A stretch of DNA of 64,000 nucleotides. It comes from Caenorhabditis elegans (Eukaryota; Nematoda; Chromadorea; Rhabditida; Rhabditidae). The stretch lies in contig NC_003283.11 of assembly GCF_000002985.6 (NCBI RefSeq), positions 20,337,501 to 20,401,500 of the forward strand, given 5' to 3'. The notes below the pieces were generated by a model. It searched no databases and was not told where the DNA came from. It worked only from the letters and a program-made list of their open reading frames with translations. The position numbers and the translations under genes are program-made. Of this stretch, positions 1-64,000 are shown in pieces (position 1 is the first letter of the stretch; every line of letters starts with the position of its first letter).

Positions 1-639
1 AATCGTTGGAAATGCCAGTTTCAAAAAACGTAAAACTTCACAAATTTTCAAAAACAACAATTTTTCACAAGCCGGCTGTAATATGGTGGACAACGGACAA
101 TAAAATTTGTGTAAAATACAAAAAGCATCACATAGAAGTTAATCTTCCGAAAGAAAATTGGTGATTAAAAAATGCAAATATTTTTTTATTAAAAAAATAA
201 ATTTTCAAAAAAAAATTCTGAAAAAAACCTGGTTTCACCAAAAAACTTGCCATACTATAGGTAATAGCGTCGCAAATTCAAATTTTTTTGATTTTTTTGA
301 AACTATAAATTTTCCACCAAGTAGCAACCATTTGAAGTTGTTGGCCTTAATTTGTATTTCTAGGCCACCAATTTCTAATGGTCATACTTCGGCTAGGAAT
401 TTATATTTTTGAATTTTTTCTGATAAGTTGGGGTCGTTATTTAGAGTTTTATTTTTTAGAGCTAGTAGAAAGTTTCAAAAATATGAAAAAAAAATTGAAA
501 TTTTCTACAAAATTGTTTTTGACTAAATCCATTTCAAAATCCCTTATTTTCCAAAACTTCATGAAAATAAAAACATTGTTCTGAAGAAAAATCCAAGTTC
601 CATCCATAAAACTTCTCATAAAAATTTCTAGAAAAACCA

Positions 640-880
640 AAGCAAAAACAGGAAGCCCAGCACAGCCGGCTGTATGCTCAGTTTCCGGTGATGCTCCGCG
701 AGCTTAGCTCTCTAAAAGACATTAGTGTAAATGAAATAGGGAGGGTTATCCACAGAATGAGCACAAAGAGCCCACACCGAATAATAGGACAGATGCTTAT
801 CTTGTTAGTGTTATGACACCTCTAGGAATTGGCTTTGGAGAGGTTTGTGAGGGTAGAAATAGGTGAAAAATAGTTTTAAA
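640..880. other. GC-richer non-coding island 1
   Basis: This stretch is clearly less AT-rich and less repetitive than its flanks and has no usable reading frame. It starts near a CAGCCGGCTGTA palindrome that also occurs near position 70. Similar islands lie at about 1470-1680, 2770-3070, 4140-4380 and 5180-5520. They could be cis-regulatory modules or remnants of older sequence; the sequence does not decide between these. Confidence 0.35.
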
Positions 881-1469
881 GTTAAGATAGTTCTTTTTGG
901 TAGATTATAGAAATTTTTGAAAATTTATTTTTTCAAAAAAAATTGGTTAAACAAAAATTGATTTATTACACTAAATACTAAATTCCAAAAATTGCCGAAA
1001 AGCTAAAAATTCACAAAATCTGGAAGTTTTTTATTAATTTTTTTATTTCAAAATTTCAAACTTTTGTAACTTTGTCAATTTTTAAAACTTTCAGATGGAT
1101 TTAATTTTAAATTGCTGGAAACTCGTTAAACATAAAAATATAAACTTCATAAAATTTAGTAACTATTTTTTCAAACTTTTGTTAAATTTTTAAAAGTTCA
1201 AAAAATTTCAAAACTTCACAACCTCCCAATTTTGTCAATTTTTTAATTCTCGATTTGCAATACTTATAATTTTTTCAATTTACAGAATAATGCTCAAGTA
1301 ACTTATTCAATTTGATAAAACTAAAAAATGTCAACGTTTTAAAACAAAATTTTGGAAAAATAGAAAACTATTTTTCATAAATTTTTTTTCCCAAAATTTT
1401 TAATTTTTTCAAAAAATGTAAATATACTCTAAAACCTCACTAAAATCAAAAGTTTTAAGTCCACACTAC

Positions 1470-1680
1470 ACTTCGAAAAGGGGAGCTTCTTTGTGTGAAA
1501 GCTCAGGAAGTGAAGAAGGCTTCGGACCGGGCGGAAGTAGGGCGTAAATTGGTGGACAATAGGATGACAGATTGAAGTGACGAGAGAAGAAATGAAAAGA
1601 GTACCTCTTTTCATCATTCTTTTCAACAAAATGAGTGGATATACAGATGGTCGGGTGAACAGACGGGAGTACAATGGAAT
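1470..1680. other. GC-richer non-coding island 2
   Basis: A complex, GC-richer segment between AT-rich repeats. The minus-strand 81-aa frame over it lacks splice context and resembles nothing I know. Confidence 0.3.
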
Positions 1681-2769
1681 TTCGTACTTTTAGAATTTTT
1701 CGGGAAATGAAATTTTAGTAGCAAAAAATACTACGAAAAAATTAGCAAAAAATCTTTTAATTTCGTTGAAAAGGTTTGAGAAAATTGAAAATAGGAAAAA
1801 AAAATAACTTTTTGACGAAAATTGGGTCCCACCACGAAACCTTTCGAGGTACTGTAAGCTTAATTTTTTTGTTAGTTTGTTGTTTTAATAATGTAGAGCA
1901 TTAAATTTGTTAAATTTTCATAAAAATAAAATAAAATCTTTAAAACTGACTGAGTTATAAATTTTTGGAAAACATCAAAGTTTAAAAAAATTTCGAGACT
2001 AAAACCTTTGAGGAAATTCTGGTTAAAAGTTGAGCATTTAGTTTGTTTATTCAGACTTGTAGAACACTAAATTAGTCACATTTTAAAGAAAATTTTGGCA
2101 GAAAATCTTAAAAACTGAAAAAGTTATAACATTTTGGAAAACATCAAAATTGAAAAAAAAATTCTAAAATTTTTGAGTCATGCCCCCAAAATGCTCATCC
2201 TCCTTAAATTTTTTTTGGCAAATGTTTTGTGATTGCATCGTTGTAGAGCGTTGAATCGTCTACGTATTTAGTAAAAATTGAATAAAAAACCTCGAAAACT
2301 GACAAAGTTACAAAATTTTGGAAAACGTCAAAATTGAACCAAAGATTAAGAAAAATTTCAGAGTCCCGTCACGAAAACCACTGGGTACCGTAGTTTTAAT
2401 TTAGAACGTTTATTTGTTGTGTAAATGGCATAGAACACTAACTTTACTACATTTTAAGGTAAAAATATGAAGAAAAAAAATCTCGAGAATTGACAAAATT
2501 ATGAGGTTTCGAAAATTAGGAAAAAAATCTATTTTTAAAAAATTTTTGAGCTGTTTTCTTTCCTTATTTCATTTTTAATTTTTCAATTTTTGTATATTTT
2601 ACAGTGTTTTGTGTTTTAATGCTCCTCTAAAATATCTGTAAAATTTCAATTTTACTCTGATAATTTAAATTCTACCTAGAAGATATTTTCAGAGCCAAAA
2701 AAAAATCTAAATTACAAAAAAAAATTTAAAAATTAATACTTTCACTCTAAATTTTATAAGAGAAAAGTT

Positions 2770-3070
2770 ACCTAGACCCTTAGACCTTCAACAAATTAGA
2801 AACAATAACACTGACCACAATTACATACTCAAGGTGAAGAGGGGATGGGTGAAAAGTATCCTCTCCCCCACAAATCCTTGGGCAGGACAAAGAAGGTGTG
2901 TAATTAGTAAGGGATGGGTGTCCCTTCTCACTTCTGAGGGGACAACCGACTGTCATTAATAACAACAATTCCTTGTAACCTTTGAATTGAAATTAGGAAT
3001 TCTAAGAATTTGAAGTAAAACAGGAAGCGGATGGGGGGGGGGGGGGGGGGTTAGAAGTAGACATGGTGCA
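2770..3070. other. GC-richer island 3 ending in a G-tract
   Basis: A GC-richer stretch between AT-rich repeat blocks, ending with an uninterrupted run of 18 G at 3033-3050. No coding potential is evident. Confidence 0.35.
3033..3050 (+). repeat. G18 homopolymer tract
   Basis: Eighteen consecutive G on the plus strand in an otherwise AT-rich region. Tracts of this length can form G-quadruplex and are known in C. elegans as replication-associated deletion hotspots when the DOG-1/FANCJ helicase is missing. Confidence 0.9.
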
Positions 3071-4139
3071 TCTCGAATGTAAATTGACAACACTTTATGC
3101 TCAGCGAGATTTTTATTACAAAAAGTTCATAATTTTGAAAAAAAAAATTAGGGGAATATCTTAAAAATTGGCGAAGAAAATAATATTCCTAAAAAATTTG
3201 AAAAAAAAAATTGGGTTTTGAAATTGTTGAGGTCTCACTTCGAAAACAATTGGGATACTGTAGTTTTGATACGTTGCAAATTTTAAACACGTTTTTTTGT
3301 TTAGCTGAAAAATCTTAAAAATGATACAAATACATTTTAAAAAATTACGTTTTGAAATTTTGGGTCCCGCCAGGAAAACTCCGGGTTACTGTAGTTCCAA
3401 AGTGCATTTTTTTTTGAAGACATATCATAGTTTTGGAAACTTTAACATTTTCTAATGTTCATTTTTAAAAATAAGAAAAAAAAACCTAGTACACTGCTAA
3501 AGTTACAATGATTGAGAAAAAACTTTTTCTTCAAAAAACATTTTTTGGATCCCGCCACAAAAACTCCTAGGGTACTGCAAGTTTTGTAGCTATTAAAAGG
3601 ATTAAGTTATAATTTTTATTGTCCAGAAGAAAAATAACGCATCAAGTTTTTCAATTAAAATCAGCAAAAAATCTCGAAAATTGGCGAAATCAGATGGTTT
3701 TGAAATTTTGAAATTTTCACAAAAATATTTTTATTCAAAATTTTTTCCGTCCTTGAATTCAGAAAGAGTTTGTTCCGCTTTATAATTTTTTAAATTCGAC
3801 AAAAACCAGAAATTTTAATAAAATTGAAAACACCAAAAAAAAAAAGGAGCTTGGGACTTTCAAGAACGGAAAAAACTTGAATAAAAATATTTTTGTGAAA
3901 ATTTCAAATTTTCCACTGAGGACTTAAATTTTGGCATTTTCATTTTGAAAACAAAAAATGAAAACCTGCCAATCAGTTATTCACCAAAGCTCTAAAATCT
4001 CAAATTTTTTCAAATTTAGACACCACCCGATCAGAAAAATCCGAAAAATCATTTGCATTGCAATTTTTCAAAAACCACTAAATCTCAATGAACAAATTGA
4101 AAATAGAATGAATGAGTTTCCACTACGAAACCCATAAAT

Positions 4140-4380
4140 AACCGTGTGTCTTCTGTATTCCCCTCCCTCCGATTAATCCGCCCATGTACCGGAAACAGTC
4201 CCCATCGCGGGTGGGGGGTTAGCCGGAAGATCGGGCGGATTGTTTGTAGGTTCAGAACATTGAAAAGAGGAATCTTTTGTATTTTGGACGGTCACGAATG
4301 GATGGGAATCTACATGGAAAATGGCTCAGTAGGTTCAAAGTTCGAAATGTTACTTTGGAATTTGGCATAGACAACGATTC
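4140..4380. other. GC-richer non-coding island 4
   Basis: It contains a GC-rich core around 4170-4260 with CGGGTGGGGGG and GATCGGGCGG. A 74-aa plus-strand frame exists, but it has no splice or start context to support it. Confidence 0.3.
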
Positions 4381-4384
4381 CGAA

Positions 4385-5080
4385 AATATTGGCAAATTTT
4401 CGGATTTTGGAGTTTTTTTTTGGAAATGAAATTCAAATTTTCAAAAATTTGGTGGGAAGTTTAAATTTTTTAAATCATTACGGTGGGATGTACAAAACAA
4501 AAAAAATGTTTGGCGGGTATTTTATATTTTTCAGAAAATTTCGGCGAAAAGTTAAAAATTTTTTAAAGGAAAAAACGCTGGCGGGATGTATAAAAATTAT
4601 TAACAAAAGCTGGCGGGAATTTCAAATTTTCCAAAAAATGTTGACGGGAAATTTTAAGTTTCGAGAAAAATTTGGCTGGAAATTTGAATGTTCCAGAAAA
4701 TTTTGAGGGAAATTGAAATTTTTGAAATATTTTGGCGGGATGTTCAAAATTAAAAAAAAACTGGCGCGAATTTCAAATTTTCATCAAAAACTAAATTTTC
4801 CAAAAAACTAATGCGGGAAATTTAGTTTTTCATTACAACTTTTGCTGGGAAATTTAAAATTTTCAAAAAATTTTAATAGGAAATTCAAAAATTGTTAAAC
4901 ATTTTGGTAGGATGAACAAAAATGCGAAAAAAACAAGCTGGCGGAAATTTTAATTTTCTTAAAAGAATTAAATTTTCCAGAAACTTTCGCGGTAAATTTA
5001 AATTGTTCAAAAAATTTTTGGTGGAAAATTAAAAGTAGATGATTTAAAAGTATATTTCTAGAAAGTTTAAATTTTTCAAA
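4385..5080. repeat. Array of TTTGGCGGGAAA-like units
   Basis: The segment repeats 'ggcggg(a)aatttcaaattttccaaaaa' roughly every 40-70 bp with drift. Further copies in both orientations occur at about 5530-5770, 5890-6120, 6760-7060 and 46085-46265. The best copies match the E2F/DP consensus TTTSSCGC on either strand. The frames across it are repeat translations. Confidence 0.7.
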
Positions 5081-5179
5081 AAATTTTGAAAAATAGATTT
5101 GACTTAAATTATAAAGTTTTAGGCCAATATACCTTACAAACTCCGAAATATTTCCAAAATGCTCATTTCCACCGACTTT

Positions 5180-5520
5180 TTGTAAGAAAACATATGTCCA
5201 GCACCTGCCTTACCTACCTATGTAAAATCGGTCAACGAAAGAAAAATTGACTTTTCTCCTGAGTACTCTAATAGTCCTCCTTATTGAGAAATTGGTATGA
5301 CTTATAGGATTAGGAAGAGAGACCAGGTGAGGAGGGCAATTACCGCCCCAGGAAGTGGGGAAGGAGGGTCTCGAGTGGAAATCATGGGCCCAAAACAAAA
5401 AGGATGTCTCAAATTACACATCCTTCACCCCTTTACAATAACAAGGGGGAGGGGGGGGGGGGGTAACCTTGAAATGGGAAAGAGTACAGAGGTCCTTTGA
5501 AATGGAAAATGTGCCGTAAG
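5180..5520. other. GC-richer non-coding island 5
   Basis: A complex sequence with a near-complete absence of the surrounding repeat units. It includes an interrupted G-tract (G5 A G13) at 5445-5463. No confident reading frame. Confidence 0.3.
5445..5463 (+). repeat. Interrupted G-tract (G5-A-G13)
   Basis: Nineteen bases that are all G except one A. It is the second quadruplex-capable G-tract within 2.5 kb and lies on the same strand as the first. Confidence 0.85.
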
Positions 5521-5529
5521 TATTGGCTT

Positions 5530-7060
5530 GAAAATTTGAATTTCCCGCCAATAATTTAAGAAAGTTTTAAATATAAATTTTCCGCCAAAGCTATTCTAAA
5601 TTGTCCTGATAAAATTTTTTGAAACTTTCAAATTTGAACTTCTAGCCAAAATTTAAAAAATTCAAGTTTGAATTTTTCAGCCGAAATTTCTGAAAATTTT
5701 GAAATTTTAGTTTTTCGGCAAAACTTTTCAAAAAAATTTGAACTTACCGCTAAAATATATTAACTGAAGATGACGTCATCTAGCTCACTATCAGTTATTG
5801 AAAATTTAATGATATTTTCACTTGAGACATGGTGCATTGACCCGAACAAAAAATTACTTTTTTTGAAATTTAAAACATTTTTATTTTTAAATTCTCCAGG
5901 AAACTAGAAAATTTTGGGACAATTTTGGCGATAAATTAAACATTCTAAAACTTTCGAAAATATTAATCCAAATAATTTTTTTTTTCAGAAAATTTTGGTG
6001 AGAAAATCGAACTTTTAAAGATAAAATATTCGAACAAATTTGGCGGGAAATTAAAATTTGAATTTTCAGAGAGCATTGACGGAATATTCAAATTTCCATA
6101 TTTTCTCAAGTTTTGACTAAAAATTTGAATTTGAATTTTTTAACATTAGGCAAGTAGTACATACATAAATTGACAACACAGTTGGCTCAATTTTATTTTA
6201 AAAAAAAATTAAAAAATCAATTAAGAATAAACTTAAAAAGATCATCATGGTGCATCAACTAAAAAATTAACACCACATTTTGCTCATTTTTTTAGGACAA
6301 ATAAAAAAAACCTAATTGTACAAAAAATAGGCCAAAAGCGTTGTAAAATTACAGTCAAAGTTTATATCCAAGACTTAAAATAATAAGTCAATGAAAATTA
6401 CTCATGTTACACAAAAAAGGGTGAACATTAAACATTTCGAAAAAAATCCGACTAAAGTAAAGTAAATTGTCACAAGCGGCGTCGAAAAACCAGTTAGGCT
6501 ATATATAATTATTATTATGATGGTTACCTCAAAAGTATATAGGCGGGATGCGCAACAAAATAGATTTGGAGAGAAAAAAAAATCCGATTAGCTAAGCTTT
6601 ACGGCTAATGTACCTCATTTCATAACTTTTTGTAGAACTGGTTAAAAAATACGAGTAAGTGGTTTTGAGGAGATTATGTAACTGGGTAATAACCACGTCA
6701 TGGGGGGAGAAGATATGGTAATGGTAGATTTGAAATTTTTTCATTTGCATGGGAGGTTTTTTCAGCAAAATTTTTAAAGGCGAATTTCTCACCAAAAAAG
6801 TTTTCAAAATTTAACTTCCCCCAAAAATTTTTTGAAAATTTTGAATTCGTCGCCAATATTATTCGAAAATTAAAAATTAAAAATTGCATTTTTCGGAAAT
6901 TTTTTTTCGAAAATTTTGAAGGTCCCGCTAAAATGTTCTGGCAAGTTTAAATTTTAAATTGCTAAATTTCCTGGGAACATTTTTTTTTTAATTTTGAAGA
7001 TAAAAGTTTTCAACAAACGAAAATTTCAATTTCCCGCCAAAAACTTTGTCAGACGATGAC
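5530..7060. repeat. Mixed GGCGGGAAA and ATGGTGCATCGA repeat blocks
   Basis: Diverged copies of the GGCGGGAAA unit alternate with a module built from ATGGTGCATCGA (about 5826 and 6246; reverse near 7090 and 7324) and, nearby, TTGACAACA followed by GCTCA (about 6166 and 6272). No reading frame of interest. Confidence 0.55.
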
Positions 7061-7702
7061 GTCGTAAATACACATTAGCCAAATTTGGTCGATGCGCCAT
7101 GTTTGCCAATTTTTTCAAAAATTCGATTTTTTCTTAATTATCAAATAAAAATTGGATAATGAGAAAGAGAAATTTCAAAATTTTCGGAAATTTAGAGATT
7201 CAATTTTTCGCCGCTAAAATTTGAATTTTACCAATTTTACCCTTTTTTTGAATATTTTAATTTTCCGCAATTTTTTTTTCAGGCGATGACGTCACATTTT
7301 CGTCACATTAGACACATTTTCGGTCGATGCAACATGTTTGGCAACTTATTCTAAAATTAAATTTAGTTTTCAGTTTTCAATTTAAAAATAGGATATATTC
7401 GGGTAAAATTCAAATTTGCCGCTAAAATTTGAAATTTACAAATGTTTTTTTGGAAGTTTCCATTTTCCGCCGAAAATGGAAATCAAGCTCCACAGGCCCG
7501 CCCAGAAAATGGTCACCAAAAACTTCTAAACAAACACGAAATCAGTGTATCCGGTAGCAAAAGAGCAAACTAGGCTCAATAATTTTTGCGGTGACGGGAA
7601 AAAGAAAATAAATAACAATGGCTTAATGATATGCAAATATCGAATTGATAAGATGAGCCCCTTTTCAAATTTCCGTTATTTTATTGAGCTTAGTGGTCAA
7701 AA

Positions 7703-10313
7703 ATGAAACTTCTGACACTTTTATTCGTATTTCTTCTGAAATTTTTGGAAAGTGACGCGAATTGGAATAATTGTGAGTTTTAGCTTAAAACAAATGAAAT
7801 TCTAATTATCCGCCAAAACATTTTAATAGTTAAAAATTAAGTCTATGGTTAATAATTCTAAAAAAATTATATTTTGAAACTTTCTTACCAACCATTCAAA
7901 TTCTATATTGAAGTTTTATTTTTTTTCGACAAATCTTCCATAAAAATTGAAATTGTCTACGAATATATTTCCAAAATTTAGAAAATTTCAATTTCCTGGT
8001 TTTTTTCAAACTTCCCGTCTAAAGAAAAAGTTCCATTTTGAGTTTTCCCACCAAAATATTTTGAAAAACTAAAAAAAAATTTAACTTTTTTCAGGGGGCT
8101 GGGGACAACCCCAACAACCATCACCTGCTCCGAACAACAATTTGGCAATTGGGTACCCAACTGCGTACGGGCTGTATGCCGGAAGAGGATGGGGAAATCA
8201 GAACTATGGAGGCGGTGGAGGTGGACCTGTGAGTTTTGGAAGTTCAGGCGCGAATATTGACAACAATTTTGGCTCGTGCGTGAGCAGAGTTTAGGATAAG
8301 GCTAAGACTCAGGCTTAACACTCAGATCAAAGTATCACACAACTAAAACCGATACTGACAATACATTCGGCTCACGAGCAAAAAGTGTTGTAACTTTAGT
8401 TTTCCCTGGTTAGAAAAAACGCGAAATTTTACTCATGGTGCATCGACCAATCACATAAGTTTTCAGCCCAACGCCGGCGCGGGCTTTGGCAGCCCTCTAC
8501 GCTGCCTGAACGGTGGCGCCCACATCGGACAGTGCCGTCTGGATCAGGACTCGATTTGTATTGCACTCGGAGGAGTTTGTACTCACGGAGCATGTTGCAC
8601 AACACCTTTTGTTAGTATTCTCGGCAGCTTGGGGACTACTACGGAGACACCTGAAGTGATAGATGGGGAGACGACGAAGAAGAAGAAGGGGAAGAGGAAG
8701 TTGGTCACTACAACGACGACTATGGCTCCTGGGGATCGAGAGGGAGAGGATATTGATGATGTGGTAAGAAATATAACATTAAAGGTGGAGTAGCGTCAGT
8801 GGGGAAATTGATTTAAAACATGCCTATGGTACCACAATGACCGAATATCATGATAAAAAAATTCAAAAAAATTTTCTAAATTTTATATGATTTTTTGAAA
8901 AATGAAAAAATCTCATAGTCAGTTTTTGCCTAATTCCTATTTGAATTACCGCCAATTGGATTTGTTCGATGGAGCGCGCTTGCACGTTTTTAAATTTATT
9001 TATTTTATTTTTTGTTGTTTTCCGCCGATTTTTAATGTTTTCGGTGTATTTTTGCTCGAATTTTAGAGAAAAAGTCAAGATAAATGCAAATTTTCGATTA
9101 AAAAGCACGCTTACAGGCGTAAAAATGACAAAGTAACAATATTAAACGATTTCGAACCTGAATTAATTAATTTCACTGATTTACGCCTGTAAGCGTGCTT
9201 TTTAATCGAAAATTTGCATTTATCTTGGCTTTTTCTCTAAAATTCGAGCAAAAATACACCGAAAACATTAAAAATCGGTGGAAAACAACAAAAAATAAAA
9301 TAAATAAATTTAAAAACGTGCAAGCGCGCTCCATCGAACAAATCCAATTGGCGGTAATTCAAATAAGAATTAGGCAAAAACTGAGATTTTTTCAATTTTC
9401 AAAAAATCATATAAAATTTAGAAAATGTTTTTGAATTTTTTTATCATGATATTCGGTCATTGTGGTACCATAGGCATGTTTTAAAGCAATTTCCCCACTA
9501 GCGCTACTCCACCTTTAAAGTTGAAATTTCCTGCGAAAAAAACTGCAAAAGTTAGAGAGCATGGTGCATCGATATAGTTGGTATTATCGAAAAGATAAAA
9601 GTTTCCTAACTAGAAGTAGACATGGTGCATCGACTGGGATTCACTTGAGGTTTTTCTAGAATGTTCAACTGTCAAAATGTTTTTTTTTAGCTTTTAATCT
9701 ATCGGTTCAGGTTAAAAATGAACAAGCAATGTGATACATGTTGAAAAGGGTTTTAATTATGGTGCATCATCTTTTACTGCTTATATCCTGGCTCACTTCA
9801 ATAGTTTCACAAAATTTCAAACTAGAATAATATTCGTTTATACTTTGTCTATAATTTTGTATTTGAACATTTTTTTACAATTTTCAAAAAGAGCCAAAAT
9901 CTGAGCCTGAAAATAGAGCGTGAACATGGTGCATCGATCGAGACAACCTCACTCAATTTTGGCAGTCCCTATCTCAGTGGGCTTTGATTGTACCAGAAAA
10001 TAATTTTTTTCGATAAAGAAAGTTAATATTCAGATGAAATCCTCTGAACTTGAAGAATGGAACAAATTAGTGGAAAGAGCAAGGCTGGCAAGTACAACTA
10101 CTACAGAAGAACCCTATATTGAAGAGCCAATAATTACAGTATCACCTTACGTGGAAGAGAATGAGGATAGGGTTAGTTTTAAAAACGAAATGAAAAGAAA
10201 ACTCGGCCACCAAGCTTTAAAATATCCGAAGTTACTTGAAAAATGGGTGTTTCAAATAGAAAATAGGCGATAGGTAGGTAGACACAAAAATAGTTTCGCT
10301 CCCGGGTGGGCTC

Positions 10314-10349
<36 letters not shown>

Positions 10350-10627
10350 GCCTATTGCGCCACGGAAGCACGACGCAGAGGGTCTTTCTCTACCGTGAAA
10401 AAAATTAGTAGTAATTCCGGTAAAATCGGACATGGTGCATCGGCAAAAAATCTGTGGCCGAATTTTCTCGATTTTTAGGCCACGAAACAAAGATTTTCTA
10501 CCAAAATTTTTCCCATTTTCAGAGATGCTCTTCTGGGCTCCGCTCCGTAGGCCCTTGCTCCGAGGATTCCGACTGCCCGACACTTCATCAATGTGAAAAG
10601 GAACAGTGTTGTTATTTATTGCCATGA
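7703..10627 (+). CDS. Secreted two-module cysteine-rich protein, 247 aa
   Basis: Hand-spliced exons: 7703-7772, 8095-8228, 8467-8763, 10034-10171 and 10523-10627; phases agree at every junction (744 nt). The first 18-20 residues (MKLLTLLFVFLLKFLES) form a signal peptide. Residues about 24-68 are Gly/Asn/Tyr-rich. Two cysteine modules follow the pattern C-x9-C-x5-7-C-x5-6-C-x4-CC, one starting in exon 3 and one in exon 5 at the C terminus. A Lys-rich and Thr-rich, probably disordered linker joins them. The paired-Cys pattern recalls the short nematode CC or lustrin-type extracellular modules, but I cannot name the family. A role as an extracellular or cuticle-associated protein is inference. 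AATAAA overlaps the stop (10627-10632). Intron 3 holds a 732-bp palindromic element and intron 4 holds a tRNA-Asn on the other strand. Confidence 0.82.
8783..9514. mobile_element. Palindromic TTAA-flanked element, copy 1 (732 bp)
   Basis: Two long arms are near-perfect reverse complements (about 8783-9110 and 9185-9514), starting AGGTGGAGTAGCG and ending with its complement. TTAA lies directly outside both ends (8779-8782 and 9515-9518), which is the target duplication expected for piggyBac-type insertion. There is no transposase, so it is non-autonomous. It resembles the TTAA-type palindromic repeats known in C. elegans. It lies in intron 3 of the cysteine-rich gene. Confidence 0.9.
9540..10030. 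repeat. Cluster of ATGGTGCATCGA motifs in intron 3
   Basis: Within 500 bases the 12-mer ATGGTGCATCGA or a close variant occurs near 9561, 9620, 9760 and 9925. A further copy lies near 8435 in intron 2. The flanks share little else, so these are short dispersed motifs rather than a long repeat. Confidence 0.7.
10297..10369 (-). tRNA. tRNA-Asn (GTT), copy 1
   Basis: Read on the minus strand this 73-nt sequence folds as a cloverleaf. The acceptor GCTTCCG pairs with CGGGAGC with one G:U. The D stem is GCGC/GCGC, the anticodon loop CTGTTAA gives anticodon GTT, and the T arm contains GGTTCGAGCC. The discriminator is G and no CCA is encoded, as expected in eukaryotes. It lies antisense within intron 4 of the cysteine-rich gene. 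Confidence 0.95.
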
Positions 10628-10869
10628 ATAAAGTAATTTTTAAACGTTCTATTAAATAAATTTGGCCGAAAACTGAAAATGTTTCATATTATTGTGAATT
10701 TTCCAATTCAACACTCCAAATAACCTCTAATCCCAAAATTTCAAAGTTTTAGTGCAATATTGCGTAAAATCCGGTGTCGCGGGGTACCGTACCTAGAATA
10801 GGACGCTGAAAAAAAAATTACAGTGAACTTGGAACAAAGTAAAACTAAATTTGTTAAAACATTTCACAA

Positions 10870-12503
10870 TCAATATAATTTGTCAGAACAAACATTCATT
10901 AAGAAGTCAATTTTTTGGAAGAATTTATTGAACGGAGTGCTCAGTAAAGCGTTCCTCCCATCGTTCCGCTTGATCGTCAATTCTGCTCGAGAATCAAGCA
11001 TTAGGCTGATAATTGCTCTGCAAAGAAAAAATCAAGGTTGAAACGGTGAAGTGTATACTAGAAAACTTACCGTTTTTCCTGCTCATTTTCTTCCGTTGCT
11101 TCTGCAGGGAGATCAAGGACCTGATCTAGTGAAATTTCATCATAGGTATGAAACTGGAAGGATTTGAAATTGACGTTAGATTCTGACAATAACCAACTTT
11201 GGAGGAATCTATTCAATTCAATAGATGTCAATTCTGATCCGTCTAGGATGATGCTCAAGCATTCCGCCTTCAGCAAGTTTTCAGCTTGAACCAATCGGCG
11301 TTCCAGATACGCAACTCTTGCTGCTTAATTGCGATATCCCATTGAAAGTTGTGTCTCACAATGAGATCAAGCTCTAAATACTTTGTCACTTTTAGATTTC
11401 TGTTCCAGATTGCTAGAAAATTATCAGTAAGAAAATCGTCTCCGACAATAACATCAATCTCGAATAGTCTCTTGTTTGGATAGAAGCCAGTCGATTATTG
11501 ATTGATTTTGAGTTTCAAATGAAGTGATTTCAAAGTGAAACGTAGTGATTGGGGTGTTGAAGAGTTCAGTGATATAGTCGGTCCAAAACGTGAAGCTGGC
11601 CAAAACATCAGGCACGGACATGTTCCAGGTGATCCCTTCTCTACAGCTATTTTGTACCGTTTCTCCAATTGGTTTTAATTCAATTTTCCACAAATCAACT
11701 GTCCGATTCCTGATTCTAATGCAAGAATTTTCAAATATATTCACGCAAATTTCAAGTCTTCCCCGTAGTTTCTGTGATGTGAAGGTTTTTACAAAGCTTC
11801 TTGTCTTCTTCTTGATCGTAGAAAAATTGTAACTAAAAAAGCTAGTTTTTTGATAATTTTTTTTTAGTTTGAAAAAAAAATTGAATTTTCATTCATTTAT
11901 CAAGTTTTGTACATTAACGTGTTATGCATTTTCCTTTTTTTTCTCTAACAAGTAAGCAAACATCAATTTTTCTAATTGTAAGCAACAATACAAAAAACTC
12001 TGCAGGTTTTCATTTCGTAACTTTTCATAACTTTTCATAACTTGAAAAATGTTCAAAGTTTTAATTTCAAAGTGCGTGATTATAATACACAAGTACCACG
12101 TGGTGTCAGAGTGCCTTATTTCGGTTTGATCTACATATATCTACAAAAAATGCGGGAGAAGAGACGCAGAGTCTTCAACTGATTTCGTATGGTTAAGAAC
12201 GTGCTGACGTCACATATATTTGGTCAAAAAGTTCGCGCATTTTTTGTAGATCAAACCGTGATGGGACAACCTGCCACCACGTGAAGTATCGAACTATTTC
12301 TCGGCAAAAACAACTTACATCTCGACTAGCGGCATACACAACATAACTTCGTTGGCTGCGATGATTGGAATTTTGAATAAAGGAAACGCTTTGTAAGAAG
12401 GTGGTGATTCTGGTTTGGAGAGCATTTCAGTAGAGACAAAGATACATGAATGAATGTGTGGTAACTGTGGGGAGACAGTGTTCGAATAAGACAATCGATG
12501 CAT
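10870..12503 (-). pseudogene. F-box plus FBA/FTH-type gene, frameshifted
   Basis: Minus-strand exons in translation order are 12503-12319, 11832-11071 and 11017-10870. The first exon encodes an F-box start (FPLFKIPIIAANEV), continued by YNFSTIKKKTRSF after the first intron, as in nematode FBXA/FBXB proteins that recruit substrates to SCF ubiquitin ligases. The long middle exon then gives an FBA/FTH-like region. Conserved-looking sequence changes frame twice, at about 11455-11475 and 11285-11300, without room for introns: the first frame ends after SKQETIRD, the second runs from LFEIDVIVGDDFL, and a third starts near AENLLKAECL. The last exon ends at SDKLY followed by stop. I therefore call it a recently damaged gene. 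Sequencing error is the alternative. Confidence 0.75.
12085..12290 (+). repeat. Dispersed CACGTGGTGTCAG repeat, copy 1
   Basis: A segment of about 200 bp starts near CCACGTGGTGTCAGAG, contains GATCTACA..GCGGGAGAAGAGACGCAGAG and GTGCTGACGTCACA, and ends near CCACCACGTGAAG. A second copy lies in opposite orientation at 20188-20385. The internal inverted matches GATCTACAAAAAATGCG and TTTTTTGTAGATC suggest a foldback. It lies in intron 1 of the F-box pseudogene. Confidence 0.7.
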
Positions 12504-12598
12504 TTATGACAGTCAGTTTATGGGAAGGTGGAGGTCAAAAGTGCAGTGAAAAACGGGACAGATGTGTCTGCAATCTATAAGTAAACATTCCAAAAAAA

Positions 12599-13045
12599 GA
12601 GAGTGAACATGGTGCATCGATCGAGACAACCTCACTCAACTTTGGGTCACTATCTCAGTGGGCTGTGAATGTACCAGAAAATTGTCAACTGAGAAAATAA
12701 TTATTGAATCTTTTTCTATTTTTGTTAGACAAAAATTTTAAAAAAATGAGATCCTCCGAACTTGAAGAATGGAGCAAATTAGTGGAAAGAGCAAGGCTGG
12801 CAAGTACAACTACTACAGAAGAGCCCTATATCGAGGAACCAATAATTACAGTATCACCTTACATAAATGGAAGGAATGAGGATAGAGTGAATTTTGTGGC
12901 CGGAATTGGAAAACTTGGCCACCAAACTTTAAAATAATCGAAAAATAGGGGGTTTCAGAAAGAAAATAGGCAATGGGTAGGTAGGCGGGCACATTTTTCC
13001 GGCTACAAGTAGCAAAACGAAAAAGTTTCGCTCCCGGGTGGGCTC

Positions 13046-13081
<36 letters not shown>

Positions 13082-13518
13082 GCCTATTGCGCCACGGAAG
13101 CACGGCGAATAACGTCTTTCTATACTGTGAGAAAAAAACGTAATAATTCTGGTGAAATTGGTCATAGTGCATCGATAAAAAATCTGTGGCCGAGTTTTCT
13201 CGATTTTTAGGCCACGAAACAGAGATTTTCCACCGAAGTTCTTAAATTCTTTCCTATTTCAGAGATGCTCTTCTGGGCTCCGCTCAGTTGGTCTATGCTC
13301 CGAGGATTCCGACTGCCCGACACTTCATCAATTTGAAAAGGAACAGTGTTGTTATTTATTCATTGCTATGAATAAATTAATTTTTAAACGTTCTATCAAA
13401 CAAATTTGACAGAAGCCTGTAAATTTTCTAATTCAGCACCTCAAATAGCCCCTAACCCTAAATTTTCAGAGCTTCAGCGCTATATTGCGTCAAATCCGGT
13501 TCCCCGGGATACTGTCCC
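12599..13518 (+). pseudogene. Decayed duplicate of the cysteine-rich gene 3' part
   Basis: This block is colinear with about 9917-10795. It copies exon 4 (from 12746), the intron with its tRNA-Asn, and exon 5 (from 13262). No copy of exons 1-3 is present. Exon 4 has lost the TTTCAG acceptor directly before it. In exon 5 one cysteine of the C-terminal module has become Phe. The stop codon is lost, so the frame runs on for over 10 residues. It is a truncated, non-functional gene copy that carried a tRNA gene along. Confidence 0.85.
13029..13101 (-). tRNA. tRNA-Asn (GTT), copy 2
   Basis: The 73 bases are identical to copy 1 at 10297-10369 over the whole cloverleaf, including anticodon GTT and the G:U pair in the acceptor stem, although the surrounding duplicated DNA has diverged. 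This suggests selection or gene conversion on the tRNA. It is likely functional. Confidence 0.95.
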
Positions 13519-13999
13519 ATGGTGTTTGCGGACATGAGACCGAATTTTACGAGAAATTGCACTAGAGCTCCGAAAATTGAGGATAAGGAGTGAATTTGCA
13601 TGTGAAATCTGGAAATTAACATCAAATTTCTGAAATTGAGTTTTAAGCTCTGAAACTTCTACGTTCATAGCCTCGCTTAGCAATCAAATGTGCAAAAACA
13701 AAATACGAAAATTCCAGCTGACTGAAAATAGAGTACCGTACCTCTAAATGCACCTGTTCTTATACAACTAACTTCTACATCAGAATACCAGGTGATTTTG
13801 GCCGTTGTCATGGTTTTTTGACGCATTTCTTAAATTATTTCTCAGGTTTTTTTTTTAATTTTCCCTCAACTTTCTTCATTTTTCTACATTTTTTCTCCAA
13901 TTTTTTTTTAAATTTTTAAATTTTTTCTTAAATTTATTGCAATCATATCAAATATCCACTACAGTTTCAATAAAAATTACAAAAAAAACCTTCCAGCCA
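13519..13999. other. Intergenic spacer upstream of membrane protein gene
   Basis: An AT-rich spacer with a TACTGT/ACCGTACC-type repeat fragment near 13500-13525 and 13730. A TTCCAG acceptor ends four bases before the ATG at 14000, compatible with trans-splicing of the downstream gene. Confidence 0.5.
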
Positions 14000-16900
14000 A
14001 TGCTTGACGGGCTCCTGAACCCCAGCTCAAACTACAACGCGAGCTTCTGCTATAATGTGTCTCGTGGCACATTTGTCACGGTGGAATGCGAGTATCCGTT
14101 TGCTTATTATGTGGAAAATGCGCTCTATCGCACAGTTTTTGGATGTTTCTTTCATTTGATTGAGGTCTTGCTCCTGGGAGCTCTGTGGTTTTGTAATATT
14201 TGGATTCAGAGGGATTTTACGGGTGAGTGGTGAGACCGGGAAATTGTTGTAACTTTGTGATTAAGTGGAGTATAAAATTTTTGAAACCGTTTCTGGAAAG
14301 TTCAAACTTTGAATATTTTTATGGGGTTTTTTCTAGGGATCAGAGAAATCTATATACTAACTTGGAAGATATTCGAGGTTCAATTTGAAAATTCTAGTTT
14401 TTAATAACTGAAAAAATTTTATTCGTAATCGGTTTTTCTGAGGTTACAGGGGCTTTTTGAAACTTTTTTTTTGAGAAAATATAGATTTCAAGTTGTACAA
14501 TCTTTTTGGAATATAATTTTTGTAAATTTTTAAAACGTTTTAAATGGTTTTTTCTAGAACAAAATATATTAAAAACTATACTCAACGAAAAAAAATGTTT
14601 GAAAAAAATTCGAAAAAATGTTTTTGCAGATTTTTTTTGAATTTTTTTGTAACTCCAGCAAGCTAATGCCAGCAATAATAATTTTTCGTTATAACTCACT
14701 AAACCCCAAAAAAATTTCCAGAAGCCTACATGTCAAGCGTCGCAGTACCTCTAAGCATTTCCACCGTCATGAAAATCGCCACCTACGTCTGGAATTTACT
14801 GTATCCACGTGGTGATATAGAGAAAAGTTGGCTCATTGATATGGCATACGCGACAAGTGTCACTACAGCACAAATGACATTAATTATGGGACTACCAGTG
14901 TTATTATTCATGGCGATGAGGATGGGGACCTCCCGGAAGCAGAACTACGGGTGGTGTACTTGGTGAGCTGGAGGGAAATGTTGGTTTTTGAGGAGTTTAA
15001 AGGGACAATTCCTATTTTTCTTTGTGATTTTCAAACTCGCCACGCAAAAATAACCCAAGACCGCAATTTACAATGTTCTAGTGCAACTTTGCGTCGAATC
15101 TAGTGTCATGGGGTACTGTACCTTGGTGTTTGCGGAATTGACACCGGATTTGACAGAATTTACACCGAATCTTTTGGATTTGAAGCAGAAAATCAAATTC
15201 TCTATGTCAAGTTCACTCTATCCCATGTTTTTCAGCATTTTTGTGCATTTTTGCGTCAAATCCGGCGCCATGAGGTACTGTACTTTGGTGTTTGCGAACC
15301 TGACACCGGATTTGACGGATTTTTTCGCTAAAATTCTGGGAATTAAAGGCTAGGGGTAATTTAGCATGAAGAATTTAAAAATTAGCATAATTTTTGCCCG
15401 CGAAAATTCCAGGATCCCATTTCTCCTGATCCTCATCCTATCGTTCCCCATCTCTGCAGTGTTCAATATGCTCAACAAAGCTGACTACGCGGCTCCATCT
15501 CTTGTTGCAATTTTGGCTCTTATTATAATTTCCCTCGGCTTTATGTTTGCCTTTATCGGAATGGGATGTATGACTTTTGCCTGCTGTGCCGGCAAAAAAA
15601 TCGCCATGGATATGCTAGACCCCGTGATTTATGATGCTCGGAGTCGGTTGGGATGGGCTATGCTCTTTTCGATTTTCGCACCGATCAGTGTTTATCCGTG
15701 CTTTTGTGAGTTAAAATTGGAGAGAATTCCAAAAAAAAATTTGAAAAAAATTCTATAGGGGGTAATTAATTATAGAAAATTTCGGTAATGTTCTGAGAAT
15801 TTCCAGAAAATTCTGTGAGATACCAAAAAAGTTCCAGAAAGCCTGAAAAAAAATTCAGAAGGTTCTTGAAAACGCAGGAATTTCTAGAAAATTGCCAGGA
15901 AGTTTCAGAATTCTAGGAAACTCAGGAAGTTTGGAGAAGTTTGGGAAGTTCCGAAAAAAGCCCTGAACATTCAAAAATAATCCGGATTATTTTTTATTAT
16001 TATTGGGAAGTTTAGAAAATTTCCAAAAATTCCAAGAATATCAAGAGAATTCTAGGAAATTCTAGAAAGTTAAAAAAAAATTCCTAGAAAATTTCAAGCA
16101 GTTTTTGAGAGTTCCAGATGATTTCAGTAAAATTTCAGAAAACGCTGAAAAATTCCTAAAAATTCCTCAAAGTTTTGAAGTGATACTAGTTGCTCTAGAA
16201 ACCTTCCAAAATTCCTTTAATTTCCCAGAAAATTTTTGGAAATTTCCAGAAATTTTTTATTATGTTCAAAAATATCTGGAGAGTTCTAGAGAGTTTCAGA
16301 AAATTTTGGAATTTTCAGAAATTTTCTAGAATGTTCCAGAAAAATCAAAAAAAATTTAGAAAACCTCCACAAAATCTAATAAGTTATAGAAAAGTACAGA
16401 AAAATTCAGACTGCTTCGTGTCTCTGGCGTTTTTCCTAAACCTCTCCGATTCTAATGAGCTTCTGAGTAATGAGATGGCCACCAGAGTCTGGAGCTTCTT
16501 CTTCGGACCCACCGTACTCATATTCACCTTCCTGATTCTTCCCTCCTATCGGGACACCATCATGTGCGGGTAAGTACAGTAATCCAAATGACAGGTGGCA
16601 GAGAAAATTGTTTTAAAAAAGTTTAAAGGAAATAATATAAGAAATTAATTGAAATTTTATATTGCAGCTGCAAATATCGCCGATTCCAACAAAAAATCCA
16701 AATGAGCCAGTTGGCAGCACCTGCTGCCCAGGGAGTCACTCCGCAAATCAGGGTACTGTAGGTTTTTGAATTCAGCACGTCAAATAACATGTGTTAAACA
16801 ATTTTTGAGATTCAATAAAATTTAGTTAAATATGGTGTCCTAGGGTACTGTATCTCGGTGAATTTTCAGAAATTTTCCGGATTTTCGCAAGTGTTTCCTA

Positions 16901-17405
16901 AATTTTTTTTGTAATTTTTGAAATCTTTCTAGAACTTTCTGGAGTCTGAAATTATCCTGAATTTCTGAAAACTTCTGAAATTTTTGATAAATTATTTCGA
17001 CTTATTAAAAAATCGGTTTCTTATGAATTTTCTTGAGTTTACAAAAAAAAATTACGTTTTTAAAAATACTTGGGAATTTTTGGAAACTTCTAGAATTTTC
17101 CGAAATAGTTTGGAATTTTTAAAAAGTATTTTGCAATTTTTTGAAACGGTCTGAAAATTTTTTTTCTTGAATTTCCCAAATTAAAAAAAATTCTGTCCGA
17201 AAAAGTGAAATTTTTCAAAATACTGCTTGAGCTATTAGCAAAAAATTCAAAATATTTTCAGATCTCGGAGCCAGAAAAGCTTCCCGTCGAGTTCATCAAG
17301 GAGCCCGAGCAGAAAGTCCCACTGGAGCCACTCTTCATACCAAGTGCTGAGGCCAAGCGTCCAAGGCCAGCCTACCCAGTTCAGAATTTCCCGGATAAAT
17401 ATTAA
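14000..17405 (+). CDS. Multi-pass membrane protein, 381 aa, unknown family
   Basis: Exons: 14000-14222, 14722-14962, 15413-15705, 16410-16569, 16668-16752 and 17262-17405 (1146 nt, phases consistent). The ATG follows a TTCCAG site directly, suggesting SL trans-splicing. The N terminus is about 40 residues with NxS/T glycosylation sites and two Cys. Hydrophobic segments follow at roughly residues 48-70, 78-98, 125-145, 156-173, 184-212, 232-250 and 285-302. The tail is cytosolic, basic and Pro/Glu-rich, ending FPDKY. Seven segments with an N-glycosylated start would fit a serpentine receptor. However, I see no srh, str or sri signature, so the family is open. Exon 4 and its flanking introns were later copied to 31916-32663. 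Confidence 0.82.
15775..16405 (+). repeat. TTCCAGAAAATT low-complexity array in intron 3
   Basis: A degenerate array of 'ttccagaaaattc' and 'tctagaaattt' words fills intron 3 of the membrane protein gene. It contains many CAG triplets that mimic 3' splice sites. The 74-aa frame at 16105 is a repeat translation. The right part is present again at 31916-32340. Confidence 0.7.
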
Positions 17406-17659
17406 TTGTTAACCTGAACCCGTTTTTCGCAACAATTGTATGATATAATGTCCCATGTCACATAAAGTTACTCAATTTAATTTCAGAAAAATTCAGAAAT
17501 GGTTTTTTTTCAATTGATTTAATTTCAGAAAAGTCAAGAAAGGTCTAGAAATTTTGAAAATTTTGAAATATCTGTAAAAAATGTAAAAACCCTCCAAGAA
17601 AACTTTTAACGATTTAGAAAAATTTCCAGAAATTTTCTAATTTTTTTAAAAATATACAT

Positions 17660-18070
17660 ACCGTATTTCTTCTATTAATATGGCTGCAATACTATTTTTC
17701 GATGGTCTTCCCGCTTGCAATACTAATAGGGAGTGCAAGACTATTAGGGAGTGCAATACTAATTTTCAGAACATTTTTCTGACTTTGAGCTTACTATTTT
17801 TGTTCTGAAAAAACTCGAATCTTATGTAAAAATTCAGAAAATTTGATTGAAATTGCAACAAAAATGTTCAATAACTTCAATCTTATAAAAATTTTCACGA
17901 AAATTATTGAAAACGACGCAGAAAATGTTGTTAAAATATTAAATTTAGTGAGGCGGGTTTGCACGGAAAAAAAGTAGACGCAAGACTATTAGGGAGTGCA
18001 ACACTAAAAGGGAGTGCAATACTAATTTTCGGAGGGTGTTCAAGGTGCAATACTAATAGAAAAGCTTCCG
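17660..18070. repeat. GGGAGTGCAATACTAAT repeat element
   Basis: 'GGGAGTGCAATACTAA' or variants occur at least five times. The block starts with CCGTATTTCTTCTATTAATA and ends with GCAATACTAATAGAAAAGC, which is partly complementary to the start. It may therefore be a small foldback element with internal repeats. Confidence 0.6.
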
Positions 18071-18659
18071 AAAAAGTTTAAGCAGTTTTAAAAAAATTTC
18101 AGGACTTTCCAGCAAGTTTCAGAAATTTTTTTTAACCTTCGATATAATTTCAAACAATTCGAAAGAATTTTTGAAATTTCCAGCAAGTTTCAGAATATTT
18201 TTTTTTAAATATGTTTAATTTTTCAAAAATAATTTAAACTTTTTTTTTTGAATATCCACCCCGTGGGAACATAGTTCGTAATTCTCCGTGTACACTAAAA
18301 CACATCCCAAAAACCCATCGACTCATCATTTCGCTGATAAGTCCCCTGTCACTACACGGAAGGCATGCGCTGAGAACATTCTAGTTTTTTTGTTTCTTGC
18401 AACATCTTGTTTAGCTTTTCATCTCTGAGATTATCTATAGTGATAACAACCTGTTCGAGTGGAATTTGAAACCATATAGTTGATGCATTCTGATTTGGGT
18501 TTGACCATTTGATGGATTAGTTTAGTCAGAAAATGGTTTTTGGAAAATTGAAATCCATGATGAAAACTGCTCTTCGGAGGTTTTGGAGTCCTTGAAAATT
18601 GGATTTTGACACCGAAAACTGATGGTTCATCGAAAAGTGTTTGCAAATATATAATACAT

Positions 18660-19145
18660 TACTCAAGTATATTTCGGCATTAGCCGTTTTTTCGTTTTTG
18701 TCGACTAGCCGATTTGCTGGAAATTTAAATTTCGGCAATTTGCCGACTTGCCGGTTTTCCGGAAATTTTTAATTCCTGCAATTTGCCAACTTGCCGATTT
18801 ACCGGAAATATTTAATCCCGGCAATTTGCCGATTTGTCGATTTGCCGGAAATTTAAATTTCGTCAAGTAGTCAACTTGTCGGCTTGTCGATTTGCCGGAA
18901 ATTTAAATTTCGACAAGTTGTCGACTTGCCGGTTTGTCGGAAATGTTTAAATCCACCAATTTGCCGGCTTGCCGATTTACCGGAAATTTTTAATCCCGGC
19001 AATTTGTGGACTTTCCGATTTTCCGGCAATTTCAATTACGACAATTTGTCGACTTGACGATTTGCCGGAAATTTTCACTTCCGGTAATTTGCCTGCTTGC
19101 CGAATTGCCAACAATTTCAATTCCGGCAATCTGCCGGAAAAAATC
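18660..19145. repeat. Tandem GCCGGAAATTTAAATTTCGGCAA array
   Basis: Around ten units of about 40-65 bp alternate 'TTGCCGATTTGCCGGAAATTT' and 'AATTTCGGCAATTTGCC'. They belong to the same family as the arrays at 38265-38440, 39215-39380, 57240-58540 and 62730-63850. Frames across it are repeat translations. Confidence 0.85.
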
Positions 19146-19189
19146 TTATGCCTTTTTAAACCCCTGATTTAAACTTCGAATATGGGTAC

Positions 19190-19300
19190 AAAAAGTTTTG
19201 CTGATAAGGATTATCTCATTGCTTTATATCCGTTTATACATACGTTATCACCATTCTGATCAAGATCACACACGAAGTCTATTGTCTGGATTATCATCGT
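19190..19300 (+). promoter_or_regulatory. GATA-site cluster upstream of hedgehog-related gene
   Basis: Within 110 bases there are CTGATAAGG and GATTATCTC near 19200, CGTTATCACC near 19245 and GATTATCATCG near 19288, i.e. several WGATAR sites on both strands about 120-220 bp before the start codon. ELT-family GATA factors drive many epidermal and gut genes in nematodes, and hedgehog-related genes are often epidermal. The regulatory role is inferred. Confidence 0.4.
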
Positions 19301-19416
19301 TAATTATATCACCTGTTTGCTGTTGCGCTTTTGCCGTATTTTTTGCCAAACATCGTATTAGCTTTATTGGAAATTTGAAGAATTTGTTGATTTGAGCTTT
19401 ATGTCCTAGTTATTCC

Positions 19417-22400
19417 ATGATTTTCCTGCTATTTACTTTATCGATTTTAAGTCACGTAGAAGCTGGAAGTTTCAAAAATATAGGTTTATCAACTGACAAC
19501 AAGCATCAGTCACCTTGCATTTGGAATCAAACTCATGGTAAGCACACTTTTTCTGAAAATTCTCTTCAAGACCCCAATTTCAGCCTGGTCACATCCTTAC
19601 CAAAGCCTTATCGTTGAATGTTGTGATGAGAGTTTGAAAGATTTGCTACAAAATTTTATTCGCCAGGGTAAAGCTGGAAGCCTAGGAGATCTTGCAAAGG
19701 TTGGTTCAAAGTCTATAAAATTCCCCATAAAAAATATTACAGGTTATACAACGAAAAGCTCAACTGGAGTTCCATGCAAGTTTTGAAGCCATAATTTGCA
19801 AATCGAACTTTGCGATTTCCACTCATTATCATGGATCTCAAGCCTGTAAGGTGCATGTAGAAAATCAGTACTTTTTGATCTACGAGACACCGGTGCAGGT
19901 GAGCTTACAGAATTTGCAACTCTTCAAAATCATTTTCGGTCTCCTAAACTTGTAATTTCTAATATGTATTACCCCGCTAGTGGAACAAATTTAGTAATTA
20001 TGAGCTTTGATAGGAGAATTTCAGACTTTCATCTCCATAGGCTTAGCCTCAAGACGGCTTTGACCCCCAAAATTCTGCCCGTAGTTTTGAGTCCCTAATA
20101 TTAAATTTTCAGGCTTAGTCCCCTCTTAGGCACGCAAACTAGATCTTTTAGGGATAAGTTTTTAAGCTTAGGTTCATGAAGTTTTATAAGTTTCACGTGG
20201 TGTCAGGCTGTCCCATTGCCGTCTGATCTACATACACTGCGGGAATTTTACATGTGTGACGTCAGCACATTTTTAGCCATGCGAAATCAGTTGAGAACTC
20301 TGCGTCTCAAATCCCGCAGTTTTTGTAGATCTACGTAGATCAAACCTACATAAATGGGGTACTCTGACACCAAGTGAAGTTTCCTATGGAATTTTTCGAA
20401 TCAAGTCAACGTATGCCTCTTGTTTTCAAATTCTGATACACCTAAACCTCTTAAATTTTAGTACGACCCCTTCAACATGCATATGGAAAACTACCTCTCC
20501 TCCATTGACTCTTCCGATCCACTAGGCTCCACCAAGCCTCAAGGCCTGCGCGGGGGTTTTAAGGATCATCGCGATGACGTCACTGCTGGCGAGAATCTTT
20601 CTGTTCAGCCAGATGCTGATAATATTCTTCAGTATCCGAACAGGTGGTCTCAACAAGGTCTGCTTGAGTTTTCGCGGCATTTTGGAAACTAACTAGTAAG
20701 TTTTCAGATGCAAAGGAGGAAATCTTCACCACTGAAGCTTCCATTGAAAACGCCTTCGTGTTGGGAACCAATATGTCACATTTGCCAGATATAGCTGAAA
20801 TAGACCTGGTTGGGCCTGTACCTGTACCGAAGAATTTTACAAACCTGCGAATCAGAGATAGGCTCCCGGAGAACACGCATTGCGAAAAGGAACGGAGAGA
20901 TGGTGGGTGACATTTTAGAAGGCTCTGGGCTTTGAAAAATGTTGTGCCAGCTAAAAGGTCTAGAGACTGACTTTTGGCGGCATTTCAAGACAAGAAGTAG
21001 GTTTTCTGAAGTTAGACCGTTTTTTTTTTCAGAAATTTGGTTATAAGTCTGTACGAGGCTAACAAATAATTTGTTCTGAATTCCCATTGTGCTTTTGTTA
21101 CCTCTCACTCATTCATAATAACCTCCTACACAGAAAGTGGGAAACGTGTCCTAACTATTTTTAGCAGATCATACTCATTCCACAGATTGTAAAAATTTTC
21201 CGACACCTTGCCGGTTGCCGCACTGCCCTGGTGCATAGGACCAAACAAAATTAAAAAAAAAAGAGTACCGAGATATAAGCTGTCAAAATTGAATCGATGC
21301 ACCATGTCTAAAACCTCTTTCAACTTCGGTTGCCGAACAGCCCTGGTATGTACACTAGATGTTTTATTTACAGTTTGATTTATGCCGCCTTTCAGCCGAT
21401 ATATTGCGACCTGCATTCTTCCCACTTGCTCTGTTGTTCTCCCCGTGTAGGAGGCGATTATAAATGAGAGCCCAATGTCTGGCCACTGAGCAACTGCAGT
21501 CTTCTGCGGTTGCGCAGTGGCCAGGTCATTTACAATCACCTCCTACACAGGGGGCCAACAGAGCAAGCGGGAAGATTGTAGGTCACAACAATATACCGGC
21601 AGATAGGCGGCATAGATTAAACTGTAGATAAAACATCTAGTATGCACAGGCCCACACAACGCCTAGTTCCATAGCTCCTTACTTTATGACGAATTTCGGT
21701 CTATTCCTTTTCAGGCAACAAATGCTGCAGCGGACCTCTAGCCTCCACGATGAGAGACGCGATGAGCCAAATGGCCAGCTCGCCGGATTTTGGGCCCGGC
21801 GGAGAGGGAATAATTGCTAATGTAAACTTACTATATCTTTATTTAGGTAATTCTTGACAACTTTTTTCCAGAGAATCCAACACTCCGTGCAGCATCGTTT
21901 TAAGTCATCCTATGAAGTGATAGTTTCCCGCTCTGACTTCATGATCTCCACAAGATCTGGCGAGAAGATCTGTAAATTTCAAAGCAAGGGATTCTATATT
22001 TTGGCCTATGCGACACCAAAGCAGTATGATATAGAGAAGGTGGAAGAGGAAAGGAAGCTAGCAGATATTTCAATTCTCGACCCACTTGGCTCCATGGAAT
22101 CCAACTTCCCACACGAGGCACCACAAAATGTGCAACTCCTATTAGAATCTTCTGGAGATCGAGTGGGCTTCCCTGTTGGCTCCCATTGCCTGGAGGAGGT
22201 CAGAACCGGATCCAAATGCTGTAGTATTGATATGTTCAATGCCATGAATGCTGCTTACAACACCCATATGGCTTCTTCCTACTTTAACGCTTATGATATA
22301 AGAAACATATCAAAAGTGGTTCAGTGGAATGTCGAGGAAGTGTTTCAGCACTCTGCTGAGGTTATTGTAGCTCTCGATGATTTTGTGTATGCATCACACT

Positions 22401-25400
22401 ATAATGATAGCTTTACTTGTAAATATCGAGTCGATAGGTACCATATTCTTGCCTACCTTACACCGGATCATAATCTAGACAAGAGGATCAGTGAAGTGGA
22501 AATCCCGAATCAAATCACGCCATCGCCGTATTGGATTACTCCGGTTCCTATGACAGTTCATCAACAACCGATGTTCAATTTACAGCAAAACCTGCTACCT
22601 TATCAATTGCCTACACACTTTAGCTCCCCATTTACTTACGCTTTTGGAAGGATGAAAAGACAGATCGGAACCTCGCCGGTAAGGATTTTTTTGGAAATTT
22701 GCTAAGTTATATAGTTATGAAGCTCCCTTGGCTCATCAAAAAACTTAGCTTCTTTAAATCAGGTCCTCGCGTCGGCGACCTCACGCCGACCGGTCTTTGC
22801 CGTCGCCGTCGCCGTTCGCCGCGCTGTGCAATTTGGCGTGAACTTGTTTGCGTAGTGAGCATTTACGGCTGTACACCGTAGTTGTGCAACGCTGTTTTAC
22901 GCAACGTAGAGCGAAAGGTTGTTATTTGAAAGCGCCCGGCACGTTCGTGGTTCCGCGCTGCACTATACATTCGGATCTAAGCGGCGTGAATGACGCCGTG
23001 AAGCCAGCGCAGGCGCCATTGACGCGGCCCCATGGGTGCTCTACCTTGGGCTTTATCCTAAAGCTTAGGTTCTCTAGTTCAGGTTTTCAGGCATGCATAT
23101 TTGGGCCCAAATCCTTTAAATTATTTTCAATCGAGGTCTTTCGGAATAAGTTCAAAGCCTTTTTTGCTCAGACTAAAGTCTCTTTTCCAGTACCCTATCC
23201 ACCTTTCCATCTTCCACGACATCGGCTATGCGATCCCCATCTTCTGCCCCTCAACTCTCACCGGACTCTTCGGTTCAATAATTTGCGATGGTGGAGTCGC
23301 CTACGATATGATAAGGATTGTAGAGGAAACTCGGCAACAGCCAGGCTTTGACAAGCACAACTCGAGAGCCATGGCGAAAATGATAACCCGAACCATGGAA
23401 CGGAGATTCGACACCACGTTTGACTCGATCGCCGCTGAAGCGGATTTTGCTTGGAAAACACAGAAGTTCAATGGTAGGGTGTCCAAGCTGTATCTGGGAG
23501 GCTATAGTGCGTTGAGCTTCCAGTCGAGCCCGGATCCTCCACCAGCTAGTGATTTTGTTGATGTGGTAGGTTACACTGGTAAGTGATAACTGATATCTAT
23601 AAAGTTCAGGCAAATGATCCAACCGTTGATGGGCCTGTGTATACGGATCGAGAACAAGAAGATGATGATAACGATGACGATGATGGAGGCGATGACATGT
23701 CATCAACATCGACCACGACTACGACTACGGTAGGAGCACACTGACCCTAAAACTCTATAAAGCTGCTTAGATCCCTCCGCCGTTCTTTGCTCTGCCGGTG
23801 CCACCACCACCTCCTGTGCCACCTCCACCTCCACCTCCATTTCTCACCTGCTTCTCAAGGGACACGTGGGTTACTACTCCAAGCGGCAAGAAGCGAATGG
23901 ACGAGATCGAGATTGGAGATTATGTGTTGACTGCTGATCTGAAAACCGTAAGTTACAAGATTTGTAAAGTAACTTCCAGATATTATTATTTCTAAGATCT
24001 GTTTTTATGATATCGCATTTTCCAAAAGGTTCTGAAGTTTAGACATAGGCCCTTAGGTTCTTGGGGAAAATTATTTAAGGTTAGGCAAAAGCCTAAAGAG
24101 CCTGGCTATGAGTTCTCTATGCATAGATATTTAGGCATATGATCCTGACCTTTCAAGTTAGGCACTGGCTGAAATCCTTAGAAAAAATTTCAATGTTAGG
24201 CCCTAGGGTTTTTAGGCTTACAAGGAAAGGTTTTAAGTTTACCCTCAGACTTCGAAATGAGGTATGTGACCTTTGAAAGTACTACCCTAGGGGAGGTCAC
24301 AACGAAATTTTAAGCGGCAAATCTCCACCCCAAACAGCTGAAATTTCGATCTGAAAATTTAGTACTAATTCTGCTGAAAACTCTATTTTTCACGCGTAGA
24401 AAAGTCTACACAAATGTTTTATATTAAAAATCACCGTCCAAATGGCCGATTAGTAACATTCACGTTCATTAATATGACGTTCACGGGTCCGTTTCCCACA
24501 AGCTCTAATTTTTTGCAATATAGCTACTTTGAAGGCTTGTAGAATTGCTCCAAATTTTTTTTTGAAAATTTTCAATGTTTTTCAGAACGTTTATAAGTAG
24601 GCAAACAATCTGGGAGATTTTTGGAAAAATTTAATTTTTTTGAAAAAAATTTAAAATTTTCCAAAAATTCCCCAGATTATTTGCCTACTTGTAAACGTTC
24701 TGAAAAACATTGAAAGTTTGCAAAAAAAATTTTGGAGCAATTCTACAGGCCTCCAAAGTAGTGAAAAATGCACTGAAATAGTTTCAGATCGATGCTAGAG
24801 GGGTTGAGAATGGAGCTTTGCCGCTTAAAATTTTGCAGTGACATATCCTTATGAAACACTTTCAAATGACACATATCTCGTTTTGAAATCTGACGGTAAA
24901 CTAAAAACCTTTCCTTGCACAGTTAAAATGCGATGCGTGCATAGTGTTTTTGGCGTGGATCGCGAGTGGGAGAAAAAGGAACCGGAAATTATGCCCATTG
25001 TGCGCGCATTGTGCGTCCATCGCGAATTTGAGATGCATTTTGCGAGCATCGCGAACATAAATTATGGGCAGATTGTGGATTCTCCTTTTTGATAATAAAA
25101 CTACTAAACCGTGCAAATTCTGAGCATTCAAGACAATTAGTTGAACCAAAATACATTCATTAACAGAGCAAAGTGTTTTTAAAACGACAAAAAGAAAACA
25201 TTATCAACAAAAAATGAAAATCTTAATAACAAAATTATCGAAATATCATCGTTACCATTTCGGTTCTCGAAGTTGGACAAGTCAGCCGGTTCCGTTCCCC
25301 CTCGACAGCTATTGCCTTCATCGCTGAATTTTCCATTAGTGTTTTTAACGTGTAGTATTCCAACTCCAAGCTTCGCGTATTCTTTTCCTTGGAATTTGAA

Positions 25401-28218
25401 CACAGATACTGAAAAATGAACATGGTCCATTAAAACTATGCTTCGAAACTAACTTGCTGCTGAGCACTGCATCCAGCTCTTGATCTTCGTCAATCTTTTA
25501 AGGTTCTAATTTTCCTTCGTCATCCTCGCCAACTTCCCGTTTTGCCTGATTCTGTTTCTCCATGGCTTTCTGTGCGAGATCCGCGAACCCACTGAACTTC
25601 GGTGTTTCCTTCGGCTTGTCACCACTGAAAATTCGATAATGGATTTATGATTAGTTCCATACACCAACTCTTTTCCCAAAAAAGCAAACAGAGATCCTAG
25701 ATTACTTGGAGCCTCTGACTTTTTCGTTCAAAAATCTTTGGTGGGCTCCAGAAAATTGATAATTGTAGCCGTAATTTTACCATTCGATGCTGATGATTGT
25801 TCTTCCTTTTTAAAAACCTCCGATTCGGCGCCACCAGAAGGTCCTCCGCCACGAATCGCTCTTTTACATGGTCACTGGAGCTGTTGGAGCAGGTATGCGG
25901 GTTTTGCGAGTGAAGATGATGTTTCCTTGGCTATCGCTGAGATGTCGCTGAAAATAAAGAAAACTGAGAAACCATCACTCGAAAATGTAAAGTACCTAAA
26001 CTTTAGTACAGATGCGACTGTCTCCGGGTAGAAAGCATCGAAAACTGAAGAATTATGATTTTTCGTAGAATCGACCGCTTTCAGTGTATTGGGCGTTCCA
26101 TTTTCTCGCACTGTTTTGGCTATTTTCCGTGGAGCAATTTCTTCTCCAGAAGTTTAAGACGATTTTTCGGCACCTCTGTAAAATGGATTACGAATTTTGT
26201 TGGACAAAATTACCAAAATATGACGGTGAGAGCGGTCAAAGAAATGTTGATTGAAAAATCTAAATGACAAATCACGAGCTAAAAACACAGGAACTACCAA
26301 GATATTGAACAATTTGTTCTGAGAATGATCAAATATCAGTGGAAAATTCGCAGATTGCAATTTTTTAAGGCTAAATGGTAAAACTACAGTAATCCTGACG
26401 ATTTTTTCGTGTACCAGTAACAAAATACCATGCGGTTTCATTAAATATTTCAATCTCTCCCTGATTAGAGTAAGTTTTTTCTATAGACATGGCAATTTCA
26501 AAAAAAAAATCAATATTAAGATAAATTAATGCATATAAAACAAATTTTCATGAGACAATCAGTAATATAAATCAAAAATTCAATAAAAATGGAATTAAAT
26601 GCGAAAAAATAGGCGAAGAAACACTTCAAATTTTGAATTTATTGGCTCGCAAATGAACACACCTTGGGCCAACTGTGCGCCCATCGCGTTCCGCACGCGA
26701 TGGGCTCGAAATGGGTGGTCGCCGCATGCGATGGGCGCATTATGGCTCTTCATCCACTATGCGCGCATCGCATTTTAACTGTGTTGTTAGGATGAGGTCC
26801 TCAATAATGAGCAACCGCACAGTGGCAAGGCATTGAGACTAGAATAACTCCCGCCTACCACAGGAAGGGTGAGGGCAACAGAGCAAAAGGTAGGGCGCAA
26901 TAAACCGGCAGACAGACTGCGTAGATCAAACTGTAGATAAGACATCTGACATCTTGTGTGCACTGGACCACACAGCACCTAAGAAATGAGCCCTTGGGAA
27001 GAAAGGTAATTTAATTACAGGCCCTCTTCTCGGCAATCACTTTGTGGATCCATCGAGAGCCGGAGACAGTGCAAGAGTTTCTGGAAATTAAAACGGACAA
27101 CGGGAAGACTCTTCAGCTGACGGCCGGTCATTTTATCTATGCGACTGAATGTAGATGTGAGCTTTTTCCCCGTTTTTTTCTAATGAGGTTATTCATGTGA
27201 TGACGAATAAGGTAAAAATGTATTTTAATACATTTTTTCCCTATTCATATGTGTAGAAAAACGTTCAAAAAAACGCATGCATTTTTTGCATTTTTCGACA
27301 TATTTCTACATTTTTCTACAACGAACAACAGCCCTATTCACATGTTGCATGTGAAGTTAAGCATGTGAAGTGGGCTGCCGGCCGATGTAGAAAAATGTTG
27401 AAAATGTAGAAAAATGCAAAAAATGCATCGGTTTTTCTGCATTTTTCTGCATACATCATTGGGGGAAAACATGTATTAAAATACATTTTTCCATTTTTCG
27501 TCATCACATGAATAACCCTCATAAAACTTCCTTTGAAGCATGTTGTTCTATGTAGTGTGCATTTGCCATGAGATTTATAATATCCTAAAAAAGTTATAAT
27601 TGACAAAATTTCAATCCGGTTATTTCAGACCTACCTAGTAAAAACTCATCATTGCTGAATTCAACTCCAGGTACCCAATTTCCAAAAACGAAAAAAAAAG
27701 CCTTCCAATTTAAAAAATTCAGAACGTTATCGCCACCTAATCGATACCTTGCCCGACGACTCGGAAACCAAACTAGCTTCTCAACTGAAAATCGGAGAGT
27801 GTTTGCTAATTCACAATGGGGATCAATTCCGCATGCAGAAAATCGATAGTATCTCAAAAACTGTGAGCACAGGGATATACTCCCCACTGACAGAGAATGG
27901 AAGGATCCTTGTGAACGATGTGCTGGCTTCCTGCTACAGTGAGGTGCAGCAGAATGTGCTGCAGACCACATTTTTCTGGGTAACCTTCATTTTACTATTC
28001 TATTATATAACAGTTAAAATTTTAATATTCTAGGCCTTTGATCGTTTGCGAAATTTGATAGTGCAATATTTTGGAGATCTCTACTTGGACGAGGTATGTA
28101 TACATTTATCAATTTCAATTCTAACTGAAATCCAATGTTTTTCATTTAGATTGAACTTCCAACTGGAACGTCGCTGTACAAAGAGGTGCTCACCTTGGTG
28201 ATTCCTATTCGGAAATAA
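19417..28218 (+). CDS. Hedgehog-related protein: four ground-like modules plus Hint, 977 aa
   Basis: Exons: 19417-19537, 19584-19699, 19743-19898, 20462-20657, 20708-20902, 21715-21821, 21872-22678, 23191-23565, 23610-23729, 23771-23947, 27021-27156, 27629-27670, 27723-27979, 28034-28093, 28150-28218 (2934 nt, all phases agree). A signal peptide (MIFLLFTLSILSHVEA) leads. Ground-like modules lie at about residues 50-131 (ECCDE..YETP), 262-346 (KCCSG..ILAYATP), 413-498 (KCCSI..ILAYLTP) and 600-690 (degenerate, no CC). An acidic Asp-rich and Thr-rich stretch and a polyproline run precede the Hint domain. Hint begins at Cys758 (TCFSRDTW) and keeps TAGH and LASCY, so autocleavage with C-terminal adduct transfer looks possible. 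This is the grd/wrt-type secreted nematode family, usually epidermal. AATAAA is at 28239-28244. Long introns carry several palindromic elements. Exact orthology is not assigned. Confidence 0.9.
20188..20385 (-). repeat. Dispersed CACGTGGTGTCAG repeat, copy 2
   Basis: The same family as 12085-12290, in opposite orientation. It contains GACGTCAGCAC, CAACTGA/TCAGTTGAGAACTCTGCGTCTC, GCGGGAATTT and GTAGATC words and starts at TTTCACGTGGTGTCAGGC. It lies in intron 3 of the hedgehog-related gene. Confidence 0.7.
21110..21660. repeat. Palindromic repeat in intron 5 of hedgehog-related gene
   Basis: Arms at about 21340-21455 and 21540-21655 are diverged reverse complements: CTAGATGTTTTATTTACAGT against ACTGTAGATAAAACATCTAG, and CCACTTGCTCTGTTG against CAACAGAGCAAGCGG. 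The centre (21478-21522) forms a further hairpin, GGCCACTGAGCAACTGCAG / CTGCGGTTGCGCAGTGGCC. Related half-copies occur at 26795-26985 and 36015-36185. Confidence 0.75.
22765..23060. repeat. GC-rich dispersed repeat, copy 1
   Basis: A GC-rich block in intron 7. Its segment around 22905-22975 (GCGAAAGGT ... CGGCACGTTCGTGGTTCCGC ... ATACATTCGGAT) is shared with 28815-28885 in the next gene. Base composition is very unlike the surrounding DNA. The 167-aa frame across it is not supported. Confidence 0.6.
24246..24893. repeat. Foldback element A in intron 10 (about 650 bp)
   Basis: Left arm features (CGAAATGAGGTATGTG, GGTCAC..AAATTTTAAGCGGCAAA, AACGTTTATAAGTAGGCAAA) are mirrored on the right (TTTGCCTACTTGTAAACGTT, TTTGCCGCTTAAAATTTTGC, ACACATATCTCGTTTTG). 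The centre is near 24635. A half-copy lies at about 34130-34260 and a diverged full copy at 36390-36850. All share GTGAAAAAATGCACTGAAA. Confidence 0.8.
24918..26783. mobile_element. 1.87-kb TIR element carrying a NUP50-like pseudogene
   Basis: Terminal inverted repeats of 29 bp with a single mismatch lie at 24918-24946 and 26755-26783, beginning CACAGTTAAAATGCGATGCG. Further GCGATGGGCGCAT-type subterminal repeats follow on both sides. Both ends are flanked by TTG in the same orientation, a possible 3-bp target duplication. No transposase frame is seen. The cargo is host-like coding sequence on the minus strand (listed separately). The element lies in intron 10 of the hedgehog-related gene. 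Confidence 0.7.
25180..26175 (-). pseudogene. NUP50/npp-16-like captured gene fragment
   Basis: On the minus strand, host-like exons with good splice borders can be read: about 26168-25987 (APRKIAKTVRENGTP...), 25950-25778 (KRAIRGGGPSGGAESEV in one frame), 25624-25450 (TPKFSGFADLAQKAM ... KIDEDQELDAVLSSK) and 25417 downward (SVFKFQGKEYAKLGVGILHV). The last two pieces look like the linker and start of the Ran-binding domain of NUP50-type nucleoporins (SK..CKLF..EFKE.GVGTLH pattern). An in-frame TAA interrupts the third piece, right after GKLEP, and the Ran-binding fold breaks off after about 30 residues. It is therefore a decayed partial copy. The family call is inference from motif resemblance. 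Confidence 0.5.
26795..26985. repeat. Half-copy of the intron 5 palindrome family
   Basis: It shares CAACAGAGCAA, CCGGCAGACAG, GTAGATCAAACTGTAGATAA and ACATCT..GTGCACTGGACCACACAGC with the right arm at 21540-21655. Confidence 0.65.
27183..27523. repeat. Foldback element B in intron 11 (about 340 bp)
   Basis: The left arm (ATGAGGTTATTCATGTGATG, then TGTATTTTAATACAT, then GCATGCATTTTTTGC) is mirrored on the right (TGCAAAAAATGCATCGG, ATGTATTAAAATACAT, CATCACATGAATAACCCTCAT). The loop near 27350 contains short CATGTGAAGT repeats. It is non-coding and resembles a MITE; no clear target duplication is visible. Confidence 0.8.
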
Positions 28219-28305
28219 TTTATTTTTTATTTAAGTGTAATAAATCGTAAAAGAAATGAAAAATCGAATCTTTTTCATTAATTGTTCACACACCAAAATA
28301 CAGAA

Positions 28306-29432
28306 TCACATGTTTTTACACCTTATTTGAGAAAAATCATAAGCTGCCCCATAAGCAAAAAAGTAGTAAGTCCATACTCCAGGTGTGTTGAAATTTCCCG
28401 TGTCCCAGCAATCCGCACTGAACGTTCCAGTTCCTCCGAAGTTTGCAGGAAGCTCTCCGACAATTGTCAGTAGGTAGGCGGCGGTGCCTGCAGGGCAGCT
28501 GAAGGTTATTCTAAAAGAAAAATGATTGGGCTGAAGTTTCATGATTTGGTATTGGAATCGTATCTTTTTTAGAACGTTGCACACACACCGGCGCGCGACG
28601 TCGGCGGGAAGCCCGCATTTCGTGCCTCACTCAGCTGGGGGCCCTAGTCTAGTGTTTCTAGATTAAATATAAAGGTTTCAAGCCTTCTAGGATTCGGTTT
28701 TAAACTGAGAATCCCGGCCCGAACTAAGCCTCCAAGCTTTGCAACAGTTCAAAGCTGAAGTACCACAAATATTTGCCTTTCACGTTCTACTAGTAAGGCT
28801 AAGACAGTGCGAAAGGTAAATGTTCGGAAGCAGCCGACACGTTCCGGGTTCCGCGACGCACTGTATATTCGGATACATGCGACGACCTCATGGTAGATCA
28901 ACTTACACGCATTGAGCGTCTGCTGTTGTTTCCTCCGGATATCGTCTGAACATTATTGGAAAACTGCCACTAATCGCACACCAGTCGGTAGGACTTGGTA
29001 CTCCCATTCCTTGACATCCTGCATTGTAGGGTGAGGTGCAAATGTTGCAAGCTGGAAATCTCCAATTATTAGAAAAACGTCTTAAAGTGTAACGACTTAC
29101 GGATAGGCACCACAGTTGTCGTAGTTGTTGGGGCTTCTGTGGTTGTAGTTGTAGTCGTAGTAGTGGTAGATACAGGATTTGTAGTAGTAATAGGTACGGT
29201 TGTAGTCGCTGGAACAGTTAAAAATTGATAGAATTGACGTTAACTAGTTTCAATTAATAGTAAGTTAGTATTGTGACTCACGAGCCGAAATTGTCGTGGT
29301 AGTAGTTATGGTGCCTGGGTTGAGTGCTGGAAATAACTTACTAGAGCTGAGCCAATAAAAAAACTTACGAGTAACAAATTGCGTCGGAATGCAAGCCGCT
29401 GCAAGTTTCACGAAGATGAGAATTAGCAACAT
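28306..29432 (-). CDS. Thr-rich secreted nematode protein, 188 aa
   Basis: Minus-strand exons: 29432-29369, 29326-29282, 29208-29101, 29051-28907 and 28510-28306 (567 nt, phases agree). The start ATG at 29432 sits just after a TATCAG site, so trans-splicing is likely. The first 14 residues (MLLILIFVKLAAAC) are a signal peptide. Residues about 23-72 are dominated by Thr with some Pro and Val, a likely mucin-like O-glycosylated linker. The C-terminal 115 residues contain conserved-looking cysteines (CNIC, GCQG, WCAI, AQC, FSCP, ADCW, IRC). Architecture and layout match the nematode-only DUF281/C6-type extracellular proteins, but the exact Pfam family is uncertain. Its 3' end faces the 3' end of the hedgehog-related gene, 87 bp away. 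Intron 4 contains a GC-rich repeat. Confidence 0.82.
28575..28900. repeat. GC-rich dispersed repeat, copy 2
   Basis: It lies in intron 4 of the Thr-rich gene. It shares the GCGAAAGGT...CACGTTC.GGGTTCCGCG.CGCACTGTATATTCGGAT stretch (about 28815-28885) with 22905-22975. It also contains GCGCGCGACGTCGGCGGG near 28593. Composition is unlike the flanks. Confidence 0.6.
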
Positions 29433-29979
29433 TATGTACCTGATATCAAGCACCAGGCACTATATATTTCGATTATTACGGGGGGATTGTGTCCAGTTTC
29501 TGCTTCATATCGTTTCATATCAATGACGCAATGACCAAAGGGTGATCGTCTTGTTTTCAAGGTGAGATAAGAATTCACTATGGAATTATGAAGCTTTGGA
29601 GGTGGTAGATCAGAATAATCCGGGGACTGAATTGTACAAATTTGGAGCTAGTCGCTTTTAATTAAAAGTTGATGAGGAAGTCGGAGTATTTGATTTTTCA
29701 GACTCAATATGACCCTCTAATATGTCTTAAAATGTAGATCTAGGTCAGAAAACTCACCATTTGGTTCAAAATTAGTATCGTTTGATAGAAAATGTTATTT
29801 TAAGTAGATGGGTGAGTTTCCCGACTTTGATCTACAATTTAACCCATTTTAAGAGCTTTTGTTTAAATTAAATTTTTAATTGACAAGTATCCGTACTGAA
29901 AGTTGAACCTACATATATTGAAAATTTATTACCAAATCAAAAAGTCTCGAAAAACCGTGAACAGAATTTATTGAAAAAT
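29433..29979. other. Spacer between Thr-rich gene and srh gene
   Basis: No gene seen. It includes a TATATATTTCG-like TATA region near 29460 that could serve the minus-strand Thr-rich gene. Two inverted-like matches (GTAGATCTAGGTCAGAAAACTCACC near 29740 and GGTGAGTTTCCCGACTTTGATCTAC near 29810) form a possible foldback. Confidence 0.45.
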
Positions 29980-31753
29980 TTAAGATCTAGGCACTGTAAC
30001 TCTAGGCACACTCCATATTTTCGGTGAACTACTTTCAGATTTAAAGCTGACAATCCCAATAATAGCACTGCGATAAGGAGTGTGAAAAATTAACATTGTA
30101 ATTGTAGACAAGATTCCATGGCAAGATATTGTGGATAGAGCGATATTTGTAGCCGCTGAAACATCAAAAGTTGATTAATGTGTCATCTCGAAGCAATAGT
30201 ATACCTTGATTATAATAATCAAATCGCATTGCAAAAAATATATAAAATGATGGTATTGATAACACGATTAGCGGGATGATGACGTGAAAGCAGATCGCAA
30301 AGAAGAATTGCTTTTGGAGATGAGCCGTGTTTTTGGATACTGATGTAATGTGGAAAAGGTACCAGAATATGCGGAAAACGAAGAAAAATGCTTGTGTTAA
30401 AATGAGTACTAGGATGAACAAAATGCTGTAGATTATTGCTTTATCATCGATTGAAAGCACAAAAAAGCCGGGGTGTTGCAGAATTTTGTCGGTTATACAT
30501 GGGACATGCTAAAAATTTTAACTACATAGTTAGAACTTTTGAATCAACTTTTTTAAAATTTGTATTCTAGCTGTTTTGGTTCAAAATTCGTGTTCTTTTT
30601 GAATATGGCAACTATCCATTTTAGAGGAGTTTCAGAAATGTGGATTTTAATTAATAATTACCCAATTTTGGCACTTTTCAAAAAATTTTGATGAACTAAA
30701 CCTGGATTTTCTAAATTCAGCATATGTGAAAAAGTCGTTTTCAACAAATTTAAGTAATTTTTTATTTTTGGCATTTTGTTCAGCCATTTTTCAGCCAATG
30801 ACGGTACTGTTTTGGGCGAAAAAAAATTTTCAAATTGTACAAAATCTCTGAAAATTTAAAAGAAAAGGACAATTTTTTTGTGTTTGGATTTTAATTTTGA
30901 GTCCTCTAACTACAAAATGAAAAATTTCAGAGGAGTTTCAAAATTGTGAATTTTTGTCATAAATTGCCTAACTTTACCACCTTTTTTGCCACAGTTTTGA
31001 TGGGTTAAACCTAATTTTTTTGATTTCTGCAATTTGCAAAAACATTGACTGGAAATTATAAAAAATCTGAAAGTTCTTAGACAAAATCCCCACTGGCGCT
31101 ACTCCATCTTTCATTAGGAGTATCTGACGGAAAATTTACTTTTTCCAAATCTGGAGGTTGGCTAATTCCAGGAAAATCAGCATTTTTGTAAAGCTAGTAA
31201 CTTCCTTCAAGAAGTTCTTTAAATTCTGAAGGGCTATAAGTCTAACCTCTTTTAAAAGCGCCCTTCCATGTTCTTGATCCGGAATCCTCAAATATCCGGG
31301 TAGAGCGTACACCGATGTAATCAGATACTGACTGAAAATATACAAAACTCGTTTCCAATTCTTCTCACCATTGGACCTATAGACCAGTCTATGATGTCGA
31401 TCCTCAAAAAACAAAAGTATGTTCGCAGCGAGGATCCCAATAAATACAAATGTCAAAAAAGACAAAATCATTGATGAAATACCAAATACAGCGCCAATTC
31501 CCAAAAAATACCCAGAACTTCCGGGAATAGTAATCACTGGGATACTGATAAAACTGAAGAACAAGTCGAAAAATGCGCCGACGCAGTGTAGCTGGAGCAT
31601 ACTTGATTTAGCGGAGCGCATTTTCTCCGGGGTTCGGGTGACTATTATAAAGGCACCGAAAAGTTGTAGTGGAAGACCGATGGCTGTGAAAATGTGCAAA
31701 AGATTCGCGTAGAAATCGTCAGAGGAAAGAAAATCGGTGTCTGACGGGCACAT
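29980..31753 (-). CDS. Serpentine receptor class H (srh), 328 aa, intact
   Basis: Exons on the minus strand: 31753-31247, 30508-30205 and 30155-29980 (987 nt, 328 aa, typical srh length). It is a seven-transmembrane GPCR of the nematode chemosensory Srh family. The hallmarks are the PEKMRS.KSSMLQLH segment after TM1, the ITIPG loop, PGYLRIPDQ before the second extracellular region, the K.TAHLQKQFF segment before TM6 and FDYYNQ, then HTPYR after TM7. Hydrophobic segments fit seven helices. No stop or frameshift is found. Intron 1 (738 bp) holds dispersed repeat units. A duplicate of the 5' third lies at 32664-33178 and a paralog with a premature stop lies at 39628-41910. Confidence 0.92.
30580..31060. 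repeat. GAGGAGTTTCAAAATTGTGAA dispersed repeats in srh intron
   Basis: Two units (about 30600-30760 and 30905-31050) share 'tttagaggagtttca.aa.tgtg', 'aattgccca.ttttg.cac' and 'gatgggttaaacct..attttct'. The same unit occurs three more times at 35250-35900. Near 31086-31115 lies a lone terminus (CCCCACTGGCGCTACTCCA) of the TTAA palindrome family. Confidence 0.7.
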
Positions 31754-31915
31754 GGCAATAAAGCTGGGAATGATTTTGTTATTATGAGATTAGGTTCGTT
31801 TTTCAGCTGCTGGGCTTTATTATTGTGGTTTTTACACTTCCTTCTTGATTGTGAAGGGAAATTGCGGAAAAATCTCAGTTGTTGCCACATTTTGGAAGTC
31901 GTCGATCAAAAAAAT
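31630..31915. repeat. Left copy of 286-bp direct repeat (srh 5' end and upstream)
   Basis: It covers the first about 120 coding bases of the intact srh gene plus its upstream region. The same sequence recurs at 32664-33178 once the inserted 226-bp MITE and its TA duplication are discounted. Between the two copies sits a foreign 748-bp fragment copied from the gene at 14-17 kb. Confidence 0.9.
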
Positions 31916-32663
31916 CCGGATTATTTTTTTTATTATTGGGAAGTTTAGAAAATTTCCAAAAATTCCAAGAATATCAAGAGAATTCTAGGAAATTCTAGAA
32001 AGTTAAAAAAAATTCCTAGAAAATTCCAAGCAGTTTTTGAGAGTTCCAGATGATTTCAGTAAAATTTCAGAAAACGCTGAAAAATTTCTAAAAATTCCTC
32101 AAAGTTTTGAAGTGATACTAGTTGCTCTAGAAACCTTCCAAAATTCCTTTAATTTCCCAGAAAATTTTAGGAAAATTCCAGAAATTTTTTATTTTGTTCA
32201 AAAATATCTGGAGAGTTCTAGAGAGTTTCAGAAAATTTTGGAATTTTCAGAAATTTTCTAGAATGTTCCAGAAAAATCAAAAAAAATTTAGAAAACCTCC
32301 ACAAAATCTAATGTTATAGAAAAGTACAGAAAAATTCAGATTTTCAACAAAGAAAATTTCATACTGCTTTGTGTCTCTGGCGTTTTTCCTAAACCTCTCC
32401 GATTCTAATGAGCTTCTGAGTAATGAGATGGCCACCAGAGTCTGGAGCTTCTTCTTCGGACCCACCGTACTCATATTCACCTTCCTGATTCTTCCCTCCT
32501 ATCGGGACACTATCATGTGCGGGTAAGTACAGTAATCCAAATGACAGGTAGTAGAGAAAATTTTTTTGAAAAAGTTTAAAGGAAATAATATAAGAAATTA
32601 ATTGAAATTTTATGTTGCAGCTACAAATATCGCCGATTCCAACAAAAAATCCAAATAAGCCAG
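31916..32663 (+). pseudogene. Copy of membrane-protein exon 4 region (from 15980-16710)
   Basis: Colinear and highly similar to 15980-16710. It includes the repeat part of intron 3, all of exon 4 (here about 32373-32521), intron 4 and the start of exon 5 up to AAATAAGCCAG. The frame of exon 4 is preserved, but there are no other exons, and 17 extra bases sit next to the exon 4 acceptor. It breaks off inside exon 5 where the srh copy begins. It is a non-functional gene fragment. Confidence 0.9.
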
Positions 32664-33178
32664 GGGTTCGGGTGATTATTATAAAGGCACCGAAAAGTTG
32701 TATTACCGGTACAGAGAGTGTAGATAGTTAGAGAGTGACAGACATTCGTGGCCCAATGGGGCGGGGCGCGCGGAAGAGACGATTTGTGTCGATTTACGAG
32801 ATTTACGAAAATGATGACAACGAGGAAAATTTCGTAAATCGACACAAATCGTCTCTTCCGCGCGCCCCGCCCCATTGGGTCCCGGATGTCTGTCACTCTC
32901 TAACTATCTACACTCTCTGTACCGGTAATAGTGGAAGACCGATGGCTGTGAAAATGTGCAAAATATTCGCGTAGAAATCGTCAGAGGAAAGAAAATCGGT
33001 GTCTGAGGGGCACATGGCAATAAAGCTGGGAATGATTTTGTTATTATGAGATTAGGTTCGTTTTTCAGCTGCTGGGCTTTATTATTGTGATTTTTGACAC
33101 TTCCTTCTTGATTGTGAACGGAAATTGCGGAAAAATCTCAGTTGTTGCCACATTTTGGAAGTCGTCGATCAAAAAAAT
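32664..33178 (-). pseudogene. Right copy of srh 5' end, split by a MITE
   Basis: It duplicates 31630-31915 with few substitutions (for example GACGGGCACATGG became GAGGGGCACATGG next to the start codon). It carries only the beginning of srh exon 1 and is cut by the element at 32703-32928, so no product is expected. The upstream part continues to AAAAAAATG near 33178, where similarity stops. Confidence 0.85.
32703..32928. mobile_element. 226-bp foldback MITE with TA target duplication
   Basis: About 97-bp inverted repeats start TTACCGGTACAGAGAGTGTA and end with its complement. A short centre holds GATTTACGA copies. TA flanks both sides (32701-32702 and 32929-32930). The uninterrupted sibling sequence at 31663-31685 shows the empty site with a single TA, which proves insertion and fixes the ends exactly. 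TA duplication fits the Tc1/mariner superfamily. It has no coding capacity; mirrored 79- and 91-aa frames are arm translations. Confidence 0.95.
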
Positions 33179-33359
33179 GTCCTAGGAATTGAAAATTTCC
33201 CTACTGGCTCTTTTCCACCTTTAAAGCAATTTCTTGATCTCATTACATTAACTCTAAATAATTTTGTTCTTGTGCAATTTGTATTTCTTGTGCGATCTGT
33301 TCCTTTTCTGTTAATATTTTCAGCTGATCTGTGCAAAATCACAATTAAAACACAATTCT

Positions 33360-35000
33360 AAAATTGTTGACAAATTCTTGACCGGTCGCAGTCTGGAATT
33401 AGCATCTTATCAAGTCCACAAAACATGCCACTTCGCAAATAATCCTCAACTGCTGAATTGCATTTTTCCCAAAATGTTGCGGAATTAATTATCAGCAAAA
33501 ATTATGACCAATACTGAGCTGTTCCCGATTCTTGACAAGTCGATTGTATTAAAAAGTTTACGGCAAAAGACAAGTAGTCCTTGTCCATCTGGGAATATAT
33601 AGCTAGTTTCATCAAAATTAAAAACGAGCAATTGTTACTGAAACTCACGCTAATTGTAAGACTTATCCGATGGTAAATTTTTGGCATTCAGCATTAAACA
33701 ATTGCAGAGAGCAGGTTGTTTATTTGACTTTTAAAAAGGTAATATGTATTATTGGGAGTCAAAAAACTTTGGCGGCTAGCTGGAAGAGCTTTCTTTTTAA
33801 AATACTGTTTCAGTCCCATATGTGTTCATGCAGTAGTAAGACGTTTGGAATCCAAACTTTGGATAAGAAATGCCATTATTGATTGTTATAGATTTTTTTG
33901 TTAAAAATGCAAAGTTTGTTTAAAATTGAGTTTGTTCAGTTTGTTCAGTTTTGTTATCGATTTCATGGCTCGCCGTCTAGAGTTGAATTCTTATCAGGTC
34001 CTGAAAGTATGTTGATAATCAAAAACTGCAGATTTGTATTTTTTCTAAATTGTTGCGTAATATTTAGCTCACGATTATTTCTTACGAACGAAAATTCGAA
34101 AATTCACAATTGCAGAAGTTTCACGTACCTCTAAGGAAGTGAAAAAATGCACTGAAACTATTTCAGATCAAATTTTTTCTAGCCCCTTTGGCGATAAAAT
34201 TTATTAAGTGACTTAGAGGGTCCTGTTTCAAATAAAATAGATTTTATCTAAAAAAAATCTATATGTGTGCTAACATACTCTCTTTGTTTCAATTTTCATG
34301 GGAAAATCTAGTAGTTTTGTTTCTCTGTCTGAAACATCTGAACCATCTGAAGGGCTAAAACACACCCCGGCTGTAATTGGATTCTTATCAGGTTCACAAA
34401 TCATACCATATTGCAACTGTGCTAAGTATGACAATTCACATCAACTGCTGAATTGCATCTTTCTCAAAATGTTGCGGAATCGTTTTGGGTTATCTTTAAA
34501 GTTTACGGAAAAAAGCCAAAATTCTTTGAAAAAATGGGTTTTTGGATTATCTGGTTCCTGTATTAACAAAATAAGTATTCAGGCTAATAATAATTGCGTC
34601 AAAGTACCAAAAATGCGAAAAACTTTCATGTTGTCTGGTACTATATAACAGTTGGATTTCGACATTACTCGGAGGCTCTGAATAAAAATTGATTTCAATA
34701 ATATATTCTCAAAATGTTTTGCGCAATTTTAACCAGCCTAACAAAAAGTTTTTTTTTTCACCATAGGTTTCATTTTAAGCATCAGATTTGAGTCGTCTGG
34801 AATTCAATCCTTATCAGGTCCATAAACGTACCTCTTTGAAAATACATTAAGTATGATGATAATCAACAACTGCTGAATTGCAGTTTTGTCAAAATGTCGC
34901 GGATGTGTTATCAATAAAGTTCACGGTTATCAATGAGACCGTTCCTAAAATTGTGGCAGGAATTTCCTGTGAACAGATTTTGCAAGCTCAAAAATTAAAG
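33360..35000 (-). pseudogene. Four decayed copies of a short cysteine-containing coding unit
   Basis: On the minus strand a unit of about 130-150 bp recurs at roughly 33395-33500, 33985-34060, 34378-34500 and 34800-34920. It shares CCGCAACATTTTG..AAA.TGCAATTCAGCAGTTG and, after a gap, GGACCTGATAAG. The best copy (33490 to 33363) encodes SATFWEKCNSAVEDYL followed by FCGLDKMLIPDCDRSRICQQ and a stop. The spacing of Cys recalls secreted nematode DUF19 (T20D4.11-like) proteins, but this is a weak match. The others carry stops and shifts. A possible signal peptide (MKVFRIFGTLTQLLLA) precedes copy three. I read this as a dead local gene cluster. Confidence 0.4.
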
Positions 35001-35239
35001 GACTAGACTTTTAAATTTCTATGTATTTGAACGGAACGAGAGAAGGAGATGATTACAAATGTTCATAATACAAAATGCCATTTATTGATGAAGATATGTT
35101 TTTAAGTGAATATAATAGGTTCACTCACGGGCTCTTCTCTTGCAGCTTGCAAACAAAAAAATTATCTCGTGAGGCATGGAATTTTCAATGAGCCGGCTAA
35201 ATCGGAATTTGAAAAGATCTCCCAAAATTAAACCGCAGT

Positions 35240-35900
35240 TTTCTAACTCCAAAATTAACCATTTTAGAGGAGTTTCAAAATTGTGAATTTTTACAATAAA
35301 TTGCCCAATTTTGTCACTTTTTAATACTTTTTGATGGGTTAAACCTAGATTTTCTGAATTCTGCATATACAGTGGTATTTTTTTCAAATGGTACAAAATT
35401 TTAATAATTGAAACAGGACAATTTTTAAGTGTTTGGAAATCAGTTTTGAATCCTCTAACTTTAAAATTAGCCGTTTTAGAGGAGCTTCAAAATTGTGAAT
35501 TTTTACAATTTTCACACAAATTGCCCATTTTTCCCACTTTTTAATACTTTTTGATGGGTTAAACTTAGATTTTCTAAACTCTCCATATATGAATTACCCG
35601 TTTTCAACAAACTTAGACAACTTTTTAATTTTTCCAAATTTTTTAAAGCCATCTAATGGCTGTCCTTTTTTTTGGGCAAAAAAATATATTTTTTTTGAAA
35701 TTGTACAATACTGTTATAATAATTGGAAAAGAACAATTTTTTAGTAATTGGAGATGAATTTTAAGTCCTCTAACTTTAAAAATAACCGTTTTAGAGGAGT
35801 TTCGAAATTGTGAAGTTTTACAATAAATTGCAAAACCTTGCCACTTTTTAATATTTTCATCTCAGTCTCTTTTAAAAGAACACCATTTTCAAAAAAATGT
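35240..35900. repeat. Three tandem units of the GAGGAGTTTCAAAATTGTGAA family
   Basis: Units start near 35265, 35475 and 35785 with 'ccgttttagaggagtttc.aaattgtgaa' and share 'ttgcccaattttg.cactttttaatactttttgatgggttaaa'. The same unit is found in intron 1 of the srh gene at 30600-31050. Confidence 0.7.
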
Positions 35901-36014
35901 CGCTATATCTCCCCACAGGTCTGTGTCACTTCCTAGGAGACATGTATCCTGGGAAGTAAGCGATTACTATTCATTTGGCAGAAAGGCAGTTGAGAGCGAA
36001 AGAGGCGAGACCGT

Positions 36015-36185
36015 GACGTCACTGAGCAACCGTTCAGTAGCTAGGCTAAATGACGCCCTTTCATAATAACATATTATAAAGAGAGGAAAAGGGCACATTA
36101 AACATGGGAAGACTGTAGATCAGCGGCAGGCAAACGATGTAGATCGAACTATAGATGAACATATTTGTGAAGCAGTTAGCTCACG
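36015..36185. repeat. Half-copy of palindrome family seen at 21.3 kb
   Basis: It shares CACTGAGCAACCGTTCAGTAGC, GGGAAGACTGTAGATC, CGGCAGGCAAACGATGTAGATCGAACTATAGATGAAC-type words with 21540-21655 and 26795-26985, at lower identity. Confidence 0.5.
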
Positions 36186-36389
36186 TTACACAATATTTAT
36201 TTCCAGTTCTTGACGAGACCCAACATTTTCCACAATGCTGATCACTGTCGATGCACCATGATCTAAATTGAGAAAGCAGCTTATATCTCAGAGTCTAATT
36301 ACGTTCAGAAGCTAACTAACAAGGAAAGTATTTTAGCTTAATCACTGAAATCTTGGTCATTTGAAAGAAGACCTTCAAAATAGGCACCT

Positions 36390-36850
36390 GCAAAAAATTT
36401 TTGCGGCGGAGGAGTACTTTGAACTGGATAAAAGTCGATCTGAAATAGCTATCAATGCATTTTTTCACTACTCTAAAGGTCCGTAAAATTGCTCCAAATG
36501 ATAATTTTTAATTTTATTTTATGATTTTTTTAAAGTTTTTTCGAGGTAGAAAAGTATTTTGGATGCTTTTTTGAAATTTTTATTTTTTTTTTTGGAAAAA
36601 ATCTGAAAAATCCCATGATGGAGCTGAGCGAAAAACCTTTCAGATTTTTTCAAAGCAATCCAAAAATTCCAAAAAAATTTATAATTGTTAGCCGGCCCGT
36701 AATCATCCTAGAAATCATCAAAAAAACCGAAAAAAATCAGATTTGGAGCCATTTTACGATTCTTGAAAGTTGTGAAAAAATGCACTGAAAAAATTTCAGC
36801 GCGATTTTTATCCAGTTCAAAGTGTTCCTCTGCAGCTAAATTTTGTTTTC
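36390..36850. repeat. Foldback element A, second full copy
   Basis: Left GGAGGAGTACTTTGAACTGG matches the reverse complement of right CCAGTTCAAAGTGTTCCTC. Inner arms share CATTTTTTCACTACTCTAAAGGTCCGTAAAATTG with its mirrored form near 36750-36790. It is related to 24246-24893. Confidence 0.75.
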
Positions 36851-38039
36851 TGTATTCTATTTAGAAAGTCGAAAGTCCGGGATTAAGTTGGAATCCAAGG
36901 CTAGAACAAATATTGTGAATAAGGAAGTAATGCACATCTTTATGATATCAAATCCTTTTCTAGCCTCCGTTTGATCAAAATACCAACTATGTGTAAATCT
37001 TACGCCCGAGCAAAACTCAAACTATAGCAGTCTATGTGCAAAATGATAAAGCATAATACTAATACTAAAACTCTGAATTCTGAAAATCCCGCGGCCAAAG
37101 GCCAAGTCACGCATTACATGATTCCGTTGTAGCTGATTAAAATTTGCAGTATCATCGGTTTGTCGGCAGTTTGTTGTAAACATTGGGGCGGGGGGAGTGC
37201 ATACTATATAAACCACGGGTTCGATAAGGGTTTTTTGTGTTTTAATCTGACAAAAAGGTCACTTTTTTGGGCGGATTAGTGTCGAAGATTAGTGATTTTG
37301 TATCTTTTTTTGGCTCGTTTTGAGACGTCGAAGAATTTAGTTTGACTGGAATTTTGGAATTTTCAGAAAATTCAACGATCATATTTGCTATGAATTTTCT
37401 GAAACTTTCCGAAGCTTTATAAATAATTCTATACAAATTTAGAATTATCTGATAGTACAGTTTCGGAAATTTCTGAAATTTTCCAAAAAAAAACTCGGTT
37501 AACTTCTGACCTCGTTTTCAACTTTCTGAGACTTTTTCAAAAGTTTCAGCATCTTTGAACGTTGTTAAAATTTTTGAATTAATAGTGATATTAATTTTGA
37601 TTTTAATATGTTAATATAAATATTATAATAGCAATTTGTATGAAAAAGTTTTTATGAAATTTCAAAAAGTCTAAAAAAGCTTGTTCCCGGAAAATTTTAG
37701 CTATTGAAAAAGTTGGAGTTTTTTCTCGAATTTTCTAAAAATGTTCTGAATTTTTTTTGAACACTTTTCTAAAAATTCCTAAATTTTGAACATTTCAAAA
37801 AAAAAATGAAAAAAAAAACAGAACTTTTCCGAATTGTCTGAAATTTTTGGAAAATTGTGTAATATTTTCTGGAATGTTTTTTAGAAACTTTTTTTTGAAT
37901 CATGGAACATTTTGACAACTTTGACTTCAAGAAATTGTTTTAATTCTTTGAAGCTCACTGGAATTTTTTTCAATTTTAAGGCTTTCCTACAATGCTCTAG
38001 GATCTTCTGAAATTTTTGAAATTGTCTAATTTTCCAGCA

Positions 38040-38709
38040 ATGAAGCAAATATTCTTGGTAATCCTTGCTGCCTGCCTCCTCGCAATAATCTTGGCGTCGC
38101 CAACTGGAAAACACCACAAAATGGATGAGAACGCGTTTGGAATCAATAATCGTCACTGCCAACGCGCACTAAAGGTCTATTCATTTGCCATCTGTGGAGC
38201 AATATGTCAGAACTATGAAAGTAAGCTACTGTCTACTTTTTTTTAGTATGGTTTGATTTACCCCTTTACGGTTTTCAATATCGGCAATTCCGGCAGTTAC
38301 CGGTATTCAAAATTTCCGGCAATCGGCAATTTCGGCAATTGCCGGTTTTCAAAACTTCCGGAAATCGGCAATTTCGGCAATTGCCGGTTTTGTGAATTGC
38401 AGGAAATTTGATTGCCAATCGGCAATTGTCGTGATTATTACCCAACAATTATCTGGAAAAAACAGCCGCTAAAATAAAAAAAAATTAATCGGAATTTTTC
38501 TGTTTTCAAAAAAAATTGCTCGGTAAGATTTGCTTGAAGAACCCGCTGATTAAAAACTTTTATTAAGTGTAATTTCTTACACTAATTTAAGTCCAAATTT
38601 TCCAGAGATTCTCATGGAAGGATGTGGCTCAACGGTGATGCTCACCATGCAACGCACAAAACTTATCTGCTGCCCAGAGCCAGTTGACTCAGATGAACTA
38701 TTCAATTAA
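38040..38709 (+). CDS. Insulin-like peptide, type alpha, 94 aa
   Basis: Exons 38040-38220 and 38606-38709 (285 nt). TTTTCCAG ends two bases before the ATG, a likely trans-splice site. Signal peptide MKQIFLVILAACLLAIILAS. A short pro-region precedes the B-chain-like stretch HCQRALKVYSFAICGAIC (three Cys). The A-chain-like stretch has one Cys in EGCGS and a final CC in LICCPE. The second Cys of the canonical A-chain CC and the next Cys are replaced by Gly and Met, so the intra-A-chain bond is absent while an extra B-A pair is present. That is the pattern described for C. elegans type-alpha insulins. There is no evident C-peptide. It would be secreted and act as a ligand of the DAF-2 type receptor. 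AATAAA at 38781-38786. The intron holds a short GCCGG array. Confidence 0.85.
38265..38440. repeat. Short GCCGG/CGGCAATT array in insulin intron
   Basis: Three to four units of 'TTCCGGCAATCGGCAATTTCGGCAATTGCCGG' character, the same family as the long arrays elsewhere in the window. Confidence 0.8.
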
Positions 38710-38789
38710 TAATTTAAGTTAATCTTTTCTGTTGCGTTTATTGCTACCTCTTGTTAACTTCCTGTTGAAAAATAGTATAGAATAAAGTG

Positions 38790-39627
38790 AAATCTGTTGA
38801 ACTTTTAAGGTTTCTAAAATTTGATTATTTTTTAAAAGTAAAGTTCACTGAGCATTCAGGCATTTACAGAGAATAATTATTTTGATAACTTGAAAAAAGT
38901 TAGCTTTGCAAACATATTCCAATAATGCAGGTAATTTATGTGTTGTTTTGTAATTGGGTTCTTTATATTGCAATGAGTTTTTTTCAGCTGCTGATGTTTT
39001 TAGCATTATTTTTTTTCAATTTCTACTTTCGAAAAATGTAAGGTTTGAAGTACTATTTACATTGAATTGGATAGTTTTTTTTTTAAATTAACACTTTAAA
39101 CATTGACCGATTTTTCAAAATTATCACAAAAATTTTGGAGATTTTTGGAAAAACAATTTATCAGCATATGTAATGTTCATATGAAAAAATTGCAATCTAA
39201 TTAAACTATAGAACTAGTATCGGCAAATTGCCGTAATTAAACATTTCCGGCAAATCGGCAAATTGCCGAAATTGGAAATTTCCGGCAAATCGGCAAATGG
39301 ACAAATTGCCGGAATCGGTAATTTTCGGCAAATCGACAAACCTGCAGATATTTATATTGAAAAAAAAATTTGCCGACCGGCTTTAGAAAAATGAAAAAAA
39401 TATATATTTGAATAAATCTAATTAGCACGCAATTAAAATATTAAAAAACAATTTTTTTGGCCGATTTTCAAAATTAAGATAAATTTCGAACTTTCTGGCT
39501 GAAAACAATTTTTTTTGAAAAATAAAAACAGATTTTTAATTGTTATTCTAAGAACCTTAGTCATTTTTGAGCAGCTGCTTTTTAGGAACCTTTCGCATAA
39601 CAATATAGATTTTTTTCACTTTTAATT
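38790..39627. other. Spacer with a short CCGGCAAATCGGCAAATTGCC array
   Basis: No gene. An array of CCGGCAAATCGG units lies at 39215-39380; the rest is AT-rich. The last 40 bases before 39628 form the presumed srh promoter. Confidence 0.55.
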
Positions 39628-39979
39628 ATGACCAATTCATTTTTCCAACAGCTTTTCAACCAAATGTGCTCTCAAGGCTTCTTCTCCTCCGATGAGTTTT
39701 TCGCTGGGCTTCTGCATATTCTCACCGCAATAGGAGTTCCCATCCACCTTTTCGGTGCTTATATGATTTTAACAAAGACGCCTCAAAAAATGCAGTCTGT
39801 CAAATCAAATATGCTACTTCTTCACTGTGCCGGAGCATTTTTGGATGTTTGGTTCACTTTTATCGCTATCCCGGTGATCACAATTCCAGGGTGTTCTGGG
39901 TATTTTCTGGGAGTTACCGTATCGTTGGGAATTCCTACAGTGGTTCAATCGTATTTGTGCATCTCTTTTACTGGAGGTA

Positions 39980-40440
39980 GGTTGTAGGCCTGTCAGGTCC
40001 CTTTGGAGACCTGCTAGGTCTCGCTGGAGTCCCTATCGGGACTCCTGGAGGCTATGCTAGATCCTGCTGGAGACCCTGTTAGATGTCGGTGGAGACATTG
40101 ATAGGTGTCACAGGATACCCTGCCAGGTGTCGTTGGAGACTCTGCAAGGTCCTGCTCGAGACCCTTCCAGGTCCTTCTGAAGCTGAAGGCCCTGCTAGGT
40201 CTCGCTGGAGACCCTGCTAGCAGGGCTGGGACCAAAAAAAATTTTTGAACCAAAAAACAAAAAACAAAACATTGAAGTTTTTGAGAAACCAAAAAAACCA
40301 AAAAACAAAAAAATTGAAATTTTCGAAAAACCAAAAAAACCAAAAAATCGATTTTTCGTCAAAATACCAAAAAACCAAAAAATTCCCAGCCCTGCCTGCT
40401 AGGTCCTGCTAGAGACCCTACTAGGTCTCGCTGGAGTCCA
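39980..40440 (+). repeat. GGTCTCGCTGGAGACCCTGCTA minisatellite
   Basis: Units of about 21-33 bp built on 'ctgctaggtc(ct/tc)gctggagaccc' run through intron 1 of the srh pseudogene. They are interrupted by the hAT-like element at 40221-40394. Composition is GC-rich compared with the rest of the intron. The 109-aa minus frame here is a repeat translation. Confidence 0.85.
40221..40394. mobile_element. 174-bp hAT-like MITE with 8-bp target duplication
   Basis: Ends are CAGGGCTGGGA and TCCCAGCCCTG. The 8-mer CCTGCTAG flanks both sides (40213-40220 and 40395-40402). CAGGG-type termini and 8-bp duplications are hallmarks of hAT elements. The interior is A-rich (AACCAAAAAACC words) and non-coding. 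The target lies inside the minisatellite, whose unit itself contains CCTGCTAG, so part of the duplication match could be chance. Confidence 0.75.
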
Positions 40441-41910
40441 TCTTACACGTAGTTAGACCATCTTACACCTAGTTATGACCTGCAACTTCCGAATCCAGTG
40501 CAATTGTTTTTTCTTCAGCGCTAGCCGTCACGGTTCTGTTATTTTTCGAGGACCGATACAATAGACTTGTGAAAAATGGAAAAGTTAATTGGAAACGACC
40601 GATTTATGTGATGATGCACTACACCTTTGCGATAGTTTTTCCTATTCCAGGGTACTTGAATATTCCAGAGCAAGTGTCGGCAAAAGTTGTGCACAAGCAG
40701 GTCAGTTAATGGTTAACTGAGTATAGCTTAAACAAAAAAAATTTCCAGAACATCCCCTGTATCCCGAGTGACGTCATCAATCGCCCGGATTATTTCGTTC
40801 TTACTATCTCAGACAAAACGATTATCTATTGTATTTTTTCAGTTACGATTCTTGTTTTATCTCAAGGTTTTTTCTTCACTGGGTGCATCTTTTGGCACCT
40901 CTTCCATATTAACCCAGTCTCCCAGAACACTGTCCGTCTCCAGAAGCAGTTCTTTTTGGCGTTATGCATTCAAATAATGGCCCCGCTGATTTTGTTGTCG
41001 ATCCCAGTGTTTTATATCGTTTTTGCTATCCATTTTGATTATTATAATCAAGGTAAGTATTGTATTTTGTTCCTAAACCTTTCTAGAACTTGGAAATTTT
41101 TCGAAATTTTTCGAAGAGGTCTCAAATTATTTAGAATGCCTAAAAATTTTACATAATTTATTTTGAGTTTCTGAAAGTTTTCCCTAATTATAGTTAAGTT
41201 TTCTAATTTTTCTGGGTCTTCTTTGACGTTTTGAAATTTTTTGGACTACTCTAAAATTTTCTGAAATGTTTTGAGATTCTATCGAACCTCCAAGATTTTT
41301 CGGCATTTTCAAAAATCATTTTCTGAATTTTTCCGAAATTTTCTGTTACGTTCACAAACGTTTTGAACTTTTCTAGAATTTTCTGGAATGTTTTCAAATT
41401 TCTGTAATTTTTTGGAACTCTCTGGAATTTCCAGGATTTTTCGGAATTTTTAAAAAATAATTTCTGAATTTTCCTGAATCTTGTTGGATTTCTCTAGGAT
41501 TTTCCAGAATTTTCTGATTTTTTTTTGACATTTGTAAAATTCTTAGCATTATTTTACAATTTCCAAAATTTTAGTAGACTTTCTAAAATTTTCTGTAACT
41601 TTAAAAATTTTTTGTAAACTTCTAAAATTAAGAAAAAATTCTTGAATTCTCCAGATTCTGAATTTTCTATAAATTTTTGAAATTCCTGGAAGTTCCTTTG
41701 AAAAATTATTTACAAATTCTAAACTTGATTAATTTTTCAGCAGCAACAAACATTGCGCTAGCCACAATTTAGTGTCACGGAATATTTTCGACAGTGATCA
41801 TGCTTGCAGTTCATACACCTTATCGGATTGCAACTTTGGGAATTTTTAAGTCAAAACTGGCAAAAACTACATACAATAGTCAGAATGCTTGGGCTTTTGC
41901 AAAATATTAA

Positions 41911-42830
41911 TGTTTTTTTTTTTCAAAAAACGATTATAATAAATTTGTGCAGATAAATATTGTTGGGAGCAGTACTGAAAGTAAAAGGAATATTTTTAGT
42001 ATTTTGTTTCAGAGCGACTTTTATTTTCAGAACGACTATTAGAAAAATGTAGAAAACTGAAATGAGTTCCAGCAAAATCAGTTTTTTTAACTTTTTGAAA
42101 ATAACGGAAAGCTGAAAAAGATTCCAGCATTTCTAATATATATATTTTTTTAATGCTTAGAATATTATTCTTAGAAAACTCTTGAAAGTTTCAGGAACTT
42201 TCAGGAAAATGGGAAATACGCTAGAAAACTGTAGAGTGTTCTAAAAAAATTTAAAGAGGCAGAAAACTCTAGGAACTTCTAAAAAATTGCAATAATTCAA
42301 GAAAATTCTAAAAAGTTTCAGAAAATTTTAAAATTCTTCAGAAAGTTTCAGAGAGCTCCAGAAAGTTTTAGAAAGTTTCAGAAAGTTGCAAAAAAACTTC
42401 CGAGAATTTTAGAAAATTTCAGAAGGCTTCAAAAACGTCTTAAGAAAATTCTAAGAACTTCTATAAAATTGCAATAGATTTCAGAAAATTCTAGAAAGTT
42501 TCAGAAAATATCAAAATGCTTCAGAAAGTTTCATTAGATTTAAGACTTTTTTTAGAATAATTTCAGAGAGCTTCAGAAAATTTCAGAAAGTTTTAAAAAT
42601 GTGCAAAAATTTTTCGAGAGTTTTAGAAAATTTCAGAAGGCTTCAAACATCTTAAGAAAATTCTAAGAACTTCTTTAAAATTGCAATAGATTTCAGAAAA
42701 TTCTAGAAAGTTTCAGAAGGTTTCAGAACCTTTTATAAAATTTCATGATGCTTCAGAAAATTGTAAAAAGTTTCAGAAAGTTGCAAAAAGTTTCAAAAAA
42801 TTTTCGAGAGTTTCAGAAAATATTAGAAAG
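41911..42830 (+). repeat. TTTCAGAAAGTTTCAG low-complexity array 1
   Basis: After about 42150 the sequence is a degenerate array of 'tttcagaaagttgcaaaaag' and 'ttcagaaaattcta' words, unbroken to about 42860. It is rich in TTTCAG, the nematode 3' splice-site consensus. The 41911-42150 part is AT-rich spacer. No gene. Confidence 0.75.
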
Positions 42831-43160
42831 CTTCAAAAGATTTCAGAACTTTTCAGAAACAACTTCCAAAGTTTCACACGACTTGGGCAACTTTTGGAAT
42901 TTTTCAAAAGTTCCAGATAATGCTATACAATTCCTATTTCCCCACGCACGTTTGTCATCCAACTTTCCATTGAAATACCACCAACCTCCCCGTCGCCTAT
43001 CTGTGTCTCGTGTCTCTCGCTCTCTCTCATTTCTCTGTTTCTCTCGTTCCTCTAGTCCCTCTTCCTCACCGTTCAGACCACAATCGACTTTTTTTTTCTT
43101 ATGACTCTCTGTGTGAGGGTCCTTATTTTCTTCTGACTTTTTTCTAATTTTTATGGATTT
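42830..43160 (+). repeat. Leader-like segment, copy 1
   Basis: It shares order and high identity with 45528-45930. Common blocks are TTTCACACGACTTGGGCAA, CCATTG..A.ACCACC, TGTGTCTCGTGTCT..C.CTCTCTC, CACCGTTCAGACCACAATCG and TTTTTCTAATTTTTATGGATTTT. Here it leads directly into the retropepsin frame. It may be the promoter/leader of a duplicated gene or an LTR-like terminal segment. Confidence 0.7.
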
Positions 43161-43168
43161 TGACGTGG

Positions 43169-43606
43169 ATGGCCTCAAATGTGGATAAAGAGTATCCAAT
43201 ACCGAACATTAACACCATCCTACACAAGAACAACAGAGGAAGATTACCAGTGGTACAAGTGGGAGTAAACGGAAAAGTCGTTCACGTCCTCCTCGACACA
43301 GGAGCCGGAATCAGTTACTTGCCAATTTCAAAAATCAATCTGAAAGATCTGGACCCAACCTATCAACTACAAGCTCACGCAGCGAACGGAACACCCATCT
43401 TGTTCCATGGAATCGTGAAACTAGCTCTTCGAATGGGAAATCGTGTGTTCGAACACACTCTACATGTTTCAGACGACAAAGATTGCCCTACCGAAATGTT
43501 GTTGGGAACAGACTTCATGAAAAAGGTGAATCAACTTGGAATGAATATTACATTCGACATGCTCAACGGAAAAATGAAATTCGGAAATGAAGCACTAAAA
43601 ATCTGA
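43169..43606 (+). CDS. Stand-alone retropepsin-like aspartic protease, 145 aa
   Basis: A single-exon frame from the ATG at 43169 to TGA at 43604-43606. It has the retropepsin layout: a leading beta region with VQVGVNGKVVHVLL, the active-site triad DTGAG, the flap-like NGTPILFHG, and the ILLG-like second motif as MLLGTDF. Such proteases dimerise and cleave Gag-Pol in LTR retroelements. Here no Gag, reverse transcriptase, RNase H or integrase is seen on either side. It is therefore a remnant of an LTR element (gypsy or BEL/Pao type) or a domesticated single-domain protease. Codon use is ordinary and the frame is intact and unusually non-repetitive for this area, which favours constraint. Confidence 0.75.
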   Translation: MASNVDKEYPIPNINTILHKNNRGRLPVVQVGVNGKVVHVLLDTGAGISYLPISKINLKDLDPTYQLQAHAANGTPILFHGIVKLALRMGNRVFEHTLHVSDDKDCPTEMLLGTDFMKKVNQLGMNITFDMLNGKMKFGNEALKI

Positions 43607-45527
43607 GAATTTTTTTTTTCAAACTTCAAAGGTTTCCAAAAAAGAAACTTCAAAAAAAATTTCAAAGTAAAAAGAGCCATGAGCCTTCAATACAAGGTGG
43701 CAACTACCACCAAGGTGCCCCTATTCATTTTTCAATTGAAGCTTTTTTTTTTTGAAAATTTATCTACCGACCTTCCCACTAAGAATGAAAGAAAATGCAA
43801 TTTTTTTTGTTGAAAATTCTTTAAATTAAGAATTTTTACCATCAAAAGCATAGTATATCAGATGGAATTTGACACTAAAATTGTGGTTTTTCAGGCTTTT
43901 ATGAAATAATGTTGATGAGGATTATGCAACGGAACACGACTAACAGATAAGGTATCATTTTACAATTAAAACTTAAAAATTTGTAAATGTTAAGCTTCAG
44001 ATTTCAAATTTGAAGTTTTTTTGGATTAAAAAAATGTCAAGAAAGTCATTTTTCAACCTGAAAACTTGAAAATTAGTAGTTTTCAGCTGAAACAAGTAGA
44101 AATTTGCAATTTTTATATCAAATTCGACGAAAAAAAAAACAAAGTTAGAACACTTGAAGAATACTGGGTTTTAGTGAAAATTTAAAAATTTCAATTTGTA
44201 CATCAAATTGCTTCCAAGCCCATAGTTTTTTTACATGAATTTTCTAAATGTGCCATTTTGGAAAAATAATTATATTTTTGCCTTAAAAATTAAAAAGTGC
44301 CGTAAAATTCAAAAAAAGATGCTCATTTCAAATATTTTTTCAGAAATATTGTTTATGGACGGACCAGGTGCCTTGATATTTTTGCGGCAAGATACTCTCG
44401 TTCGAGACTCGTCAGATCTGCATCATGATTTTAAATATATCATGATTTTAAATATCTTTAATTTATTGGTTTTCAATCTCTTTTCTTTTTCCGACACAAT
44501 CAATGCTTTTTGAATAATAAAGAAAGAATAACCATGATCATCGTACTGTACAAGATAAGAAATCCAAAGCTCCAGAAAGTTGAAACGGTTTCAAAAAATT
44601 TCCGAGAATTTTAGAAAGCTTCAGAAAATTTCGAAATATTTCAGAAAATGACTTTAATTTTGAGGCTTTTATAGAAAAAATTAAGATAGCTCCAGAAAGT
44701 TTTGAAATGTTTCAGAAAGTTCCGAATAATTTTCTAAAACAAGTTTCTAAAACATATATCAGATCTTGAATAACGAGATGTCTGACAACTGATGATTGCA
44801 ACATGAACTACCCACATAACATTATTTCCTCCCGCCTGACCTAACTGTCCTGTTAACAAACTTTCGTTCCTATTTATTCTTATTGTGTCTATCCCTCTTC
44901 AGTGTATTGTATTTATGATCTATTGTATGTGTACATTTTTCTTTTTTCTTCAACTTTTTCCACGTCTCCTCGCGAGCGTAAATAAATTAAATTAAATTAA
45001 ATAATTCAAAAAATTTCCGAGAGTTTTAGGAAATTTTACAAAGCTCCAGAACGTTTTAGAATGTTTGGGAAAGTTCTAGAATGTTTCAAAAAGTTGCAAA
45101 AAGATTCAAAAAATTTCCGCAAATTTTAGAAAGCTCTAGAAAGTTTTAGGAAGTTTCAGAAAGTTGCAAAAAGATTCAAAAAATTTCCGAGAGTTTTAGG
45201 AAATTTTACAAAGCTTCAGAAGGTTTCAAAAAACTTCAGAAGGTGTCAGAAAGTTTCAGAAAGTTGCAAAAAGATTCAAAAACTTTCCTAGAATTTCAGA
45301 AATTTTCAGAAAGCTCCAGAAAATTTCAGAAAAAAAATCAGAAAGTTTTAAAAAAGTTTCTGAGAATTTTGGGAAACTTAAGAGAATTTCAGAAAATTTC
45401 AGTAAGTTGCAAAAAGTTTCATCAAAGTTTTGCCTGAATTTTAGAAAATTTTAGAAAGCTTCGGAATTTGTCAGAATTTTCCAGAAAACTTCAAAAAACT
45501 TCAGACATTTTCAAAAAAACATTAGAA
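43607..45527. other. Spacer with 3' fragments and low-complexity array
   Basis: It includes a short segment at 44341-44375 (ATTGTTTATGGACGGACCAGG) shared with 46575-46610 (TGTTGTTTGTAGATGGACCTGG), each after a TTTTTTCAG acceptor, so both duplicated units may keep a terminal exon. At 44560-44740 and 45000-45540 lie TTTCAGAAAGTT arrays. The segment between them is described separately. Confidence 0.5.
44760..45003 (+). mobile_element. Probable 3' end of a non-LTR retroelement
   Basis: A non-repetitive, compositionally different 240-bp block ends in TAAATAAATTAAATTAAATTAAAT, a short (AAATT)n tail of the type left by LINE-like target-primed insertion. It splits the TTTCAGAAA array in two. No reverse transcriptase sequence is left, so it would be a 5'-truncated copy. 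The family is not determined. Confidence 0.5.
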
Positions 45528-45540
45528 ATCTTCAAAAGAT
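45000..45540 (+). repeat. TTTCAGAAAGTTGCAAAAAG low-complexity array 2
   Basis: Same word set as 42150-42860, followed like it by the leader-like segment, so array and leader were duplicated together. Confidence 0.75.
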
Positions 45541-45930
45541 TTCAGAACTTTTAAAAAATATCTTCCGACGTTTCACACGACTTGGGCAAATTTTGGAATT
45601 TTCCACAAATTCCAGACAATACTGTACAATTCCTATTTTCCCATGCACATTTGTCATCCAATTTCCCATTGTAAATCCCACCGGCCTTCCCGTTACTTTT
45701 TCCCATCGACTCTCATCTTCCCACACACTATCTCCTCCCTTCCTCACTCTTGCCGCGTTGGAAAAATCTGTGTCTCGTGTCTGCCACGTCTCTCTCATTT
45801 CCTTGTTTCTCTCGTCTCTCTCGTCTCTCCAGCCTCACCGTTCAGACCACAATCGACTCATTTCGAATATTTACTATGACTCTTTGTGTGAGGGTCTTTA
45901 TTTTCTGCTGATTTTTTTCTAATTTTTATG
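45528..45930 (+). repeat. Leader-like segment, copy 2
   Basis: Counterpart of 42830-43160 with an extra about 60 bp (CTCATCTTCCCACACACTATC region). Downstream there is no retropepsin; TTTTTATGGATTTTTCTTGAAAACGGTGAG gives a 5' splice-site-like sequence instead. A small exon-like piece follows a TTTTTTTCAG at 46156 and another at 46574. Confidence 0.65.
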
Positions 45931-47268
45931 GATTTTTCTTGAAAACGGTGAGTTATTATTTTTAGATAGTTGAAAATGAGGAAAAATTAGATTTTGAATT
46001 AGAAATTGTAGTGTTCCCACAAAAATTCTTATTTTATAAGATTTTTTCAAAGGAAAATGGTTTAAAATAGAAATGAAATGTTCTAGAAAAAATTTAAATT
46101 CCCGCTAAAATTGTTTGACAGAAATTTGAATTCTCGCCAAAACTTTTTTTTTCAGAAGTTACTCCCGAGACATTCGGAGAGGCTATAACACCAGCTGTAT
46201 AAAGAAATTCAAATTTCCGCTAAAATTGTTTGACAGAAATTTGAATTCCCGCCAAAAATTGAGCTGAAATAGATAAAAATTCACAATTTCCACATCAAAT
46301 TCATTAACAACATCCAGCGAAAATATATGTGAACCTGCTAATTTTACATCAGTTTTTTTCCAAAAAAATCAACCCTATAACGCGAAAAATTTCCTGGTTG
46401 CTTAGTAAAACTTGAAACAATTTCCAAATTTACCCTTCAAAATCTTTTCAAACTCGTTTTGGCCAAAATTGTATCGGTTGTTTGGAATTTTGAAGATTTT
46501 ATCTTTTTTTAATTTGGAAAATCAAATATTAGCGTTAAATTTGAAAAAAATTCTCACTTCCAATTTTTTTTCAGGAATGTTGTTTGTAGATGGACCTGGA
46601 GGCGAAATTGAATAACTATTCGAAGCGTTTTCAAGGTACATAGTTAGAGAAAAAATATGTACATACTTATACAATAATTTTCTTTATTTTTCAGAAATAA
46701 TCCTTGTACCAGTTATCTGCAACGGGTTTTAAAGATGGAAGGGTTGTGAAACCTCATACACGATATCTACTCAAGTTTTAATTTGATTTTTAAAATTTAT
46801 TTAGACACCTCATACAGAATATCTGTTCATATTTTTTTATTTTTTGTCAATGAATCGATTGTTTAAATAATTTTAATAGACACTCAATGAAATATTAGAA
46901 GTTTGCTCAGAAAATTCCAGAAAAGGTCTGAAAACTCTACAAAAAGAGCCATTTCAGAAAGTGTTTAAATAATTTCAGAAAAATACAGATTTTAAAAAGT
47001 AAATTCTAAAAATTCTAAAAAGTTTCAGAGAATTCCAAAAAAAATTTTCGAAATTTTTCAAAAAGTTTTAAAATTATTTAACAAATTTCAGAACCTGTCA
47101 ATGAAATACCAAAAGTGTTTAGAATGACATCGGTTAAAAGGTTAAAAGTTCTATGAACCAGATTTTCTTATGAAAAATTGAAATTCGCAATGAATAAGCA
47201 AGTTTTCGAAATATATAGTAAGTGAGAGATTTATTGTGAGGATTTAAGAACACAATACCTAACTTAAG
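45931..47268. other. Spacer with duplicated gene remnants
   Basis: No convincing gene. GGCGGGAA-type repeats (AAATTCCCGC, 46085-46265), an exon-like fragment near 46575-46615 (LFVDGPGGEIE then stop) and TTTCAGAAA words at 46880-47110. The frames are too short to call. Confidence 0.45.
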
Positions 47269-49473
47269 TTATTTGTAAAAAACTATTGCATTAACTTTTC
47301 TGTTTAGCTCCTCAAGCTTTTTCTTCTGCTCCGCCCGTTTTTTCATGACTTTTTCCATTTCTTCCTTGTGACGTGCAGCTTGTTCTTGGAGCATTGTGTG
47401 GAAATTGTCTTCCTCTTCATCGTCGCTAGCTTCTTCTTCAGAGATTTCAGTTTCAATATTTTCTTCAGCTTTCAGAGCATTTTCGAGTTGGTGAGAGGAA
47501 TTGTTAATTGTTTCAGCAGCGTTTTGCTCTAGTTCTTGCACAAAAAGTTTCAGTTCTTCTTGATCTTGATCGAAATTTTCTGTACATACACATGTTTATA
47601 CATAATAAAAAATTTAACTAACCTGTTAACATAGTATTCTTGTCCATTTCTTGTACATGAAGCTGCAAGTCTTCCAAACTTGAATCGTCAGTTTTTTCAG
47701 AACCTACAAACTTTTTTTTAAACAAGTTGTTTTTTTCAAAAGTGTGAGCTAACCAAACATTCCGCCATCCATGTCATTTATAAGGTCATCATGTATTGAG
47801 GGTGGCGGGGAAATTGGTTGAAGTTCCGGCTCCGGGCTTTTGAAGTTTGAAATCATAGCCAGTTGCTCTTTTTCCTCTAGATCCAGTTTCCTCAGCTCCT
47901 CTTCAAGCTCTCGTCTTCGATTTTCCCGCTCTTGCGATTTTTTCTCAAAATCTTCCAGGACTGGTTTTTGGACTAAATCAGAGTTTTCTGATACTAAGAC
48001 GTCTAGTTTTAGATTATCAGAGGGTTGTGCTGAATTTTTTTTAGACTTAAAAAAAATTAAACCATACCTCGAGTTTCTGGAGAATTTTCTTTGGGATTTT
48101 TGCGATCACGGCTACGGAACTGCAATGAAATAAGTCAGAAACGTTCAATCTTTGGGAACTAGGCATGACTTACAGAAGAATAACGTGCACTTCCTTCAAC
48201 AACATAAATTTGAATTTTCCGTTGCTCTCTTGCTTTCTTTATAACATAATCTACGGAGTCGCGAAATTTCCAGTAAAATCTGCTCCAATCCTGAAGTCAA
48301 ACATTATTTAATGGTGGACTACATACACCCTGTGGGGAAATTGCTTTAAAAAATGCCTTTGGGGTCACAATGGCCGAATATCATGATAAAAAATGTAAAA
48401 AATTTTTCTAGATTTTATATGATTTTTTGAAAATTGAGAAAATCTCAGTTTTCCCCTAATTCCTATTTGAATTTCCGCCAATTGAATTTGTTCGATGGAG
48501 CGCGCTTGCATTATTTTCATTATTTTTTTATTTATTTTCATTATTTCACTGATTTTCTTCATTTTTTGGGGATTTTTTACCGGAAAGTGAAAGAAATAAA
48601 CAAGAAAAATGCAAAATGTTTATTAAAAAGTAACTAAAAATGCCTAAAACTCTGAATAATATTAATTTCAGGCTCATCGTCGTCGGATCGCATAATTTCA
48701 GAGTTTAAGGCATTTTCAATTACTTTCAAATAAACATTTTGCTTCTTTCTTGTTTATTTCTTTCATTTTCCGATGAAAAACCCCCAAAAAATAAAGAAAT
48801 TCAGTGAAATAATGAATATAAAATAAAAAAATTATGAAAATAATGCAAGCGCGCTCCATCGAACGAATTCAATTGGCGGAAATTCAAATAGGAATTAGGG
48901 GAAAACTGAGATTTTCTCAATTTTCAAAAAATCATTTAAAACCTAGAAATTTTATTAAAATTTTTTCATCATGATATTCGGTCATTGTGACCCCAAAGGC
49001 ATGTTTTAAAGCAATTTCCCCACAGGGTGTAGTCCACCTTTAATGTGTATTTTTATAAGAAAGTGGCTCAAATGTAAATCAAATTAATTTAAACTCACTC
49101 CATTTAAAATTGCCCAGTCAACATCCCTGTAAAAGCTAAAAACGTGACCATAATAGTTGTATCCGCGGCCAGTATGAATTAAATATTCCACGCATTCCAT
49201 GAAGTTGCTTACGCAGTAGTGGAGTACGGTGTCCTTGAACGTTACTTTTTATCAACTGCGCCGTAAAAGCTGAGTTACCTCCGGTAGTCTGACAGTTTTC
49301 AAATGTACGGCTAGATCTTCGAACTCACTCTTGTATAAGTCGTAGAAAAGTTTATAACTTCCCTGAAAAAGTTAAGAATTAAGTCATCAATTTGGAAACT
49401 ACCTTACTTCTTTAACACATTCACTGAATAAGTTTCTCATATCTGGTGTAATATGAAAAGATGGAATTTCCAT
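47269..49473 (-). CDS. Coiled-coil protein of unknown family, short paralog, 373 aa
   Basis: Minus-strand exons: 49473-49408, 49362-49279, 49233-49099, 48290-48174, 48119-48068, 48029-47754, 47703-47623 and 47579-47269 (1122 nt, phases agree). The N-terminal about 130 residues (ITPDMRNLFSEC, KLFYDLYKSEF, NFMECVEYL, DWSRFYWKFRDSVDYV) match the divergent neighbour at 50215, exon by exon (exons of 66, 84, 135/129 and 117 nt). Two charged coiled-coil stretches follow (SQERENRRRELEEELRK; KEEMEKVMKKRAEQKKKLEE) with an acidic run (EISEEEASDDEEEDN) between. There is no signal peptide, so it is presumably intracellular. I do not recognise the domain. Intron 3 carries a TTAA-flanked palindrome. The intron 2 acceptor (TTCAAG) is weak, the least certain junction. 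Confidence 0.82.
48312..49039. mobile_element. Palindromic TTAA-flanked element, copy 2 (728 bp)
   Basis: Same family as 8783-9514: GGTGGACTAC...GTAGTCCACC ends and the shared internal words CATGATATTCGGTCATTGTG and TTGTTCGATGGAGCGCGC. TTAA is outside both ends (48308-48311 and 49040-49043). It lies in an intron of the coiled-coil gene. The central parts differ from copy 1. Confidence 0.9.
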
Positions 49474-50214
49474 TATGAAATCGAATTAATAGAATTTAAT
49501 GAGCAAGAAAAAATATGTCAATTACAAAACTGTGACTCGAAAAGTATTGCTATGTATGTCTATGTTGGAAGTTACTGATAAGAGTTTGATGTTTATGCAG
49601 AAAAACCAAACGAGGAGTTTTCACATCTAAGGAATTAATAGTGATGTTAAACTGAAATATCTATTCCTAGTACATTATTCTGTTATCAGTTTTTAACCGC
49701 TCAGAAAGTAAAGAGTATTCAATTTGTTTGTACGATTGCTAAAACTGAAAAATTTTCACATCCTGCTTCTGGCCTTTGTAAGATCATAGCTGACTTCTTG
49801 TATTGGAATTATTGGAAAATTATTATTATGCGATCTTCACTCATTTTAAGTTACGAATTTCTTATTAGTTTTTTAATCGACAGACTTAAAAGTCTCTCAA
49901 TTGAAAAAAAAGCACAACTCAAATCAAAATTCATGTTTTTTTTTACTTTAGTGAATGTACGGCAAACTTTTTTTCAAATAAAAACACTCCTCATACAATT
50001 TCTGCAACCTATAGGTTGATTACAAACTATATTGAACGATTCCTCACTCCAAAATGTTTCCACAAACAAACTGTTATCAGTGATCGATTTTCAACATAGG
50101 CCTAGCAATAAGTTAACCTTTGGTTTTTTTCTTTCAGCACATCAGTTCAGTTGACATTTTGTTTCTTGATAACTTTCCGCAGTGCTTACAAGTTAAATTC
50201 GTGAAATTCCCAGA
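49474..50214. promoter_or_regulatory. Shared divergent promoter region (741 bp)
   Basis: The two paralogs start at 49473 (minus) and 50215 (plus), so this spacer must contain both promoters. The plus gene ATG is preceded by TTCCCAG, a likely trans-splice acceptor. The interior is AT-rich and not repetitive. TTATCAG (TGATAA-type) words occur near 49575, 49685 and 50075. Co-regulation is inferred. Confidence 0.5.
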
Positions 50215-53200
50215 ATGGATTTCGCTTGTTTTTATATTACACCGGAAATGATACAACTCTTCAATGAATGCTCCCAAAAAGTAGGAAAAAATTAAGTGAT
50301 AACTCAATTTCTAATTTTTCAGAGTAAATATAGAAAATTCTATAACTTCTACAGTGCCCAATTCAAAAAACTATCAGAGAATTTAAAAACTGTCGATTTA
50401 CCAAAGGTAACTTCAAGTTTTCAGTTAGTTTAAGTCTTGTTCACCAGAAGATTCATTTATTGTTACTTCTGTGCAAATTCTGTGGAATCACAAGAGTTTA
50501 AACATTTTGTAGAACTACACGGTCACATATTGCGCTCATAACTTTATGGAATGTTTGAAGTATCTACTTAATCCTCACCGAAATTATACTGGATACGTTG
50601 GTAAATTCTACGAAGACGTTGAATGGGCTATTTCAAACAAAGTGGGTTTCATTTTGATAAGTTTTAATATGATGAAACCCACTTTCCGTCTTTTTGCTTG
50701 GCTTCGAGTCAGATATCTATTTAAAACAAATGTTTCTAGTAGTTGGCTTTAAAAGTTGATTAATTTTGCAGGATTGGGATAGGTTCTACTGGAAGTATCG
50801 GGAGTCTGTTGATTATGTCTTGAAACAAGCCAGGGATCAACAGAAATGTTACACTTATGTTGTTGTGGATGACAAATTGTATGTTACTGTAAGTTTAAAA
50901 ATTTGTCTTGGCAGTAAGATTTGCCAAATATTTTTATTCGACTTTGTGTAAATTGAGAGACAATTGTATTGCAGTTTCATGACCGGGATTTGAATGTTAA
51001 GAGCCTCCTACGTCACGAAAGAAACAAAAATACGGTAGGAATGCGAATTTATTACATACAGTGCCGGCCAATATTCTATTCATTTCCAAGTTTTCGGTGA
51101 TTTGCTTCAGCTCTTCGAACATGTGTAGCTCAAAAACTATAACAGTTAGCAAATTATTTTTATTTAACAAAATGTTTACGGTTACTTTATCTACACTTTC
51201 AAAGTTGCCAAATTTGTATAACTATGTTCAGAAAAATGTTCTAGGTGCTGAAATTCGGCGCGTTTGTATTTTGACAGGAATTTTTTCATGAAACAACATT
51301 TAATATTAAAACAATATCCACAATTGCGTCTACATTTTGCAATTTGTTTTTTGTTCCAAAGTGCTCAGGAACATTTATAAAAAGATTAAACCTACATTAG
51401 AAGGGTCAGAATTGACAGCTTTCTCTCATAATGCGAACAAAACTTTTTTTGAAATTAAATTCTGAGTTCAAACAATTTCATACATTTTGCAACTATTTAA
51501 GCTTTTGATGAAAAAACTGCTCTGTGAAACATTTGAACGCAATTTTCAGAACTTGCTTAAAATTTCGAATTTTGTGCTTTATTTTTTATCGTTTGTATAA
51601 CATTTCCTGGTCTATTCGTAACAAAATAGCAAATTGCAAAAAGTATACAACTTTGTGGAGATTCTTTTTTCATTAAACTTTCTTTCATGAACATATCTAA
51701 TTTTAAAATTGTGAATCAATTAGAAATTCTAGTCAAAAATGGACCAGCCGGATTTCAGTTGCTGTAATTTTCTTTTGGAACAGAGTTGTATAATTTTTTC
51801 AAAATAAAAAAATGTAGAACAAGTAATCGGCAACATGTTTTTTAGTTTAAAATACTTTGCTAACTATCTTAGTTTTTGAGTTACACGTGTTTGAACAACC
51901 GAAAGTGAATAGAATATTGGCCGGCACTGTTGTATAAAGCTGCCCACATTCAAGTTTCAGAAAATATATAAGTCTAAAAACGACCAATCAAACCTTTTGT
52001 GGCCATCATCACATACGCAGATAACCACATGCAGTGAAATGGGGAGTTATGGAGGTTTAAAAATCGTCTATGAAGAATCAGACGGCCGCACTGTTGTAAA
52101 ATACGTAGATGACTCATTGTTCTCGCAGTCACAGTGCCTAAAGAATTTGTCCGCTGAACAGCTTCAACCACAAAGTGGACATATCAATACTTTGTGAGTA
52201 TATTGAAAACAATCAATAAAACGTTTCATTTTCAGCCTATCGCAAAGTTGTAACTCAAATCAACAAGCTGAAAACAACAATTTTCAACAAAAAATGCAAT
52301 GTTTCACTATATGCTCGCCACAATGTTACTCGCCACAAAATTTTCGACGTGCTAACATTGATGAAATTTCAAGTTTAAATACTTATAAGGTGAGTGTTAT
52401 GTACTGAAGACACGAGGAGAAAAGGAGTTGTATTTGTAGGAATATTTGAATTATTATGAACAAGGTTGTACTTCGGTGTCTTCTTCAGTACATAAAACTG
52501 GTCCTATTTATGAAAATACGAAAGAAATTGCAAGATGGCGACCTCAGTCTAATTTGTAAGTTACTCACAATTATTAAATCAGTATGATTCCTTGCAGTCC
52601 GTCACGCCCAAAACATCAGTCGATATACGAAAACGTATGAATTTATTATATTTTTTCAAAACTAAACTGTTAATTGTAGGTCGAAATTGAGCAGTTTGGA
52701 AATGGTCAAGATAAGATTTATGACAATTTTTCATCGAAAAGGTATTCAAAGTCATGCTACAGAAAATTATTATCTTACTTAAGAATTCAAAAATTGTTAT
52801 CCGTCTCTAATCTAAAAACAATTAAGACAATTGTTTTCCGCCGAGTAATAAAAACTGATAAATGTACCATAAGAAATCTGCCAAGAAATCTTTTGACGTA
52901 CCAACAGATTTTTTAACAGAAATAATTTTCAGAACACCGTTGTACCCATCCACGGCGTTTGAAACAACACATCATGAAAACACAGAACATTTAAAAAGTC
53001 GTGTTTGTAAAATCAATGTAAAGGATCATAAATCAATGTAATCGCACATTAGTTAATTATAGACTGTTGACGAGAAAGAGAGAAAAACAGCACAAGGATC
53101 ACAGGAAAGGTTTCAACTAGATGGACATCGTTCACAAGATATACCAACCTCAATTTCAAATACTGAGACGTCAGCAGACCAACAAAAAATAGAACCGTAT

Positions 53201-55867
53201 TACATACCCACTGTATGAAATTGTCTGTATACTCATATGTGCTAACGTTGTTGTATTACAGAATATTTACGAGAATTTTTATGGAAATTCTTCAACAAAT
53301 CACTACCCTCCAACACCATATCCAAGGTATTTATTTTTATTACACATTCCCTTGTGGTCCAGAACTTGCCAAAACTCATTAGTAACTAGTAGCATTTTTC
53401 AGAACCTCTTCACTAACCAGCAGTATTGGAAATCCTGGCGGGCCAAAATTAGAGGAATTCCACAATGCTACAAGTAATTTGAACGTGAGTTGAGGGAAAT
53501 AGTTTTAGTAATGAAAGTAATTAACATTGTAGGTGGAACCAAACATTTGGCATGTGACCCCTGGAAAAGACAAGAATAGAATTGATCGATATCAATCAGA
53601 ACTTGATTCGAGGTAATTAAAACTGCAATCATATGTTCCAAAGATCTAGACTCACCCCAACCAGCTTTACTGGTTTTTTTTCTGAAACTAGAATTCAAGT
53701 TCTTGTTTACCTTTTGACAACATCGCTTTCACGCTTTAAAAAACCATTTCAGCAAGCAGCAAAGTACTCCTACTGCAACTATTGCCGTGAACATTCGGAG
53801 AAATTCCGAACAATCTCAAGTTGAAAATCACAGTGGACATTTTCAAAATGAAGATTATGGTTTTTCATTGTGAGTTAATTTACATTTCTTAATCTTCTCA
53901 TTTGGCGACATTACAAAAAGTATTTCGGCTCATGAATAAAAAAAAAGTTTCTAGAGTTTCGGAGCCAAGATATGATACTCTGAAACCATTTGAAGTGAAC
54001 GATTTTTTGCAAGGAAGTTCATTGGAAAGTATTGGCTGCTTGACCGATACAAGACATTCAACAAATGATGACATGGTGGACACTCTCAAACCTTTTGAAT
54101 GGAATAACACTTTACGCGAAGGTTCAGAGGAAATTGATATCTTTGACGTCCATGTTCGTGAGATTCAACCAATCCCTTCCAAGTCTTCAATGCTTGGTGA
54201 TCTATGGAGTGACTTGGATAAACCCGAACCTTCTACAAAACCAGGTTAGCTTCAAGTTTGGAATCTATATAAACTTTTTTCTTGAACTATAGTACTCCGC
54301 TCTAATGTATCTGTGGATCGAGGTTTAGAATATTGGAAGCGTTACGCAGAAGATGTAAAGCAACAGATAACTGTAAGTATTATAAATAGTTTCTATGATG
54401 ATGTATTAAAATTTAGAATTTTACAGAATGCTGTCATAGGCACGGAACCCTTTGAACCAAAAATCTCAGAAAAAGAATACAGTGAGGATGAAGAGGAGAA
54501 CACCACTATAAATAGGGATTTCCACAGAAAGTTCCAAGAACAAACTAAGCGAAACCAGGAAGAATTGAGAAGAAAAAGAGAAGAACGGGCGGCGCGGAGA
54601 CGGGAGCATGAAGAGGAGCTCAGTAAGATGAGACAGGAATCCAAACAGAAATATTTAATGTTTTTCAATTGTCTTGGCCTGAAGCTCCGCTTCGAGGAAC
54701 AGGAACACAATTGGAGGGAATGGATTCAGGGGTGCAAGTAATAATTAATTTTGAAACTTTTTTTTTCTGTAAAAAGTGGTTTTCAGACAGTGCATTAGCA
54801 AGTTGATAGAATTATTCAGTCAATTCGTCAGTGAAATTCGAAGAAACTATAGAGGTTTGAAACATTTGAACAGAGAGGACGAAGCCGATCTTCAGGTTTG
54901 TGATTTTTGTAGAGCATAATTTTAGCTCGGGGTGTTTTTTTCTTCTGATTCCGAAGTATATCTTTTCACAGATCCTATTACAAAGTTAAGAAAGTTACGG
55001 CCGTAACTCTAACATAAGACGTAGCTCTAACGTAACACGATGGCAAATTCAACAGTGAAAACCTAGGCCCTCAGCCATGATTTTCTTTGCGTCTCTCTTT
55101 TTTGCACGCTTTTTTCGATTTACTCTCTTTCTCAGCGCACACCACTCTCCACTTCTTTTCCACTCTTCAAGATTGCATTAGAGCGCGGTTGTGATTATGC
55201 CTGTGATGGAAAAAATTTTACGGGGGAAGTGATGAGCTCGTGTTACGGGGTTCTGAACCCCGCGAAAAAAATGGCGCAGACATTCAGCGTGTCCGCTTTC
55301 TCTGCGCCTTCTCCCCTCTCGCTGTTGCTTACAAAAACTTGCATAACATGGTTATTTTTAAACTTTGAACCTTACAAAACTTATGTTTAGAACCAGAACC
55401 TGAAGGTTTGTATAAATAAATTTTTTAATTCAGACGGAAATCTCATTCCTCCTGAGCGACATTATGAACACATACAACTCACTGGAAGATAGTTTTGAAC
55501 AATTGACAAATTTGGAGAGCCGGTTCGAAGATGTAATGTTCAATAAAGTGTTAAAGGTAATATATAAATTTGGCCAAGAGCATTTCAATTATTTTTACAA
55601 AATTTCTTACAGAAATGCATCGCCGAATCGGCAACTAGGCTACTTAAAGCCTATAACACTGCGGGCGAGCTTTCGGAGCATGCTAGTCAGGATAACTTCC
55701 AGAATCTTCAGAATACCTTTAAAGGTTTTACTCCTTCTCTAATTTATTCCACGACAGATTTGCGTAGGATTTGCAAGGAGAACAGTTATTCAGATAATTA
55801 TGAAAATGTGCAATTCCCACAGATTCGAAATCAAAAATCTTATAATGTTGTTAGCTCGGATGTATAA
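50215..55867 (+). CDS. Long paralog with Tyr-x-Asn repeats and coiled coil, 934 aa
   Basis: Twenty-two exons: 50215-50280, 50323-50406, 50513-50641, 50772-50888, 50975-51034, 51961-52193, 52236-52389, 52440-52555, 52598-52634, 52680-52741, 52933-53017, 53063-53212, 53262-53326, 53403-53484, 53533-53612, 53753-53869, 53955-54244, 54293-54372, 54427-54737, 54787-54895, 55434-55556, 55613-55867 (2805 nt, phases agree). Residues 1-132 match the divergent neighbour. Exons 6-16 encode a Ser/Gln/Asn-rich disordered stretch with YxN motifs at Tyr283, 305, 330, 346, 434 and 438, another at Tyr913. Then come an acidic run (EYSEDEEEN), a strongly charged coiled coil (RNQEELRRKREERAARRREH) and a helical C-terminal region absent from the short paralog. 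There is no signal peptide or membrane segment. YxN is the Grb2/SEM-5 SH2 docking form, so a scaffold role is possible but unproven. Function unknown. Confidence 0.8.
51059..51929. mobile_element. Tc1-like palindromic element, non-autonomous (871 bp)
   Basis: Ends are CAGTGCCGGCCAATATTCTA and its exact complement, close to the CAGTGCTGGCC start of Tc1. Arms extend several hundred bp with drift (ATGTGTAGCTCAAAAACTAT against TAGTTTTTGAGTTACACGTG). TA precedes the left end; the right end is followed by TT, so the second TA has probably mutated. No transposase. It lies in intron 5 of the long paralog. Confidence 0.85.
55080..55345. repeat. GC-rich CGCAGA..TCTCTGCGC repeat in intron 20
   Basis: It contains GGCGCAGACATTCAGCGTGTCCGCTTTCTCTGCGCC. 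The same motif pair (GCAGACACGCTGA / GCGTGTCTGCTTTCTCTGCGC) recurs at 56085-56190 and 56780-56860. Confidence 0.6.
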
Positions 55868-56540
55868 ATAATTTGTAGATAATAATAAAAAATTTTAGCT
55901 GATAGGTTTTCTAAAGTTTCAGAATACTAAATGAAAATCAATGGATAGGAAATAAAAATCAAAATTTTCGAAAAATTCGAAAAAACACTTTTTTTCGGAA
56001 TTATTTCAAATTTGTATTCACCTAAACAATCGGAATCTTCCCATTCCAAAAATTTACTTTTCAGGATTCAAGCCCCGAGTTACAGCGGGTTTTGTGCTCC
56101 GCCGTGTGAGATGAGAGGGCGCAGAGAAAGCAGACACGCTGACTCTTTGCACCCTCCAATCTCTCACCGCGCGCGGTATGCAAAAGTCTTTGTAACTTGG
56201 TTATTTGTGAGTTTTGAAGTGAAAAAGTATATTTTCAAAATAGGAAGGAAATTGTGGTATGGAAAAGTGAAGAAAAAATAATTTTCCAACAAAATTTTTT
56301 TTTCGAGTTTTTAGAATTTAAATTTTCTTTGAAATTTTTTTCATATAGCAATTTATACATCTCATGTGATTTATGATAATCGTTGTCTTATCAGAAGACA
56401 CATGTATCAAACAAGACTCTTTTTTTTTGTCGAAACCAATTTTTTCAACGAAACCAGTGACCTTTAAAGATTGAAACCACCTCACGTCACTGAACAATTC
56501 GTCGAACTCCTTGTTTTTATCAGTTCAATAGATCAGTAAA
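55868..56540. other. Spacer with GC-rich repeat copy
   Basis: No gene supported. A copy of the TTACAGCGG..GCGCAGAGAAAGCAGACACGC repeat is at about 56070-56200. The rest is AT-rich. Confidence 0.5.
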
Positions 56541-56595
56541 TGGGTTTATAAGGAACAGGTGATATGATAGGTGATAAACAGATAAAGATTGTATA
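56541..56595 (+). promoter_or_regulatory. TATA-like and GATA sites before small peptide gene
   Basis: GTTTATAAGG (about 56545) is followed by GATATGATAGGTGATAAACA and GATAAAG directly upstream of the ATG at 56596, giving three or four GATA cores in 30 bases. GATA factors such as ELT-3 control nlp/cnc antimicrobial genes in C. elegans epidermis; applying that here is inference. Confidence 0.45.
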
Positions 56596-57184
56596 ATGAT
56601 TCGTGTAATTTTGGTATTTTTGTTGGCTCTGGTGGCAGGTTCAATGCAGTATGGTGAGTTTTTCAGGAATTTTTTCTTCTGAAATTTTAAGATTTCATCT
56701 GAACCGAAATTTTCTTCTGATTCTGAAAATATTCTTTTCATGAGTTTAACTGCAAAAATGACGGAGTTACAGCGGTTTTCGTACGGCGCAGCGAGAGAGT
56801 GGGAAGAGCGCAGACAGGTAGCGTGTCTGCTTTCTCTGCGCTCTCTCTTCTCTTGGCGGCACGCGCCAAAACCGCTGTAACTCGGTTATTTTTGGGTTTT
56901 AAACTATGAAAAGTAGGTTTTTAGAATCAGCAGAAAATTTGAGTTTGGAAAGGGGCATTTTCAAAATTAAAAAAATTTCGAAAATCAATTTTTTGGATTT
57001 TCTTAACTTTTTTAAAAAATACTTTCCTATTTTTCCAGGCTATGGATATGGGTACCCAGGAATGATGGGCGGCTACCATGGTTATCCGGGAATGATGGGC
57101 GGTTACGGTATGCGGCGAATGGGTTACGGTATGGGTATGGGAATGTACCGTCCTGGACTCATGGGAATGCTCATGGGAAGATAA
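56596..57184 (+). CDS. Gly/Met/Tyr-rich small secreted peptide, 67 aa
   Basis: Exons 56596-56653 and 57039-57184 (204 nt). Signal peptide MIRVILVFLLALVAGSM, then YGYPGMMGGYHGYPGMMGGY with two near-identical GYPGMMGGY repeats, a basic RRMGYGMGMG part and the tail GMLMGR. Length, lead peptide and GYG composition match C. elegans NLP/CNC/GRSP-type peptides, several of which are epidermal antimicrobial peptides; the Met richness is distinctive. It could instead be a cuticle component. AATAAA at 57213-57218. The intron contains a GC-rich hairpin (56760-56890). Confidence 0.8.
56755..56890. repeat. GC-rich hairpin in the small peptide intron
   Basis: GGAGTTACAGCGGTTTTCG pairs with the right-hand AAAACCGCTGTAACTC, and GAGAGTGGGAAGAGCGCAGA with TCTGCGCTCTCTCTTCTC. 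A foldback of about 130 bp, the best-preserved member of the family at 55250 and 56085. Confidence 0.8.
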
Positions 57185-57239
57185 TTTTTTGATTTTTAAT
57201 TTTTATTTTTTGAATAAAACTTTAAAAAAATACAAGTTT

Positions 57240-58540
57240 TATCGTTTTTGCTCCTGCGAATCGGGCAATTTTTCGAAAATGAAAATTTACAGTAATTGTA
57301 AAATTTCCGGCAAATTTCCGAAAATTTCCGGCAAATCGGCAACGTGCAGTAATTAAAAATTTCCGGTAAATTTGCAAACCAGCAAATTTCCTGGAATTAA
57401 AATTTCCGGCAAATTTGCAAACCAGCAAATTTCCTGGAATTAAAATTTCCGGCAAATTTCCTGAAATTAAAATTTCCGGCAAATCGGCAAACCGGCAACT
57501 TGCCGGAATCGAAAATATCCGGCAAATTAGCAAACCGGCCATTTGCCGAAAATTAAACTTTCCGGCAAATCGGCAATTTGCTGGAATCGAAAATTTCTGG
57601 CAACTCGGCAAATCAGAAATTTTCCTAAAATGAAAAATTTCCGGTAAATCGACAATTTGCCGAAAATGAATATTTCCGGCAAATCGGCAAACCGAAAAAT
57701 TGCCGGAATCAAAAATTTCCGGCAAACCGGCAATTTGCCGAAAATGAAAATTTCCGGCAAATCGGCAAATTGGGGGAATTGAAAATTTTCGGCAAATTGG
57801 CGAATCGACAACTAGTCGAAAATGAAAATTTCCATCAAACCGGCAATTTTCCGAATATTGTAAATATCCGGTAATTCGGTAAATTGTCGGAATTGAAAAA
57901 TTCCGACAAATCGGCAAACCGGCAACTTGCCGGAATCGAAAATATCCGGCATATTGCCAAAACGGCAAACTGCCGAAAATCAAAATTTCCGGCAAATTGG
58001 AAAACCGGCAACTTGTCGAAATTGAAAATTTCCGGCAAATTAGCAAACCGGCCATTTGCCGAAAATTAAACTTTCCGGCAAATCGGAAATTTGCTGGAAT
58101 CGAAAATTTCTGGCAACTCGGCAAATCAGAAATTTTCCTAAAATGAAAAATTTCCGGTAAATCGACAATTTGCCGAAAATGAATATTTCCGGCAAATCGG
58201 CAAACCGAAAAATTGCCGGAATCAAAAATTTCCGGCAAACCGGCAATTTGCCGAAAATGAAAATTTCCGGCAAATCGGCAAATTGGGGGAATTGAAAATT
58301 TTCGGCAAATTGGCGAATCGACAACTAGTCGAAAATGAAAATTTCCATCAAACCGGCAATTTTCCGAATATTGTAAATATCCGGTAATTCGGTAAATTGT
58401 CGGAATTGAAAAATTCCGACAAACCGGCAATTTTCCGAAAATATATTATTTCCGGCAAACCGACACACCAGCAATTTTCCGAAAATTAGAATTCCCGGTA
58501 AATCTGCAAAATGCCGGATTTGAAAACTTTCGGCAGTTTT
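57240..58540. repeat. CCGGCAAATCGGCAAATTGCC tandem array with 513-bp higher-order repeat
   Basis: About 35 units of 30-40 bp in the form 'AAAATTTCCGGCAAATCGGCAAACCGGC'. The segment 57525-57910 recurs almost unchanged at 58038-58425, an offset of 513 bp, so a higher-order duplication sits on top of the basic unit. The 402-aa minus frame is an artefact of the repeat. Confidence 0.95.
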
Positions 58541-59744
58541 TTCCTGAAAATGTTCTGTTCAAAAAACACTACAAATTCTTCTAGAATAGTTCATTTAAAT
58601 GAAAGTTTTGCGTCTGAAAATCTCAAAAAATAAAATATTTTCAGACAAAAAAAAAAGAGGGGCAAAGTGAAATATGAAGCTTCTCGGACTACGTATCAAT
58701 TGTGTGTGGGCGGATGTGTGTGTGGAAAACACGAAAACTTGTGTTGAGGGACCAAAAAACTACAGTAATATGAATATTTTGGCACAGTGCCAGTGACGCG
58801 AAAATTAGGGTCTACAAATTACAGGGGGACAAGAAAAAAATCGAAAAAAAAATTGCGATACTGACTACGGGAATGTTGAATTCAAAAAATTTTCAAAAAA
58901 AAATATGTGAAAAAGTGGGCGGAGTCTACTTTTGCTACAGTAATATCCTAGGATTCAGATCTATGAGGTTTTTGGGTTGGAAAATTCGAAATTTTCCAGA
59001 AAAATTCAATTTTTACATAGAAAATTTGAAAATTCAGAAAAATTCCAATTTTAAGCTCAAATTTTTGAAAAATTCTACTAAAATTCAATTTTTTCATGGA
59101 AAAGTTGAAAATTCAGGAAATTCTAATTTTCAGCTCAAATTTTTCAAAAATTTCAAAAAAATTCAATTTTTTCGTAGCAAAAATCGAAAAAGTTCCAGAA
59201 AATATACAATTTGAGCTCAAATTTCTGAAATTTTCAGACAAACTCAAAAATTGTCTTTTTTTTATGATAAAAATTAAATAATTCTGCAAAAAGGTCGATT
59301 TTTAATTTGAAAAATCAGGATTTTTCACTAAAATTTCTCGGAAATTCACATAAAAATCCAATTTTTGCCAAAAACTCTCCATTTTCAGCCCAAAAAGCCC
59401 ATAAAAATCCAAAAATGGGGGGTCTAAATATTGCAAAAAATTCGAAAAAAATACTGCTGCGAGGGTGGGAGGAATAGAACGTGGCTATCAGGGGAAGGAA
59501 AAGTACATTTTCAAACAAAAAAAAAACACCACCAGTGGTCTAAAATTAATGGGAAAAATGGGAATTTTGTGGAAAAAAAACTGCAAAAAAAAAATCTATA
59601 TATACAATCAAATGAGTGGGTGGAAAACGAGAAAAATTACAGACAAATTGCGATCTATAGTACTAAAAATCGGGGGATTTGGATTTGGCGGGAAATTTGA
59701 ATTTTCAGCTAAAAACTTCAATTTTCCACCGCTTTCATCCAAAT
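58541..59744. other. Spacer between array and Gln/Ala-rich gene
   Basis: Mostly AT-rich low-complexity sequence of GAAAATTCAGAAAAATTC type. A more complex part at 58640-58800 (GCTTCTCGGACTACGTATCA, TGTGTGTGGGCGGATGTGTG) and another at 59420-59500 have no supportable frame. The 3' UTR of the minus gene probably lies at the right end. Confidence 0.5.
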
Positions 59745-62479
59745 TTAAGCCTGATTTAGGCCTGAAACCGGACTATTTGCCCACAGTTTATCCAAATCTT
59801 GAATCAACATTTTCATCGTCGAATCATCATCGAAATCTTCCATAGCAGCAGCAGAAGCCTGTGTCTGTAGACCGTTGGAGCTCAGAGGAGCCCGTTTCGA
59901 CGGCTTAATTGGACTGAAAAGTGAGCAACTTCGGAACGAATTCCATGATTCTCCTTTCATCGGACTTTGCGATGATGATATTCCTGGTAGAAGTGGATTG
60001 AGATTTGCTGATGTTGCCTGGAAATAGAGGAAAATTAGAGATTTTTTGGGTAAGAAATTTGGATTTTCCAGGAAAAATTCGAATTTTCGGGTGAAAAATC
60101 CAAGTTTTTGGCTGAAAATTGATTTTTTTTAATTAAAAAATTTGGATTTTCCATGATTTTTATCTAAAAAAAATTTTTCGGGTGAAAAAGTTGATTTTTC
60201 GCCTTGAAATCTGAATATTTAGTCTGAATTTTGAAGTTCAAGCTGAAAAAAAGGGTTCCCTTTTCAGCCAAAATTTTGGAAGTTTTTAGTAAAAAAAATT
60301 TGGATTTTCCACGATTTTCAGCTGAAAAACTCATTTTTTCGGGTGAAAAAGTTGATTTTTTGGCTTGAAATCTGATTTTTTTTTTCAAAAATTTGAAAAT
60401 TCAAGCTAAAAAGTGGATTTCTAGCCAAATTTTTGAACTTTCGGGAAAATTACAATTTTTTGGGTTAAAAATTGAGATTTTTTCAGCTATTTTCAGTGAA
60501 ATTCGCAGTTTTTGAGTTCAAAAATCGAAATTTCTGGGGAAAATTCAAATTTATAGTTCAAAAATTCAATTTTTCGGCAAATTTTGTGAATTTGAGCCAA
60601 ATTTTCGCCAATTTTGGCTCTTTTTTTTGCCAATTTTGGCTCTTTTTTGAACCAAATTTAAGTTTTTCCATTTTCAGCCGATTTTTGCCAATTTTTCGGT
60701 TTTTACTACCAATTTTAGCCTAATTTGGCTCATTTTTCAGCAAATTTTCGCAATTTTCTCACCTTAAAGCCTCCAAAATCGGCCAAAACCGCGTCAAACA
60801 GTGCTGCCGTCGAGTTTTCCGACGGCGACACAGCTTTTTGCTCCAAATTCAGAGCACTCGGGCGTGGAATGTAGACGGGATCCGATGAGCTGAAGAGCTC
60901 GGCAAATGTGTCCCCGCACTGACTTGATGACGTAGAATCACCACGTGGCTGCTGCTGCTGAGCATTTTGTGCACATTTTTCGTCGTGTTTAACAGTGTTA
61001 CGGGGGAATTGGCCACGTGCCAGGGCGGCTCCGTATGAGGATGCTCCAGATGTTGGAGCAGCAGTAGATGGATGATATGGAGCAGCAACTTCTTGTGGAA
61101 TTTGCTGAAAATTTGGAGATTTTGGGGGAAATTTTGAGAGTTTTGGAAGGTTTTTAGGGATTTTTTTTTTGCAATTTTTGCGGACTTTTTGGAAGTTTTT
61201 GGGGAATTTTAGAGAGTTTTGGAAGTTTTTTTTGCGATTTTTCTGGGCTTTTAAGAAATTTTTAGGAAATTCATAGAATTTTGGAAGATTTCTGGAATTT
61301 TTTGGATCTTTTTGGGGGTTTTAGGGATTTTTTTTGCGAATTTTTGGAACTTATTGAGGTTTTTAGGGATTTTTTTTGCAATTTTTGCGGACTTTTTGGA
61401 AATTTCGTGGAATTTAGAACGTTTTTAGGCTGTTTTTTGGGGATTTTTCTGGGCTTTGAAGCGATTTTTAGGGAGTTGGTAGAATTTTGGAAGATTTCTG
61501 GGATTTTTTGGATCTTTTTAAGGGGGTTTTAGGGATTTTTTTGCAATTTTTTGGAGATTTTTAGTATATTATTTAATTTTAATAGGAATTTTAAGGAGAT
61601 TTAGGGATTTTTTTTTTGCAATTTTTTGGAGAATTTTTTTTGTGAATTTGTGGGTTTTTATCGGAATTTTAGGGATTTTAGAGCCAATTTTAAAAAATAT
61701 TTCTAATTTTTCTGGCTTTCAGATTTTTTTCCAGTTTTCGGGTTTTTTTTGGATATTATTCAGAATTTTTGATATTTTTTCCAGAAAATATATATATATA
61801 TATATAAATTTTTTTTTCAGATAATCAAAAATATTTTCAGAGAATTTTTTATTGAAATTTCGAATTTTTAATTATATTTTTGGGGCGAAATTTGAATTTG
61901 AATTTTTGAAAAAAAAAATTATCAGAAAATCGAATTTCCTGTGCATTTTTGAGGAAATTCAAATTTTTAAAAATTTTTCGAAGTAAAAATAAAAAAAAAA
62001 GAAAATTCATATTTCCAACTAATTTTTCAGGAAATTATGAATTTTCCGACTTTTTAGGTCAGAATTTGGCGAAAAATCCGAATTTTGACCGTTTCTGGGT
62101 CATTTTTCGTCGCGAAATTCAAATTTACAATTCAAATTTGAAAATTTACCTGTGCAGCAGGCCTCTGGCTATAAGGACGTGTAATTCCAGCGGGGACCGA
62201 TGCTGAAACAGGCTTATTCGGTTGCCGACGCTTCCACCCGTCAACTGATGCCATTTCATAAAAGAATCCATCCGAATTTGCATCATAATATCGCATTGTT
62301 GGCTGCTGCTGCTGTTGTGGTGGTGGTGGTGCGTGGGCTCCTTGTGGGGCCTGAGAAGCCTGCTGTTGAGCCTGAAGTTGGAAGGCCTGTTGAAGGAAGG
62401 CGGCCTGAGCGGCGGCGGCCTGGGCGGCGAGCAATTGGTTGTATTTTGAGGGTCCATTCACGTTCATATGAGCTACTTC
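59745..62479 (-). CDS. Gln/Ala-rich protein, last three visible exons (5' end outside)
   Basis: Minus-strand exons in order: 62479-62150, 61104-60763 and 60017-59745 (945 nt, all phase 0). The first visible exon opens in frame after TTTTTACAG (EVAHMNVNGPSKYN), so earlier exons must lie right of 62479, through the repeats or beyond 64000. Sequence features: an Ala/Gln-rich tract (AAQAAAAQAAFLQQAFQLQ), PPPPQQQQQ, a distinctive non-repetitive block YYDANSDGFFYEMASVDGWK, a Ser/Thr-rich second exon with SSDPVYIPRPSALNL, and a C terminus with acidic MEDFDDDSTMK and LDKLWANSPVSG. Mostly disordered, likely a nuclear or RNP-associated protein of the polyQ type, but I cannot name the family. The long introns contain GGAATTTTAGGGATTTT arrays. 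Confidence 0.75.
61105..61900. repeat. TTTTTAGGGATTTTTTTTGC low-complexity intron
   Basis: The intron is composed of 'tttttggaagttttttagggattttttttgcaattttt' words with a (TA)n run at 61790-61806. The 60-83-aa frames inside are repeat translations. Confidence 0.75.
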
Positions 62480-62637
62480 CTGTAAAAATAGAGGGTTTTT
62501 TTGCGTGATTTTGGGATGGAAAATCGAAAGCTATTTTTAATAAGAAAATTTAGTTTTCACACTGAAAATCGAGTTTTTGAGAATTTTTTGGGGTTTAATA
62601 CGTGAAAATTTGAGATTTTTGAGGCTTTTAGGACAAT

Positions 62638-63490
62638 TTAAATGAAAATTTAAAGTTTTTCTTCTATTTTCCGGGGTTTCATGTGAAAATTGGGGTTTTC
62701 CAATGTTTTTTCACAAGAAAAATTGCCGGTAAATTGTCGGAATTAAAAATTTCCGGAAAAATGGCAAACCGGCAAATCGGCAAGTTGCCAGAAAATGAAA
62801 ATTTCCGACAAATTGGCAAACCGGCAAATTACCGGAAAATGAAAATTTCCGGCAAATCAGCAAACCGGCAATTTGTTGAAAAAGAAAATTTCCGGCAAAT
62901 TGGCAAATTGCCGAAAATGAAAATTTCCGGCAAATCGGCAAACCGCCAATTTGCCCCAAATGAAAATTCCCGGCAAATCGGCAAGTTGCCAGAATTGAAA
63001 ATTTCTGGGAAATCGGTTAATTGCCAGAAAATGAAAATTTCCGGCAAATCAGCAAACCGGCAATTTGTTGAAAAAGAAAATTTCCGGCAAATTGGCAAAT
63101 TGCCGAAAATGAAAATTTCCGGCAAATCGGCAAACCGCCAATTTGCCCCAAATGAAAATTCCCGGCAAATCGGCAAGTTGCCAGAATTGAAAATTTCTGG
63201 GAAATCAGTTAATTGCCAGAAAATGAAAATTTCCGGCAAATCAGCAAACCGGCAATTTGTTGAAAAAGAAAATTTCCGGCAAATTGGCAAGTTGCTGAAA
63301 TTTAAAATTTCCGGCAAATCGGCAAAAAAAGCGGCAAAAATATGGGTTTTTTTTTTTGGTTTTTTTGATACAAAAATCGTATTTTCTCGAGCACTTTAGC
63401 ATTTCCAGCAGTTTTGGCGAATTTTTTAAAACTAAAATTCGCATTTTCAGAGCTTTTTTCCGTAATTTTCAGAAAATTTCAGCGAGATTT
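62638..63490. repeat. Duplicated block copy 1 with 192-bp period array
   Basis: Starts AAATGAAAATTTAAAGTTTT and contains a CCGGCAAATC array in which ATTTGTTGAAAAAGAAAATT recurs at 62871, 63063 and 63255 (period 192). It ends with CTCGAGCACTTTAGCATTTC...AGCGAGATTT. The same flanks recur at 63569-64000. Confidence 0.95.
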
Positions 63491-63568
63491 CACAATTTTC
63501 AAATTTAAGCGAATTTTCAACTATTTTTCCTCCACTTTTCTCGAATTTTATTCATTTCATTTTTTTTT

Positions 63569-64000
63569 TTAAATGAAAATTTAAAGTTTTTCTTCTATTT
63601 TCCGGGGTTTCATGTGAAAATTGGGGTTTTCCAATGTTTTTTCACAAGAAAAATTGCCGGTAAATTGTCGGAATTAAAAATTTCCGGAAAAATGGCAAAC
63701 CGGCAAATCGGCAAGTTGCCAGAAAATGAAAATTTCCGACAAATTGGCAAACCGGCAAATTACCGGAAAATGAAAATTTCCGGCAAATCAGCAAACCGGC
63801 AATTTGTTGAAAAAGAAAATTTCCGGCAAATCGGCAAAAAAAGCGGCAAAAATATGGGTTTTTTTTTGGTTTTTTTGATACAAAAATCGTATTTTCTCGA
63901 GCACTTTAGCATTTCCAGCAGTTTTGGCGAATTTTTTAAAACTAAAATTCGCATTTTCAGAGCTTTTTTCCGTAATTTTCAGAAAATTTCAGCGAGATTT
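63569..64000. repeat. Duplicated block copy 2 with contracted array
   Basis: Same left and right flanks as 62638-63490, but the internal array has one instead of three ATTTGTTGAAAAAG units, making it about 420 bp shorter. It reaches the window edge. Unequal exchange within the array is the simplest explanation. Confidence 0.95.

Follow-up and report, generated by a model that had tools for sequence, protein, structure and literature searches.

A run of 15 candidate exons lies in a 64,000-nucleotide stretch of Caenorhabditis elegans DNA (contig NC_003283.11, positions 20,337,501 to 20,401,500; hereafter, the window), and an earlier note on this DNA read it as one gene for a Hedgehog-related protein of unusual architecture, in which four ground-like modules precede a Hint domain that, by cleaving, would free a four-module ligand. 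Is this a single gene, has it been described before, and what would become of its product? The gene belongs to the groundhog family of C. elegans and is not new, since an architecture of four Ground domains followed by a Hint/Hog domain has been published for grd-1, grd-2 and grd-11, all three of which are marked as Hog-positive in the part of the table covered here (PMC1636047). A figure legend in a second source also shows four Ground domains for grd-1, grd-2 and grd-11, and the same excerpts give the number of Groundhog genes in C. elegans as three (PMC2362128). The unusual architecture is thus real, but had already been published. Overall, we consider it highly probable that the locus is one of these three paralogues, most likely grd-11, with a product that acts by the mechanism proposed below.

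One gene, two paralogues

The 15 exons have GT/AG borders and maintain a single frame from the ATG to the stop codon (Table 1), and rebuilding the model from these borders led to the same 977-residue protein. Two further loci in the genome carry four Ground matches and then a Hint, at C5:20610495-20613520 (L009) and C6:11110773-11115468 (L010). In tblastn, both are colinear with the protein, L009 over residues 41-977 and L010 over residues 1-977, with gaps in the linkers; residues 1-40 were matched in L010 only (E 0.001), and the list of matches also holds module-to-module cross-matches. The colinear matches through both paralogues support the one-gene model.

We favour grd-11 (K02E2.2) as the most likely identity, grd-2 (F46B3.5) being less likely; the naming relies on map positions. 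The two names could also be told apart by an insulin gene that lies on clone K02E2, and an exon-wise search listed no Ins_beta match inside the window. In the table entries available, grd-11 is supported by SAGE and by one OST and has no EST, and its GFP construct showed no expression; grd-2 is entered with 3 ESTs, 1 OST and an N-terminus marked as wrong (PMC1636047).

Table 1. Positions in the window of the gene and its main features
Feature	Position	Strand	Basis
Whole coding span, 15 exons, 977 aa	19417..28218 (V:20,356,917-20,365,718)	+	GT/AG splicing, colinear paralogues
N-terminal hydrophobic stretch MIFLLFTLSILSHVEA, signal-peptide-like	19417..19464	+	by eye from translation
Ground module 1, residues 52-126, exons 2-3	19616..19883	+	profile
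Ground module 2, residues 264-343, exons 6-7	21720..22009	+	Pfam, profile
Ground module 3, residues 412-492, exon 7, fold predicted as LC8-like	22214..22456	+	profile, model
Furin-type motif RMKR, residues 557-560, between modules 3 and 4	22649..22660	+	motif reading
Ground module 4, degenerate, residues 598-676 (envelope limits), exon 8, predicted LC8-like fold	23284..23520	+	profile, model
Acidic, Thr- and Pro-rich linker upstream of Hint, exons 9-10	23610..23848	+	translation
Hint followed by a C-terminal region of adduct-recognition-like type, residues 758-977, exons 10-15	23849..28218	+	
Cys758, Hint position 1, preceded by Thr757	23849..23851	+	
Intron 10, 3073 bp, with transposon-like insertion 24918-26783	23948..27020	+	
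His801, aligned with fly Asp303 (Hint Asp46)	27051..27053	+	
TAGH 824-827, TxxH motif	27120..27131	+	

An old fourfold repeat of Ground modules

Pfam searches of the whole protein bore out the combination of ground-like modules and Hint: PF04155 (Ground-like) scored 200.3 bits over four stretches (cut-off 35.4) and PF01079 (Hint) 154.7 bits over residues 757-967 (cut-off 29.7), both far above the cut-offs. A locally built profile recovered modules 1 to 4 with 54.6, 61.7, 77.0 and 32.0 bits, respectively; the alignment on which it was trained (A2) already includes, from this gene, module 3 and the last part of module 2. A2 has 27 rows and a second alignment, A4, has 26, out of 47 genome matches to PF04155. 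Scored alone, module 4 reached 30.2 bits against the Pfam cut-off of 35.4, in agreement with the description of one module as degenerate. Thus, the protein has the make-up of a groundhog protein, with PF04155 above its cut-off, a C-terminal Hint and four Ground modules, the fourth below the cut-off when taken by itself.

The modules were also supposed to be old duplications, each possibly with a partner of its own, and on the age of the duplications the identities agree. Inside the protein, modules 1-4 share 17-34% mutual identity, whereas same-numbered modules of the two paralogues match those of the studied gene at 54/56% (module 1), 68/68% (module 2), 58/69% (module 3) and 49/49% (module 4). 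The fourfold repeat therefore predates the triplication of the gene, and the same figures (17-34% within, 49-69% across) rule out a recent tandem expansion of the four modules.

A predicted LC8-like fold

The gene architecture is established for C. elegans; the part that merits follow-up, and that was unexpected, is the predicted fold of the modules. Confident AlphaFold2 models, built for modules 3 and 4 as single chains, match the dynein light chain LC8 over about 80 residues, where the top rows of the comparison show about 8-15% identity; by these predicted models, both modules have an LC8 fold. At the level of sequence, the whole protein matched PF01221 (dynein light chain) with an E value of 1.2e-4 and a score of 22.8 bits against a cut-off of 29.1, its best stretch being residues 47-127. 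Single modules gave 16.3 bits (module 1) and 15.3 bits (module 4), and one of 27 single modules matched PF01221 at E <= 1. A profile search of the PDB returned four matches, every one with E > 0.05; no dynein light chain came up in a phmmer search of the PDB with module 1, whose only match was a chance one to COQ8B. Against four worm dynein light chains, hhalign gave a probability of 25% over 33 columns. Nine comparisons of profiles with worm dynein light chains were set against 1000 shuffles each: three beat all shuffles, and the scores of the other six were reached by 1, 3, 8, 13, 33 and 47 of them. It is in their predicted folds that modules 3 and 4 resemble LC8 (DYNLL1/2, DLC-1); the Ground protein differs from LC8 in its signal-peptide-like start, its cysteines, the low identity and the sub-cut-off PF01221 score.

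Could the match to LC8 be due to chance, or to memory on the part of AlphaFold2, with no more than a common alpha-beta arrangement behind it? The low identity and the weak or mixed profile scores would fit such an origin, as would the many LC8 structures included in the training of AlphaFold2; we nevertheless regard it as distinctly unlikely. A similarity of fold between Ground modules and LC8 is well supported by the predicted models, and common descent of the Ground domain and LC8 is likely. That the modules also pair and bind peptides in a groove as LC8 does is speculation on our part. With even weight for and against, we put forward the broader reading that the Ground/Ground-like domain of nematodes is related to LC8 but secreted and braced by disulfides, that paired modules would serve as clamps in the matrix and not as classical morphogens, and that the Hint adduct is other or broader than cholesterol. 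If the modules pair as LC8 does, the four of GRD-1, GRD-2 and GRD-11 could form two intrachain pairs, each with a peptide-binding groove; if true, the clamp reading would extend to the Ground-only and Ground-like relatives, some 40 in number (from the counts in the excerpts of PMC2362128).

Of the 58 Hedgehog-related worm genes tabulated in the same excerpts, pseudogenes counted, 46 are Ground or Ground-like genes (PMC2362128). Passages of other studies term the domain a nematode-specific cysteine domain (a 2025 paper; PMC11925461) and connect the family proteins with moulting and matrix (PMC11304992). For such proteins an LC8 fold makes concrete predictions, namely pairing, a peptide groove and disulfide pairs. 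Among the open-licence papers listed in our searches, none linked Ground or hedgehog-related proteins with dynein light chain or LC8. As a separate observation, a divergent exon resembling dynein light chain (L052, C1:10323939-10324115) scores 38.3 bits to PF01221 and reads KPKKWHVIVGNDFSVQ; it might bridge LC8 and the Ground modules.

Cysteine pairs in the modules

Cysteines were surveyed in modules from 43 of the 47 genome matches to PF04155. Two positions, one in the strand at 52-57 of the model and one in the strand at 80-86, vary together without exception, both cysteines being present in 20 of the 43 modules and both absent from 23; after a 50% identity filter, 15 of the 27 remaining rows have both and 12 have neither. 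In the LC8 topology, the strands matching 52-57 and 80-86 adjoin, so that a disulfide between the two cysteines fits. Ground-like (grl) proteins share the PF04155 module with the studied gene, but the 20 modules with the extra pair, which are taken as the grl type, differ at these columns from the 12 modules of grd-1, grd-2 and grd-11, none of which has it. The extra pair seems to separate the grl from the grd sets and may represent one evolutionary event, so that the Fisher value for this co-variation should not be read as a probability of structure. Within the part of the table covered, no Hint is marked for grl genes (PMC1636047).

Module 4 of the studied gene lacks two cysteines that L009 and L010 keep: IC stands in place of their CC, and Ser in place of the Cys that they carry ahead of the last strands. 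In the model of module 3, the strand at 4-6 contains the first Cys of CC and the strand at 72-77 the other Cys, and the LC8 strands that match these two adjoin. The disulfides predicted for the modules join the first Cys of CC to the Cys ahead of the last strands, and an upstream Cys to the second Cys of CC. On the model, the joint absence of both partner cysteines from module 4 fits the loss of one disulfide.

The Hint domain and the fate of the product

The motifs said to be kept in the Hint domain, Cys758, TAGH and LASCY (residues 917-921), were all found, and with them the Cys1 and TxxH of a Hint. The protein shares with Hedgehog (fly Hh, Shh) a Hint with Cys1, TxxH and an ASCY ending; it differs in having His where the fly protein has Asp303, the Asp of a cholesterol-type Hog, and it is not a Hedgehog proper, in that no Hedge (signal) domain was among the 6 families matched at E <= 1 in a Pfam scan of the whole protein. 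The excerpts of PMC2362128 mention two worm-specific Hog cysteines, to which Cys834 and Cys876 may correspond.

The 20 genome matches to PF01079 represent 10 loci, all of which were read, and His stands at the position of Asp303 in 10 of 10. His801 is thus a family trait and not decay of a single gene, and as a mark of decay it is ruled out. The top PDB match was 6tyy, a fly Hint with His where 1at0 has Asp303. A 2019 paper, to go by its title, reportedly found that the Asp-to-His change in the fly Hint preserves activity. According to the passages available, the same change leads to a wider range of sterol substrates (PMC8529194). Cholesterol addition by worm Hog domains is called not clear, and the worm adduct region is described as different from that of the fly, with the worm adduct not established, in the excerpts of PMC2362128. 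Given the His in place of the cholesterol-activating fly Asp, the product may or may not be sterol-modified, and worm Hints may be built to accept a broader or another range of adducts. In the literature passages covered, no statement tied the worm-Hint His to adduct choice, although the residue should be visible in the Hog alignments that have been published. That worm Hints share this His makes the question of the worm adduct testable.

We propose that the protein would be secreted and that each Ground module would form a disulfide-braced unit with an LC8 fold. The Hint would form a thioester at Cys758, aided by TAGH, and pass the N-terminal part on to a small lipid with a hydroxyl group, His801 acting as the general base. 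A furin-type cut after RMKR560 may in addition release modules 1-3 from module 4. The product would either act on or within the matrix of the cuticle or precuticle or serve as a signal over short distances, in line with proposals for the family. The RMKR motif bears on what the Hint would release: a putative cut there could separate modules 1-3 from module 4 and its adduct, so that the adduct would stay with module 4 alone and modules 1-3 would be released free of it. The suggested release by Hint of a four-module ligand is therefore doubtful. The counterpart of RMKR in L010 is RRFKRQIG. L009 is without the linker: there, the tblastn match covering module 3 stops at 3060, and the one that starts from residue 567 begins at 3116.

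Two other accounts would change the nature of the product. The Hint might be decaying, folding but not cleaving, in which case the product would be the whole precursor or a furin fragment. A beta-branched residue such as Thr before Cys1 of an intein can slow the first step, and the residue before Cys758 is Thr, where L009 has Gly and L010 has Ala; the exchange of Asp for His and the two cysteines lost from module 4 but kept by both paralogues point the same way, as does the GFP expression not seen for grd-11 in its table entry (PMC1636047). However, Cys758, TAGH and LASCY are retained, the His is common to all worm Hint loci, and the fly Hint with this very change takes more sterols (passages of PMC8529194); we judge decay unlikely and favour a working Hint. 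As to whether the 977 residues belong together at all, the 15-exon join could be artificial and the span could hold two or more genes or a broken one. The join is based on splice-site reading only, and the last five exons are preceded by the 3-kb intron 10 with its mobile-element-like insertion. Against this stand the homology, which is colinear over the whole span in two paralogues, and, valid only if the gene is grd-11, a table entry for grd-11 with one OST and no prediction error (PMC1636047, in part). A split or broken gene is thus highly improbable, and a single gene is the reading that we retain.

Repeats and neighbours

The transposon-like element in intron 10 has 29-nt terminal inverted repeats with one mismatch and TTG at both flanks; its left 230 nt have at least 15 genome matches, self included, some of them possibly parts of one copy. 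In the same intron, a near-perfect hairpin at 24524-24761 (two 118-nt arms, 91% complementary, 2 nt apart) sits between the arms of a longer, 147-nt, 75% inverted repeat (24210-24356 / 24782-24928). On the minus strand, a neighbouring gene matches DUF282 (PF03380) at 28942-29055 with 60.5 bits; a second piece of it, in the frame 28306-28626, had no Pfam match. Intron 11 holds, at 27280-27425, short tandem units of the CATTTTTCTA and ATGTAGAAAA types in opposite sense, and a tandem array at 18697-19136 (43-bp unit, about 10 copies, 74% matches) ends about 280 bp upstream of the start codon.
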